Source: Chitinophagales bacterium (GTDB lineage: Bacteria; Bacteroidota; Bacteroidia; Chitinophagales; JADIYW01). Taken from it: a stretch of 40,204 nucleotides of DNA. The notes beneath the pieces were generated by a model. That model saw only the letters and a list, made by a program, of their open reading frames with translations, was not told the origin of the DNA and did no database searches. The position numbers and the translations under genes are program-made. Below, piece by piece: positions 1-40,204 of the stretch; the first letter of the stretch is position 1, and each line of letters opens with the position of its first letter. The stretch is from positions 1 through 40,204 of the forward strand of contig JAGNZZ010000022.1 in NCBI GenBank assembly GCA_017984135.1, given 5' to 3'.

Positions 1-1
1 A

Positions 2-250
2 CAAGAAGCAGAAGCTTATTTAATACATCCAATTTTGGGAATTAGATTAGTGGAAATTTCAACAGCATTACTAAAATTAGCTACTCAAAATCCGATACAA
101 ATTTTTGGAAATATAGATGCTATGAAATTGCAATCTTCAGTGACATTATTTGCCTTGTTAAATCCAACAAATCCTGTTTTTCAACAAGTATTAGATAAAT
201 ATTTTGCTGGCAAGATGGATGAAAAAACGAAGTATTTAGCAGGCAATTAA
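2..250 (+). CDS. DUF1810 family protein, C-terminal part (5' end outside window)
   Basis: The reading frame is open from the first bases of the window and stops at 250, giving the last 82 codons of a protein whose start lies upstream. The fragment matches the C-terminal half of the DUF1810 family: a LGIRLVEIS segment, then the IFGNIDAMKLQSSVTLFA block (family form: IFG...D..KL.SSMTLF), then a PVFQQVLDKYFAGKMDEKT tail. DUF1810 proteins are small cytoplasmic proteins of about 140-150 residues with no established biochemical role, so the missing part should be about 60 residues. The TTG at 35 lies inside the conserved domain and is not the real start. The stop lies two bases from the stop of the convergent argG. 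The family call is firm and the function is unknown. Confidence 0.8.
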   Translation, partial: QEAEAYLIHPILGIRLVEISTALLKLATQNPIQIFGNIDAMKLQSSVTLFALLNPTNPVFQQVLDKYFAGKMDEKTKYLAGN

Positions 251-252
251 GC

Positions 253-1455
253 TTATTTATTTTCTTCATTTACCTTGTTCCATATCATAATTTGATTGGA
301 GAAAATTTTTGCAAATCCTTTTACATCTTCGCCAGTCCAAGCATTGTTCATTTCGCCATAACTTCCAAATTTACTACTCATCAAATCATAAGGCGATTCA
401 ATGCCAATAAGTTGGAATGTATATGGTTTTAATTGAACAAAAACGTTACCGCTTACCTGTTCTTGTGTATGAGTTAAAAATGCTTCTAAATCGCGCATCA
501 AAGGTTCATAAAACAAACCTTCGTGTAAATTATTTCCATACACATTACTCAATTGATCTTTCCAAAAAAGTTGTTGTTTAGTTAGTGTATGTTTTTCTAA
601 TAAATGATGTGCTTTTATAATAATAAGTGGTGCGGCAGCTTCAAATCCAACACGTCCTTTTATCCCAATTATGGTGTCACCAACATGCACATCTCTACCA
701 ATAGCATACGCACTTGCCAATTGTTGTAACTTATTAATGGCATCAGTAGGATGTTCAAATGCTTGACCATTGATGGCCATTAATTCACCTTTGTTAAAAG
801 TTAAAGCTACTTCTTCTGAATCTGTACTTTCTTTTTGCAATGGTGTAGGAAAGGCACTTTCCGGCAACGTATGTCGAGATGTAAGCGTTTCTTTGCCACC
901 TACACTGGTACCCCAAATTCCTTGATTAATAGAGTAAGCTGCTTTTTGTGCATCTATTTCTACACCATGTTTTTTCAAATATTCTAATTCTTCTTCACGA
1001 GATAATTTGTTGTCGCGAATAGGCGTTATAATTTCGGCTTCCGGCAAAATAATATTAAAAACCATATCAAAACGCACTTGATCATTGCCGGCACCTGTAC
1101 TTCCATGCGCAATAAAATCGGCTCCAATTTCTTTGGCATATTCCGCTACGGCAATCGCTTGAAAAACACGTTCTGCGGATACCGATAAAGGATAAGTATT
1201 ATTTTTTAATACATTTCCATAAATTAAATATCGAATACATTGGTCGTAATAATTTTTCACAACATTGCGTACTACGTATTCTTTCACGCCCATTTGTTTC
1301 GCTCGTGTTTCAATGTCATTTAGTTGAGCATCACTAAAACCACCAGTGTTTACGGTAATGGCGTACACATCTAATCCTTTTTCTTCTGTTAAATATTTTA
1401 CACAATATGAAGTATCTAATCCACCACTATATGCTAAAACAACTTTTTTGCTCAT
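253..1455 (-). CDS. argG: Argininosuccinate synthase
   Basis: Joins citrulline and aspartate with ATP to give argininosuccinate, the penultimate step of arginine synthesis in the cytoplasm. The 400-residue length is normal for the family. The N-terminal PP-loop AYSGGLDTS is at residues 8-16, and the nucleotide/citrulline-binding block HGSTGAGNDQVRFD is at 117-130. It starts five bases after the stop of the GNAT gene at 1461, so the two are almost certainly co-transcribed. In many Bacteroidota the same pair is followed by argC and argD. Here the next gene downstream is the convergent DUF1810 gene, so the remaining arginine genes must lie elsewhere. Recognition is confident. Confidence 0.97.
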   Translation of the reverse strand: MSKKVVLAYSGGLDTSYCVKYLTEEKGLDVYAITVNTGGFSDAQLNDIETRAKQMGVKEYVVRNVVKNYYDQCIRYLIYGNVLKNNTYPLSVSAERVFQAIAVAEYAKEIGADFIAHGSTGAGNDQVRFDMVFNIILPEAEIITPIRDNKLSREEELEYLKKHGVEIDAQKAAYSINQGIWGTSVGGKETLTSRHTLPESAFPTPLQKESTDSEEVALTFNKGELMAINGQAFEHPTDAINKLQQLASAYAIGRDVHVGDTIIGIKGRVGFEAAAPLIIIKAHHLLEKHTLTKQQLFWKDQLSNVYGNNLHEGLFYEPLMRDLEAFLTHTQEQVSGNVFVQLKPYTFQLIGIESPYDLMSSKFGSYGEMNNAWTGEDVKGFAKIFSNQIMIWNKVNEENK

Positions 1456-1460
1456 AATTT

Positions 1461-2135
1461 TTATTTTTTATTTTCTTTACTTTTTCCAGCAGTTTTTACC
1501 ACACGTATGCGTTGAGCTTTTGGTGTTTTCAGTTTTGATGGAATTTTCTTTTCTATTTTTTTTATTTTGGCGAATTCTTTTTTCTTTTCATCTTTTGGAT
1601 TGAAAAGCATGGCAGTACAAAGGCAATTTTTTCTTTCTGTACGAGTGAGCACATCATAGTTAATACAACTTTTACAACCACTCCAAAAAGCATCATCTTG
1701 CGTGAGTTCGGAAAAGGTAACTGGTTTGTAGCCTAAATCAGAATTGAGTTTCATGACGGCTAAACTGGTTGTGATACCAAAAATTTTTGCATTTGGAAAT
1801 TTTTTACGCGTGTGCTCGAATACAAATTTTTTAATTCGTTTGGCTAAACCATGGTGGCGAAAATCTTCTTTTACGATTAATCCAGAATTGGCAACGTAGT
1901 TTTTGCCTTCCCAAGTTTCTATATAACAAAAGCCTGCAATTTGCTGATGTGCAGAAATTGCAATAATGGCTTTTTCTTGTATAATTTTTTCTTTGATGTA
2001 TTCCGGATCACGTTTGGCTATTCCAGTTCCTCTTTTTTTTGCAGATTCTTCATACATTTTACATAATTCATCGGCAAATTGTAGATGTTCAATTTTGGCT
2101 ATTTGAACGCTGAATTTTTCTGCTGTTTTTTTCAA
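1461..2135 (-). CDS. GNAT acetyltransferase paired with argG (candidate N-acetylglutamate synthase)
   Basis: A GNAT-fold acetyltransferase of 224 residues. The acetyl-CoA pyrophosphate-binding loop RHHGLAKR is at about 93-100, after a beta-strand SGLIVKEDF. After the fold comes a cysteine-containing segment (GCKSCINYD, then KNCLCTAMLF) characteristic of the Bacteroidota GNAT proteins encoded next to argG. The last 50 or so residues are a lysine-rich tail. Position upstream of argG suggests it makes N-acetylglutamate for arginine synthesis, but this is inferred from neighbourhood and is not proven by motifs. The cysteine cluster could bind a metal. A -7-like box lies upstream at 2172-2179. Other GNAT substrates cannot be excluded. 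Confidence 0.85.
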   Translation of the reverse strand: MKKTAEKFSVQIAKIEHLQFADELCKMYEESAKKRGTGIAKRDPEYIKEKIIQEKAIIAISAHQQIAGFCYIETWEGKNYVANSGLIVKEDFRHHGLAKRIKKFVFEHTRKKFPNAKIFGITTSLAVMKLNSDLGYKPVTFSELTQDDAFWSGCKSCINYDVLTRTERKNCLCTAMLFNPKDEKKKEFAKIKKIEKKIPSKLKTPKAQRIRVVKTAGKSKENKK

Positions 2136-2171
2136 TGTATAAGGTGATTAAAATATAAAAATCTGTACTAA

Positions 2172-2179
2172 CAAAAATA
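2172..2179 (-). promoter_or_regulatory. Candidate Bacteroidota -7 box for the GNAT-argG operon
   Basis: Read on the minus strand this is TATTTTTG, an exact match to the Bacteroidota -7 consensus TAnnTTTG, 37 bases upstream of the GNAT start codon. I do not find a clear TTTG -33 element at the usual 19-21 base spacing, so the assignment is tentative. Confidence 0.4.
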
Positions 2180-2219
2180 TAGAGCAAATTGTAAATTGAA
2201 TGTTATTTTTTATTCTTAA

Positions 2220-2252
2220 AAATGAAATTAATTGCATGTATTATTTTCATTT
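2220..2252. repeat. 13-bp inverted repeat between the GNAT-argG and lgt promoters
   Basis: AAATGAAATTAAT at 2220-2232 and ATTATTTTCATTT at 2240-2252 are complementary at 12 of 13 positions, with a 7-base spacer. It lies between the divergent candidate promoters at 2172 (minus) and 2344 (plus), a typical place for an operator. It does not have the spacing of the classical ARG box, so no regulator is named. Confidence 0.5.
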
Positions 2253-2343
2253 AATGTATTTCTAACGTCTATTTTTAGCTTTTATTTAACGTAGTTTCTT
2301 TCGTTTGTTTATGCTTAATGAAGTTTCAAATAAAATAAAATAC

Positions 2344-2351
2344 TAACTTTG
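2344..2351 (+). promoter_or_regulatory. -7 box of the lgt promoter
   Basis: TAACTTTG is an exact match to the Bacteroidota TAnnTTTG -7 consensus, 26 bases upstream of the lgt start codon. A weak TTTC at 2324-2327 could be the -33 element at a 16-base spacing, shorter than usual. Confidence 0.5.
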
Positions 2352-2377
2352 GACATCTTTTTAAATAGAACCTAAGT

Positions 2378-3202
2378 ATGAGTAGTTTATTATCTTTTAT
2401 CATTCATTGGAATATTAGTCCTGAAATTTTTATGATTACCGAATCGTTCGGTATTCGTTGGTACAGTTTATTATATGGTGCCGCATTTTTTTTAGGCTAT
2501 CAAATTTTATTCTGGGAATTTAAAAATGAAAATAAAGATACAGAAGGTGCTGATCAACTTTTAATGTACATGTTTATAGCGGTAATTGTTGGTGCTCGTT
2601 TAGGACATGTTTTCTTCTATCAATGGGATTATTATAGCCAAAATTTATTGGAAATAGTTCAAATATGGAAAGGTGGATTAGCCAGTCATGGTGCTGCCAT
2701 CGCCATTACAATTGCATTGATATTATACAAGCTTAAACATCCTGAATTAACCTTTTTATGGATTATAGATAGAGTAGCAATTCCTACAGCAATTGGAGGT
2801 TCGTTTATTCGTTTTGGCAATTTCTTTAATTCTGAAATTGTTGGCGATTACACAGATGGAAGTTGGGGCGTAGTGTTTGAGCGTTTAGGGGAAACTATAC
2901 CACGTGTGCCCATTCAATTATTTGAAGGATTTTTGTATGTTTTGATTTTTATTGTTTTAATGACTATTTATAAACTTAAAAAATATAAACCACAAGAAGG
3001 CAGTTTAATGTCTATTTTCTTGTTTATGATGTTTGCAGGTAGGTTCTTTTTAGAATATTGGAAAGTAGATGAAAATCCGTTGACCATGTTAGGCGTAACT
3101 TTAACGCATGGTCAATGGTTGAGTTTTCCTTTTATTGGCATTGCGTTTTTCATTTATTATTTATCGTATAGAAATAAAAAAGTATCAAAGCACATGGCTT
3201 AG
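2378..3202 (+). CDS. lgt: Prolipoprotein diacylglyceryl transferase
   Basis: Inner-membrane enzyme that transfers diacylglycerol from phosphatidylglycerol to the lipobox cysteine of prelipoproteins, the first step of lipoprotein maturation. The 274-residue protein has about seven hydrophobic segments. Lgt hallmarks are visible: GGLASHGAAIAI with the conserved His at 104, and the signature FIRFGNFFNSE with the conserved Arg at 145 followed by G-N-F-F-N-S-E. It has its own promoter (2344-2351). Its end is six bases from the end of the convergent msrB. The next plus-strand gene is the Lnb-type N-acyltransferase at 3796, so two enzymes of the same pathway sit within 600 bases of each other. Confidence 0.97.
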   Translation: MSSLLSFIIHWNISPEIFMITESFGIRWYSLLYGAAFFLGYQILFWEFKNENKDTEGADQLLMYMFIAVIVGARLGHVFFYQWDYYSQNLLEIVQIWKGGLASHGAAIAITIALILYKLKHPELTFLWIIDRVAIPTAIGGSFIRFGNFFNSEIVGDYTDGSWGVVFERLGETIPRVPIQLFEGFLYVLIFIVLMTIYKLKKYKPQEGSLMSIFLFMMFAGRFFLEYWKVDENPLTMLGVTLTHGQWLSFPFIGIAFFIYYLSYRNKKVSKHMA

Positions 3203-3208
3203 GTTTGC

Positions 3209-3736
3209 TTATTTTTTTTCTTCAAAATTCATTGAAATAGAATTAATACAATATCGCAATCCTGTTTTATCAATTGGACCATCATTGAAAACATGTCCTA
3301 AATGAGAATGGCATTTCCTGCATAATACTTCAATGCGAGTCATTCCATGGCTGTTATCCAATTGTGTAATTAAAGACGTATCAGATGCTTTGTCGTAAAA
3401 TGCCGGCCATCCACATCCACTATGGTATTTGGTGGTAGATGTAAAAAGTAAATTACCACATGCTTTACAATAATAACTGCCATCCTCTTTTAAATCGGTA
3501 TATTTTCCGGTGAAAGCTCTTTCTGTTCCTGCATTGCGCAACACGTAATATTCTTCATCTGTTAATATTTTTTTCCAATCATCATTTGATTTTTTAATTT
3601 CAGGAGTGTTCATTTTTTCTTGTTTTTGTAGCACTTGATTATTGGGATTTGTTTGTTTTGTTGGAATTTTAGTTTGACATTGAAGGAAAATTCCAAAGCA
3701 AATGATAGTAATAATGTTTTTGAAATAGTTCATCAT
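3209..3736 (-). CDS. msrB: Peptide-methionine (R)-S-oxide reductase, secreted form
   Basis: Reduces methionine-R-sulfoxide in proteins. The 175-residue protein has an N-terminal hydrophobic segment (about 7-19) ending in LQC, with Cys20 as a possible lipidated residue. The Gln before the Cys is atypical for a lipobox, so either a lipoprotein or a membrane-anchored periplasmic protein is possible. The MsrB domain spans about 52-172. Zinc ligands are C90/C93 (CKACGN) and C139/C142 (CRKCHSH), the substrate-pocket motif GCGWPAF is at 107-113, and the catalytic Cys is at 163 in RYCINS. All key residues are present. The export signal places it outside the cytoplasm, unlike housekeeping MsrB. It lies between lgt and lnb but is transcribed the opposite way. 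Confidence 0.95.
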   Translation of the reverse strand: MMNYFKNIITIICFGIFLQCQTKIPTKQTNPNNQVLQKQEKMNTPEIKKSNDDWKKILTDEEYYVLRNAGTERAFTGKYTDLKEDGSYYCKACGNLLFTSTTKYHSGCGWPAFYDKASDTSLITQLDNSHGMTRIEVLCRKCHSHLGHVFNDGPIDKTGLRYCINSISMNFEEKK

Positions 3737-3795
3737 GCTTGTTATATTTCATTAACGTTGAACAGAATAAATTGTTTTATTTCTATATTCGTACA

Positions 3796-4998
3796 ATGAA
3801 GTTAAAATTTATTAAACAAATAATTACCACAGCCATTTTTTTTAATGCAATGTTTGTTTTTGCACAAAAAAAAGACGTTCAAGTGCCTGATTTAACTTCC
3901 AGTGCCCAAATTAGTTTATTAACTGTAGGTCGCGCAGATGATGAAATTTGGCAAAATTTTGGCCATACAGCTATTCGTGTTAAAGACTCAATTTTAGGCT
4001 GGGATTTGGTATTCAATTATGGAACTTTTGATTTTTCAGATCCAGATTTTATGATGAAATTTATAAAACGTACCTTGTTGTATTATGAATCCATCGATAA
4101 TTTTTCAGATTTTGAACAAATGTATCGCGAAGAAAACAGATGGATTCGTGAGCAAGTATTGAATCTTTCCTATGTGCAAAAACAGACTTTATTTGAGCGT
4201 TTAACTATAAATGCAAGAGAAGAAAATAAATATTATATCTACGATTTTTTATTTGATAATTGTTCCACTCGACCACGTGATATTATCTTATCGCTTTTTA
4301 AAAATAAAACTTTTAAAACGGATGTTGAGGATGCTGCAACCTATCGTCAGTTAATAGATAGAAACGTGCCGAACGAATGGTTGGATGTTGGTATGGATAT
4401 TTTAATTGGGATTCCAACCGATCAACCAGCTAACTTCGGGCGAACCTTTTTACCAGATGAATTAATGCAAGCGTTTGATAGTGCAATTGTTGACGGTCAT
4501 CCATTAACAAAGAGCAATGTATTAATTTTAGATGCTGTTCCACAATATCAGCAAAAACAATGGATTACACCAGATTTAGTTTTCTGGATTTTGTTTTTTG
4601 TCATCCTACTTTTACAGCTTAAATTTTCATTCTTTTCTAAGTATAAATTTATTCCAATTTTATACTTTTCAATTTTAGGATTATTAGGTTACTTGTTTTT
4701 ATTTTTATGGTTTTTCACCGATCATCAATGTACCAAATGGAACTTTAACATATTATGGGCAATGCCTTTAAATATTCCATTTACTTGGTTTCTAATGAAA
4801 CGTGAAATACCAAAAATTATTATATTTTTTATAAAAATATATAGAATTGTATTAATTATATTGTTAGTAGCTTGGGGTTTTAATCCGCAAACATATCACA
4901 GTGCTGTTATTCCTTTAATACTGACTGCTATTTTATTTACATCAATATTTTTATCTATTCCTAAAAAAGATGATTTTAAAAATCGTCTTTTTGGATAA
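3796..4998 (+). CDS. lnb: Lnb-type lipoprotein N-acyltransferase (DUF4105, Lnb N-terminal periplasmic domain)
   Basis: The DUF4105 family has been identified as Lnb, the Bacteroidota enzyme that N-acylates lipoproteins where Lnt is absent. I start it at the ATG at 3796, because it yields a clean signal peptide (MKLKFIKQIITT...FAQ, residues 1-24). An in-frame ATG at 3739 would put an unlikely hydrophilic stretch before it. The periplasmic domain (about 30-260) has the conserved FGHTAIRV with His57 and DNCSTRP with Cys156. About five membrane helices follow from residue 265 or so. The His-before-Cys order resembles permuted NlpC/P60-like enzymes such as LRAT acyltransferases (inference). Nearby lgt fits a lipoprotein role. 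A hairpin terminator overlaps its last codons. The family call is firm; activity is inferred from family. Confidence 0.85.
   Translation: MKLKFIKQIITTAIFFNAMFVFAQKKDVQVPDLTSSAQISLLTVGRADDEIWQNFGHTAIRVKDSILGWDLVFNYGTFDFSDPDFMMKFIKRTLLYYESIDNFSDFEQMYREENRWIREQVLNLSYVQKQTLFERLTINAREENKYYIYDFLFDNCSTRPRDIILSLFKNKTFKTDVEDAATYRQLIDRNVPNEWLDVGMDILIGIPTDQPANFGRTFLPDELMQAFDSAIVDGHPLTKSNVLILDAVPQYQQKQWITPDLVFWILFFVILLLQLKFSFFSKYKFIPILYFSILGLLGYLFLFLWFFTDHQCTKWNFNILWAMPLNIPFTWFLMKREIPKIIIFFIKIYRIVLIILLVAWGFNPQTYHSAVIPLILTAILFTSIFLSIPKKDDFKNRLFG
4964..4992. terminator. Bidirectional hairpin terminator inside the 3' end of lnb
   Basis: AAAAAGATGATTTT at 4964-4977 and AAAATCGTCTTTTT at 4979-4992 pair along their length with one G-T wobble. 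The stem is flanked by A and T runs, so it can terminate transcription on either strand. It lies inside the last codons of lnb and faces the end of ald, as expected for a terminator shared by convergent genes. Confidence 0.55.
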
Positions 4999-5033
4999 TG
5001 ATAATTAAGTGGCAATAGATTGAAAGCGATAAA

Positions 5034-6245
5034 TTAGAAATCAGCACTTAAAAGCAATTCTAAATCAGTAAATTTTAAATCAAACTTTGATGCAATAAAT
5101 TCTTTAGTAATAGCACCTTTGTACAGGTAAGCTCCTTGACGTAAGTTAGCATCTTGTTTTATCAAACATTCCAAACCGCCTGAATCAGATGCATTTTTTA
5201 AAATGGGCGATAAAATATTGCTCAAGGCATAGCTGGCGGTTTTGGAAACATTAGAAGCAATATTGGGAACACAATAATGAATTACATCGTGTTTTTTATA
5301 AATGGGTTCATTGTGGTTGGTTACCATTGATGTTTCAAAACAACCACCATGGTCAATGGAAACATCAATAATTACTGCATTTTTCTTCATGGAACAAACC
5401 ATGTCTTCTGTCACTACTTTAGGTGTTTTTCCATTTTTAGGTTTTAGCGCACCAATTACAACGTGTGCACGTGAAATATTTTTTGCTAAATTAATAGGAT
5501 CAATCACTGACGTGTAAATTTTATTTCCTAAATCACTTTGTAAACGGGAAAGTCGATAAATATTATTGTCGAACACTTGCACGGATGCACCTAAAGCTAA
5601 TGCTGCTTTCGCAGCGGCTTCGCCAACTGTTCCTGCACCAAGTATTAATATTTTTGCAGGTGGTTGCCCAGCAATACCACCTAATAAAACTCCAGAACCA
5701 TATTCATTGCTTAAATATTTTGATGCGGTTAAAATAGCATAACTTCCTGCAATTTCGCTCATGCTTCGCATAAACGGATAGGTATTGTAATCGCCACGAA
5801 CATACTCAAATGCCAATGCCGTAATGCGTTTGTCCATCATGGATTTTAGCATCAATTTGTTTTGAGAAGGCAATAGAATAGGTGAAAAAATGATCTGATT
5901 TTTTTGCAATAAACTAACTTCATTGGAATTTAATGGTGCTGATTTTAAAATAATATCGGCTTTGTAAACATCTTCTTTAGAAAAAATAATATCTGCACCA
6001 GCTTTTAAATAATCTTCATCGCTAAAGTTAGAATTGATGCCTGCATTTTTTTCAATTGAAATTCTAAATCCATAGTTAACTAAAGCTGCAACAGAATTAG
6101 GCGTAAGAGGAATTCTTTTTTCTTGAAATTCAGTTTCTTTGGGAATGCCAATAAATAAAGACTTTTTGCTATTTCCAACTTCTGCTAAAACTTCTTTAGG
6201 ATAAAGTGTGTATTCCAGTTTTAATTTTCCTATTATGGATTCCAT
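5034..6245 (-). CDS. ald: Alanine dehydrogenase family protein (AlaDH/PNT fold)
   Basis: A 403-residue protein of the alanine dehydrogenase / transhydrogenase-alpha family, which converts alanine to pyruvate with NAD. The substrate loop IGIPKETEFQEKRIPLTP is near 32-49, and the Rossmann fingerprint GAGTVGEAAAKAALALGA is near 200. The segment IIDVSIDHGGCFETS contains the conserved catalytic Asp and favours alanine dehydrogenase over PntA. Lys101 (ILKSAP) aligns with the conserved substrate Lys. The catalytic His that normally lies in LFTYLHLA appears replaced by Leu124 (FSPILLP), so the activity is not certain. About 30 extra N-terminal residues are typical of the Bacteroidota subgroup. It follows tsaE by 19 bases in the porX-tsaE-ald unit. 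Confidence 0.85.
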   Translation of the reverse strand: MESIIGKLKLEYTLYPKEVLAEVGNSKKSLFIGIPKETEFQEKRIPLTPNSVAALVNYGFRISIEKNAGINSNFSDEDYLKAGADIIFSKEDVYKADIILKSAPLNSNEVSLLQKNQIIFSPILLPSQNKLMLKSMMDKRITALAFEYVRGDYNTYPFMRSMSEIAGSYAILTASKYLSNEYGSGVLLGGIAGQPPAKILILGAGTVGEAAAKAALALGASVQVFDNNIYRLSRLQSDLGNKIYTSVIDPINLAKNISRAHVVIGALKPKNGKTPKVVTEDMVCSMKKNAVIIDVSIDHGGCFETSMVTNHNEPIYKKHDVIHYCVPNIASNVSKTASYALSNILSPILKNASDSGGLECLIKQDANLRQGAYLYKGAITKEFIASKFDLKFTDLELLLSADF

Positions 6246-6264
6246 GCTGATTGTTTAACTTCGA

Positions 6265-6681
6265 CTATAGAATTTCAATATTTCTAGAATCGTCATCTAA
6301 TTTAGTAATTTTAATTTTAATATGCTTTTCGGGAATAATGGATTCAAAATTATCCGGCCATTCAATAAAACAAATAGCATTAGAATACAAATAATCTTCT
6401 AAGCCAATGTTTTGAGCTTCATCTGTAGAGTTTAAACGATATAAATCAATGTGATAAATGCTTTCTTGATTGGTTGTTTTATATTCGTTGATAATTGGAT
6501 AAGTAGGTGATGAGATAATATCTAATACTTGTAATTGCTCGCAAACTAATTTAATTAATGTGGTTTTTCCTGCGCCTAAATTTCCATAAAAACAAAAAAG
6601 AGTATTTGAAATGGATAGGTTTACTATTTTTGATGCTACGTCATTTAATTCATGAATGTTTTTTACAGAATATACTTGCAT
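6265..6681 (-). CDS. tsaE: tRNA threonylcarbamoyladenosine biosynthesis ATPase TsaE
   Basis: Small ATPase that works with TsaB, TsaC and TsaD to place threonylcarbamoyl on A37 of ANN-decoding tRNAs. The 138-residue length is typical. The Walker A motif GNLGAGKT is at 33-40, followed by the SSPTYPIINEY block (switch I-like) and YHIDLYRL. The conserved tail has FIEWPD...IPEKHIKIKI. It lies between porX (18 bases upstream) and ald (19 bases downstream), so the three probably form one transcript. Confidence 0.95.
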   Translation of the reverse strand: MQVYSVKNIHELNDVASKIVNLSISNTLFCFYGNLGAGKTTLIKLVCEQLQVLDIISSPTYPIINEYKTTNQESIYHIDLYRLNSTDEAQNIGLEDYLYSNAICFIEWPDNFESIIPEKHIKIKITKLDDDSRNIEIL

Positions 6682-6699
6682 GATGCTTGTTTCAATAAT

Positions 6700-8256
6700 T
6701 TATTTACTTTCAAAAACAGCAACAGGAACAATCACTTCTTCAATGGAAACACCACCATGTTGGAATGTATTTCGGTAATAATTGGCAAAGTGATTATAAT
6801 TATTTGGATAACAAAAATAATAATCTTCTTTAGCAAAAACATAGGTCGAACTTAAATTAGATTTTGGTAATAATGCATCTTCCGGATTTTTTATAAAGAA
6901 TACTTCTTTCTCATTAAAATTTAAATTTTTGCCTGTTTTATAACGTAAATTGGTCGTAGTTGCTTTGTCGCCAATTATTTTGGATGGATTTTGAACACGC
7001 ACTGTTCCATGGTCAGAAGTGATGATAATGCGTACTTTTCGTTCTTTTAATTTTTGTAAAGCATTTAATAAAGGTGAATGATCAAACCATGACATAGTAA
7101 GAGAACGATAGGCAGCCTCATCGCTAGCTAATTCTTTCAGCACTTCCATTTCCGTTCGAGCATGCGAGAGCATATCCACAAAATTATAAACGATTACATT
7201 AAAATCGTTATTCATTAAATTGAGAATGGTATCTTCTAAATCTTTGCCACTTTTATGATTGGTAATTTTAGTATAACTGGTTTTTAGATTTATTTTATTG
7301 CGTTTGAATTGTTCATTTAAAAAGAAATCTTCGTATAAATTTTTTCCAGCATTTTCATCGTCATAAAACCATTTTTCAGGATATTTTTTGTCAATTTCTC
7401 CAGGCATTAATCCAGAAAAAATAGCATTTCTAGAATATTGTGTAGTTGTAGGTAAAATACTAAAAAAATAATCTTCACTTATTTTTCTGAAATCTTTTTT
7501 TATCAAAGATTCTATCATCTTATAATGGTCATACCTTAAGTTGTCAACCAATAAGAAGAAGGTAGGAACTCCATCGTTCAATAATGGATATATTTTATTT
7601 TTAAACAAAGAATAGGATAAAGTAGGAGTGCTTTCTTTCCCTTCTTCTTTTAACCATTTTAAATAATTTTTTGTTATAAATTTGAAAAATTCCTTATTGG
7701 CTTCTGCTTTTTGCATATCCAAAATGTTTTTCATGTCGGCATTATCTGCCTTTTCTAATTCTAATTCCCAATAAATTAATTTCCTGTATAACTCCACCCA
7801 TTCTTGATGTGAATTGACATTGTTTAATTCCATCATGATATTTTGGAATTCTTGACGATAAGAAGTGGTTGTTTTTTCTGACACCAATTTTTTGTTATCT
7901 ATTATCTTCTTTATCGACAATAATATTTGATTTGGTTTAACCGGCTTAATCAAGTAATCTGCAATTTGAGCACCAATTGCTTCTTCCATTATGTTTTCTT
8001 CCTCATTTTTGGTAATCATAACCACTGGCACATCATTGTTCAAAGATTTGATTCTAGACAAGGTTTCCAAGCCTGAAATACCTGGCATGTGTTCATCCAA
8101 AAATATTAAATCATAATGTTCCGTTTTGCATTTATCCAATGCATCATGTCCATTGCTTACGGGTTCAACGGCATATCCTTTTTGCTCTAAAAATATAATT
8201 TGAGGCTTTAGTAAGTCAATCTCATCATCTGCCCACAGTATTTTAATTGCTGTCAT
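6700..8256 (-). CDS. porX: PorX, type IX secretion response regulator with PglZ phosphatase domain
   Basis: Two-component regulator needed for expression and function of the type IX secretion system; its usual partner kinase PorY is not in this window. The receiver domain (1-120) has the acidic pocket D10/D11, phospho-acceptor D54 in LIFLDEHMPG, T82 and K104. A helical linker leads to a C-terminal alkaline-phosphatase-like PglZ domain (about 230-515). Metal and catalytic positions are visible: D238 (LLVDNLRYD), the TTT at 270-272 before QYSRNAIFSG, D361/H365 (FVDMLSH), D415/H416 (TSDHGT), and a late His in FQHGG. No DNA-binding domain is present, as usual for PorX, and 518 residues is the normal length. 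A likely T9SS client lies at 24623-29857. Confidence 0.95.
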   Translation of the reverse strand: MTAIKILWADDEIDLLKPQIIFLEQKGYAVEPVSNGHDALDKCKTEHYDLIFLDEHMPGISGLETLSRIKSLNNDVPVVMITKNEEENIMEEAIGAQIADYLIKPVKPNQILLSIKKIIDNKKLVSEKTTTSYRQEFQNIMMELNNVNSHQEWVELYRKLIYWELELEKADNADMKNILDMQKAEANKEFFKFITKNYLKWLKEEGKESTPTLSYSLFKNKIYPLLNDGVPTFFLLVDNLRYDHYKMIESLIKKDFRKISEDYFFSILPTTTQYSRNAIFSGLMPGEIDKKYPEKWFYDDENAGKNLYEDFFLNEQFKRNKINLKTSYTKITNHKSGKDLEDTILNLMNNDFNVIVYNFVDMLSHARTEMEVLKELASDEAAYRSLTMSWFDHSPLLNALQKLKERKVRIIITSDHGTVRVQNPSKIIGDKATTTNLRYKTGKNLNFNEKEVFFIKNPEDALLPKSNLSSTYVFAKEDYYFCYPNNYNHFANYYRNTFQHGGVSIEEVIVPVAVFESK

Positions 8257-8274
8257 TATTTTAATTATTTTATG

Positions 8275-8290
8275 GTTCTACGTTTAGAAC
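8275..8290. repeat. Short perfect dyad 18 bases upstream of porX
   Basis: GTTCTA (8275-8280), a 4-base centre and TAGAAC (8285-8290) form a perfect 6-bp dyad in the divergent porX/HD-gene spacer, next to the porX start codon. It could be an operator half-site pair or chance in AT-rich DNA. Confidence 0.3.
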
Positions 8291-8301
8291 ATTGTTTTGA
8301 T

Positions 8302-8309
8302 TATTTTTG
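8302..8309 (+). promoter_or_regulatory. Candidate -7 box for the HD-lpxC transcript
   Basis: TATTTTTG matches the TAnnTTTG consensus, 82 bases upstream of the HD-domain gene. I cannot assign a convincing -33 element, so this is a weak call. Confidence 0.3.
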
Positions 8310-8391
8310 TGATGTAATAAACTCACTTGCCACAATTTAAACAATATTATCGTATTAAAAAATGTGAATTTTACACTATTATCTAATAAAT

Positions 8392-9585
8392 ATGAATAAG
8401 CGAAAAATTTTTAATGATCCAGTATATGGTTTTATTTCCATTCCATACGATATCGTATTTGATATAATAGAACATCCATATTTTCAACGATTGCGCAGAA
8501 TTCAACAATTAGGTTTGAGTTCCTTGGTATATCCTGGCGCAACGCATTCTCGTTTTCATCATTCATTAGGTGCTATGCATTTAATGCATACCAGCTTAGA
8601 AGTGCTAAAATCAAAAGGACATATAATTACCGAACAAGAATGTAGATCGGCAGTTTTAGCCATTTTATTGCACGATTTAGGACATGGTCCATTCTCACAT
8701 GCTTTGGAAGGTGTTCTGATTCCGAATACACCACATGAACATATTTCTATGTTGCTGATGCAGCAATTAGTTAATGAATTTGGAGATGATATAACCATTG
8801 CCATTCAAATTTTTACAGATACCTATCCTAAAAAATACCTACATCAATTAGTAAGTGGCCAATTAGATATGGATAGATTAGACTATCTCAATCGTGATTC
8901 CTTTTATAGCGGTGTGAGTGAAGGTGTGGTGGGTTATGATAGAATAATTAATATGCTCGAAGTTCACAATGATAATATTGTAGTGGAAGAAAAAGCCATC
9001 TATTCCATTGAAAAATTTATTGTTGCTCGTCGTTTAATGTATTGGCAAGTATATTTACATAAAACCAGTTTAGTAGCTGATTTGATGCTCAAAAATACCA
9101 TCTTACGTGCTAAAGAATTGGCATTAAATCAGGATATGTCAAATGGAATTTCAACAAATTTGGCGTTTTTTTTACATGAAAATTTAGAGATTATTTCATT
9201 TATAAATAATCTGGATAAATTTGTAACTCTTGATGATTACGATATTTTTCAAGCTCTAAAATATTGGATGGAACATGAAGATAAAATATTAAGTACACTT
9301 TCTACAGCAATCATCAATAGAAAATTATTTAAAATTGAATATGCTGATGAAATACTAGTGAATACTAAATTTAATGCTTTAAAAAACAAATATAACGAAG
9401 AAGAAATGCGCTTCTTAGTTTTAAAAGGAACCGCTAAAAATAACGCATACAATCCTGATAAAGATAATATCTTTATCAAATTCAAAGATGGCAGCATTAA
9501 AGAAATTACAGAGATTAGTGAACAATGGAATATTCGAAGTTTGTCCAATCCAGTGGTAAAGCATTATATTGCGTATCCTAAATAA
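8392..9585 (+). CDS. HD-domain phosphohydrolase (SAMHD1/dGTPase-like)
   Basis: A 397-residue metal-dependent phosphohydrolase. The N-terminal KIFNDPVYGFISIP and the block RFHHSLGAMHLMHT (conserved H at 56/57) are typical of the SAMHD1-like branch. The metal pair is H94-D95 in LLHDLGHGPFSHALE, and a further conserved Asp lies in the following LDMDRLDYLNRD. The substrate is not evident; dNTP hydrolysis is possible by family. In many Bacteroidota this gene heads the lipid A cluster HD-lpxD-lpxC/fabZ-lpxA. Here lpxC follows after only 55 bases and lpxD is missing. Confidence 0.9.
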   Translation: MNKRKIFNDPVYGFISIPYDIVFDIIEHPYFQRLRRIQQLGLSSLVYPGATHSRFHHSLGAMHLMHTSLEVLKSKGHIITEQECRSAVLAILLHDLGHGPFSHALEGVLIPNTPHEHISMLLMQQLVNEFGDDITIAIQIFTDTYPKKYLHQLVSGQLDMDRLDYLNRDSFYSGVSEGVVGYDRIINMLEVHNDNIVVEEKAIYSIEKFIVARRLMYWQVYLHKTSLVADLMLKNTILRAKELALNQDMSNGISTNLAFFLHENLEIISFINNLDKFVTLDDYDIFQALKYWMEHEDKILSTLSTAIINRKLFKIEYADEILVNTKFNALKNKYNEEEMRFLVLKGTAKNNAYNPDKDNIFIKFKDGSIKEITEISEQWNIRSLSNPVVKHYIAYPK

Positions 9586-9640
9586 TTTTTAAATTTTATT
9601 TAGTAATTTTGATAAATACTTCATCCTCAATAATCTATTT

Positions 9641-10573
9641 TTGAATAATCAAAAAACAATTATTAAACTTATACATTTTTCAGGTACTGGCTTGCATACC
9701 GGTTTAATGGCAAATGTAACCCTAAAACCAGCACCTGCAAATTTTGGAATTCAATTTTGCAGAACAGATTTGGATCCAACATTGTTTGTTCCAGCAAGAA
9801 GTGAGAATGTTTACAATACTAACCGCAGTACTTCTATTAAAAAATATGATGTTGAAATTATCACCATTGAACATTTATTATCCGCATTATATGCTTTAGG
9901 AATTGATAATTGTTTAATTGAAATTGATAATAAAGAAATTCCAATTTTAGATGGTAGCACTAAATTTTATGTTGATGCAATATGGAATCAAAATGTATTG
10001 GAATTAAATCAACCTAAAAAAATAATCATCATTAAAGATGTCATTGAATGGAAAGATGAATCCACAGGTGCGGAATATATATTCTTGCCTAATGAACATT
10101 TTTCAGTAACTTGTTTAATAGACTTTCCATCTAAAATGATAAAACACCAATATGCTGTTTTAAACGATATACAAGAGTATAAAAATGAAATTGCATCTGC
10201 TAAAACGTTTTGTTTTTTGCATGAAATAGAGTATTTATATAATAATGGATTAATAAAAGGAGGCAATTTAAATAATGCATTGGTTTTTTCTGAAACCGCA
10301 TTGAGCAAAGAAAAAATTAAATGGCTTTCCACCACCTTTCATCAGTCTGCTAATTCTATTCCTGAAATGGGCATTTTAAATCCATTAAACCAAACCTATG
10401 ATAATGAGGCTGCACGCCATAAACTATTAGACGTGATTGGGGATTTGGCTTTGACACAAACATACTTTCAAGGAAAATTAATTGCGTACAAACCTGGACA
10501 TACTTCGAATTGTAAATTTGCTCAATTTTTAGTAGAAAATTATCTAAAAGTGGAAGTAGAACATTCGTTTTAA
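9641..10573 (+). CDS. lpxC: UDP-3-O-acyl-N-acetylglucosamine deacetylase, LpxC only (no FabZ fusion)
   Basis: Zinc deacetylase that commits UDP-acyl-GlcNAc to lipid A synthesis. Key residues are present: E77/H78 (TIEHLL), H260 and D264 in HKLLDVIGDL, and H287 in GHTSN. The C-terminal half carries the family block LIKGGNLNNALVF. The start is TTG at 9641. The frame is closed by a stop at 9590-9592 and has no ATG upstream, and the N-terminus NNQKTIIK...FSGTGLHTG matches the family start. At 310 residues it ends just after the LpxC fold. Many Bacteroidota proteins continue here into a FabZ dehydratase domain to about 460 residues. lpxA follows after 67 bases. Confidence 0.95.
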   Translation: MNNQKTIIKLIHFSGTGLHTGLMANVTLKPAPANFGIQFCRTDLDPTLFVPARSENVYNTNRSTSIKKYDVEIITIEHLLSALYALGIDNCLIEIDNKEIPILDGSTKFYVDAIWNQNVLELNQPKKIIIIKDVIEWKDESTGAEYIFLPNEHFSVTCLIDFPSKMIKHQYAVLNDIQEYKNEIASAKTFCFLHEIEYLYNNGLIKGGNLNNALVFSETALSKEKIKWLSTTFHQSANSIPEMGILNPLNQTYDNEAARHKLLDVIGDLALTQTYFQGKLIAYKPGHTSNCKFAQFLVENYLKVEVEHSF

Positions 10574-10616
10574 GTGGATTTATGTTCGTTTATTTTCATT
10601 CCTTTAATTCAATTTG

Positions 10617-10624
10617 TATCTTTG
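10617..10624 (+). promoter_or_regulatory. -7 box upstream of lpxA
   Basis: TATCTTTG is an exact TAnnTTTG match. Transcription would begin near 10630, only about ten bases before the TTG start of lpxA. lpxA may therefore have its own near-leaderless transcript besides read-through from lpxC. No clear -33 element is seen. Confidence 0.45.
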
Positions 10625-10640
10625 CACAAATGCATAATCA

Positions 10641-11411
10641 TTGACTAATTTTATACATCCAAAAGCACAACTCGGAAACAATGTGAAAGTAGAGCATTTT
10701 GCGTCCATTTATGAAGATGTAATTATTGGAGAGGAAACTTGGATTGGACCAAATGTTACTATTTTTCCGGGCACAAGAATTGGAAGTCATTGTAAAATAT
10801 TTCCAGGAGCAGTTATAGGTGCAATTCCTCAAGATTTAAAATTTAATGGCGAATATTCTACCGTAGAAATTGGAAATCATGTTTCAATTCGTGAATGTTC
10901 AACCATTAATAGAGGAACATCCACTAGTGGAACCACAAAAATTGGAAATCATAGTTTGTTGATGGCTTATGTTCACATTGCTCATGATTGCGTAATAGGT
11001 GAGCATTGCATTTTAGCCAATTCTACTAATTTAGCTGGTCATGTTATCATTGAAGATTATGCGTATTTTGGTGGAATGAGTGGCGCACATCAATTTACAA
11101 AAATAGGGAAACATAGTTTTATTTCCGGTGGTTCAATGATAGGAAAAGATGTACCTCCTTTTTGCTTGGTCATGCGTAATCCAGCACAATTTGCAGGTAT
11201 TAATTCAGTAGGGTTGAAGAGACATCATTTTTCTAAAGAAGATATTCATACCATTCAAGATATATACAGATTTATTTTTGGTAATAATGGATTGAATACC
11301 ACACAGGCATTAACCAAAATTGAAGAAGAAATTCCAAATTCCGAATTAAGAAATTATATCACTCAATTTATTTATTCTTCTGAAAGAGGAATTATTAAAG
11401 GCGTTGATTAA
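10641..11411 (+). CDS. lpxA: Acyl-ACP--UDP-N-acetylglucosamine O-acyltransferase
   Basis: First enzyme of lipid A synthesis: it transfers a 3-hydroxyacyl chain to UDP-GlcNAc. The 256-residue protein is built of left-handed beta-helix hexapeptide repeats. The catalytic His is at 115 in YVHIAHDCVIG, and the segment SGAHQFTKIGKHSFISGGSMIGKDVPPF at about 147-174 is diagnostic. The start is TTG at 10641: the frame is closed by a TAA at 10635, and the nearby ATG at 10630 opens another frame that stops after four codons. TNFIHPKAQLG matches the usual LpxA N-terminus. Like lpxC, it uses the uncommon TTG start. Confidence 0.96.
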   Translation: MTNFIHPKAQLGNNVKVEHFASIYEDVIIGEETWIGPNVTIFPGTRIGSHCKIFPGAVIGAIPQDLKFNGEYSTVEIGNHVSIRECSTINRGTSTSGTTKIGNHSLLMAYVHIAHDCVIGEHCILANSTNLAGHVIIEDYAYFGGMSGAHQFTKIGKHSFISGGSMIGKDVPPFCLVMRNPAQFAGINSVGLKRHHFSKEDIHTIQDIYRFIFGNNGLNTTQALTKIEEEIPNSELRNYITQFIYSSERGIIKGVD

Positions 11412-11450
11412 TTTTATTTAAAATACAATACTAAATAGTATAATTAAATA

Positions 11451-12068
11451 GTGCATATACAACTCCAAAATATCAGTAAACGTTATGGTTTTGAATGGAT
11501 ATTCAAAAAAGTGTCCGCCACCTTTGAAGAAGATAAAAAATATGCCATTGTAGGCCCAAATGGAAGTGGAAAGTCAACATTATTAAAAATTATTTCTGGA
11601 GGATTAGTGCCAACTGCCGGAAATTTATCCTTTACCACCAATACAAATATGCCTTTGGATGAATTAGAGGCAGCTAAAGATATTTCATTTGCCGCACCTT
11701 ATATTTCATTGTTAGAAGATTATACTTTGACTGAAATGTATCAATTTCATGCATCCTTCAAAAAAATGAAAACTACTTCTGTAAATGATTTTTTTGAAAT
11801 TTCTCAATTAGGAATGCATAAAAATAAATACATCAAAAATTTTTCATCTGGCATGAAACAACGTTTGAAACTTTCATTAGCTTTTATGACAGACTCAAGC
11901 GTATTGTTGTTAGATGAACCTACTTCTAATTTTGATAAAAAAGCCATTGATTGGTATCTGCAATTAATAGAAAAATATACACAAAATAGAACATTAATTA
12001 TTGGCTCTAATCAAATGTATGAATATGATTTCTGCCAAGAATCCATCAATATTTTAAACTATAAATGA
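11451..12068 (+). CDS. ABC transporter ATP-binding protein, CcmA-like
   Basis: A stand-alone 205-residue ATPase subunit starting at GTG. Walker A GPNGSGKST is at 35-43, the signature FSSGMKQRLK is at about 149-158, and Walker B VLLLDEPTSNFD follows. The short length and single domain match CcmA, the ATPase of the cytochrome c heme-handling exporter. Its likely membrane partners ccmB and ccmC lie 2.3 kb away on the same strand, separated by two minus-strand genes. The assignment as CcmA is an inference from size and this proximity. Other small ABC ATPases cannot be ruled out, so no symbol is given. It follows lpxA by 39 bases. Confidence 0.8.
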   Translation: MHIQLQNISKRYGFEWIFKKVSATFEEDKKYAIVGPNGSGKSTLLKIISGGLVPTAGNLSFTTNTNMPLDELEAAKDISFAAPYISLLEDYTLTEMYQFHASFKKMKTTSVNDFFEISQLGMHKNKYIKNFSSGMKQRLKLSLAFMTDSSVLLLDEPTSNFDKKAIDWYLQLIEKYTQNRTLIIGSNQMYEYDFCQESINILNYK

Positions 12069-12085
12069 GATTTCATTTTGCATAG

Positions 12086-12104
12086 TTGAATTTTTTTTAT
12101 TCAA
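12086..12104. terminator. Weak hairpin between convergent ABC ATPase and accC genes
   Basis: TTGAAT (12086-12091) and ATTCAA (12099-12104) flank a run of T. The pairing may extend outward with a one-base bulge (AGT/GACT). It lies in the 43-base spacer between convergent genes, where a shared terminator is expected, but the stem is AT-rich and weak. Confidence 0.3.
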
Positions 12105-12111
12105 GACTATT

Positions 12112-13587
12112 TTAATGATTTCTAATGGTCCAATTAGAAGCCTGATTTAAATTTCCTTTCTCTTCCCATTCAGCTGTGGCATTGTTTTCATTAAATAATT
12201 TTGCTGTTAAAATAGTGGCCAACTGCAATTCAATATCATTTAATTCATTTGGATGAAAATAGTTTTCGACAAATTTCGTGTCGAAGTTGCCAGTTGTAAA
12301 TGCAGTATGGTTTAAAACAAAAGTACCAAAAGGCAAAGTTGTTTTTACACCTTCAATCTTGTATTCTGATATTGCACGCTTAAGTTTATCGATGGCATCT
12401 TGTCTATTTTTACCATGTACTATTAATTTAGCAATCATTGGGTCGTAATAAATAGGAATCTCCATTCCTTCATCAAAACCATCATCCACGCGAATACCTT
12501 CACCTTGAGGCGTTTTATAGATTTCCAATTTGCCAATGTCGGGCAAGAAATTATTTTCAGGATCTTCAGCATATACCCGCAATTCCATGGCATGTCCATT
12601 AATCTTTAAATCATCTTGTTTGATTGAAAGTTTTTCACCACGAGCTATATTGATTTGCTCTTTTACTAAATCAATTCCTGTAATCATTTCAGTTACCGGA
12701 TGTTCTACTTGCAAACGCGTATTCATTTCTAAAAAATAAAAATCAAGATGTGCATTCACAATAAATTCTACTGTTCCGGCACCTAAGTAATTTACTGATT
12801 TGGCAACTTGTACAGCAGCTTCACCCATTTGTTTGCGCAATAATGGAGTTAAAACTGCACTTGGAGCTTCTTCTACTACCTTTTGGTGCCTACGTTGTAC
12901 AGAACAATCGCGTTCAAATAAATACACAATATTTCCATGACTATCGCCTAATACTTGTATTTCAATATGTCTTGGTGAGGTGACAAATTTTTCGATGAAG
13001 ACACTTCCATCACCAAATGCAGAAGTTGCTTCGGAAACAGCTAGTTTCATTTGTTCTTCAAATTCATTCGCATGGTTTACTATTCGCATACCTTTACCGC
13101 CACCACCAGCACTTGCTTTAATCAAGATGGGAAATCCTATATTTTCCGATAATTTTTTAGCTTCATCCACATCTGAAATGGGTTGATCTGTTCCTGGTAC
13201 TAAAGGTACATCAAATTTGGAAACGGCTTGTTTTGCTGCTAATTTGCTTCCCATCACTTCAATCGCTTCAACACTTGGCCCAATAAACGTAATGTTGTTG
13301 GCTTTACATGCTTTTGCGAATGCAGCATTTTCACTCAAGAAACCATATCCAGGATGAACACCATCTACTTGTAGCTTTTTGCATACATCAATAATAGTAT
13401 CAATTTTTAAATAAGATTCTTTAGATGGAGCCGCACCCACACACATCGCTTCGTCTGCAAATCGAACGTGTGGCGAATTTCTATCTGCTTCAGAATAGAT
13501 GGCAACAGTGGCAATTCCCATTTGCTTGCAAGTACGCATCACACGTAATGCAATTTCACCTCTATTCGCAACTAAAATCTTTTTCAT
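12112..13587 (-). CDS. accC: Biotin carboxylase subunit of acetyl-CoA/propionyl-CoA carboxylase
   Basis: ATP-dependent carboxylation of biotin on the carrier protein. The biotin carboxylase N-terminal domain starts MKKILVANRGEIALRVMRT. The ATP-grasp glycine loop GGGGKG is at 161-166. The active-site block EMNTRLQVEHPVTE lies near 290, and the C-terminal biotin carboxylase domain (YAEDPENNFLPDIG) follows. At 491 residues it is longer than E. coli AccC (about 450), with a divergent tail after about 455. Without the neighbouring biotin carrier or carboxyltransferase genes, it cannot be decided whether it serves fatty acid synthesis or propionyl-CoA metabolism, so the symbol is the generic one. 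Confidence 0.92.
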   Translation of the reverse strand: MKKILVANRGEIALRVMRTCKQMGIATVAIYSEADRNSPHVRFADEAMCVGAAPSKESYLKIDTIIDVCKKLQVDGVHPGYGFLSENAAFAKACKANNITFIGPSVEAIEVMGSKLAAKQAVSKFDVPLVPGTDQPISDVDEAKKLSENIGFPILIKASAGGGGKGMRIVNHANEFEEQMKLAVSEATSAFGDGSVFIEKFVTSPRHIEIQVLGDSHGNIVYLFERDCSVQRRHQKVVEEAPSAVLTPLLRKQMGEAAVQVAKSVNYLGAGTVEFIVNAHLDFYFLEMNTRLQVEHPVTEMITGIDLVKEQINIARGEKLSIKQDDLKINGHAMELRVYAEDPENNFLPDIGKLEIYKTPQGEGIRVDDGFDEGMEIPIYYDPMIAKLIVHGKNRQDAIDKLKRAISEYKIEGVKTTLPFGTFVLNHTAFTTGNFDTKFVENYFHPNELNDIELQLATILTAKLFNENNATAEWEEKGNLNQASNWTIRNH

Positions 13588-13706
13588 AATTGTACTTATG
13601 CGGTAAAAATAACTAAATAAAGTGGTAATTTATGTTGACAAACTGTAAAGAAAATCCCATTTTATCGAAGCAAAAAATGTGGTTTTTTTAATGCAATTTT
13701 TTATGT

Positions 13707-14294
13707 TTATTTTATTATTCGTACCACTTTTAAAAATCGTTCTGTGTAATATGCTTCTGAAAGATTAGATATGGTCACACCTTTTCCTTTTCCCGAGGAA
13801 CCATGTATAAACGTAATATTTCCTTTTTCGTTTTCTAAGACTAAACCAACATGTCCACCCACTTTTTTCGATGCATCTGAGCCAGTAAATACCAAAACAT
13901 CACCTTTCTGAATGTTCTTCTTGTTGATAGTTATACCATAATTCATATAATCTTTTGAGGAACGTGGAACGCTAACTTTGTAATGACCAAAAATATAATA
14001 CAAAAATCCCGAACAATCCAATCCACCATTTTGAGGGTCAGCAGAGGCATATTTATAGGGTGTTCCTAATTGTTGCTTGGCAAACCAAAGTAAACCATCA
14101 ATATTAATGGAAGTAGTAGGTGTTGTGTTGTTTTTGTGCACAATATCAAATACGACCACTTTTCTTAAAACTGAATCTCTTTTTACGTTGGAAACATAAG
14201 TAATTGGAAGTTTATCTTTCTTCTTCTTTTTTTTAGAAGCAAATGTTGGCGTAAAAGTGATTAGGAAAAGTAAAAAAGTAATAAAAAATTTCAT
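13707..14294 (-). CDS. Secreted NlpC/P60 family cysteine hydrolase
   Basis: A 195-residue exported cell-wall hydrolase. It has a signal peptide (1-19) followed by a run of six lysines. A linker leads to an NlpC/P60 domain at about 66-195. The catalytic triad is C94 (GLDCSGF), H148 (VGGHVGLV) and H164 (FIHGSSGKG). The family cleaves gamma-D-Glu-diamino acid bonds in peptidoglycan stem peptides. No SH3 or LysM wall-binding domain is seen. It lies alone on the minus strand between accC and the ccm genes. Confidence 0.93.
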   Translation of the reverse strand: MKFFITFLLFLITFTPTFASKKKKKKDKLPITYVSNVKRDSVLRKVVVFDIVHKNNTTPTTSINIDGLLWFAKQQLGTPYKYASADPQNGGLDCSGFLYYIFGHYKVSVPRSSKDYMNYGITINKKNIQKGDVLVFTGSDASKKVGGHVGLVLENEKGNITFIHGSSGKGKGVTISNLSEAYYTERFLKVVRIIK

Positions 14295-14360
14295 GAGTAT
14301 CTTTTTATTAATAATGCAAATATCATTTAATGTATTGCTGTTTACATTGTCAAAATAACG

Positions 14361-14368
14361 TATTTTTG
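14361..14368 (+). promoter_or_regulatory. Candidate -7 box upstream of ccmB
   Basis: TATTTTTG matches TAnnTTTG and lies 16 bases before the GTG start of ccmB, so transcription would begin within a few bases of the start codon. The -33 element is not clear: the best TTG is at 14335-14337 with a 23-base spacing. Confidence 0.4.
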
Positions 14369-14384
14369 TAACAATACAAATTTC

Positions 14385-15038
14385 GTGCTAAAAAATATAT
14401 CACAACTAATAAAAAAAGAACTTGAATTAGAATGGCGACAAAAAACGGCATTGGGCACGATTTTTATTTATGTTATTGGCACATGTTTTTTAATTTATTT
14501 AGTTTTTCAAGGCCATATTACTATTCCTGTTTGGATTGCTTTATTCTGGATAATAGCCTTATTTACAACGGTGAATGCCGTATCAAAATCATTTATAAAA
14601 GATGCCAATGAACAATTTTATTATTTAAGAACAATCGCATCTCCAACAGAAATAATAATTTCAAAAATTATTTATAATGCAATATTAATAACCGTATTGG
14701 CATTGGTAATTTATGCATTTTTATTCTTATTTTTTAATGAAAGTATTGAAGATAAAGGTTGGTTTTTATTCACTATAATTTTGGGTTCTATAGGATTTTC
14801 AAATTTGTTTACATTATTATCTTCCATCACAGCACGAACACAAAATTTTGTTTTATTGGCCATATTGGGATTTCCAATCATTTTGCCTTTATTATTGTTA
14901 ATAGTAAAAATGAGTGAATTGTCAAATTTTGCCATTCAACAAAAAGATATTTATATGCATTTAGGCGCAATTGCCTTGCTAGATATGATTACCGTCATTC
15001 TTTCAGTGGTATTGTTTCCTTATATTTGGAAAGATTAA
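14385..15038 (+). CDS. ccmB: Heme exporter membrane subunit CcmB
   Basis: Membrane subunit of the CcmABCD complex, which releases heme-loaded CcmE during cytochrome c maturation. The start is GTG at 14385. The 217-residue protein begins with the amphipathic LIKKELELEWRQK typical of CcmB and has six hydrophobic segments. It is followed after ten bases by ccmC and then by a CcmD-like gene, which supports the assignment. The likely ATPase partner is the gene at 11451. Confidence 0.9.
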   Translation: MLKNISQLIKKELELEWRQKTALGTIFIYVIGTCFLIYLVFQGHITIPVWIALFWIIALFTTVNAVSKSFIKDANEQFYYLRTIASPTEIIISKIIYNAILITVLALVIYAFLFLFFNESIEDKGWFLFTIILGSIGFSNLFTLLSSITARTQNFVLLAILGFPIILPLLLLIVKMSELSNFAIQQKDIYMHLGAIALLDMITVILSVVLFPYIWKD

Positions 15039-15048
15039 TAGAAATAAT

Positions 15049-15729
15049 ATGATAGAAAACTGGTGGAAATATTTATGTATAATTTTATTGACGTATACTG
15101 TATTTGTTGGCTTTAAAGGGTCAGTTCCTTCCCTAGATATTTTAGAACAATCCATACGCAATTTGTATTTTCATGTACCCATGTGGTTTGCCATGATGTC
15201 GTTAATGTTTACTTCAATGGTATATAGCATTTTTTATTTAAGCAAATCAAAAATTGATTTTGATATTAAAGCAAGTGCTTTTGCTAAAGTAGGATTTTTG
15301 TTTGGATTTTTAGGAATACTTACCGGCTCTGTTTGGGCACGTGCTACTTGGGGTGCTTGGTGGGTTTTTGCAGAAGTGAAATTAAACGGTGCTGCCGCTG
15401 CATTATTGATATATGCTGCCTATTTTATCTTACGTGGTTCTTTTGATGACGAAGAGAAAAAAGCACGTTTTTCTGCGGTATATGCTGTTTTTGCATTTGC
15501 CATGTTTATGGTTTTAATCAATGTTATTCCACGAATTAGCAACTCATCGTTACATCCAGGAAATGGTGGAAATCCTGGTTTTAATTCTTATGATTTAGAC
15601 AGCGATCTAAGAATGGTATTTTATCCTGCCGTTTTAGGCTGGATTTTACTGTCTGTTTGGATTTCAACATTGCTCATTCGAATAGAAAAAATATATAGAA
15701 AAAAAAATGGACTGGATTTAGATATTTAA
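15049..15729 (+). CDS. ccmC: Heme-handling protein CcmC
   Basis: Six-helix membrane protein that loads heme onto CcmE in the periplasm. The heme-ligand histidines are visible at H42 (LYFHVPMW) and H169 (SSLHPGNGG). The tryptophan-rich loop reads TWGAWWVFAEVKLNG at 100-114. Proteobacterial CcmC has WGxWWxWDxR here, so the trailing W-D-x-R is replaced by F-A-E-V while W101, W104 and W105 remain. Length (226) and topology are normal. It is flanked by ccmB and the CcmD-like gene in one probable operon. Confidence 0.93.
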   Translation: MIENWWKYLCIILLTYTVFVGFKGSVPSLDILEQSIRNLYFHVPMWFAMMSLMFTSMVYSIFYLSKSKIDFDIKASAFAKVGFLFGFLGILTGSVWARATWGAWWVFAEVKLNGAAAALLIYAAYFILRGSFDDEEKKARFSAVYAVFAFAMFMVLINVIPRISNSSLHPGNGGNPGFNSYDLDSDLRMVFYPAVLGWILLSVWISTLLIRIEKIYRKKNGLDLDI

Positions 15730-15808
15730 TTTAATATTGAACATCCTTAAAAATAGTTAGAAAATAGAAGTTGATTTATTAAAAATTCAAAAAAAAGAAC
15801 CTTTATAT

Positions 15809-16006
15809 ATGAAAAATGGAATTTTAATTTTACTTTTCGCAAGTGTTTCTAAAATGTTAAGCGCACAGCCGACATCATTAGCAGAAAACTTGAATAATGG
15901 TGCGAAAATAAACACAGTAATCGTTGTTGCACTTATAATTTTAGTTGGCATCTTTAGTTTTCTTTTTTATCTAGAAAGGAAAATTAAAAAAATGGAACAA
16001 GATTAG
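15809..16006 (+). CDS. ccmD: CcmD-family small membrane protein
   Basis: A 65-residue protein with a signal-like N-terminus (MKNGILILLFASVSKMLSAQ), a short linker, one membrane helix at about 29-51 and a charged end, LERKIKKMEQD. This matches the Bacteroidota CcmD family, which helps assemble CcmABC and release heme-loaded CcmE. It lies 79 bases after ccmC. The call rests on size, topology, the charged tail after the helix and position. CcmE and CcmF genes are not in the window. Confidence 0.8.
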   Translation: MKNGILILLFASVSKMLSAQPTSLAENLNNGAKINTVIVVALIILVGIFSFLFYLERKIKKMEQD

Positions 16007-16086
16007 TAGATGTGAACATCGACACTAAATAAAGTTTTTTTATTTCTGTAGCTCGTACTCACATTTTAATTTTTAAAAACAAAAAT

Positions 16087-17496
16087 ATGAGTGAGCAAAT
16101 TAAGTTTTTTCAAAACGTACAAACGTACGTTGACCAAGCAGCCTCTTTCACAAAGTTTTCAAAAGGATTAATAGAGCAAATTAAACTCTGTAATGCCGTT
16201 TATCGCATTAATTTTCCTGTTAAAATTAAAGATGAAATTAAAGTAATAGAAGCCTATCGAGTGCAGCATTCGCACCATCGCATGCCTACCAAAGGTGGTA
16301 TAAGATATAGCAATATGGTGGATCAAGACGAAGTAATGGCATTAGCCGCATTAATGACTTACAAATGTGCTGTTGTAAATGTTCCTTTTGGCGGTGCAAA
16401 AGGTGGAATTAAAATTAATCCGAAAGAATTTACTGAAGATGAATTAGAACGCATCACACGACGATATACGTTTGAGTTAATTAAAAAAGGATTTATCGGA
16501 CCTTCTTTAGATGTGCCAGCGCCTGATTACGGAACCGGCGAACGTGAAATGAGTTGGATCGTTGATACTTATATGCAATTTAATCAACAAGAAATAAATG
16601 CACATGCTTGCGTTACTGGAAAACCAATTGGACAAGGTGGTGTACATGGCCGAACAGAAGCTACTGGTCGTGGTATATTTTATGGATTAAAACACGCTTG
16701 TTCTTTTGCAGATGACATGAAGAAAATAGGCTTAGAGGTGGGAATTGAAGGTAAATCAGTTATCGTGCAAGGATTTGGAAATGTAGGCTATCATGCAGCA
16801 CGCGTATTGGAAGAAAACGGAGCAAGAATTATTGGAATTGCGGAATTTGAAGGTGGTTTGTATAATGAAAAAGGAATTGATGTGGAAGATTTGAAAAAAT
16901 ATCAAATTCAAAATAATACCATTCGTAATTATCCTAAAGCCAAATTTATCAAACAATCCAATTCATTAATGGAATATGAATGTGATATCCTAATTCCAGC
17001 AGCATTAGAAAATCAAATTACAAAAGAAAATGCAATTAATATAAAAGCAAAAATAATTGGAGAAGGTGCGAATGGTCCAATTACACCAAATGCAGAAAAT
17101 ATTTTATTGAAAAAAGGTACTATGATAATTCCCGATATGTACTTAAACGCTGGCGGTGTTACAGTTTCCTATTTTGAATGGTTGAAAAATTTATCGCATG
17201 TTAGTTTTGGTCGATTAGATCACCGACACCAAGATAATGCATTTAATAAAATAATTGACCTGATAGAAGGAAATACAGGACGAAAAATTTCTAAAAATGA
17301 ACGTGAATCATTGCGTGGTGCCGATGAGTTAGATATCGTTCGTTCCGGCTTGGAAGATACCATGATTAACTCCTACGAAACTATTCGTGAAATTTATAAA
17401 AAACATAAGAAAATGCATAGCTTACGAACTGCTGCGTATGTGGATGCCTTAGAGAAAATAGGTGTAACCTATTTGAAAATGGGTGTTTTCCCTTAA
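16087..17496 (+). CDS. gdhA: Glutamate dehydrogenase (Glu/Leu/Phe/Val dehydrogenase family)
   Basis: Reversible oxidative deamination of glutamate to 2-oxoglutarate and ammonia. Substrate-binding K93 lies in TYKCAVVNVPFGGAKGG, and catalytic K105 follows in the GGAKGG part. The dinucleotide-binding fingerprint GFGNVG is in VIVQGFGNVGYHAARVLEE near 225. At 469 residues it is slightly longer than typical hexameric enzymes (420-450); the extra residues are at the C-terminal end (ISKNERES...MGVFP). It follows ccmD by 80 bases. Coenzyme preference cannot be told from the motifs alone. Confidence 0.93.
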   Translation: MSEQIKFFQNVQTYVDQAASFTKFSKGLIEQIKLCNAVYRINFPVKIKDEIKVIEAYRVQHSHHRMPTKGGIRYSNMVDQDEVMALAALMTYKCAVVNVPFGGAKGGIKINPKEFTEDELERITRRYTFELIKKGFIGPSLDVPAPDYGTGEREMSWIVDTYMQFNQQEINAHACVTGKPIGQGGVHGRTEATGRGIFYGLKHACSFADDMKKIGLEVGIEGKSVIVQGFGNVGYHAARVLEENGARIIGIAEFEGGLYNEKGIDVEDLKKYQIQNNTIRNYPKAKFIKQSNSLMEYECDILIPAALENQITKENAINIKAKIIGEGANGPITPNAENILLKKGTMIIPDMYLNAGGVTVSYFEWLKNLSHVSFGRLDHRHQDNAFNKIIDLIEGNTGRKISKNERESLRGADELDIVRSGLEDTMINSYETIREIYKKHKKMHSLRTAAYVDALEKIGVTYLKMGVFP

Positions 17497-17619
17497 ATAG
17501 TCTTGCAATATATTGGGTTACTTATGCACAACTATTGATATTTTCTATAAATATAGATAGGTGTATCCATTAATTTTATATAACAACTATCGATTCAAAA
17601 TAGTTTCACGCTAAATTTA

Positions 17620-18012
17620 ATGAATATGAATAAGATGATAAGTATTTTAATGGTGTTATTTTTCAGCACAAACAATGTTATATCCAATCCGCAAGAAAAT
17701 GTAAATGCTCAATTTCCGGGCGGCGGAACAGAATTGGTTAAATATATTGATACGAACTTGAAATATCCTGAAGAAGCCCAAAAACAAAAATGGGAAGGTC
17801 AATCATTGATTGGATTTACAGTAAATGAAGATGGATTGATTAGTAACATCCGCGTTATAAAATCTTCATTTTTAGTACTGGATAATGAAGCAATGAGATT
17901 GATAAAAATGATGCCTAAGTGGAATCCCGCAATATTAAATGGAACACCTAAAAAAGAGATGGTCGTATTGCCTATTAATTTTGATTTGAAACGTAAAAAT
18001 ATTATGTATTAA
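17620..18012 (+). CDS. Small secreted protein with TonB C-terminal domain
   Basis: A 130-residue protein with an N-terminal signal (MNKMISILMVLFFSTNNVIS) and one TonB C-terminal domain at about 40-125. The typical blocks are YPEEAQKQKWEGQ, then GFTVNEDGLISNIRVIKS, then AMRLIKMMPKWNPA. It lacks the long Pro-rich spacer of true energy-transducing TonB, and the hydrophobic N-terminus may be cleaved, so it may bind an envelope partner and not transduce proton-motive force. Two ATGs (17620 and 17626) are possible starts. An imperfect dyad lies upstream at 17532-17560. Specific role unknown. Confidence 0.85.
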   Translation: MNMNKMISILMVLFFSTNNVISNPQENVNAQFPGGGTELVKYIDTNLKYPEEAQKQKWEGQSLIGFTVNEDGLISNIRVIKSSFLVLDNEAMRLIKMMPKWNPAILNGTPKKEMVVLPINFDLKRKNIMY

Positions 18013-18023
18013 TTTAAATGTAA

Positions 18024-18800
18024 ATGAAGACAAAAGACGAAATTGTACAAAATTGGTTACCTAGATATACAGGTTGTGAATTAGATAAATTTGGAGAATA
18101 TATTATTCTCACCAACTTCTCAAAATATATTCAATTGTTTGCTGATTGGCACCAAGTGGAAGTGAATGGAGCAGATAGACCAATGTCTAATGCTACTGCT
18201 AACAATATTACCATTATAAATTTTGGAATGGGCAGTGCATTGGCAGCCACCATGATGGATTTATTATCGGCGATAAAACCCAAAGCTACTTTGTTTCTTG
18301 GTAAATGTGGTGGTTTAAAAAAGAAAAATGAAATTGGTGATTTTGTATTGCCCATTGCAGCCATTCGTGGAGAAGGAACTTCTAATGATTATTTTCCTCC
18401 TGAAGTACCAGCACTTCCATCTTTTGCCTTGCAAAAAGCCATTTCCACTACCATACGTGAACACAACCAAGATTATTGGACAGGAACTGTTTATACCACC
18501 AATAGACGCGTTTGGGAACATGATGAAAAATTTAAAGAATATTTACACTCTATTCGAGCAATGGCAATAGATATGGAAACGGCCACCTTATTTTCAGTAG
18601 CATTTGCTAATGAAATTCCAGTAGGTGCATTATTATTGGTGTCTGACCAACCGATGATTCCAGAAGGTGTAAAAACAGAAGAAAGCGACAATAATGTCAC
18701 TAAAAATTTTGTGGATTTACATCTTCAAATTGGAATTGATTCATTGAAACAAATCATGAATAGAGCGACAACAATTAAACATCTTCGTTTTGAAGATTAA
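18024..18800 (+). CDS. amn: AMP nucleosidase (short form)
   Basis: Splits AMP into adenine and ribose 5-phosphate. The 258-residue protein is the short form common in Bacteroidota, lacking the N-terminal regulatory half of the 484-residue E. coli enzyme. It has the nucleoside phosphorylase-like fold with NFGMGSALAATMMDLL, the FLGKCGGLKKKNEIGDFVLP block, and the active-site segment MAIDMETATLFSVAF. It starts 11 bases after the TonB-C gene. Its last 26 bases overlap the end of the convergent yihY-type gene. Confidence 0.94.
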   Translation: MKTKDEIVQNWLPRYTGCELDKFGEYIILTNFSKYIQLFADWHQVEVNGADRPMSNATANNITIINFGMGSALAATMMDLLSAIKPKATLFLGKCGGLKKKNEIGDFVLPIAAIRGEGTSNDYFPPEVPALPSFALQKAISTTIREHNQDYWTGTVYTTNRRVWEHDEKFKEYLHSIRAMAIDMETATLFSVAFANEIPVGALLLVSDQPMIPEGVKTEESDNNVTKNFVDLHLQIGIDSLKQIMNRATTIKHLRFED

Positions 18801-19752
18801 TTTCTTCATTTTCGCTTTGTCGTTCTTTTCTAATGGCTTTATTGACGGCAATACTATTGTTTAATTCAAATCCAAACAATAAGGCTAAAGCATTTAAATA
18901 AATCAACATCATAATTACAATTATAATGCCTAATGAGCCAAATAAACGATTGAAATTATTTAAGTACGAAGCGTATATTTGAAAGCCATACGTCATTACA
19001 ATAGAGAACAAAGTTGCAAAAGTAGCGCCAACAGAAAAATACCGATATTTTACTTTTACTGATGGACCAAAATAATAAATTAAGGCAATAATATTAAAAA
19101 AACTAAATAAGATTAAAATCGCTTTAACCAATCGTAAAATGAGAAGCGTAATTGTACTTTTGGTGTGTAATAAATTTAAAATAATTTGCAACACTTCTTT
19201 ACCTTTTATAATTAAAAGTACTGCAATAATAATTTGTAAACTCACTAAAACTAATATTCGAATAGCTGCAAATCGCTTTTCTATCCAGTTTCGTCTCTTG
19301 TACATTTGATTCATTTTGTCAAATGTTTTCATCATAGAGTTTACACCATTGGAAGCCACAAATAACGCCAAAAAAAAATTGATTGATAAAATACCACCAT
19401 GTTGTCTAATCACAATATCTGTAATCGTGGATTCTAAAAGGAGGTAAGCACCTTTTGGTAAAATACCGTGAAATCCATGAAGAATTTTATCTCCGAAATT
19501 AGTGATAGGAATATAAGGAATTAGAGAGAAAAAGAAAATTACACTCGGAAACAATGCCATTATAAAATAAAATGAAATAGAAGAAGCTCGAATGGATAAG
19601 TCATCATTTTTTACTTCATCTCTAAATTTTAAAAATACATCAAACAATGGAATGCCTTCAAATCCAGGCAAAGTGAATTGTTTCAGCTTGTCTTGAAATC
19701 GCTCTGATTTCATTAAGCGTTTGTATTTTATAGTATTTCTTTTTAAAGACAT
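18775..19752 (-). CDS. YihY/BrkB family inner-membrane protein
   Basis: A 325-residue integral membrane protein with about six helices. Family features include LSIRASSISFYFIMALFPS in the first helix region, SNGVNSMMKTFDKMN, and the final FGFELNN. The family was once annotated as ribonuclease BN, which is wrong; its real function is not settled. The gene lies 17 bases after mltG and is probably co-transcribed with it. Its 3' end overlaps amn by 26 bases in the convergent direction. Confidence 0.92.
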   Translation of the reverse strand: MSLKRNTIKYKRLMKSERFQDKLKQFTLPGFEGIPLFDVFLKFRDEVKNDDLSIRASSISFYFIMALFPSVIFFFSLIPYIPITNFGDKILHGFHGILPKGAYLLLESTITDIVIRQHGGILSINFFLALFVASNGVNSMMKTFDKMNQMYKRRNWIEKRFAAIRILVLVSLQIIIAVLLIIKGKEVLQIILNLLHTKSTITLLILRLVKAILILFSFFNIIALIYYFGPSVKVKYRYFSVGATFATLFSIVMTYGFQIYASYLNNFNRLFGSLGIIIVIMMLIYLNALALLFGFELNNSIAVNKAIRKERQSENEEINLQNEDV

Positions 19753-19769
19753 AACGTAGCCTTTTCAGC

Positions 19770-20825
19770 TTATTTTTTAATATTTCTTTCGTCTAGTGCT
19801 TTTTGATACTTTCGTGCATTTGCTTTATGTTGTTGCCACGTTTCCGCAAAATTAGCATAACCAGAAAAATCTTCCTTTGCACAAAAATAAATATATTTAT
19901 GAGATTCAGCATTTAAGGTTTCATCAATACTTTTAAGTTCTGGCAAGCAAATAGGTCCAGGTGGTAATCCTTTATGGATATAGGTATTATACGGCGAATT
20001 TATTTTTAAATCACGGTGCAAAACTCTTCTGCTCACGCCTAATTTTTTTAAACCAAACAACACAGTTGGATCAGCTTGAAGTGGCATCCCAATTTTTAAA
20101 CGGTTAAGGTAAACGCCCGCAATTGTTGGATACTCATCGTATTTAGTACTTTCTTTTTGAATAATGGATGCTAAAATAATAACTTCTGTAGGCGATAAGC
20201 CAAGTTCTGTAGCTTTTTCTCTTCGAGAGTCATTCCAAAATTTAGTATATTCTTTCAGCATTCTAGCTACAAATTCTTTCGCTGTAGTGTTCCAATAAAA
20301 CTCATACGTGTTGGCTAAAAAAATGGTTGGAAAATTTTCTTCCGTTAGTTTTAATGAATCTAATAAAGTTGGATTGTTGAATTCATTTACTAATTCATCC
20401 TTTGTTGCTTCTATTTGAGTGGAAATTTTTTCTGCGAAATGTTCTTTATCTTGAATATTATTAAACGTGATTTTTACTGGCGTTTGACTTCCTGAATATA
20501 ATTTTCTTATTAAAAATAAGTTTCCGGTATTATTACTAATTACATACCTTCCGGGCATAATGTGTTGGTCGTACTTTAAACGTTTGGAAACTATTTTAAA
20601 TGTTTCCATATTCTTGATTAATTTCTGTTTTTTCAATGCTCGAATCACATCATTATAATTCGAACCTGTGTGTATGAATAATACATGTTCTTTTCTGGTA
20701 TTATGATCTTTTATATTGTCTGCAAAAAGTAGTTCATAGGTAAAAAAGATGCCCAAAGCGACTGAAATGCTAAAAATTAGGACAAAAATTGAAATTTTTT
20801 TTCGCATAGTAAATTTTGTAATCAA
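19770..20825 (-). CDS. mltG: Endolytic murein transglycosylase MltG
   Basis: Membrane-anchored lytic transglycosylase that cuts nascent glycan strands. The 351-residue protein has one N-terminal helix (about 11-32), a LysM-like subdomain, and the YceG catalytic domain with GMPLQADPTVLFGL and SPYNTYIHKGLPPGPI. The family motif ASIVEKET reads ASIIQKES here, so the first Glu is Gln223 and the second, Glu225, is kept. The start may be M7 (20807), which gives a more usual N-terminus (MRKKISIF). It probably uses the minus-strand half of the palindromic promoter at 20882-20912. Confidence 0.93.
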   Translation of the reverse strand: MITKFTMRKKISIFVLIFSISVALGIFFTYELLFADNIKDHNTRKEHVLFIHTGSNYNDVIRALKKQKLIKNMETFKIVSKRLKYDQHIMPGRYVISNNTGNLFLIRKLYSGSQTPVKITFNNIQDKEHFAEKISTQIEATKDELVNEFNNPTLLDSLKLTEENFPTIFLANTYEFYWNTTAKEFVARMLKEYTKFWNDSRREKATELGLSPTEVIILASIIQKESTKYDEYPTIAGVYLNRLKIGMPLQADPTVLFGLKKLGVSRRVLHRDLKINSPYNTYIHKGLPPGPICLPELKSIDETLNAESHKYIYFCAKEDFSGYANFAETWQQHKANARKYQKALDERNIKK

Positions 20826-20881
20826 TTGATTATTAGTATATTAGATAGTTAGTTGTGAAAAAGATTTGAGTTAAATCAAAA

Positions 20882-20912
20882 AAAAGTTAAACAACTAGTT
20901 GCAAAATACAAA
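20882..20912 (-). promoter_or_regulatory. Candidate mltG promoter, minus half of a palindromic divergent promoter
   Basis: On the minus strand, TTTG at 20912-20909 (-33) is followed, after 19 bases, by TAACTTTT at 20889-20882. The latter matches the -7 consensus except for the last base. Transcription would start near 20876, about 50 bases before the mltG start codon. It overlaps the plus-strand promoter at 20899-20927. Confidence 0.45.
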
Positions 20913-20926
20913 AGTTGTTTAACTTT
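20883..20926. repeat. 14-bp perfect inverted repeat carrying both -7 boxes
   Basis: AAAGTTAAACAACT (20883-20896) and AGTTGTTTAACTTT (20913-20926) are exact reverse complements with a 16-base spacer. Each arm contains the core TAACTTT of a -7 element, one for each strand, and the spacer holds parts of both -33 elements. On the minus strand the repeat is followed by eight T, so it could also act as an AT-rich terminator for transcripts coming from the gcvP side. Confidence 0.85.
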
Positions 20927-20927
20927 G
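20899..20927 (+). promoter_or_regulatory. Promoter of the candidate small RNA
   Basis: TTG at 20899-20901, an 18-base spacer and TAACTTTG at 20920-20927 match the Bacteroidota -33/-7 pattern, with an exact -7 box. Transcription would start near 20932 and run directly into the hairpins and terminator that end at 20998. No plus-strand coding region lies between. Confidence 0.55.
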
Positions 20928-20931
20928 TGAT

Positions 20932-20998
20932 AGGGTTTTTATGTTTCTAGACTTTAGGTCTGTCGGGTTTTGTGCAATGCAAAACCCGATTTTTTTTT
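20932..20998 (+). ncRNA. Candidate small RNA of about 67 nt, two hairpins
   Basis: This stretch has a promoter in front, a strong intrinsic terminator at its end and no reading frame. Hairpin 1 is AGACT/GGTCT around 20949-20961 with a 3-base loop. Hairpin 2 is the terminator stem at 20963-20989. The 5' end carries GGGTTTT (20933-20939), repeated in the 5' arm of the terminator (20965-20971). Either copy can pair with AAAACCC at 20981-20987, so two alternative folds are possible. I do not recognise a known RNA family. The next plus-strand gene is more than 3.6 kb away, so a leader attenuator is unlikely and a free small RNA is the better reading. Confidence 0.5.
20963..20998 (+). terminator. 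Strong intrinsic terminator
   Basis: TCGGGTTTTG (20963-20972) and CAAAACCCGA (20980-20989) form a perfect 10-bp stem with a 7-base loop, followed by nine T (20990-20998). It is one of the two strongest terminators in the window, yet no protein gene precedes it on the plus strand. Confidence 0.85.
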
Positions 20999-21446
20999 GT
21001 CTATATACAAAATGCTTTTCAGCTAACAAATAAATGTGTAAGAAATGACTTTCAGAGAAATAGTTAGTTTCACGTTTGGGTTTTTATGAAATTTTTTTTT
21101 AGTTAGTTTAGTTCCCCGATAAGTGTTCTTACTTCTTATCTAGTACAAAGATGATTCTTATTTTGTCAACTAAATAGTCGTTTTTTTTTTTTTCGGTGAC
21201 TAATTATTTGCAGTTTACTTATATGTAGTCATTTGATAATCAGTATGTTATGTGTTTATATTTTTTATTCTTTGTGACCAAAAATAGAGTATTTTTTTCG
21301 TTTTTCTAATGTTTTTAGTTCTTCCTATATTTTTTAAATAATAATTACTTTGGTATTCTATTATAAAATAGAGTAGTACAACATAGAAGTGTACATCAAT
21401 TGAATATGCATCAATTTAAATACTAAAAAATAAGATAATGAATCGA
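20999..21446. other. Non-coding AT-rich gap between the small RNA and gcvP
   Basis: No credible reading frame is seen. Contents: the 11-mer GGGTTTTTATG at 21078-21088, identical to the small RNA's 5' end (20933-20943); AGTTAGTT at 21062 and 21101 (also at 20846); an imperfect GATAAG/CTTATC dyad at 21118-21140; a run of 13 T at 21181-21193; and a small hairpin at 21354-21375 (TCTATT/AATAGA, extendable by three pairs), which would lie in the 3' region of a gcvP transcript. Nothing here identifies an attachment site, origin or insertion sequence. Confidence 0.6.
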
Positions 21447-24308
21447 TTACTTTGCGTAATGTTCAATAGGTAAGCAAGTGCATACTAAATTTCTATCACC
21501 GTAAGTATTGTCAATTTTAGCCACACTCGGCCAGAATTTGTTGTCACGAATATATGCTAATGGAAATACTGCTTTTTCTCGAGTGTAAACATGTGTCCAA
21601 TCTTCTTGCAAAGCTTCTTTTGCAGTATGTGGCGCATTGATAATCGGATTATCTAGTGTAGTAGTTTTGCCTGCAATAATATCATCTAATTCTTGTTTAA
21701 TAGAAATCAATGCATCACAAAATGTATCTAATTCTTTTTTACTTTCACTTTCTGTAGGTTCTATCATCAACGTACCTGGAACCGGAAATGCTACAGTCGG
21801 AGCATGATATCCATAATCCATTAATCGTTTCGCTATATCGGCAGCATCTACGCCAGTTTCCTTTTTAAACGGACGAATATCCATAATAAATTCATGTGCT
21901 ACTCTATTATTGGCACCTGAATATAATATTGGAAAATGTGCAGCTAATTTTGCTCTTAAATAATTAGCATTTAAAATGGCATATTTAGTGGCATTAACGA
22001 CACCTTCTGTTCCTAACATTTTGTTGTAAGCATACGATATTAATAGAATAGCGGCACTTCCAAATGGAGCAGCTGATATTGCAGGAATAGCTTGTTGGCC
22101 ACCTGTTTTTACCAATGGATTGGAAGGTAAAAATGGTGCTAATTCTGCCGTACAACATATTGGTCCCATTCCAGGTCCACCACCACCATGTGGAATGGCA
22201 AACGTTTTGTGTAAATTGATATGATTGACATCTGCACCGATTGTTGCTGGCGATGTTAAACCTACTTGTGCGTTCATGTTGGCACCATCCATATATACTT
22301 TTCCACCATATTGATGTATGGTGTCACAAATTTCGATAATGGATTCTTCAAACACACCATGAGTTGATGGATAAGTAACCATCAAACAAGATAAATTTGC
22401 TGCATGTTGTGCTGCTTTGACTTTTAAATCTTCCACATCAATATTGCCTTCAGGTGTCGTTTTCACTAAAACGATTTGCATACCTGCCATGGCAGCACTT
22501 GCCGGATTGGTGCCATGTGCGGAAGTAGGAATTAAAGCTACGTTTCTATGTGCATTGCCATTGGCAACATGAAAGGCACGTATCAACATTAAACCTGCAT
22601 ATTCGCCTTGAGCACCTGAATTAGGTTGCAATGAAGTTGCCGCAAATCCGGTAATATTAGATAATTGTTCTTCTAATTCTTGTATTATTTCCAAATAACC
22701 TTGCACTTGTTCTTTGGGTTGGAATGGATGAATATGCGCAAACTCAGGCCAACTTAATGGAATTAATTCAGAGGTGGCGTTTAATTTCATGGTGCAACTT
22801 CCCAACGGAATCATGGAAACACATAATGACAAATCTTTAGATTCTAAGCGTTTTATATAGCGCAACATTTCCGTTTCTGAATGATGTGTATTGAATACTT
22901 CATGCGTTAAAAAATCAGATTGACGTTGTATTTCTTGCGGAATTTGTAATGCTGGATTTTCTAAATAAGATGAAGTATAATTTGCGCCAATGGATTCAGC
23001 AAAAATGGAAGCAATTTTTTCTACATCTTGTTGTGTGGTCGTTTCATCAATAGTAATTTGAATGGTATCATCAGCATTATACCAAAAATTAAATTTATTT
23101 TTTTCGGCAATGTTTTTTAGGATTGTTGATTTGCCTTTTGCATCTACAATAATGGTATCAAAAAAATAAGCATTTTTATTGGCAAAACTTAATCGCTTTA
23201 GTTCATTAGCTAAAGCAACTGCATTATTATGCACATTCAGAGCAATATTTTTAATCCCATTTTTACCATGATAAACCGCATACATACTTGCCATGATGGC
23301 CAGTAAAGCTTGTGCCGTACAAATATTAGAAGTTGCTTTTTCACGTTTAATGTGTTGTTCACGCGTTTGCAATGCCATGCGCAACGCACGATTGCCGTGT
23401 TTATCTACTGAAACTCCAATTAATCTTCCCGGAATTAAACGAACGAATTCTTCTTTACATGCAAAGAAGGCAGCATGTGGTCCACCAAATCCCATTGGCA
23501 CTCCAAAGCGTTGTGAGTTGCCTACTGCTACATCGGCACCTAATTCTTCAGGAGAAGTTAATAAAGCTAAGCTTAATATATCACAAGCTAAAACGCTATA
23601 GATTTCTTGTGCTTTGCAATTTTCAATAAATGTTTTATAATCTTCTATTGATCCAATAGCATTAGGATATTGCAATACCACTGCAAAATAATCTTCAGAA
23701 GGAGAGAAGTTCTTGTAATTTCCTACAATAACTTCAATATTTAAAGGCAATGCACGACCTTTTACGACATCTATCGTTTGTGGAAATGTATGTTGGTCGA
23801 TAAATATTTTATGTGCTTGAGGTTTGTTTTTAGATTTATTTCTTACTTCATAAAATACGTGCATGGCTTCTGCCACTGCCGTTCCTTCATCTAATAAAGA
23901 TGCATTGGCAATAGGAAATCCGGTTAAGTCACTTATCATGGTTTGGAAGTTCAATAAAGCTTCTAAACGACCTTGTGATATTTCCGCTTGGTATGGTGTA
24001 TATTGAGTGTACCAACCTGGATTTTCAAAAATATTACGTTGGATAACTGTAGGTGTGATGGTATTGTAATAGCCTAATCCAATGTAATTTTTACAAACTA
24101 CATTTTTATTTGCTTTTTCTTTAATGAATTGTAAATATTGATATTCTGACATTGGCTCGCCAATGTTTAGTTCGTGTTTTATTTTGATGTTGGAAGGAAT
24201 AGTTTCTTCCATTAATTGTTCTAATGAATTAACTCCAATTGTTTGAAGCATTGCTTCGGTGTCTGATGGACAAGGACCAATGTGTCGGGCTTGAAATTCG
24301 TTTGGCAT
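21447..24308 (-). CDS. gcvP: Glycine dehydrogenase (decarboxylating), P-protein of the glycine cleavage system
   Basis: PLP enzyme that decarboxylates glycine and passes the aminomethyl group to the lipoyl H-protein. The 953-residue length shows the fused alpha-beta form. The N-terminus has RHIGPCPSDTEAMLQTIGV, and the glycine-rich stretch GGGGPGMGP follows the PLP-binding Lys701 in NLHKTF. The C-terminal part ends with the family's GDRNLVCTC. gcvT and gcvH are not nearby. It is a single-gene transcript with its own -7 box at 24331-24338. I see no glycine riboswitch in the very short leader. Confidence 0.98.
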   Translation of the reverse strand: MPNEFQARHIGPCPSDTEAMLQTIGVNSLEQLMEETIPSNIKIKHELNIGEPMSEYQYLQFIKEKANKNVVCKNYIGLGYYNTITPTVIQRNIFENPGWYTQYTPYQAEISQGRLEALLNFQTMISDLTGFPIANASLLDEGTAVAEAMHVFYEVRNKSKNKPQAHKIFIDQHTFPQTIDVVKGRALPLNIEVIVGNYKNFSPSEDYFAVVLQYPNAIGSIEDYKTFIENCKAQEIYSVLACDILSLALLTSPEELGADVAVGNSQRFGVPMGFGGPHAAFFACKEEFVRLIPGRLIGVSVDKHGNRALRMALQTREQHIKREKATSNICTAQALLAIMASMYAVYHGKNGIKNIALNVHNNAVALANELKRLSFANKNAYFFDTIIVDAKGKSTILKNIAEKNKFNFWYNADDTIQITIDETTTQQDVEKIASIFAESIGANYTSSYLENPALQIPQEIQRQSDFLTHEVFNTHHSETEMLRYIKRLESKDLSLCVSMIPLGSCTMKLNATSELIPLSWPEFAHIHPFQPKEQVQGYLEIIQELEEQLSNITGFAATSLQPNSGAQGEYAGLMLIRAFHVANGNAHRNVALIPTSAHGTNPASAAMAGMQIVLVKTTPEGNIDVEDLKVKAAQHAANLSCLMVTYPSTHGVFEESIIEICDTIHQYGGKVYMDGANMNAQVGLTSPATIGADVNHINLHKTFAIPHGGGGPGMGPICCTAELAPFLPSNPLVKTGGQQAIPAISAAPFGSAAILLISYAYNKMLGTEGVVNATKYAILNANYLRAKLAAHFPILYSGANNRVAHEFIMDIRPFKKETGVDAADIAKRLMDYGYHAPTVAFPVPGTLMIEPTESESKKELDTFCDALISIKQELDDIIAGKTTTLDNPIINAPHTAKEALQEDWTHVYTREKAVFPLAYIRDNKFWPSVAKIDNTYGDRNLVCTCLPIEHYAK

Positions 24309-24330
24309 GATTTTGTTTTTAAATGCGACG

Positions 24331-24338
24331 CAAATATA
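24331..24338 (-). promoter_or_regulatory. -7 box of the gcvP promoter
   Basis: On the minus strand it reads TATATTTG, an exact TAnnTTTG match, 22 bases upstream of the gcvP ATG. The predicted 5' leader is only about 15 bases, which leaves no room for a riboswitch. No clear -33 element is seen. Confidence 0.5.
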
Positions 24339-24622
24339 CGACAGTTAAAAACTTTTTAAAAGAGTACAGATTGAATTGTGCGTAATTTAATGGATTTGTG
24401 TGCAGAATTTGACTTTTTGCATATTTTTTTGAAAATTAATTGTTGTTCATGATAAGTATTAAGCCAAACATAGCTTAATATGAAAGCAAGCATCAACTGT
24501 CAATATCCAAGTGGTGTAATGTAAAATGATTTGTATTTAATTTGTTTGTGTCTAATAAAATCTCAAATTAGATATTGTCTATATCAACCGAATCACCTAA
24601 TTTTAGATAAATCTTTTATTAC
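24339..24622. other. Divergent spacer between gcvP and the T9SS subtilase gene
   Basis: The gene-free spacer runs from 24309 to 24622. Besides the gcvP promoter, it holds a perfect dyad TATTAAGC/GCTTAATA at 24457-24480 with an 8-base loop and no T run after it, so it is not a terminator. A possible plus-strand promoter for the subtilase is TTG at 24575-24577 plus TAATTTTA at 24598-24605 (spacing 20, last base of the -7 box off consensus). Nothing else stands out. Confidence 0.5.
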
Positions 24623-27600
24623 ATGACAAAGACATCTACTTTGTTCTTCATCTTATGTTTGAATTTGGTGTTTGCATTGGCACAAAATAAATTACATATT
24701 ACTGAAATACCATTTACTTATTTTGACTCAGAAAATTCAAAAACTATTACACCCGAATTTAGATATGAAAATACAGATTATTTAGTAGTTCAATTAAAAG
24801 ACAATGTATCCACTCAACTTGTGAGTTCTGGATTTACTATTCAAAATTATTTAGGCGATGCATTTTATTTGGTATCCAGCAATGCCAATGATACAAAACA
24901 AAAACTAAGCCAAATTAAACCCTTTAAAATAGGTGCTTTAAAAGATGATTCAAAAATAGATCCATTGCTTCAATCAAATCTAAATATTACGAAGCATGTA
25001 TCTGTTTCTTACGCACATAATATTCAAGATAATACGATTCAATTGCTTTCCAATAAACTTGGATTTTCAATTATAAAAATTGATAAAACAAGAAGTAGGT
25101 TTACGGCACAACTTACCACAAATCAACTTCAAGAAGTAGCAAAAATTCCTTTTGTTTTTTACATTTCTACATTTTATCCAAATAAAAACTTCCTTATCAG
25201 TGAGTCGATGCAAATGTTGGGTATTAATCAATTGAGAAACGTAGAACCCTTTAATTTTAATTTAAAAGGGGAAGGCGTTTCGGTGGGTGTTTGGGATGAA
25301 GGTATTGTTGGTCAGCATTATGATTTGCCATCGAACAAAAATCACGTTGTAGATAAAGAGTTTAATTCGTTTGCCCATACTTTTCATCCTACAAATGTTG
25401 GAAGTTTTATTGCCGGACAAGGAACAAATTTCATTTCATTACAAGGTGTTGCGCCGAAATCAGATATCTATTATTGGGATGTATTCAATGATATTGTTGA
25501 TGAAATTGAATCAGGAAAAAATAATTATAATGTTGATATTTCGAATCACTCGTATAACTATGCATCTACCAATTGTACTCAATCCGGATTTTATTTACCA
25601 GAAGCAGCAGATTTAGATAAATTAGTGTATGAACATCCAAGTATTTTGCCTGTAGTTGCAGTTGGAAATTCAGCTTCTTTATGTTCATTAACTGATACGT
25701 TCAGTTCTATTGATATTGGCTTTCAAGGTTGTAAAAATGCCATTACAGTAGGTTGGATTTTTTCAAATGAAATGATAGTTGGAAACAGTGGCCGTGGACC
25801 AACTGTTGATGGTCGTTTAAAACCGGAATTGGTGGCAAAAGGTTTTGGCGTGACAATGGCAACACCTAATAATAACTACGGTACTGGATATGGTTCATCG
25901 TATTCAGCACCGCAAATTGTAGGTATTGCTGCTTTAATCCATCAACAATTTAAACAACAATATGCCAGTACACCAAATGCATCTTTAGTAAAAGCAATCC
26001 TTTGTAATACAGCAAAAGACCTTGGTAATATTGGTCCAGATTATACATTTGGCTATGGTTTGCCTGATGCAATTAGTGCTTTAAATAATGTTAGAATGCA
26101 ATATTTTTTTGAAGATAATGTAACTCAAAATGGCACTAAAACGCTTGCAATTACGGTGCCTTCAGGCGTAAGTAAATTAAGTACTATGTTATGTTGGACA
26201 GATAAAGAAAGTTCTCCATTGGCGACCAATAATATTGTAAATAATCTTGACTTAAAAATAGTAACACCAAACGGTGATACTATTTTGCCATGGAAATTAT
26301 ATCCAAATTTTTATAAAAATACCGCTACACGCGGCGTGGACAATTTAAATACGATAGAACAAGTTACCATCAATACACCTATTGCAGGAAACTATACAAT
26401 TGTTGTTAAAGGTACAAATGTGCCATTTGGACCGCAAGACTTTTCTGTTACGTATGATTTTAAACAACGCAAAATTGAACTGATGTACCCTAATGGTGGT
26501 GAAATATTAGATGTTGGTTCTGTTACACGAATCAGATGGAAAAACAATGGAATGGATACTTTAGGAACGATTCAATTATCATTGGATAGTGGCGCAACTT
26601 GGCAAACCATTGCATTCAATTATCAACTCAATAAGCAAACGTTCGATTATACGTTTCCTTCCATTGTGAGTAAAAAATGTTTAGTGCGAATTTTATTAGA
26701 GAACAATGCACAATCTGCTTCAACATTTACCATTGGAGCACAAGTAAATTATTCAAGTATTAATGCTACAGTTTGTGATCAATCCGCTAAAATAAGCTGG
26801 AGTGCTTTTCCTGGAGCATCTGCTTATAATGTTTTTCTTTTCATGGATAGTGTATGGGTAAATGTTGGGCAATCTTCCACTACTTCATTTATGGTTAATA
26901 ATTTAGTAAATGGAAAAGATTACTTATATGCAATTTCTACAATCGTAAATGGAGTTGAAGGCAATCATAGTTTGGCTAAATCATTTACACCTATTGCCAC
27001 TGCTGCTTGTCCGCTAAATGATGATGTTGGTGTATATAGTATGCATAAACCTACTATTGGAAGAAAGTTTACTTCTTCTTCTTTAACTGCCACTACACAA
27101 CTCTCTTTTATTATTAAAAATTATGGAACAGTTTCAAAATCTGCTATTCCTATTTCTTATACTATTAATAGTGGAAGTGTAAGAAATGCGATACTCAACG
27201 ATGTGATTACTTCGAATGATACATCTATTGTTTTTTTTACGGTGCATGAAAATTTATCTTCTGTTGGAAATTATGCTATCGCAGCTTGGACAACATTAGC
27301 AGGAGATGAGAATAAAAATAACGATACTTTATATTATACGTTAAAACATTTGCCTAATAATCCAATTGCATTGCCCTTCTCTGAATCATTTGAACAAACA
27401 AATATTCAATTGGCAAAAGCTACGTTTGGTATGAATGGAATAGAATATGCCGATTATTATCCGGAAATAGAATCCAGATTAAGAACAAATGAAGGTGACG
27501 TATATTCATTAACCGGAAATCGAGCTTTGACCATGGATAATTCTAGAGAAATCATGCAACGCAAAAATGAAATTATATTTACTTACAACCTTTCTAATTA

Positions 27601-29857
27601 TGTAGATTCTGTTTTGTTTTTTGATTTTAATTATATGAATCGCTCTGAACCAGACGGCAACGATACTATTTTTGCACGTGGTGATGATACCAAACCTTGG
27701 ATTCCTATTTATAATTTATTTGAAAATAAAGGTACTGTTGGAAAATATAAAAATGTAGCAGCTATCAATTTATTGCAAAAATTAAAAATAGAAAATGGTC
27801 AAGCATTCTCATCATCCACCCAACTAAAAATTACTCAAAATGGGATTAAAAAAGCTGTTTCTCCAAATGGAAATGGTGCCTATACATTTGATGATTTAAA
27901 ACTATATCATGCAGGAAAAGATGTCGCTCTAATAAATGTATCTGCTAAAAAAATGAACTGTTCTAAATCATTTAGTTCAATTCCTATTACCATTCAAATA
28001 AAAAATAATTCCACGCAAACCATTACCAATTTGCCGGTTTTTTATCAGATAAACAATAATGCAGTAGTTAGTGCAACCATGCCCAATATTTTGAATAATG
28101 ATACGGCTTCTTTTACTTTCAATATTCCATTTACAAATAGCAATGCAGGTTTGTATCAATTAAAAACTTGGGTAAAAAATGCAGGTGATTATATTACTGC
28201 TAATGATTCTATCATTACAGAAACAATTTTAGTACTTCCATCCATTGATTCATTCCCTTATTACAATGACTTTGAAACAAATAATGGAAATATGTTTGCA
28301 GAAGGAACTAATAATTCTTGGCTATGGACAGCACCACAAAAATACAATATAAACAACGCTGCACAGGAAAACAAAGCTTGGACAACCGGACAAAACGTTG
28401 GATATAATTTTAATGAAAATTCCTATTTATACATTGGATGCATGGATTTTTCTTCCTTTACCAGTGATCCATTAATTGCCTTTAATTTTATTTCTGTCAT
28501 GCAAACTCAATCTGATTCAGCGTATGCAGAATATTCAACCAATGGTATCGATTGGGAACGCTTAGGTTGTTTTGATTGTGATTTAAATTGGTACAATGGC
28601 TTTCAAAATCAACCATATTGGGACCAAACTGTTTTCCCTTGGCAAGTAGCTCATAATAAAGTTCCACTAGCAAACTTAGTAGATTCATCTAATTTTATGC
28701 TTCGCATACATTTACAATCCGATGAATTTGCCGTTAGCGAAGGCATTGGTATTGATGATATTCATATTTTAAAAGATTATCATGAAATAGCAACGGCTGA
28801 CTCAGGATTTATTTCATCAATATCAACGGGAAATGGATGGATTTCATTTTTTAGAAATGGTCGTTTAGTGGCAGAATTATTTGACGACCATAAAAATTTA
28901 GGCAATGTAAGTCTTGGATTTGAAGCCAATACCAATAAACGTAAAACCTATAAAGGAAAAAACATCGTACCTCGAAATTGGATATTCCAACCTCAACATC
29001 GAATACTTGGAAATTATAAACTTCGCTTGTATCTTTTAAATGATGAATACACCAACTATACAATTGAAGAAGATTCCATTAGTAGAATGGGCGATATTGG
29101 TTTATTACGTTATATTGGATTGAATACCAATTTAGATATTATTGATAATTATGTAAATGCCTATTATAAATATTATAGTCCGCAACAAATTCAATTTTAT
29201 CCATATCAAAATGGATATTTTGTAGAGTTTCAAACAGATACATTAGGTGAATTTTATTTGTTGAGTACCAAACAAGACTATAACGCCATTGGTAGCGCGA
29301 ACTTGATAGATTTTAACGTCAATCGTGTGAATGATGATGTTTTTTTAGAATGGAAAACAACTGTTGAACTTAATAACAAAGAATTTATCATTCAATATTC
29401 TTTTGATGCGACCACATTTATAAATATTGATACTATTCCGGCAGGAAACAATTCATCTGCTACCACATTATACAATTATTTACACGCATTAAATGCAACA
29501 TCAGGTATATATTATTATCGTATTGCAATTGTTAGCAATTCAAACAAAAAGTCATATAGTCAAATTGATTCCGTTTATTTTGCACCAATAGTAGGTGTTA
29601 ATCAGAATACGCATGCTGTTAAATCTTTTATTACCATTAATGACATTGTATTAGAATTTAAAAATGTGATTCATACGCAAGCAGAAGTCAATGTATTTAA
29701 TGCATTAGGACAACTTCAATTTACTAAAAAAATGTGGTTGCAAAATGGTATTCAAGCTTTACAAATACCTAACTTTGAGTCGTGGAGCAATGGTACTTTG
29801 TTATTGCAAATTAAAACTAATACACAAAATTATTATTCTAAATTGATAAAGCAATAA
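24623..29857 (+). CDS. Secreted S8 (subtilisin-like) protease, multidomain, with T9SS type A sorting domain
   Basis: A 1744-residue exported protein. It has a signal peptide (1-21), a pro-region (about 22-195), then an S8 domain with D225 (VGVWDEG), H255 (FHPTNVGSFIAG) and S426 (GYGSSYSAPQ). The oxyanion Asn lies in VAVGNSA. The usual HGTH motif reads HPTN, so the triad is kept but the flanks are degenerate. After it come a beta-sandwich (about 495-615), a YPNGGE Ig-like domain (about 620-700), FN3 (about 712-795), two CARDB-like repeats (from about 800 and 1100) with jelly-roll-like segments, another FN3-like domain (from about 1560), and the type A C-terminal sorting domain (about 1655-1744). 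The product should leave the cell through T9SS and attach to its surface. Its stop overlaps the mnmD start by one base. Confidence 0.9.
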   Translation: MTKTSTLFFILCLNLVFALAQNKLHITEIPFTYFDSENSKTITPEFRYENTDYLVVQLKDNVSTQLVSSGFTIQNYLGDAFYLVSSNANDTKQKLSQIKPFKIGALKDDSKIDPLLQSNLNITKHVSVSYAHNIQDNTIQLLSNKLGFSIIKIDKTRSRFTAQLTTNQLQEVAKIPFVFYISTFYPNKNFLISESMQMLGINQLRNVEPFNFNLKGEGVSVGVWDEGIVGQHYDLPSNKNHVVDKEFNSFAHTFHPTNVGSFIAGQGTNFISLQGVAPKSDIYYWDVFNDIVDEIESGKNNYNVDISNHSYNYASTNCTQSGFYLPEAADLDKLVYEHPSILPVVAVGNSASLCSLTDTFSSIDIGFQGCKNAITVGWIFSNEMIVGNSGRGPTVDGRLKPELVAKGFGVTMATPNNNYGTGYGSSYSAPQIVGIAALIHQQFKQQYASTPNASLVKAILCNTAKDLGNIGPDYTFGYGLPDAISALNNVRMQYFFEDNVTQNGTKTLAITVPSGVSKLSTMLCWTDKESSPLATNNIVNNLDLKIVTPNGDTILPWKLYPNFYKNTATRGVDNLNTIEQVTINTPIAGNYTIVVKGTNVPFGPQDFSVTYDFKQRKIELMYPNGGEILDVGSVTRIRWKNNGMDTLGTIQLSLDSGATWQTIAFNYQLNKQTFDYTFPSIVSKKCLVRILLENNAQSASTFTIGAQVNYSSINATVCDQSAKISWSAFPGASAYNVFLFMDSVWVNVGQSSTTSFMVNNLVNGKDYLYAISTIVNGVEGNHSLAKSFTPIATAACPLNDDVGVYSMHKPTIGRKFTSSSLTATTQLSFIIKNYGTVSKSAIPISYTINSGSVRNAILNDVITSNDTSIVFFTVHENLSSVGNYAIAAWTTLAGDENKNNDTLYYTLKHLPNNPIALPFSESFEQTNIQLAKATFGMNGIEYADYYPEIESRLRTNEGDVYSLTGNRALTMDNSREIMQRKNEIIFTYNLSNYVDSVLFFDFNYMNRSEPDGNDTIFARGDDTKPWIPIYNLFENKGTVGKYKNVAAINLLQKLKIENGQAFSSSTQLKITQNGIKKAVSPNGNGAYTFDDLKLYHAGKDVALINVSAKKMNCSKSFSSIPITIQIKNNSTQTITNLPVFYQINNNAVVSATMPNILNNDTASFTFNIPFTNSNAGLYQLKTWVKNAGDYITANDSIITETILVLPSIDSFPYYNDFETNNGNMFAEGTNNSWLWTAPQKYNINNAAQENKAWTTGQNVGYNFNENSYLYIGCMDFSSFTSDPLIAFNFISVMQTQSDSAYAEYSTNGIDWERLGCFDCDLNWYNGFQNQPYWDQTVFPWQVAHNKVPLANLVDSSNFMLRIHLQSDEFAVSEGIGIDDIHILKDYHEIATADSGFISSISTGNGWISFFRNGRLVAELFDDHKNLGNVSLGFEANTNKRKTYKGKNIVPRNWIFQPQHRILGNYKLRLYLLNDEYTNYTIEEDSISRMGDIGLLRYIGLNTNLDIIDNYVNAYYKYYSPQQIQFYPYQNGYFVEFQTDTLGEFYLLSTKQDYNAIGSANLIDFNVNRVNDDVFLEWKTTVELNNKEFIIQYSFDATTFINIDTIPAGNNSSATTLYNYLHALNATSGIYYYRIAIVSNSNKKSYSQIDSVYFAPIVGVNQNTHAVKSFITINDIVLEFKNVIHTQAEVNVFNALGQLQFTKKMWLQNGIQALQIPNFESWSNGTLLLQIKTNTQNYYSKLIKQ

Positions 29858-30522
29858 TGTTCGAAATTGTGCAAACTGCAGATGGAAGTCATTCTGTTTA
29901 TTCCACTCATATAAAAGAACAATACCATTCTTCACATGGTGCAATTCAAGAATCAATGCATGTATTTATTCATGCTGGATTACATACAAAATTAAACCAA
30001 CAAAAGGATATTCATATCTTGGAAATTGGATTTGGAACAGGCTTAAATGCCTTATTAACACTACTTGAATCGAGCACGCATAATTGTGAAATATTCTATA
30101 CTTCCTTTGAAAAATTTCCTATTCCAGTAGCCGTTTATCAGCAATTAAATTATGGAACTTTGATGCAAGATTTAAATGCAGAAAATATTTACCCACTTAT
30201 TTATTCATCACCATGGAACATTGAACACCGAATTGATTCTCATTTTATCCTAAAAAAAATGAAATTAGATTTTCATGAGATAGATTTTAAGAATGAATTT
30301 GATATAATATATTTTGATGCATTTTCACCCACATCTCAACCCGAATTATGGACAGCAGGAATCTTTCAATTAATGTATGATTCGTTGAAGCCAAACGGCA
30401 TTTTAGTAAGCTATTGTGCCAAAGGAATTGTGAAACGTACTTTAAAATCAGTAGGATTTAAGGTAGAAGCCTTAGCCGGCCCAAAAGGAAAACGCGAAAT
30501 GATAAGAGCAATAAAAATATGA
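29857..30522 (+). CDS. mnmD: tRNA 5-methylaminomethyl-2-thiouridine methyltransferase domain protein MnmD
   Basis: SAM-dependent methyltransferase for the last step of mnm5(s2)U34 formation in tRNA wobble positions. The 221-residue protein carries the family's N-terminal HSSHGAIQESMHVFI, SAM motif I LEIGFGTGLNA at 55-65, the signature YFDAFSPTSQPELW, and the C-terminal GPKGKREMIRA. It corresponds to the methyltransferase half of bifunctional E. coli MnmC. Its ATG overlaps the stop of the subtilase (TAATG) and its stop overlaps the next start (ATGA), so translation of the three genes may be coupled. Confidence 0.93.
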   Translation: MFEIVQTADGSHSVYSTHIKEQYHSSHGAIQESMHVFIHAGLHTKLNQQKDIHILEIGFGTGLNALLTLLESSTHNCEIFYTSFEKFPIPVAVYQQLNYGTLMQDLNAENIYPLIYSSPWNIEHRIDSHFILKKMKLDFHEIDFKNEFDIIYFDAFSPTSQPELWTAGIFQLMYDSLKPNGILVSYCAKGIVKRTLKSVGFKVEALAGPKGKREMIRAIKI

Positions 30523-31553
30523 AATACGATTACATAATAGTTGGTCAAGGCATTGCCGGCAGCATGATTGCTTGGTTTTTATTAAAACAAAATAAATCGT
30601 TTATCATTTATGATAAACTAAATTCAACTTCATCCTCTAATATTGCTGCTGGTGTTATCAATCCGGTTACAGGAAGAAAAATGGTTAAAACATGGATGAT
30701 TGATGCCATTTTGCCTTTTGCAAAGAATACCTATCAAGAAATAGAGCAATCGATTCAAACTTCATTTTTTTTTGAAAAAAATATTTATAAAATTTTCACT
30801 TCAGAAGAAGATATTGAAATATGGAATCAAAGAAAAAACAACGTCGCATATCAAGATTATTTAGGTGATTGTGTTGATTTGGAGGAGAAGCATATTCTTT
30901 CACCCTTTAAAACAGGAATTATAAAAAATACATATTGGATGGATATGCCAGTATTTATTCATGCTTTCCGCAACTATTTATCTAAATTTGTTTCAATAGT
31001 GGATGAGCAATTGGATTACTCACAACTAAAAATACAATCAGAAATACATTACCAAAACATAACTGCGGATAGAATTATTTTTTGTGAAGGCTATCGCGCA
31101 AAAGACAATCCTTTTTTTGAAAATTTACCCTTTACTTTTGCCAAAGGCGAGCAATTACTTATTAAAACTAAAGAAGAAATTACCGATAAATTATTGAATC
31201 GGAATATTATTCTAATTCCAAAAGGCAATAATTTTTATAGTGTTGGAGCTACTTATGTTTGGAATGATTTATCAGAAATAATGACCAATGAAGGTCGAAG
31301 TGAATTGACGGAAAAATTAAATAAAATGATGGTTTGTCCTTATGAAATAGTGGAAGAAAAAGCCGCCATTCGACCTACTACAAAAGACCGAAGACCTTTT
31401 ATAGATAGACACAAAACGTATGAAAATGTATTTATTTTTAATGGTATGGGTACAAAAGGTATTTCATTATCTCCATTTATGGCTTCCTATTTTATAAATT
31501 CCATTGAAACAAATTCGGCATTAATGATTGAAATTAGTATATCACGTTTTTAA
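30519..31553 (+). CDS. FAD-dependent oxidoreductase (DAO family), possible MnmC oxidase-like partner
   Basis: A 344-residue flavoprotein. The FAD fingerprint GQGIAG is at 9-14 in YIIVGQGIAGSMIAWFLL. It also has AAGVINPVTGRKMVKTW near 43-59 and a C-terminal block IRPTTKDRRPFID followed by FNGMGTKGISLSP. The C-terminal blocks resemble those of the MnmC oxidase half, which removes the carboxymethyl group from cmnm5U before methylation by MnmD. It overlaps mnmD by four bases (ATGA). MnmC-like activity is an inference from this coupling and the fold. A generic DAO-type amine oxidase is the alternative. Confidence 0.82.
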   Translation: MKYDYIIVGQGIAGSMIAWFLLKQNKSFIIYDKLNSTSSSNIAAGVINPVTGRKMVKTWMIDAILPFAKNTYQEIEQSIQTSFFFEKNIYKIFTSEEDIEIWNQRKNNVAYQDYLGDCVDLEEKHILSPFKTGIIKNTYWMDMPVFIHAFRNYLSKFVSIVDEQLDYSQLKIQSEIHYQNITADRIIFCEGYRAKDNPFFENLPFTFAKGEQLLIKTKEEITDKLLNRNIILIPKGNNFYSVGATYVWNDLSEIMTNEGRSELTEKLNKMMVCPYEIVEEKAAIRPTTKDRRPFIDRHKTYENVFIFNGMGTKGISLSPFMASYFINSIETNSALMIEISISRF

Positions 31554-31571
31554 TGATTACGTTTATTGACA

Positions 31572-31602
31572 TTGAATTAAACCGTTTTTTACTTTATCTT
31601 TG
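31572..31602 (+). promoter_or_regulatory. Promoter of the orphan gene at 31672
   Basis: TTG at 31572-31574, a 20-base spacer and an exact -7 box TATCTTTG at 31595-31602. The predicted 5' leader of about 63 bases includes a small hairpin, TACTCAG/CTGAAGTA (31634-31651, one bulged base). Confidence 0.5.
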
Positions 31603-31671
31603 TTCGAGAAGTTGATTATTTTAAAATTAAAAATACTCAGATTCTGAAGTATATTAAACACATAATTTTAC

Positions 31672-32292
31672 ATGAAATTTTTGAAAAAATCATATTTAAG
31701 AGCTGTTCCTTTACTTGTCCTTTTAGCAGGAATGGCATTATATAAATTTAGATATACACTCGGATTGGTAAATCCAGTTCAAATAAAACACGAAGTGATT
31801 GATTCGAGTTATTTATATCGAAAAGATATTAGGCCTATTGTAGCACATGGTTTTTTTATGGGTAGAGAATTTAATGGTATAGATGTATGTAAATATCCAA
31901 TAAAACAAAATATGGATAGTGGAATGGAGATGATTAGCAACGATCAATTTTATATCATAAAAGTATTTGATGAGAAAAAAGATATGCAAGTTTATATTGC
32001 CATTCGCGATTTAACACTCTTAAATAAAATTCCATTTTCATTAAGCTTTGACACGGGTGAAAAAATTTTAGTAACAGCATTTATAAAAAACAAAGCTGGT
32101 GTAAATGTGATGTATGGTGGAACGATTCATAATAATAGAGGTAAGCTGAGACTTGCAGGTTACAGTCGCTCTTCTAACTTAATTTCCGGTGAATTAGATG
32201 CCGATTTGGACGCTGTTATTGAAAATGGTGTTTGCGATATTCGCGGATTGAAGTTTTCAAATGTAACCTTGCAACACAATAAAGTAGAATAA
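31672..32292 (+). CDS. Membrane-anchored protein of unknown function
   Basis: A 206-residue protein that I do not recognise. The N-terminus has basic residues and one hydrophobic segment (about 11-24), which reads as a signal anchor; there is no lipobox. The rest is predicted soluble and beta-rich. The C-terminal pattern (GGTIHNNRGKLRLAGY, then ISGELDADLD, then NGVCDIRGLKF) faintly resembles the beta-sandwich of DUF6252-type Bacteroidota lipoproteins; this is only a resemblance. Two cysteines (GIDVCKY and NGVCDIR) could form a disulfide. It has its own good promoter. Its stop abuts the stop of the convergent ABC exporter with no intervening base. Confidence 0.75.
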   Translation: MKFLKKSYLRAVPLLVLLAGMALYKFRYTLGLVNPVQIKHEVIDSSYLYRKDIRPIVAHGFFMGREFNGIDVCKYPIKQNMDSGMEMISNDQFYIIKVFDEKKDMQVYIAIRDLTLLNKIPFSLSFDTGEKILVTAFIKNKAGVNVMYGGTIHNNRGKLRLAGYSRSSNLISGELDADLDAVIENGVCDIRGLKFSNVTLQHNKVE

Positions 32293-34116
32293 TTAATTCA
32301 ACTGATATTGCAGTTTTAGAAGATGGTTATACAAACCATCTTGTTCTGCACTTAAAGTTTGATGATTACCTTGCTCCGCAATTTTACCTTGATGTAAAAC
32401 GATAATAGTATCTGCGTGGCGAATAGTAGATAAACGATGAGCAATCACAATGGTAGTTCTTCCTTCCATTAAAGTTTCTAAAGCACTTTGAACGAGTTTC
32501 TCCGATTCTGCATCTAATGCGCTGGTTGCTTCATCTAAAAATAAAATGGCCGGATCTTTTAAGATGGCACGTGCAATAGCAATTCGCTGACGTTGACCAC
32601 CTGAAAGCTTAATTCCACGTTCACCCACAAGCGTATTTAAACCTTCCGGAAATCTATGGATGAAATCCCATGCGTTGGCTTTCTTTGCTGCATTGATAAT
32701 TTCTTCATCATTAGCATCTAATTTTCCGTATAAAATATTTTCTCTGATAGTGCCACCAAATAACATTACTTCTTGTGGTACCAAAGCCGTGTTTGCTCGT
32801 AACTGTTGAACATCCATATCATAAATGGATCGATTGTCTATCTTCACAGAGCCATTTTGTATGTCATAAAATCGCATGAGAATTTGAAGTATCGTTGTTT
32901 TTCCCACACCAGATGCGCCAACCAAAGCTATTTTTTCTCCTTTTTTTACCGAAAAAGAAATGCCTTTTAATACTTCTACGTCACTACGCGTTGGATAATT
33001 AAAATGAACATCTTTAAACTCGATATTGCCTTCTAATTTACTTACTTTAATCGGCTTAATATCTGTTTCCGTATTTAGTTCTAAGAGTTGAATAATTCTA
33101 TCGGTTGCACCAAATGCTGCAGTTATTTTGCCATATAATTCTCCCAATCCAGCTATGGAACCACCAATGAATACAGTGAAAATAATGAATTGTAAAAGTT
33201 GTGCATCTCCTAAAATTCCTTGCTCCAATAAGCCACTTGCTTTATATAAAACAATTGCAATTACACCAAACATCATAAGGATTAGAAACGATATAAATGA
33301 GCCTCTATATATGGCATTTCTTAAAAATACATCTTTAATTTTATTTACTTTATTTAAGTATCTGTTGCTTTCAAACCATTCGTTGGTATAAGCTTTTACA
33401 ATGTTTATGTTGTGGAGTGTTTCTTCCACCACAATATTTGAATCTGCTATGGATTGTTGTGCCTCAGCAGATTTTTTTCTAATAAATTTTCCGAATACAA
33501 ATCCCAATAAAATGACTGCAGGAACGATGGCTAAAATAAATATGGTTAACTTCGGGGAAATAAAAATCAAGATAATTATACCACCAATTAGAGTTAAAAT
33601 TTGTCTGAAAAATTCTGCTAAATCAATAGATAATGCATCTTGTAGTTTAATAACGTCTGAGGTAATTCTACTGCTTAATTCGCCAATTCTATTCTTTTCA
33701 TAAAATGTAATGGGCAAACAAATTATTTTATTATATAAATCATGCCTAATGTTGGCAAGAACACGTTCATTGGTTTGCGCAAAAATATATAAACGAAAAA
33801 AAGAAACTACACTTTGAAAAATCAACATAAATACAATTAATTTTATTAAATCACTTCTGTCGGAGATGTTCAATAAATGTCCACCATTAAATGGGATTAA
33901 ATGCGCAGATTTATGATGTGCTAAATCAATCAATAATGGAAATAAATAAGGAAAGGATAAAGCAGAAATGGTAGAAAGTAGCAAAAAAACCATGCCTGTG
34001 AAAAAAAGTAATTTATGTGGTTTTAAATAGCTTATAATTTTTAAACTATTTTGAAAGGTTTCTTTGGTTATTTTTTTAGAAGATGAATTTGATGTATTTG
34101 GTTTGCGAAAACTCAT
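32293..34116 (-). CDS. MsbA-type ABC exporter (fused permease and ATPase)
   Basis: A 607-residue half-transporter with six membrane helices (about 30-330) and a C-terminal nucleotide-binding domain. Walker A GASGVGKTT lies near 400, the signature LSGGQRQR near 505 and Walker B ILFLDEATSALD just after, followed by the switch His in IAHRLST. This is the MsbA/multidrug exporter type. In Bacteroidota such genes are candidates for lipid A flipping, but the substrate cannot be read from sequence. It lies 86 bases after the DEAD-box helicase on the same strand. Confidence 0.93.
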   Translation of the reverse strand: MSFRKPNTSNSSSKKITKETFQNSLKIISYLKPHKLLFFTGMVFLLLSTISALSFPYLFPLLIDLAHHKSAHLIPFNGGHLLNISDRSDLIKLIVFMLIFQSVVSFFRLYIFAQTNERVLANIRHDLYNKIICLPITFYEKNRIGELSSRITSDVIKLQDALSIDLAEFFRQILTLIGGIIILIFISPKLTIFILAIVPAVILLGFVFGKFIRKKSAEAQQSIADSNIVVEETLHNINIVKAYTNEWFESNRYLNKVNKIKDVFLRNAIYRGSFISFLILMMFGVIAIVLYKASGLLEQGILGDAQLLQFIIFTVFIGGSIAGLGELYGKITAAFGATDRIIQLLELNTETDIKPIKVSKLEGNIEFKDVHFNYPTRSDVEVLKGISFSVKKGEKIALVGASGVGKTTILQILMRFYDIQNGSVKIDNRSIYDMDVQQLRANTALVPQEVMLFGGTIRENILYGKLDANDEEIINAAKKANAWDFIHRFPEGLNTLVGERGIKLSGGQRQRIAIARAILKDPAILFLDEATSALDAESEKLVQSALETLMEGRTTIVIAHRLSTIRHADTIIVLHQGKIAEQGNHQTLSAEQDGLYNHLLKLQYQLN

Positions 34117-34202
34117 GATGGTTTTTTCTTTTTATTCAACAAAAATACACTTTATAGTATCAGAAATGAATATTGATAAATTATTTTATGAATATTTTAA
34201 GC

Positions 34203-35429
34203 TTATTTCTTTGGTGGATATGGCTTGTTTTTTCGTAAATTTTTCTTGCCTCTAAACTTCGATTTCTCTTTTTTTATAGGATTGTAAATAGGTGTTTCTC
34301 CCAGTATTAAAGGTATTTCTTCTTTTACAATAGGATAACCCAATAAATCTTCTATTTGCAATAGTTTATATTGGTCTGCTTCGCTTACTAAAGTAATGGC
34401 AATGCCATCTGTTTCAGCACGTGCTGTTCTTCCTATTCGGTGTACATAATCTTCCGCATCATTAGGAACATCAAAATTTATAACCAAACTAATATCTTCA
34501 ATATCAATTCCACGCGCCAATACATCTGTTGCAACTATTATGTTTGTTTTGCCACTCCGAAAATTTAAAATTACTTGCTCACGCTCACTTTGCTCAATTC
34601 CTGAATGAATTTCTTCATTTTTAATGCCTGCAATATTCAGTTCTCGACTTAATTTTTTGGCATTTTCAATTCGCGAACAGAAAACAATTATTTTCTTGAA
34701 ATATTTTTCTGTTAATATAATTTTTATCAGTTTATTTTTTTGAGCTTCATATATTATGTATGCTCTTTGTTGTATTTTTTCAGGTGGTTTTGAAATGGAG
34801 ATATTTACTTGTTCAGGTTCTTTTAAAATTTCTAATGCCAGCTTTCTAATTTTTACAGGCATAGTTGCCGAAAACATCAATGTTTGTCTTTCTTCGGGTA
34901 AGTATTTAATGATTTTCAATATGTCTTCATAAAAACCCATGTTCAGCATTCTGTCGGCTTCATCCAGAATTAAATATTTCAATCCTTTTATTCGTACATA
35001 TCCGGAAGCCAAATGACTAATCATTCTACCTGGCGTACAAATGGCAATATCCACACCATTCGATAAGGCTCTTTTTTCACTTTCAAACGAGGAACCATCG
35101 CCACCGCCATAAATAGCAATCGAACTGATTGGAGTAAAATAGGAAAATGCTTCTAAGTTTTGAGCAATCTGTACTGCCAATTCTCGAGTTGGCACTATGA
35201 TTAAAGCATTTACTTCATCGTCTTGCTTTTCTTTGGTAATCAAATTATGAATCGTGGGTAATAAAAATGCTGCTGTTTTTCCAGTGCCAGTTTGTGCGCT
35301 GGCAATCAAATCTTTACCATTTAAAATATGAGGTATTACTTGAACTTGAACAGGCGTAGCCTGTTTGTAATTCATCGCATCTATTCCATCTAACAGTTGA
35401 GTATCTAAGCCAAATTCATCAAAATTCAA
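34203..35429 (-). CDS. DEAD-box RNA helicase, RhlE/DeaD-like
   Basis: A 408-residue ATP-dependent RNA helicase. The Q-motif region YKQATPVQVQ is at 21-30, Walker A AQTGTGKT is at 45-52, PTREL is near 80, DEAD is at 156-159 and SAT is at 187-189. Domain 2 carries ATDVLARGIDI and HRIGRTAR. A short lysine/arginine-rich tail (KSKFRGKKNLRKNK) probably binds RNA non-specifically. Such proteins act in ribosome assembly and mRNA turnover, often under cold stress. The start at 35429 gives the usual N-terminal MNFDEFGLD. Confidence 0.95.
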   Translation of the reverse strand: MNFDEFGLDTQLLDGIDAMNYKQATPVQVQVIPHILNGKDLIASAQTGTGKTAAFLLPTIHNLITKEKQDDEVNALIIVPTRELAVQIAQNLEAFSYFTPISSIAIYGGGDGSSFESEKRALSNGVDIAICTPGRMISHLASGYVRIKGLKYLILDEADRMLNMGFYEDILKIIKYLPEERQTLMFSATMPVKIRKLALEILKEPEQVNISISKPPEKIQQRAYIIYEAQKNKLIKIILTEKYFKKIIVFCSRIENAKKLSRELNIAGIKNEEIHSGIEQSEREQVILNFRSGKTNIIVATDVLARGIDIEDISLVINFDVPNDAEDYVHRIGRTARAETDGIAITLVSEADQYKLLQIEDLLGYPIVKEEIPLILGETPIYNPIKKEKSKFRGKKNLRKNKPYPPKK

Positions 35430-35554
35430 AATCGTTCTTTTTTATTTTAGAAGCCAAAAATACATCTTTTATTTCAGTACATCTTTTAAAAATATTTAAT
35501 ACGGCTGTTTGTTTTATTTATTTTTTTACCAAAATATTAATATGTGTATCCTTT

Positions 35555-35587
35555 TTTGTAAATAATCCTATTAAAATAGTATCTTTG
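35555..35587 (+). promoter_or_regulatory. Promoter of the prs-rplY operon
   Basis: TTTG at 35555-35558, a 21-base spacer and TATCTTTG at 35580-35587 match the -33/-7 pattern exactly. The predicted leader before the GTG start of prs is about 15 bases. Confidence 0.6.
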
Positions 35588-35607
35588 CACCTCAAAATAA
35601 ACTTAAA

Positions 35608-36549
35608 GTGGTAATTCCAGACATACGACTCATTTCCGGTAGAAATACACGGTATCTTTCTAGTAGAATTGCAGAAAGCTATGGTCAAGAATTAACACCG
35701 GTAGAAGTGATGCAATTCAGTGATGGTGAGTTTGAACCAGTGATTACTGAAAGTATTCGTGGCTCTTATGTTTTTTGTATGCAAAGTACTTTTGCACCTG
35801 CTGATAATTTAATGGAATTATTGCTCTTGATAGATGCAGCCAAACGCGCATCCGCAGGATATGTTGTAGCCGTTATGCCTTACTTCGGTTTAGCACGTCA
35901 AGATAGAAAGGATAAACCACGAGTTGCTATTGGAGCAAAATTAGTAGCCAATATGTTGGTAGCTGCAGGTACACAGCGAATCATGACCATGGATTTACAT
36001 TCACCGCAAATTCAAGGTTTTTTTGATATTCCAGTTGACCACTTAGAAGCCAATGCTATTTTCATTCCTTATTTAAATGAATTGAATTTAGATAATTTGG
36101 TATTCGCATCACCGGATGTCGGTGGCATTAAACGTGCACGTAATTATGCACGTCAGTTCGGTGCTGATTTAGTAATTTGCGACAAGTTTCGTTCTAAAGC
36201 GAATGAAATAGAATCAATGAGTTTGATTGGAGATGTAGCCGATAAAAACGTAGTGTTGGTAGATGACTTAATTGATACCGGTGGCACATTATGTGCAGCC
36301 GCCAATTTAATGATTGAAAAAGGTGCTAAAAGTGTAAGAGCACTCATCACACATCCTGTTTTATCTGGAAAAGCGTATGAACGTATTGAAGAATCTGGAT
36401 TGACTGAATTGGTAGTGTGTGATACCATTCCTTTAAAACAACAAAGTTCAAAAATAAAAGTGCTTTCTGTGGCCTCATTGTTTGCAAGAGCCATTCGAAA
36501 TGCACACGAGTATAAATCAATTAATTCATTATTCATTCAAAAAAAGTAA
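35608..36549 (+). CDS. prs: Ribose-phosphate pyrophosphokinase
   Basis: Makes PRPP from ribose 5-phosphate and ATP for nucleotide, His and Trp synthesis. Hallmarks are the flexible loop region with ARQDRKD, the divalent-cation block DLHSPQIQGFFDIPVDH and the PRPP-binding loop VVLVDDLIDTGGTL. Length (313) is normal. The start is GTG at 35608, chosen because it sits just after the promoter and gives the expected N-terminus. rplY follows after five bases, a pairing also seen in other bacteria. Confidence 0.97.
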   Translation: MVIPDIRLISGRNTRYLSSRIAESYGQELTPVEVMQFSDGEFEPVITESIRGSYVFCMQSTFAPADNLMELLLLIDAAKRASAGYVVAVMPYFGLARQDRKDKPRVAIGAKLVANMLVAAGTQRIMTMDLHSPQIQGFFDIPVDHLEANAIFIPYLNELNLDNLVFASPDVGGIKRARNYARQFGADLVICDKFRSKANEIESMSLIGDVADKNVVLVDDLIDTGGTLCAAANLMIEKGAKSVRALITHPVLSGKAYERIEESGLTELVVCDTIPLKQQSSKIKVLSVASLFARAIRNAHEYKSINSLFIQKK

Positions 36550-36554
36550 TTATT

Positions 36555-37154
36555 ATGCAAACCATTACCATTAGCGGAAAAGCTAGACAAAACGTAGGAA
36601 AAGTAGCAACTAAAGCCGACAGAGCTGCAGGCAACATTCCTTGCGTGATGTATGCGGGAAACGAGGTGGTACACTTCACTTCAACTATTTCAGAGTTGAG
36701 AGGAATCTTGTACACGCCTAAATTTTACAAAGCAATCATCAATATTGAGGGTACAACTCATGAAGCTTTGTTGAAAGACGTTCAATCGCATCCAATCACA
36801 GAAGAAATTCTTCACATCGATTTTCACAAACTAACACCTGGCGCAAAAGTGATTGTTGAAATTCCAATTAGAATTATTGGACAATCTCCAGGAGTAAAAG
36901 AAGGTGGTAAATTATTAGTGAAAGTTCGTAAAGTGAAAGTAAAAGCAGCACCTGAAGACTTAAAAGATGCTATCGATATTGATATTAGCGAATTAAAATT
37001 AGGTCAATCCTTTAAAGTGAGAGATATTAAAACGGATGGGTTAGAAATTTTAAATTCACCGGCAATTCCTTTGGTATCTGTAGAGGTTACTAGAGCATTA
37101 AAATCTGCTGCTACAGAAGCAGCGAAAGCAGCTACTTCGGCAAAGAAAAAATAA
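36555..37154 (+). CDS. rplY: 50S ribosomal protein L25, long (CTC/TL5) form
   Basis: Binds 5S rRNA in the large subunit. The 199-residue protein has the N-terminal L25 domain (about 1-90, with GNIPCVMYAGNE) and the C-terminal TL5 beta domain (about 95-185). It ends in an Ala/Lys-rich tail (ATEAAKAATSAKKK). It is co-transcribed with prs and followed by a strong terminator at 37174-37202. Confidence 0.97.
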   Translation: MQTITISGKARQNVGKVATKADRAAGNIPCVMYAGNEVVHFTSTISELRGILYTPKFYKAIINIEGTTHEALLKDVQSHPITEEILHIDFHKLTPGAKVIVEIPIRIIGQSPGVKEGGKLLVKVRKVKVKAAPEDLKDAIDIDISELKLGQSFKVRDIKTDGLEILNSPAIPLVSVEVTRALKSAATEAAKAATSAKKK

Positions 37155-37173
37155 GTAAATGCTTATATATCTT

Positions 37174-37202
37174 AGGTCAGCCTCTTTGGCTGACCTTTTT
37201 TT
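37174..37202 (+). terminator. Intrinsic terminator of prs-rplY
   Basis: AGGTCAGCC (37174-37182), loop TCTTT and GGCTGACCT (37188-37196) form a perfect 9-bp GC-containing stem followed by a run of T to 37202. Confidence 0.9.
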
Positions 37203-37258
37203 ATTTAAAAATTGAAAAAAGTATAGTAACATCTAATTCTTTTCACTTTTAATTTTTG

Positions 37259-37266
37259 TATTTTTG
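37259..37266 (+). promoter_or_regulatory. -7 box of the pth promoter
   Basis: TATTTTTG matches the TAnnTTTG consensus 32 bases before the pth ATG and lies just after the rplY terminator. No convincing -33 element is seen at the usual spacing. Confidence 0.45.
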
Positions 37267-37298
37267 ACCATCCAAAAATTGAATTTAGTCCCATTTTT

Positions 37299-37865
37299 AT
37301 GTCAAAGTTTTTAATAATTGGTTTAGGAAATATAGGTAAAGAATATGAACATACTCGACATAATATTGGATTTGATGTAGTGGATGCTTTCGCAAATGAA
37401 TTAGAACTTACTTTCGAATTAAACAGGTTGGCAACTTACACAAAGACAACGTTTAAAGGTAAACATATCCACTTTATAAAACCTACCACCTACATGAACC
37501 TGAGTGGCAAAGCCATCAAATATTGGATGAATGAACTCAAAATTCCTATTGAAAACTGTTTGGTGGTTGTCGATGAATTAGCATTGCCATTCGGTACCTT
37601 ACGGGTTCGTGGTAAAGGGAGTGATGCTGGACACAATGGACTCAAATCCATACAAGATGAATTGCAAACCAATCAATATCCAAGATTAAGATTTGGTATC
37701 GGAAATGATTTTCCAAAAGGAAAACAAGTAGATTATGTATTGGGAAAATGGAAATCAGACCAAGAATTTATCTTACAAGAAAAAATAAACACAGCCGTTG
37801 AGATTATTAAATCTTTCTGTACTGCAGGATTAAATAATACAATGAACTTATACAATAATAAATGA
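37299..37865 (+). CDS. pth: Peptidyl-tRNA hydrolase
   Basis: Releases peptides from prematurely dropped peptidyl-tRNAs. The 188-residue length is typical. The active-site His is at 21 in HTRHNIGFD, after [10 protein letters not shown] with the conserved Asn11. [10 protein letters not shown] and [16 protein letters not shown]...AGHNG follow, all as in the family. It has its own -7 box at 37259-37266. Confidence 0.97.
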
Positions 37866-37953
37866 GATTTGAGAAAAGAGGTGAAATGTCAAAGTTCAAT
37901 TTCCAATGAATACAAACCAATAATTACCAACCATTTACTAATCACTATAAAAA

Positions 37954-38559
37954 ATGAAAATATTTTGCGTCGGATTAAATTACAACGAACACATAAAAGA
38001 AATGAAGCATTTTTCATTTCCTGAAAGTCCGGTAATTTTCATGAAACCACCAACAGCATTACTTAAAAACGGACAACCATTTTATTATCCAGATATTTCA
38101 AAAGAAGTACATTACGAAGGTGAAATAGTATTGCGTGTTTGCAAAAATGGAAAAAAAATTGACCGTAAATTTGCCCATAAGTATTACGATGCTTTTACCC
38201 TAGGATTTGATTTTACTGCACGTGATTTACAGGCAGATTTAAAGAAAAAAGGTTGGCCTTGGGAAATAGCAAAAGGATTTGACGGCTCTGCTTTTATAGG
38301 CGATTTTATTCCTTTGGAACATAATAAAAAGATATCATTTACCATTAAAAAAAACAATGAAATCGTTCAACAAGGAGATACTACCATGTTAATTTTCTCT
38401 TTTGATGAGATTATTGCTTATATATCACAGTATTTTACATTGCAACAAGGTGATTTAATTTATACAGGAACACCGCAAGGTGTTGGTGCGGTAGGCATCG
38501 GTGATTTGTTAGAAGGATTTGTAGGCGATACAACATTAGTGCGATGTGAAATAAAATAA
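37954..38559 (+). CDS. Fumarylacetoacetate hydrolase (FAH) family protein
   Basis: A 201-residue single-domain member of the FAH superfamily. Metal ligands are visible: E55 and E57 in HYEGEIVLRV, and D86 in GFDFTARDLQ. The family blocks GFDGSAFIGDFIP and LIYTGTPQGVGAVGIGD are present. Members include acylpyruvases and oxaloacetate decarboxylases or tautomerases, and the substrate cannot be chosen from sequence alone. It lies between pth and metK, 88 bases after pth. Confidence 0.9.
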   Translation: MKIFCVGLNYNEHIKEMKHFSFPESPVIFMKPPTALLKNGQPFYYPDISKEVHYEGEIVLRVCKNGKKIDRKFAHKYYDAFTLGFDFTARDLQADLKKKGWPWEIAKGFDGSAFIGDFIPLEHNKKISFTIKKNNEIVQQGDTTMLIFSFDEIIAYISQYFTLQQGDLIYTGTPQGVGAVGIGDLLEGFVGDTTLVRCEIK

Positions 38560-38614
38560 TTTATTTATACATTGATAAATTCTATTCTTGTAAACGCAAT
38601 ATCAATACTTTGAT

Positions 38615-38645
38615 TTTGAAATAAGTAGAACTTTCGTTAATTTTG
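38615..38645 (+). promoter_or_regulatory. Promoter of metK
   Basis: TTTG at 38615-38618, exactly 19 bases of spacer and TAATTTTG at 38638-38645 give a near-ideal Bacteroidota promoter. The leader is about 40 bases, AT-rich and without a structure resembling a SAM riboswitch. A 7-bp dyad (ATTGATA at 38571-38577, TATCAAT at 38600-38606) lies just upstream. Confidence 0.65.
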
Positions 38646-38690
38646 AACGTTATAATTTTATTACTTAATTAAATTAAATTTTTTAAAAGA

Positions 38691-39971
38691 ATGCCATACT
38701 TATTTACATCTGAATCCGTTTCAGAAGGACATCCTGATAAAGTAGCTGACCAAATCTCTGATGCATTAATTGATAATTTTTTAGCCTATGATCCACAATC
38801 TAAAGTGGCATGCGAAACTTTAGTAACTACAGGACAAGTAGTGTTAGCTGGAGAGGTGAAATCAAAATCGTATTTAGATGTGCAAGATATAGCAAGAGAA
38901 GTTATCCGTAAGATAGGATACACAAAATCTGAATACATGTTTGAAGCAAATTCTTGTGGAATTTTTTCAGCAATTCATGAACAATCTTCAGACATTAATC
39001 AAGGTGTAGATAGAAAATCGACGAAGAGTGATTTTGAAACAAAAGCCAACGCTCAAGGTGCCGGCGACCAAGGCATGATGTTCGGTTATGCCACCAAAGA
39101 AACCGATAACTATATGCCGTTGGCATTAGATATTGCCCATAAAATTTTACAAGAACTGTCTAAAACACGTAGGGTAGGAAAGGAGTTGAAATATTTGAGA
39201 CCAGATGCGAAAAGCCAAGTAACCATTGAATACGATGACAATAACAATCCAATTAGAATTGATACAATAGTTGTATCTACTCAGCATGATGATTTTGATT
39301 CAGATGCTAAAATGTTAGCAAAAATTAAAAGTGATGTAATTGAAGTTATCATTCCAAGAGTAAAGAAGCAATTGAAGAAATCCATTCAAAAGTTGTTTGA
39401 TGATAAAATTACCTATCATATCAATCCAACAGGAAAGTTTGTAATTGGTGGCCCACATGGCGATACCGGTTTAACAGGTCGAAAAATTATTGTGGATACG
39501 TATGGTGGTAAAGGAGCTCATGGAGGCGGTGCATTTTCAGGAAAAGATCCAAGCAAAGTAGATAGAAGCGCTGCTTATGCTACTCGACATATTGCTAAAA
39601 ATTTAGTGGCAGCCGGAGTTGCAGATGAAGTGTTAGTGCAAGTTTCTTATGCCATTGGCGTAGCAAAACCTTGTGGTTTATTTATTGAAACGTATGGCAC
39701 TTCAAAAGTAAACTTAACAGATGGCGAAATAGCTAAAATTGCTGAAAAAATATTTGACATGCGCCCGTATGCTATTGAGCAACGTTTTAAATTAAGAAAT
39801 CCTATTTATAGTGAAACAGCAGCTTACGGCCACATGGGAAGAAAAAATGAAATAGTGACTAAAATATTTAATAAAGGAAAAGAAAACGAGAAAAAAATTC
39901 AAGTAGAATTATTTACTTGGGAAAAATTAGACTACGTTGATAAGGTAAAAAAAGCGTTTAATCTGAAATAA
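38691..39971 (+). CDS. metK: S-adenosylmethionine synthase
   Basis: Makes SAM from methionine and ATP. The N-terminal motif GHPDKVAD is at 13-20. The family signatures [12 protein letters not shown] and [18 protein letters not shown] are present. The protein has 426 residues against about 384 in E. coli; the longer form is usual in Bacteroidota. It has a clear promoter (38615-38645) and terminator (39995-40025), so it is a single-gene transcript. SAM made here feeds MnmD and other methyltransferases. Confidence 0.98.
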
Positions 39972-39994
39972 ATGCAATAATCTAAAAATAGAAG

Positions 39995-40025
39995 ATAGTC
40001 GTTAACAATAACGGCTATTTTTTTT
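39995..40025 (+). terminator. Intrinsic terminator of metK
   Basis: ATAGTCGTTA (39995-40004), loop ACAA and TAACGGCTAT (40009-40018) pair over ten positions with one G-T wobble, followed by T to 40025. Confidence 0.85.
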
Positions 40026-40067
40026 CAAAAAATACAATCTGTTTATTCATTATTCAAAATTCTATTG

Positions 40068-40075
40068 TATATTTG
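40068..40075 (+). promoter_or_regulatory. -7 box of the tRNA-Ser gene
   Basis: TATATTTG is an exact TAnnTTTG match 42 bases upstream of the mature tRNA 5' end. The -33 region is only a partial match. Confidence 0.5.
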
Positions 40076-40117
40076 CAGTCCGTTACGAAAAAATGAAATA
40101 CAATAATTCGGAAACAC

Positions 40118-40202
40118 AGAGAGATGGCAGAGCGGTCGAATGCGGCGGTCTTGAAAACCGTTGACTGTTACAGGTCCGGGGGTTCGAATCCCTCTCTCTC
40201 TG
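40118..40202 (+). tRNA. tRNA-Ser (anticodon UGA)
   Basis: An 85-nt class II tRNA. The acceptor stem is AGAGAGA (40118-40124) with TCTCTCT near the end. It has T8-G9, a D-arm GCAGAGCGGTCGAATGC and an anticodon stem GCGGT/ACCGT around loop CTTGAAA, giving anticodon TGA. A long variable arm typical of tRNA-Ser follows, then the T-arm GGGGG-TTCGAAT-CCCTC. The discriminator base is G (40202), as needed for seryl-tRNA synthetase. The first pair is A1-U72, where G1-C72 is more usual. CCA is not encoded. Confidence 0.96.
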
Positions 40203-40204
40203 CA

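What the first reader, a model, noticed from the sequence alone, without database searches (positions are those of the whole stretch)
20882..20927. Palindromic divergent promoter: a 14-bp perfect inverted repeat with a -7 box in each arm
AAAGTTAAACAACT and AGTTGTTTAACTTT are exact reverse complements. The right arm contributes TAACTTT to an exact plus-strand -7 box (TAACTTTG, with TTG 18 bases upstream). The left arm contributes the mirror-image minus-strand box (TAACTTTT, with TTTG 19 bases upstream) facing mltG. Polymerase bound for one direction would cover the elements of the other, so mltG and the small RNA would compete or be co-regulated. The symmetry could also be an operator, or, with eight T on the minus side, a terminator for transcription from the gcvP side.
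Basis: partly seen in the sequence, partly recalled or inferred. Interest (0 to 1): 0.62.

Follow-up and report, generated by a model that had tools for sequence, protein, structure and literature searches.

The report
sRNA promoter doubling as opposing terminator
The palindrome is real and conserved, but it looks less like a two-way promoter than like one stretch of DNA that starts a small RNA on one strand and stops transcription arriving from the other side, which would keep a metabolic gene's transcripts from running into the next gene.

Summary
The 14-bp perfect inverted repeat (20883-20896 / 20913-20926) exists, is not chance, and is conserved with its flanks in all 8 genomes held of its genus (Chitinophagales). 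The plus-strand promoter is well supported: TTG (20899-20901), an 18-nt spacer (19 nt in relatives) and TAACTTTG (20920-20927). Both boxes are invariant and lie 5 nt before a ~66-nt small RNA whose first ~24 nt are nearly invariant in paralogues and in another genus. The minus-strand promoter facing mltG is not supported. The left arm behaves as the 3' arm of an intrinsic terminator for leftward transcription. It is followed by an invariant T run. Base-pair changes are compensatory, and every wobble pair (12 cells, 6 columns) works only in minus-strand RNA, none only in plus-strand RNA. One relative destroys the minus -7 box (TGACTTTT) yet keeps the RNA pair. The hairpin is the strongest terminator-like site between gcvP and mltG in all 8 species. 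It appears, weaker, at the same place in a second genus where another gene feeds mltG, and is absent at sRNA paralogues with no such gene. Best reading: a plus-strand sRNA promoter nested inside a minus-strand terminator that insulates mltG from gcvP read-through. No transcript data were available.

The parts
20883..20896 (-). Left arm of the palindrome; as minus-strand RNA, the 3' arm of the terminator hairpin
   Evidence: one parsimony change in the outer 11 bp against 34 in the 11 adjacent upstream columns
20878..20885 (-). T8 run on the minus strand that closes and follows the hairpin; alignment columns 13-19 unchanged in 8 species
20913..20926 (-). Right arm of the palindrome; as minus-strand RNA, the 5' arm of the terminator hairpin
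20899..20911 (-). Inner stem (TTG 20899-20901 pairs with CAA 20909-20911) and loop of the hairpin; TTG and CAA invariant
20899..20901 (+). -33 element TTG of the small-RNA promoter
   Evidence: invariant in 8 species; 18-nt spacer here, 19 nt in the other seven
20920..20927 (+). -7 element TAACTTTG (TAnnTTTG) of the small-RNA promoter
   Evidence: invariant in 8 species; TAnnTTTG lies at -12 to -5 in Flavobacterium (PMC9723704), which predicts a start at 20932
20932..20998 (+). Small RNA, about 66 nt: nearly invariant single-stranded 5' part AGGGTTTTTATGTTTCTAGACTTT, small hairpin, own terminator
20962..20998 (+). Intrinsic terminator of the small RNA (hairpin 20962-20990 plus T tract)
20882..20889 (-).
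   Evidence: lacks the final G in all 8 species; TGACTTTT in G001
19770..20807 (-). mltG (endolytic transglycosylase MltG), the gene shielded by the terminator
21447..24308 (-). gcvP (glycine dehydrogenase), proposed source of leftward read-through
   Evidence: same order in 7 of 8 species, with one extra same-strand gene between in G007

Best explanation
The palindrome is two one-way signals written in the same DNA. On the plus strand it holds the TTG (-33) and TAACTTTG (-7) boxes that start a ~66-nt small RNA at about 20932. On the minus strand the same DNA is an intrinsic terminator: RNA from the gcvP side folds into a 14-bp stem extended by an inner TTG/CAA stem and releases at the T run near 20877-20882. 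The right arm is fixed by the -7 box, so the stem is kept by matching changes in the left arm and inner stem. The effect would be to stop transcripts of the upstream gene (gcvP; 300-590 nt beyond its stop codon) from entering mltG. It also means that gcvP 3' RNA reaching this point carries the full antisense of the small RNA. Shown here: sequence, conservation, strand-specific pairing, gene order. Inferred: actual termination, actual initiation, insulation of mltG.
For: (1) Minus-strand fold -17.3 kcal/mol, z -5.6, against -14.8, z -3.8 for plus. Consensus of 8 species -17.8 minus against -12.7 plus. (2) 93.1% of pair cells form on minus against 85.5% on plus; 12 U.G cells in 6 columns on minus, no G.U cell on plus; three pairs change on both sides, for example AACT/AGTT to AGAT/ATCT in G005. 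(3) T run (columns 13-19) unchanged and the outer 11 bp of the left arm changed once, while the 11 neighbouring columns changed 34 times. (4) Strongest terminator-like site on minus between the upstream gene and mltG in all 8 species, and the only strong one in 6. (5) Same gene order in the genus, gcvP and mltG both on minus. (6) In G010, another genus, where an unrelated gene feeds mltG, both sRNA copies carry a weaker hairpin plus T8 at the same place (-12.7 and -8.7); at the six scanned paralogues beside the solenoid gene there is none near the sRNA except one weak site of -4.3. (7) TTG and TAACTTTG invariant; sRNA body nearly invariant.
Against: No transcript ends or starts have been mapped. 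The stem is A+T-rich (4 G-C pairs in 14), so efficiency is uncertain. G006 and G007 have another terminator-like site just after the upstream gene (-14.0 and -9.4), so the palindrome is not always the first stop. No conserved separate mltG promoter was found downstream of the T run: good -7 boxes in G003, G004 and G006 only. The wobble asymmetry rests on 8 related sequences and 6 columns, and the right arm is fixed by the promoter, so changes can accumulate mainly on one side.
Confidence: 0.74

Rival explanations
1. Fully divergent palindromic promoter: the same symmetric DNA binds RNA polymerase in either direction, so the small RNA and mltG compete or are co-regulated.
For: TTG-19-TAACTTTT is present on the minus strand in 7 of 8 species, and both TTG and CAA are invariant. 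No conserved alternative mltG promoter was found.
Against: The minus box never has the final G, which the intact sRNA promoters on the plus strand keep. G001 has TGACTTTT while the RNA pair survives. The predicted start would fall beside the T run. The wobble pairs and the T run are not explained.
Confidence: 0.13
2. Operator: a dimeric repressor or activator binds the two 11-bp half-sites (AAAGTTAAACA / TGTTTAACTTT) across the small-RNA promoter.
For: The outer half-sites are nearly invariant and the middle is variable.
Against: Half-site spacing differs by one base in the window. G001 breaks one half-site with a change that keeps only the RNA pair. The T run is unexplained. No second site of this kind was found with the gapped pattern, whose hits in the genus are this locus only. 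Paralogous promoters of the same small RNA lack it.
Confidence: 0.08
3. Chance symmetry or a leftover of a duplicated promoter without function of its own.
For: A+T-rich region; the two arms are both promoter-like.
Against: 1 in 2000 shuffles; the left arm and T run are frozen in 8 species whose adjacent upstream columns have changed about three times each.
Confidence: 0.03

Closest known systems
Intrinsic (Rho-independent) terminators
   Same: Hairpin followed directly by a T run, A run before the stem, best site downstream of the co-directional gene
   Different: Long A+T-rich stem (14 bp plus inner 3-5 bp); 300-590 nt after the upstream gene; its 5' arm is the antisense of another promoter's -7 box
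Terminators with antisense initiation nearby (secondary initiation; Harden et al. 2020, PMC6978322)
   Same: A terminator with a promoter on the opposite strand next to it; that paper reports antisense starts near about 20% of active E. coli terminators
   Different: Here the promoter lies inside the hairpin and drives a conserved small RNA; coupling through the same polymerase is untested
Bidirectional promoters by sequence symmetry (Warman et al.; PMC12825309, PMC10268837)
   Same: Symmetric promoter-like DNA
   Different: Those have start pairs 7-25 bp apart around a shared -10 element; here the two predicted starts would be about 55 bp apart with separate -7 boxes
Bacteroidota small RNAs such as GibS (PMC7366714)
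   Same: Conserved, mainly single-stranded 5' part and a Rho-independent terminator
   Different: No sequence relation was tested; no Rfam family reaches its threshold here

Membership tests
Intrinsic terminator (minus strand) | Stable RNA hairpin on the transcribed strand | tested here: met
   -17.3 kcal/mol, z -5.6 on minus; conserved with strand-specific wobble pairs
Intrinsic terminator (minus strand) | T run directly after the hairpin | tested here: met
   T8 at 20885-20878, alignment columns 13-19 unchanged across 8 species
Intrinsic terminator (minus strand) | Transcript 3' end at the T run | not testable with these tools
   No transcript data for this lineage, known here only from metagenome assemblies
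Bacteroidota housekeeping-sigma promoter (plus strand) | TTG/TTTG near -33 and TAnnTTTG at -12 to -5 | tested here: met
   TTG-18/19-TAACTTTG invariant; position from PMC9723704
Bacteroidota housekeeping-sigma promoter (minus strand, towards mltG) | TAnnTTTG kept across relatives | tested here: not met
   TAACTTTT in 7 species, TGACTTTT in G001
Bidirectional promoter by symmetry | Divergent starts 7-25 bp apart with reciprocally overlapping -10 elements | tested here: not met
   Predicted starts 20877 and 20932, about 55 bp apart, separate boxes (geometry, definition)
Known Rfam RNA family | Covariance-model score above the gathering threshold | tested here: not met
   Best L20_leader 28 bits against 58.7 needed

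The most novel reading that the evidence does not exclude
The nesting is a coupling device: RNA polymerase that stops at the minus-strand terminator is left sitting on the plus-strand promoter, turns round and starts the small RNA, so each finished gcvP transcript feeds production of a small RNA that is fully antisense to its own 3' end.
Probability: 0.08. Interest if true: 0.72.

Novelty: new variant of a known kind. Interest (0 to 1): 0.4.

Why it matters
It shows how one short sequence can carry a promoter on one strand and a terminator on the other, with the selection on each visible in the same alignment. Wobble pairs that work on only one strand are a simple way to tell an RNA terminator from a DNA operator or a symmetric promoter when no transcript data exist. 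If polymerase recycling from terminator to opposite promoter is real in cells, this is a compact natural site at which to test it.

Tried and rejected
The first ortholog alignment seemed to show an inverted element in four species; this was only contig orientation and vanished once the strands were matched. In one search the window row carried an alignment gap character, so its energies were redone from the true sequence. The generic sigma-70 scan finds no more promoters than shuffles, and its terminator rule misses this hairpin. Rfam shows only sub-threshold hits; L20_leader at 28 bits was dismissed. No copy of the small-RNA 5' part was found in viral contigs. The gapped palindrome pattern finds only this locus in 7 genus members plus two unrelated hits in 60 genomes. 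A conserved mltG promoter downstream of the T run was sought and found only in part. A search of the own genome for near-matches to the small-RNA 5' part, as possible targets or further copies, gave no excess over the control pattern. The ~500-aa gene beside the paralogues matches no Pfam (above cutoff), NCBIfam or PADLOC family; its predicted helical solenoid has only weak TPR-like hits.

Full report
OBSERVATION. The arm 14-mer occurs only at these two places in the 2.63-Mb assembly. A perfect repeat with arms of 14 or more arises in 1 of 2000 shuffles of the 621-bp intergenic region, and shuffled 40-kb windows average 0.05.

CONSERVATION. A DNA search found the same locus in all seven other genomes held of the genus. 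Oriented alignment shows three blocks: an A run (T run on minus) with the left arm; TTG...CAA and the right arm with TAACTTTG; and a small RNA that is almost unchanged. Gene order is the same: mltG(-), palindrome, small RNA(+), gcvP(-), with one extra minus-strand gene in G007. Named records of the same loci are Chitinophagales/Bacteroidota metagenome assemblies.

THE PLUS STRAND. TTG-18/19-TAACTTTG fits the Bacteroidota -33/-7 promoter. With TAnnTTTG at -12 to -5 (PMC9723704) the start is predicted at 20932, one base before the conserved GGG. The RNA body keeps AGGGTTTTTATGTTTCTAGACTTT in nearly every copy, while the terminator hairpin differs in sequence between copies and stays a hairpin. 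This is what a real small RNA with a fixed 5' part looks like (inference).

THE MINUS STRAND. Three facts point to an intrinsic terminator rather than a promoter. First, the strand test: on the minus strand 93.1% of pair cells form and 12 cells in 6 columns are U.G wobble; on the plus strand 85.5% form and no cell is G.U. Consensus energies are -17.8 against -12.7. DNA symmetry alone (an operator or a promoter) gives no reason for changes to favour wobble pairs on one strand. Second, the T run is unchanged and the outer left arm changed once, while the neighbouring 11 columns changed 34 times. Third, G001 turns the minus -7 box into TGACTTTT, yet the hairpin pair survives as U.G. Across the held genus loci these hairpins rank among the strongest terminator-like sites, and they are the strongest between the upstream gene and mltG in all 8 species.

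CONTEXT TEST. The small RNA is multi-copy. Paralogues lie beside a ~500-aa helical-solenoid gene. Those paralogues keep the promoter but lack the palindrome, and near the sRNA on the opposite strand no hairpin-plus-T site is seen in the six scanned except one weak site of -4.3. In G010, a second genus, the solenoid gene reads towards mltG with two small-RNA copies between them, both pointing the other way; both carry a hairpin plus T8 at the homologous place, weaker (-12.7 and -8.7). In G009 and G011 the solenoid gene sits directly upstream of mltG without the small RNA. So the terminator tracks with a co-directional gene feeding mltG.

WHAT REMAINS OPEN. No transcript ends are mapped. A leftward promoter cannot be excluded: TTG-19-TAACTTTT persists in 7 of 8 species and no conserved alternative mltG promoter was found. 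G006 and G007 have additional terminator-like sites near the upstream gene. The wobble asymmetry is based on 8 related sequences.

COMPARISON. Symmetric bidirectional promoters are defined by starts 7-25 bp apart around a shared -10 element; this site would have starts about 55 bp apart and separate boxes, so it does not belong there. Terminators with antisense starts nearby are documented in E. coli and B. subtilis, with evidence that the same polymerase can turn round (PMC6978322); this site is anatomically a tight version of that arrangement, but coupling is untested.

VERDICT. A real, conserved, strand-asymmetric element: sRNA promoter on plus nested in a terminator on minus. Interest moderate.

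Noticed in passing
window 20932-20998; L033 7206, 7347, 8730; L035 6953, 8401, 8547; L036 5815, 6250: Multi-copy small RNA with a nearly invariant 24-nt 5' part (AGGGTTTTTATGTTTCTAGACTTT) and variable terminator hairpins; exact copies only in this genus and one other genus of the family among 298 genomes of the order.
   Followed up: partly
L033 8792-10318; L035 5360-6886; L036 4108-5595: Unnamed ~500-aa all-helical (TPR-like) protein family next to the small-RNA copies, often multi-copy in the order (55 of 198 genomes); directly upstream of mltG in G009 and G011.
   Followed up: partly
L033 10690-10880 (-); L034 4750-4970 (+); L035 4850-5000 (+): Degenerate tandem arrays of the unit GGGTTTTTATGTTTCTA...GTCTGTC, about 35 nt each, on the upstream side of the solenoid gene; function unknown.
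   Followed up: no
window 20999-21446: No strong minus-strand terminator-like site lies between gcvP and the palindrome in the window, so gcvP 3' RNA would be about 560 nt long and fully antisense to the small RNA.
   Followed up: partly
L073 5165-5638, L074 2199-2675, L076 5931-6407, L077 6074-6541, L078 5586-6062: A small gene (MFEETIQLRVRYHDCDPLGIVYHGHYAKFF...) lies just downstream of mltG in five relatives but is not seen at that place in the window, G003 or G005.
   Followed up: no
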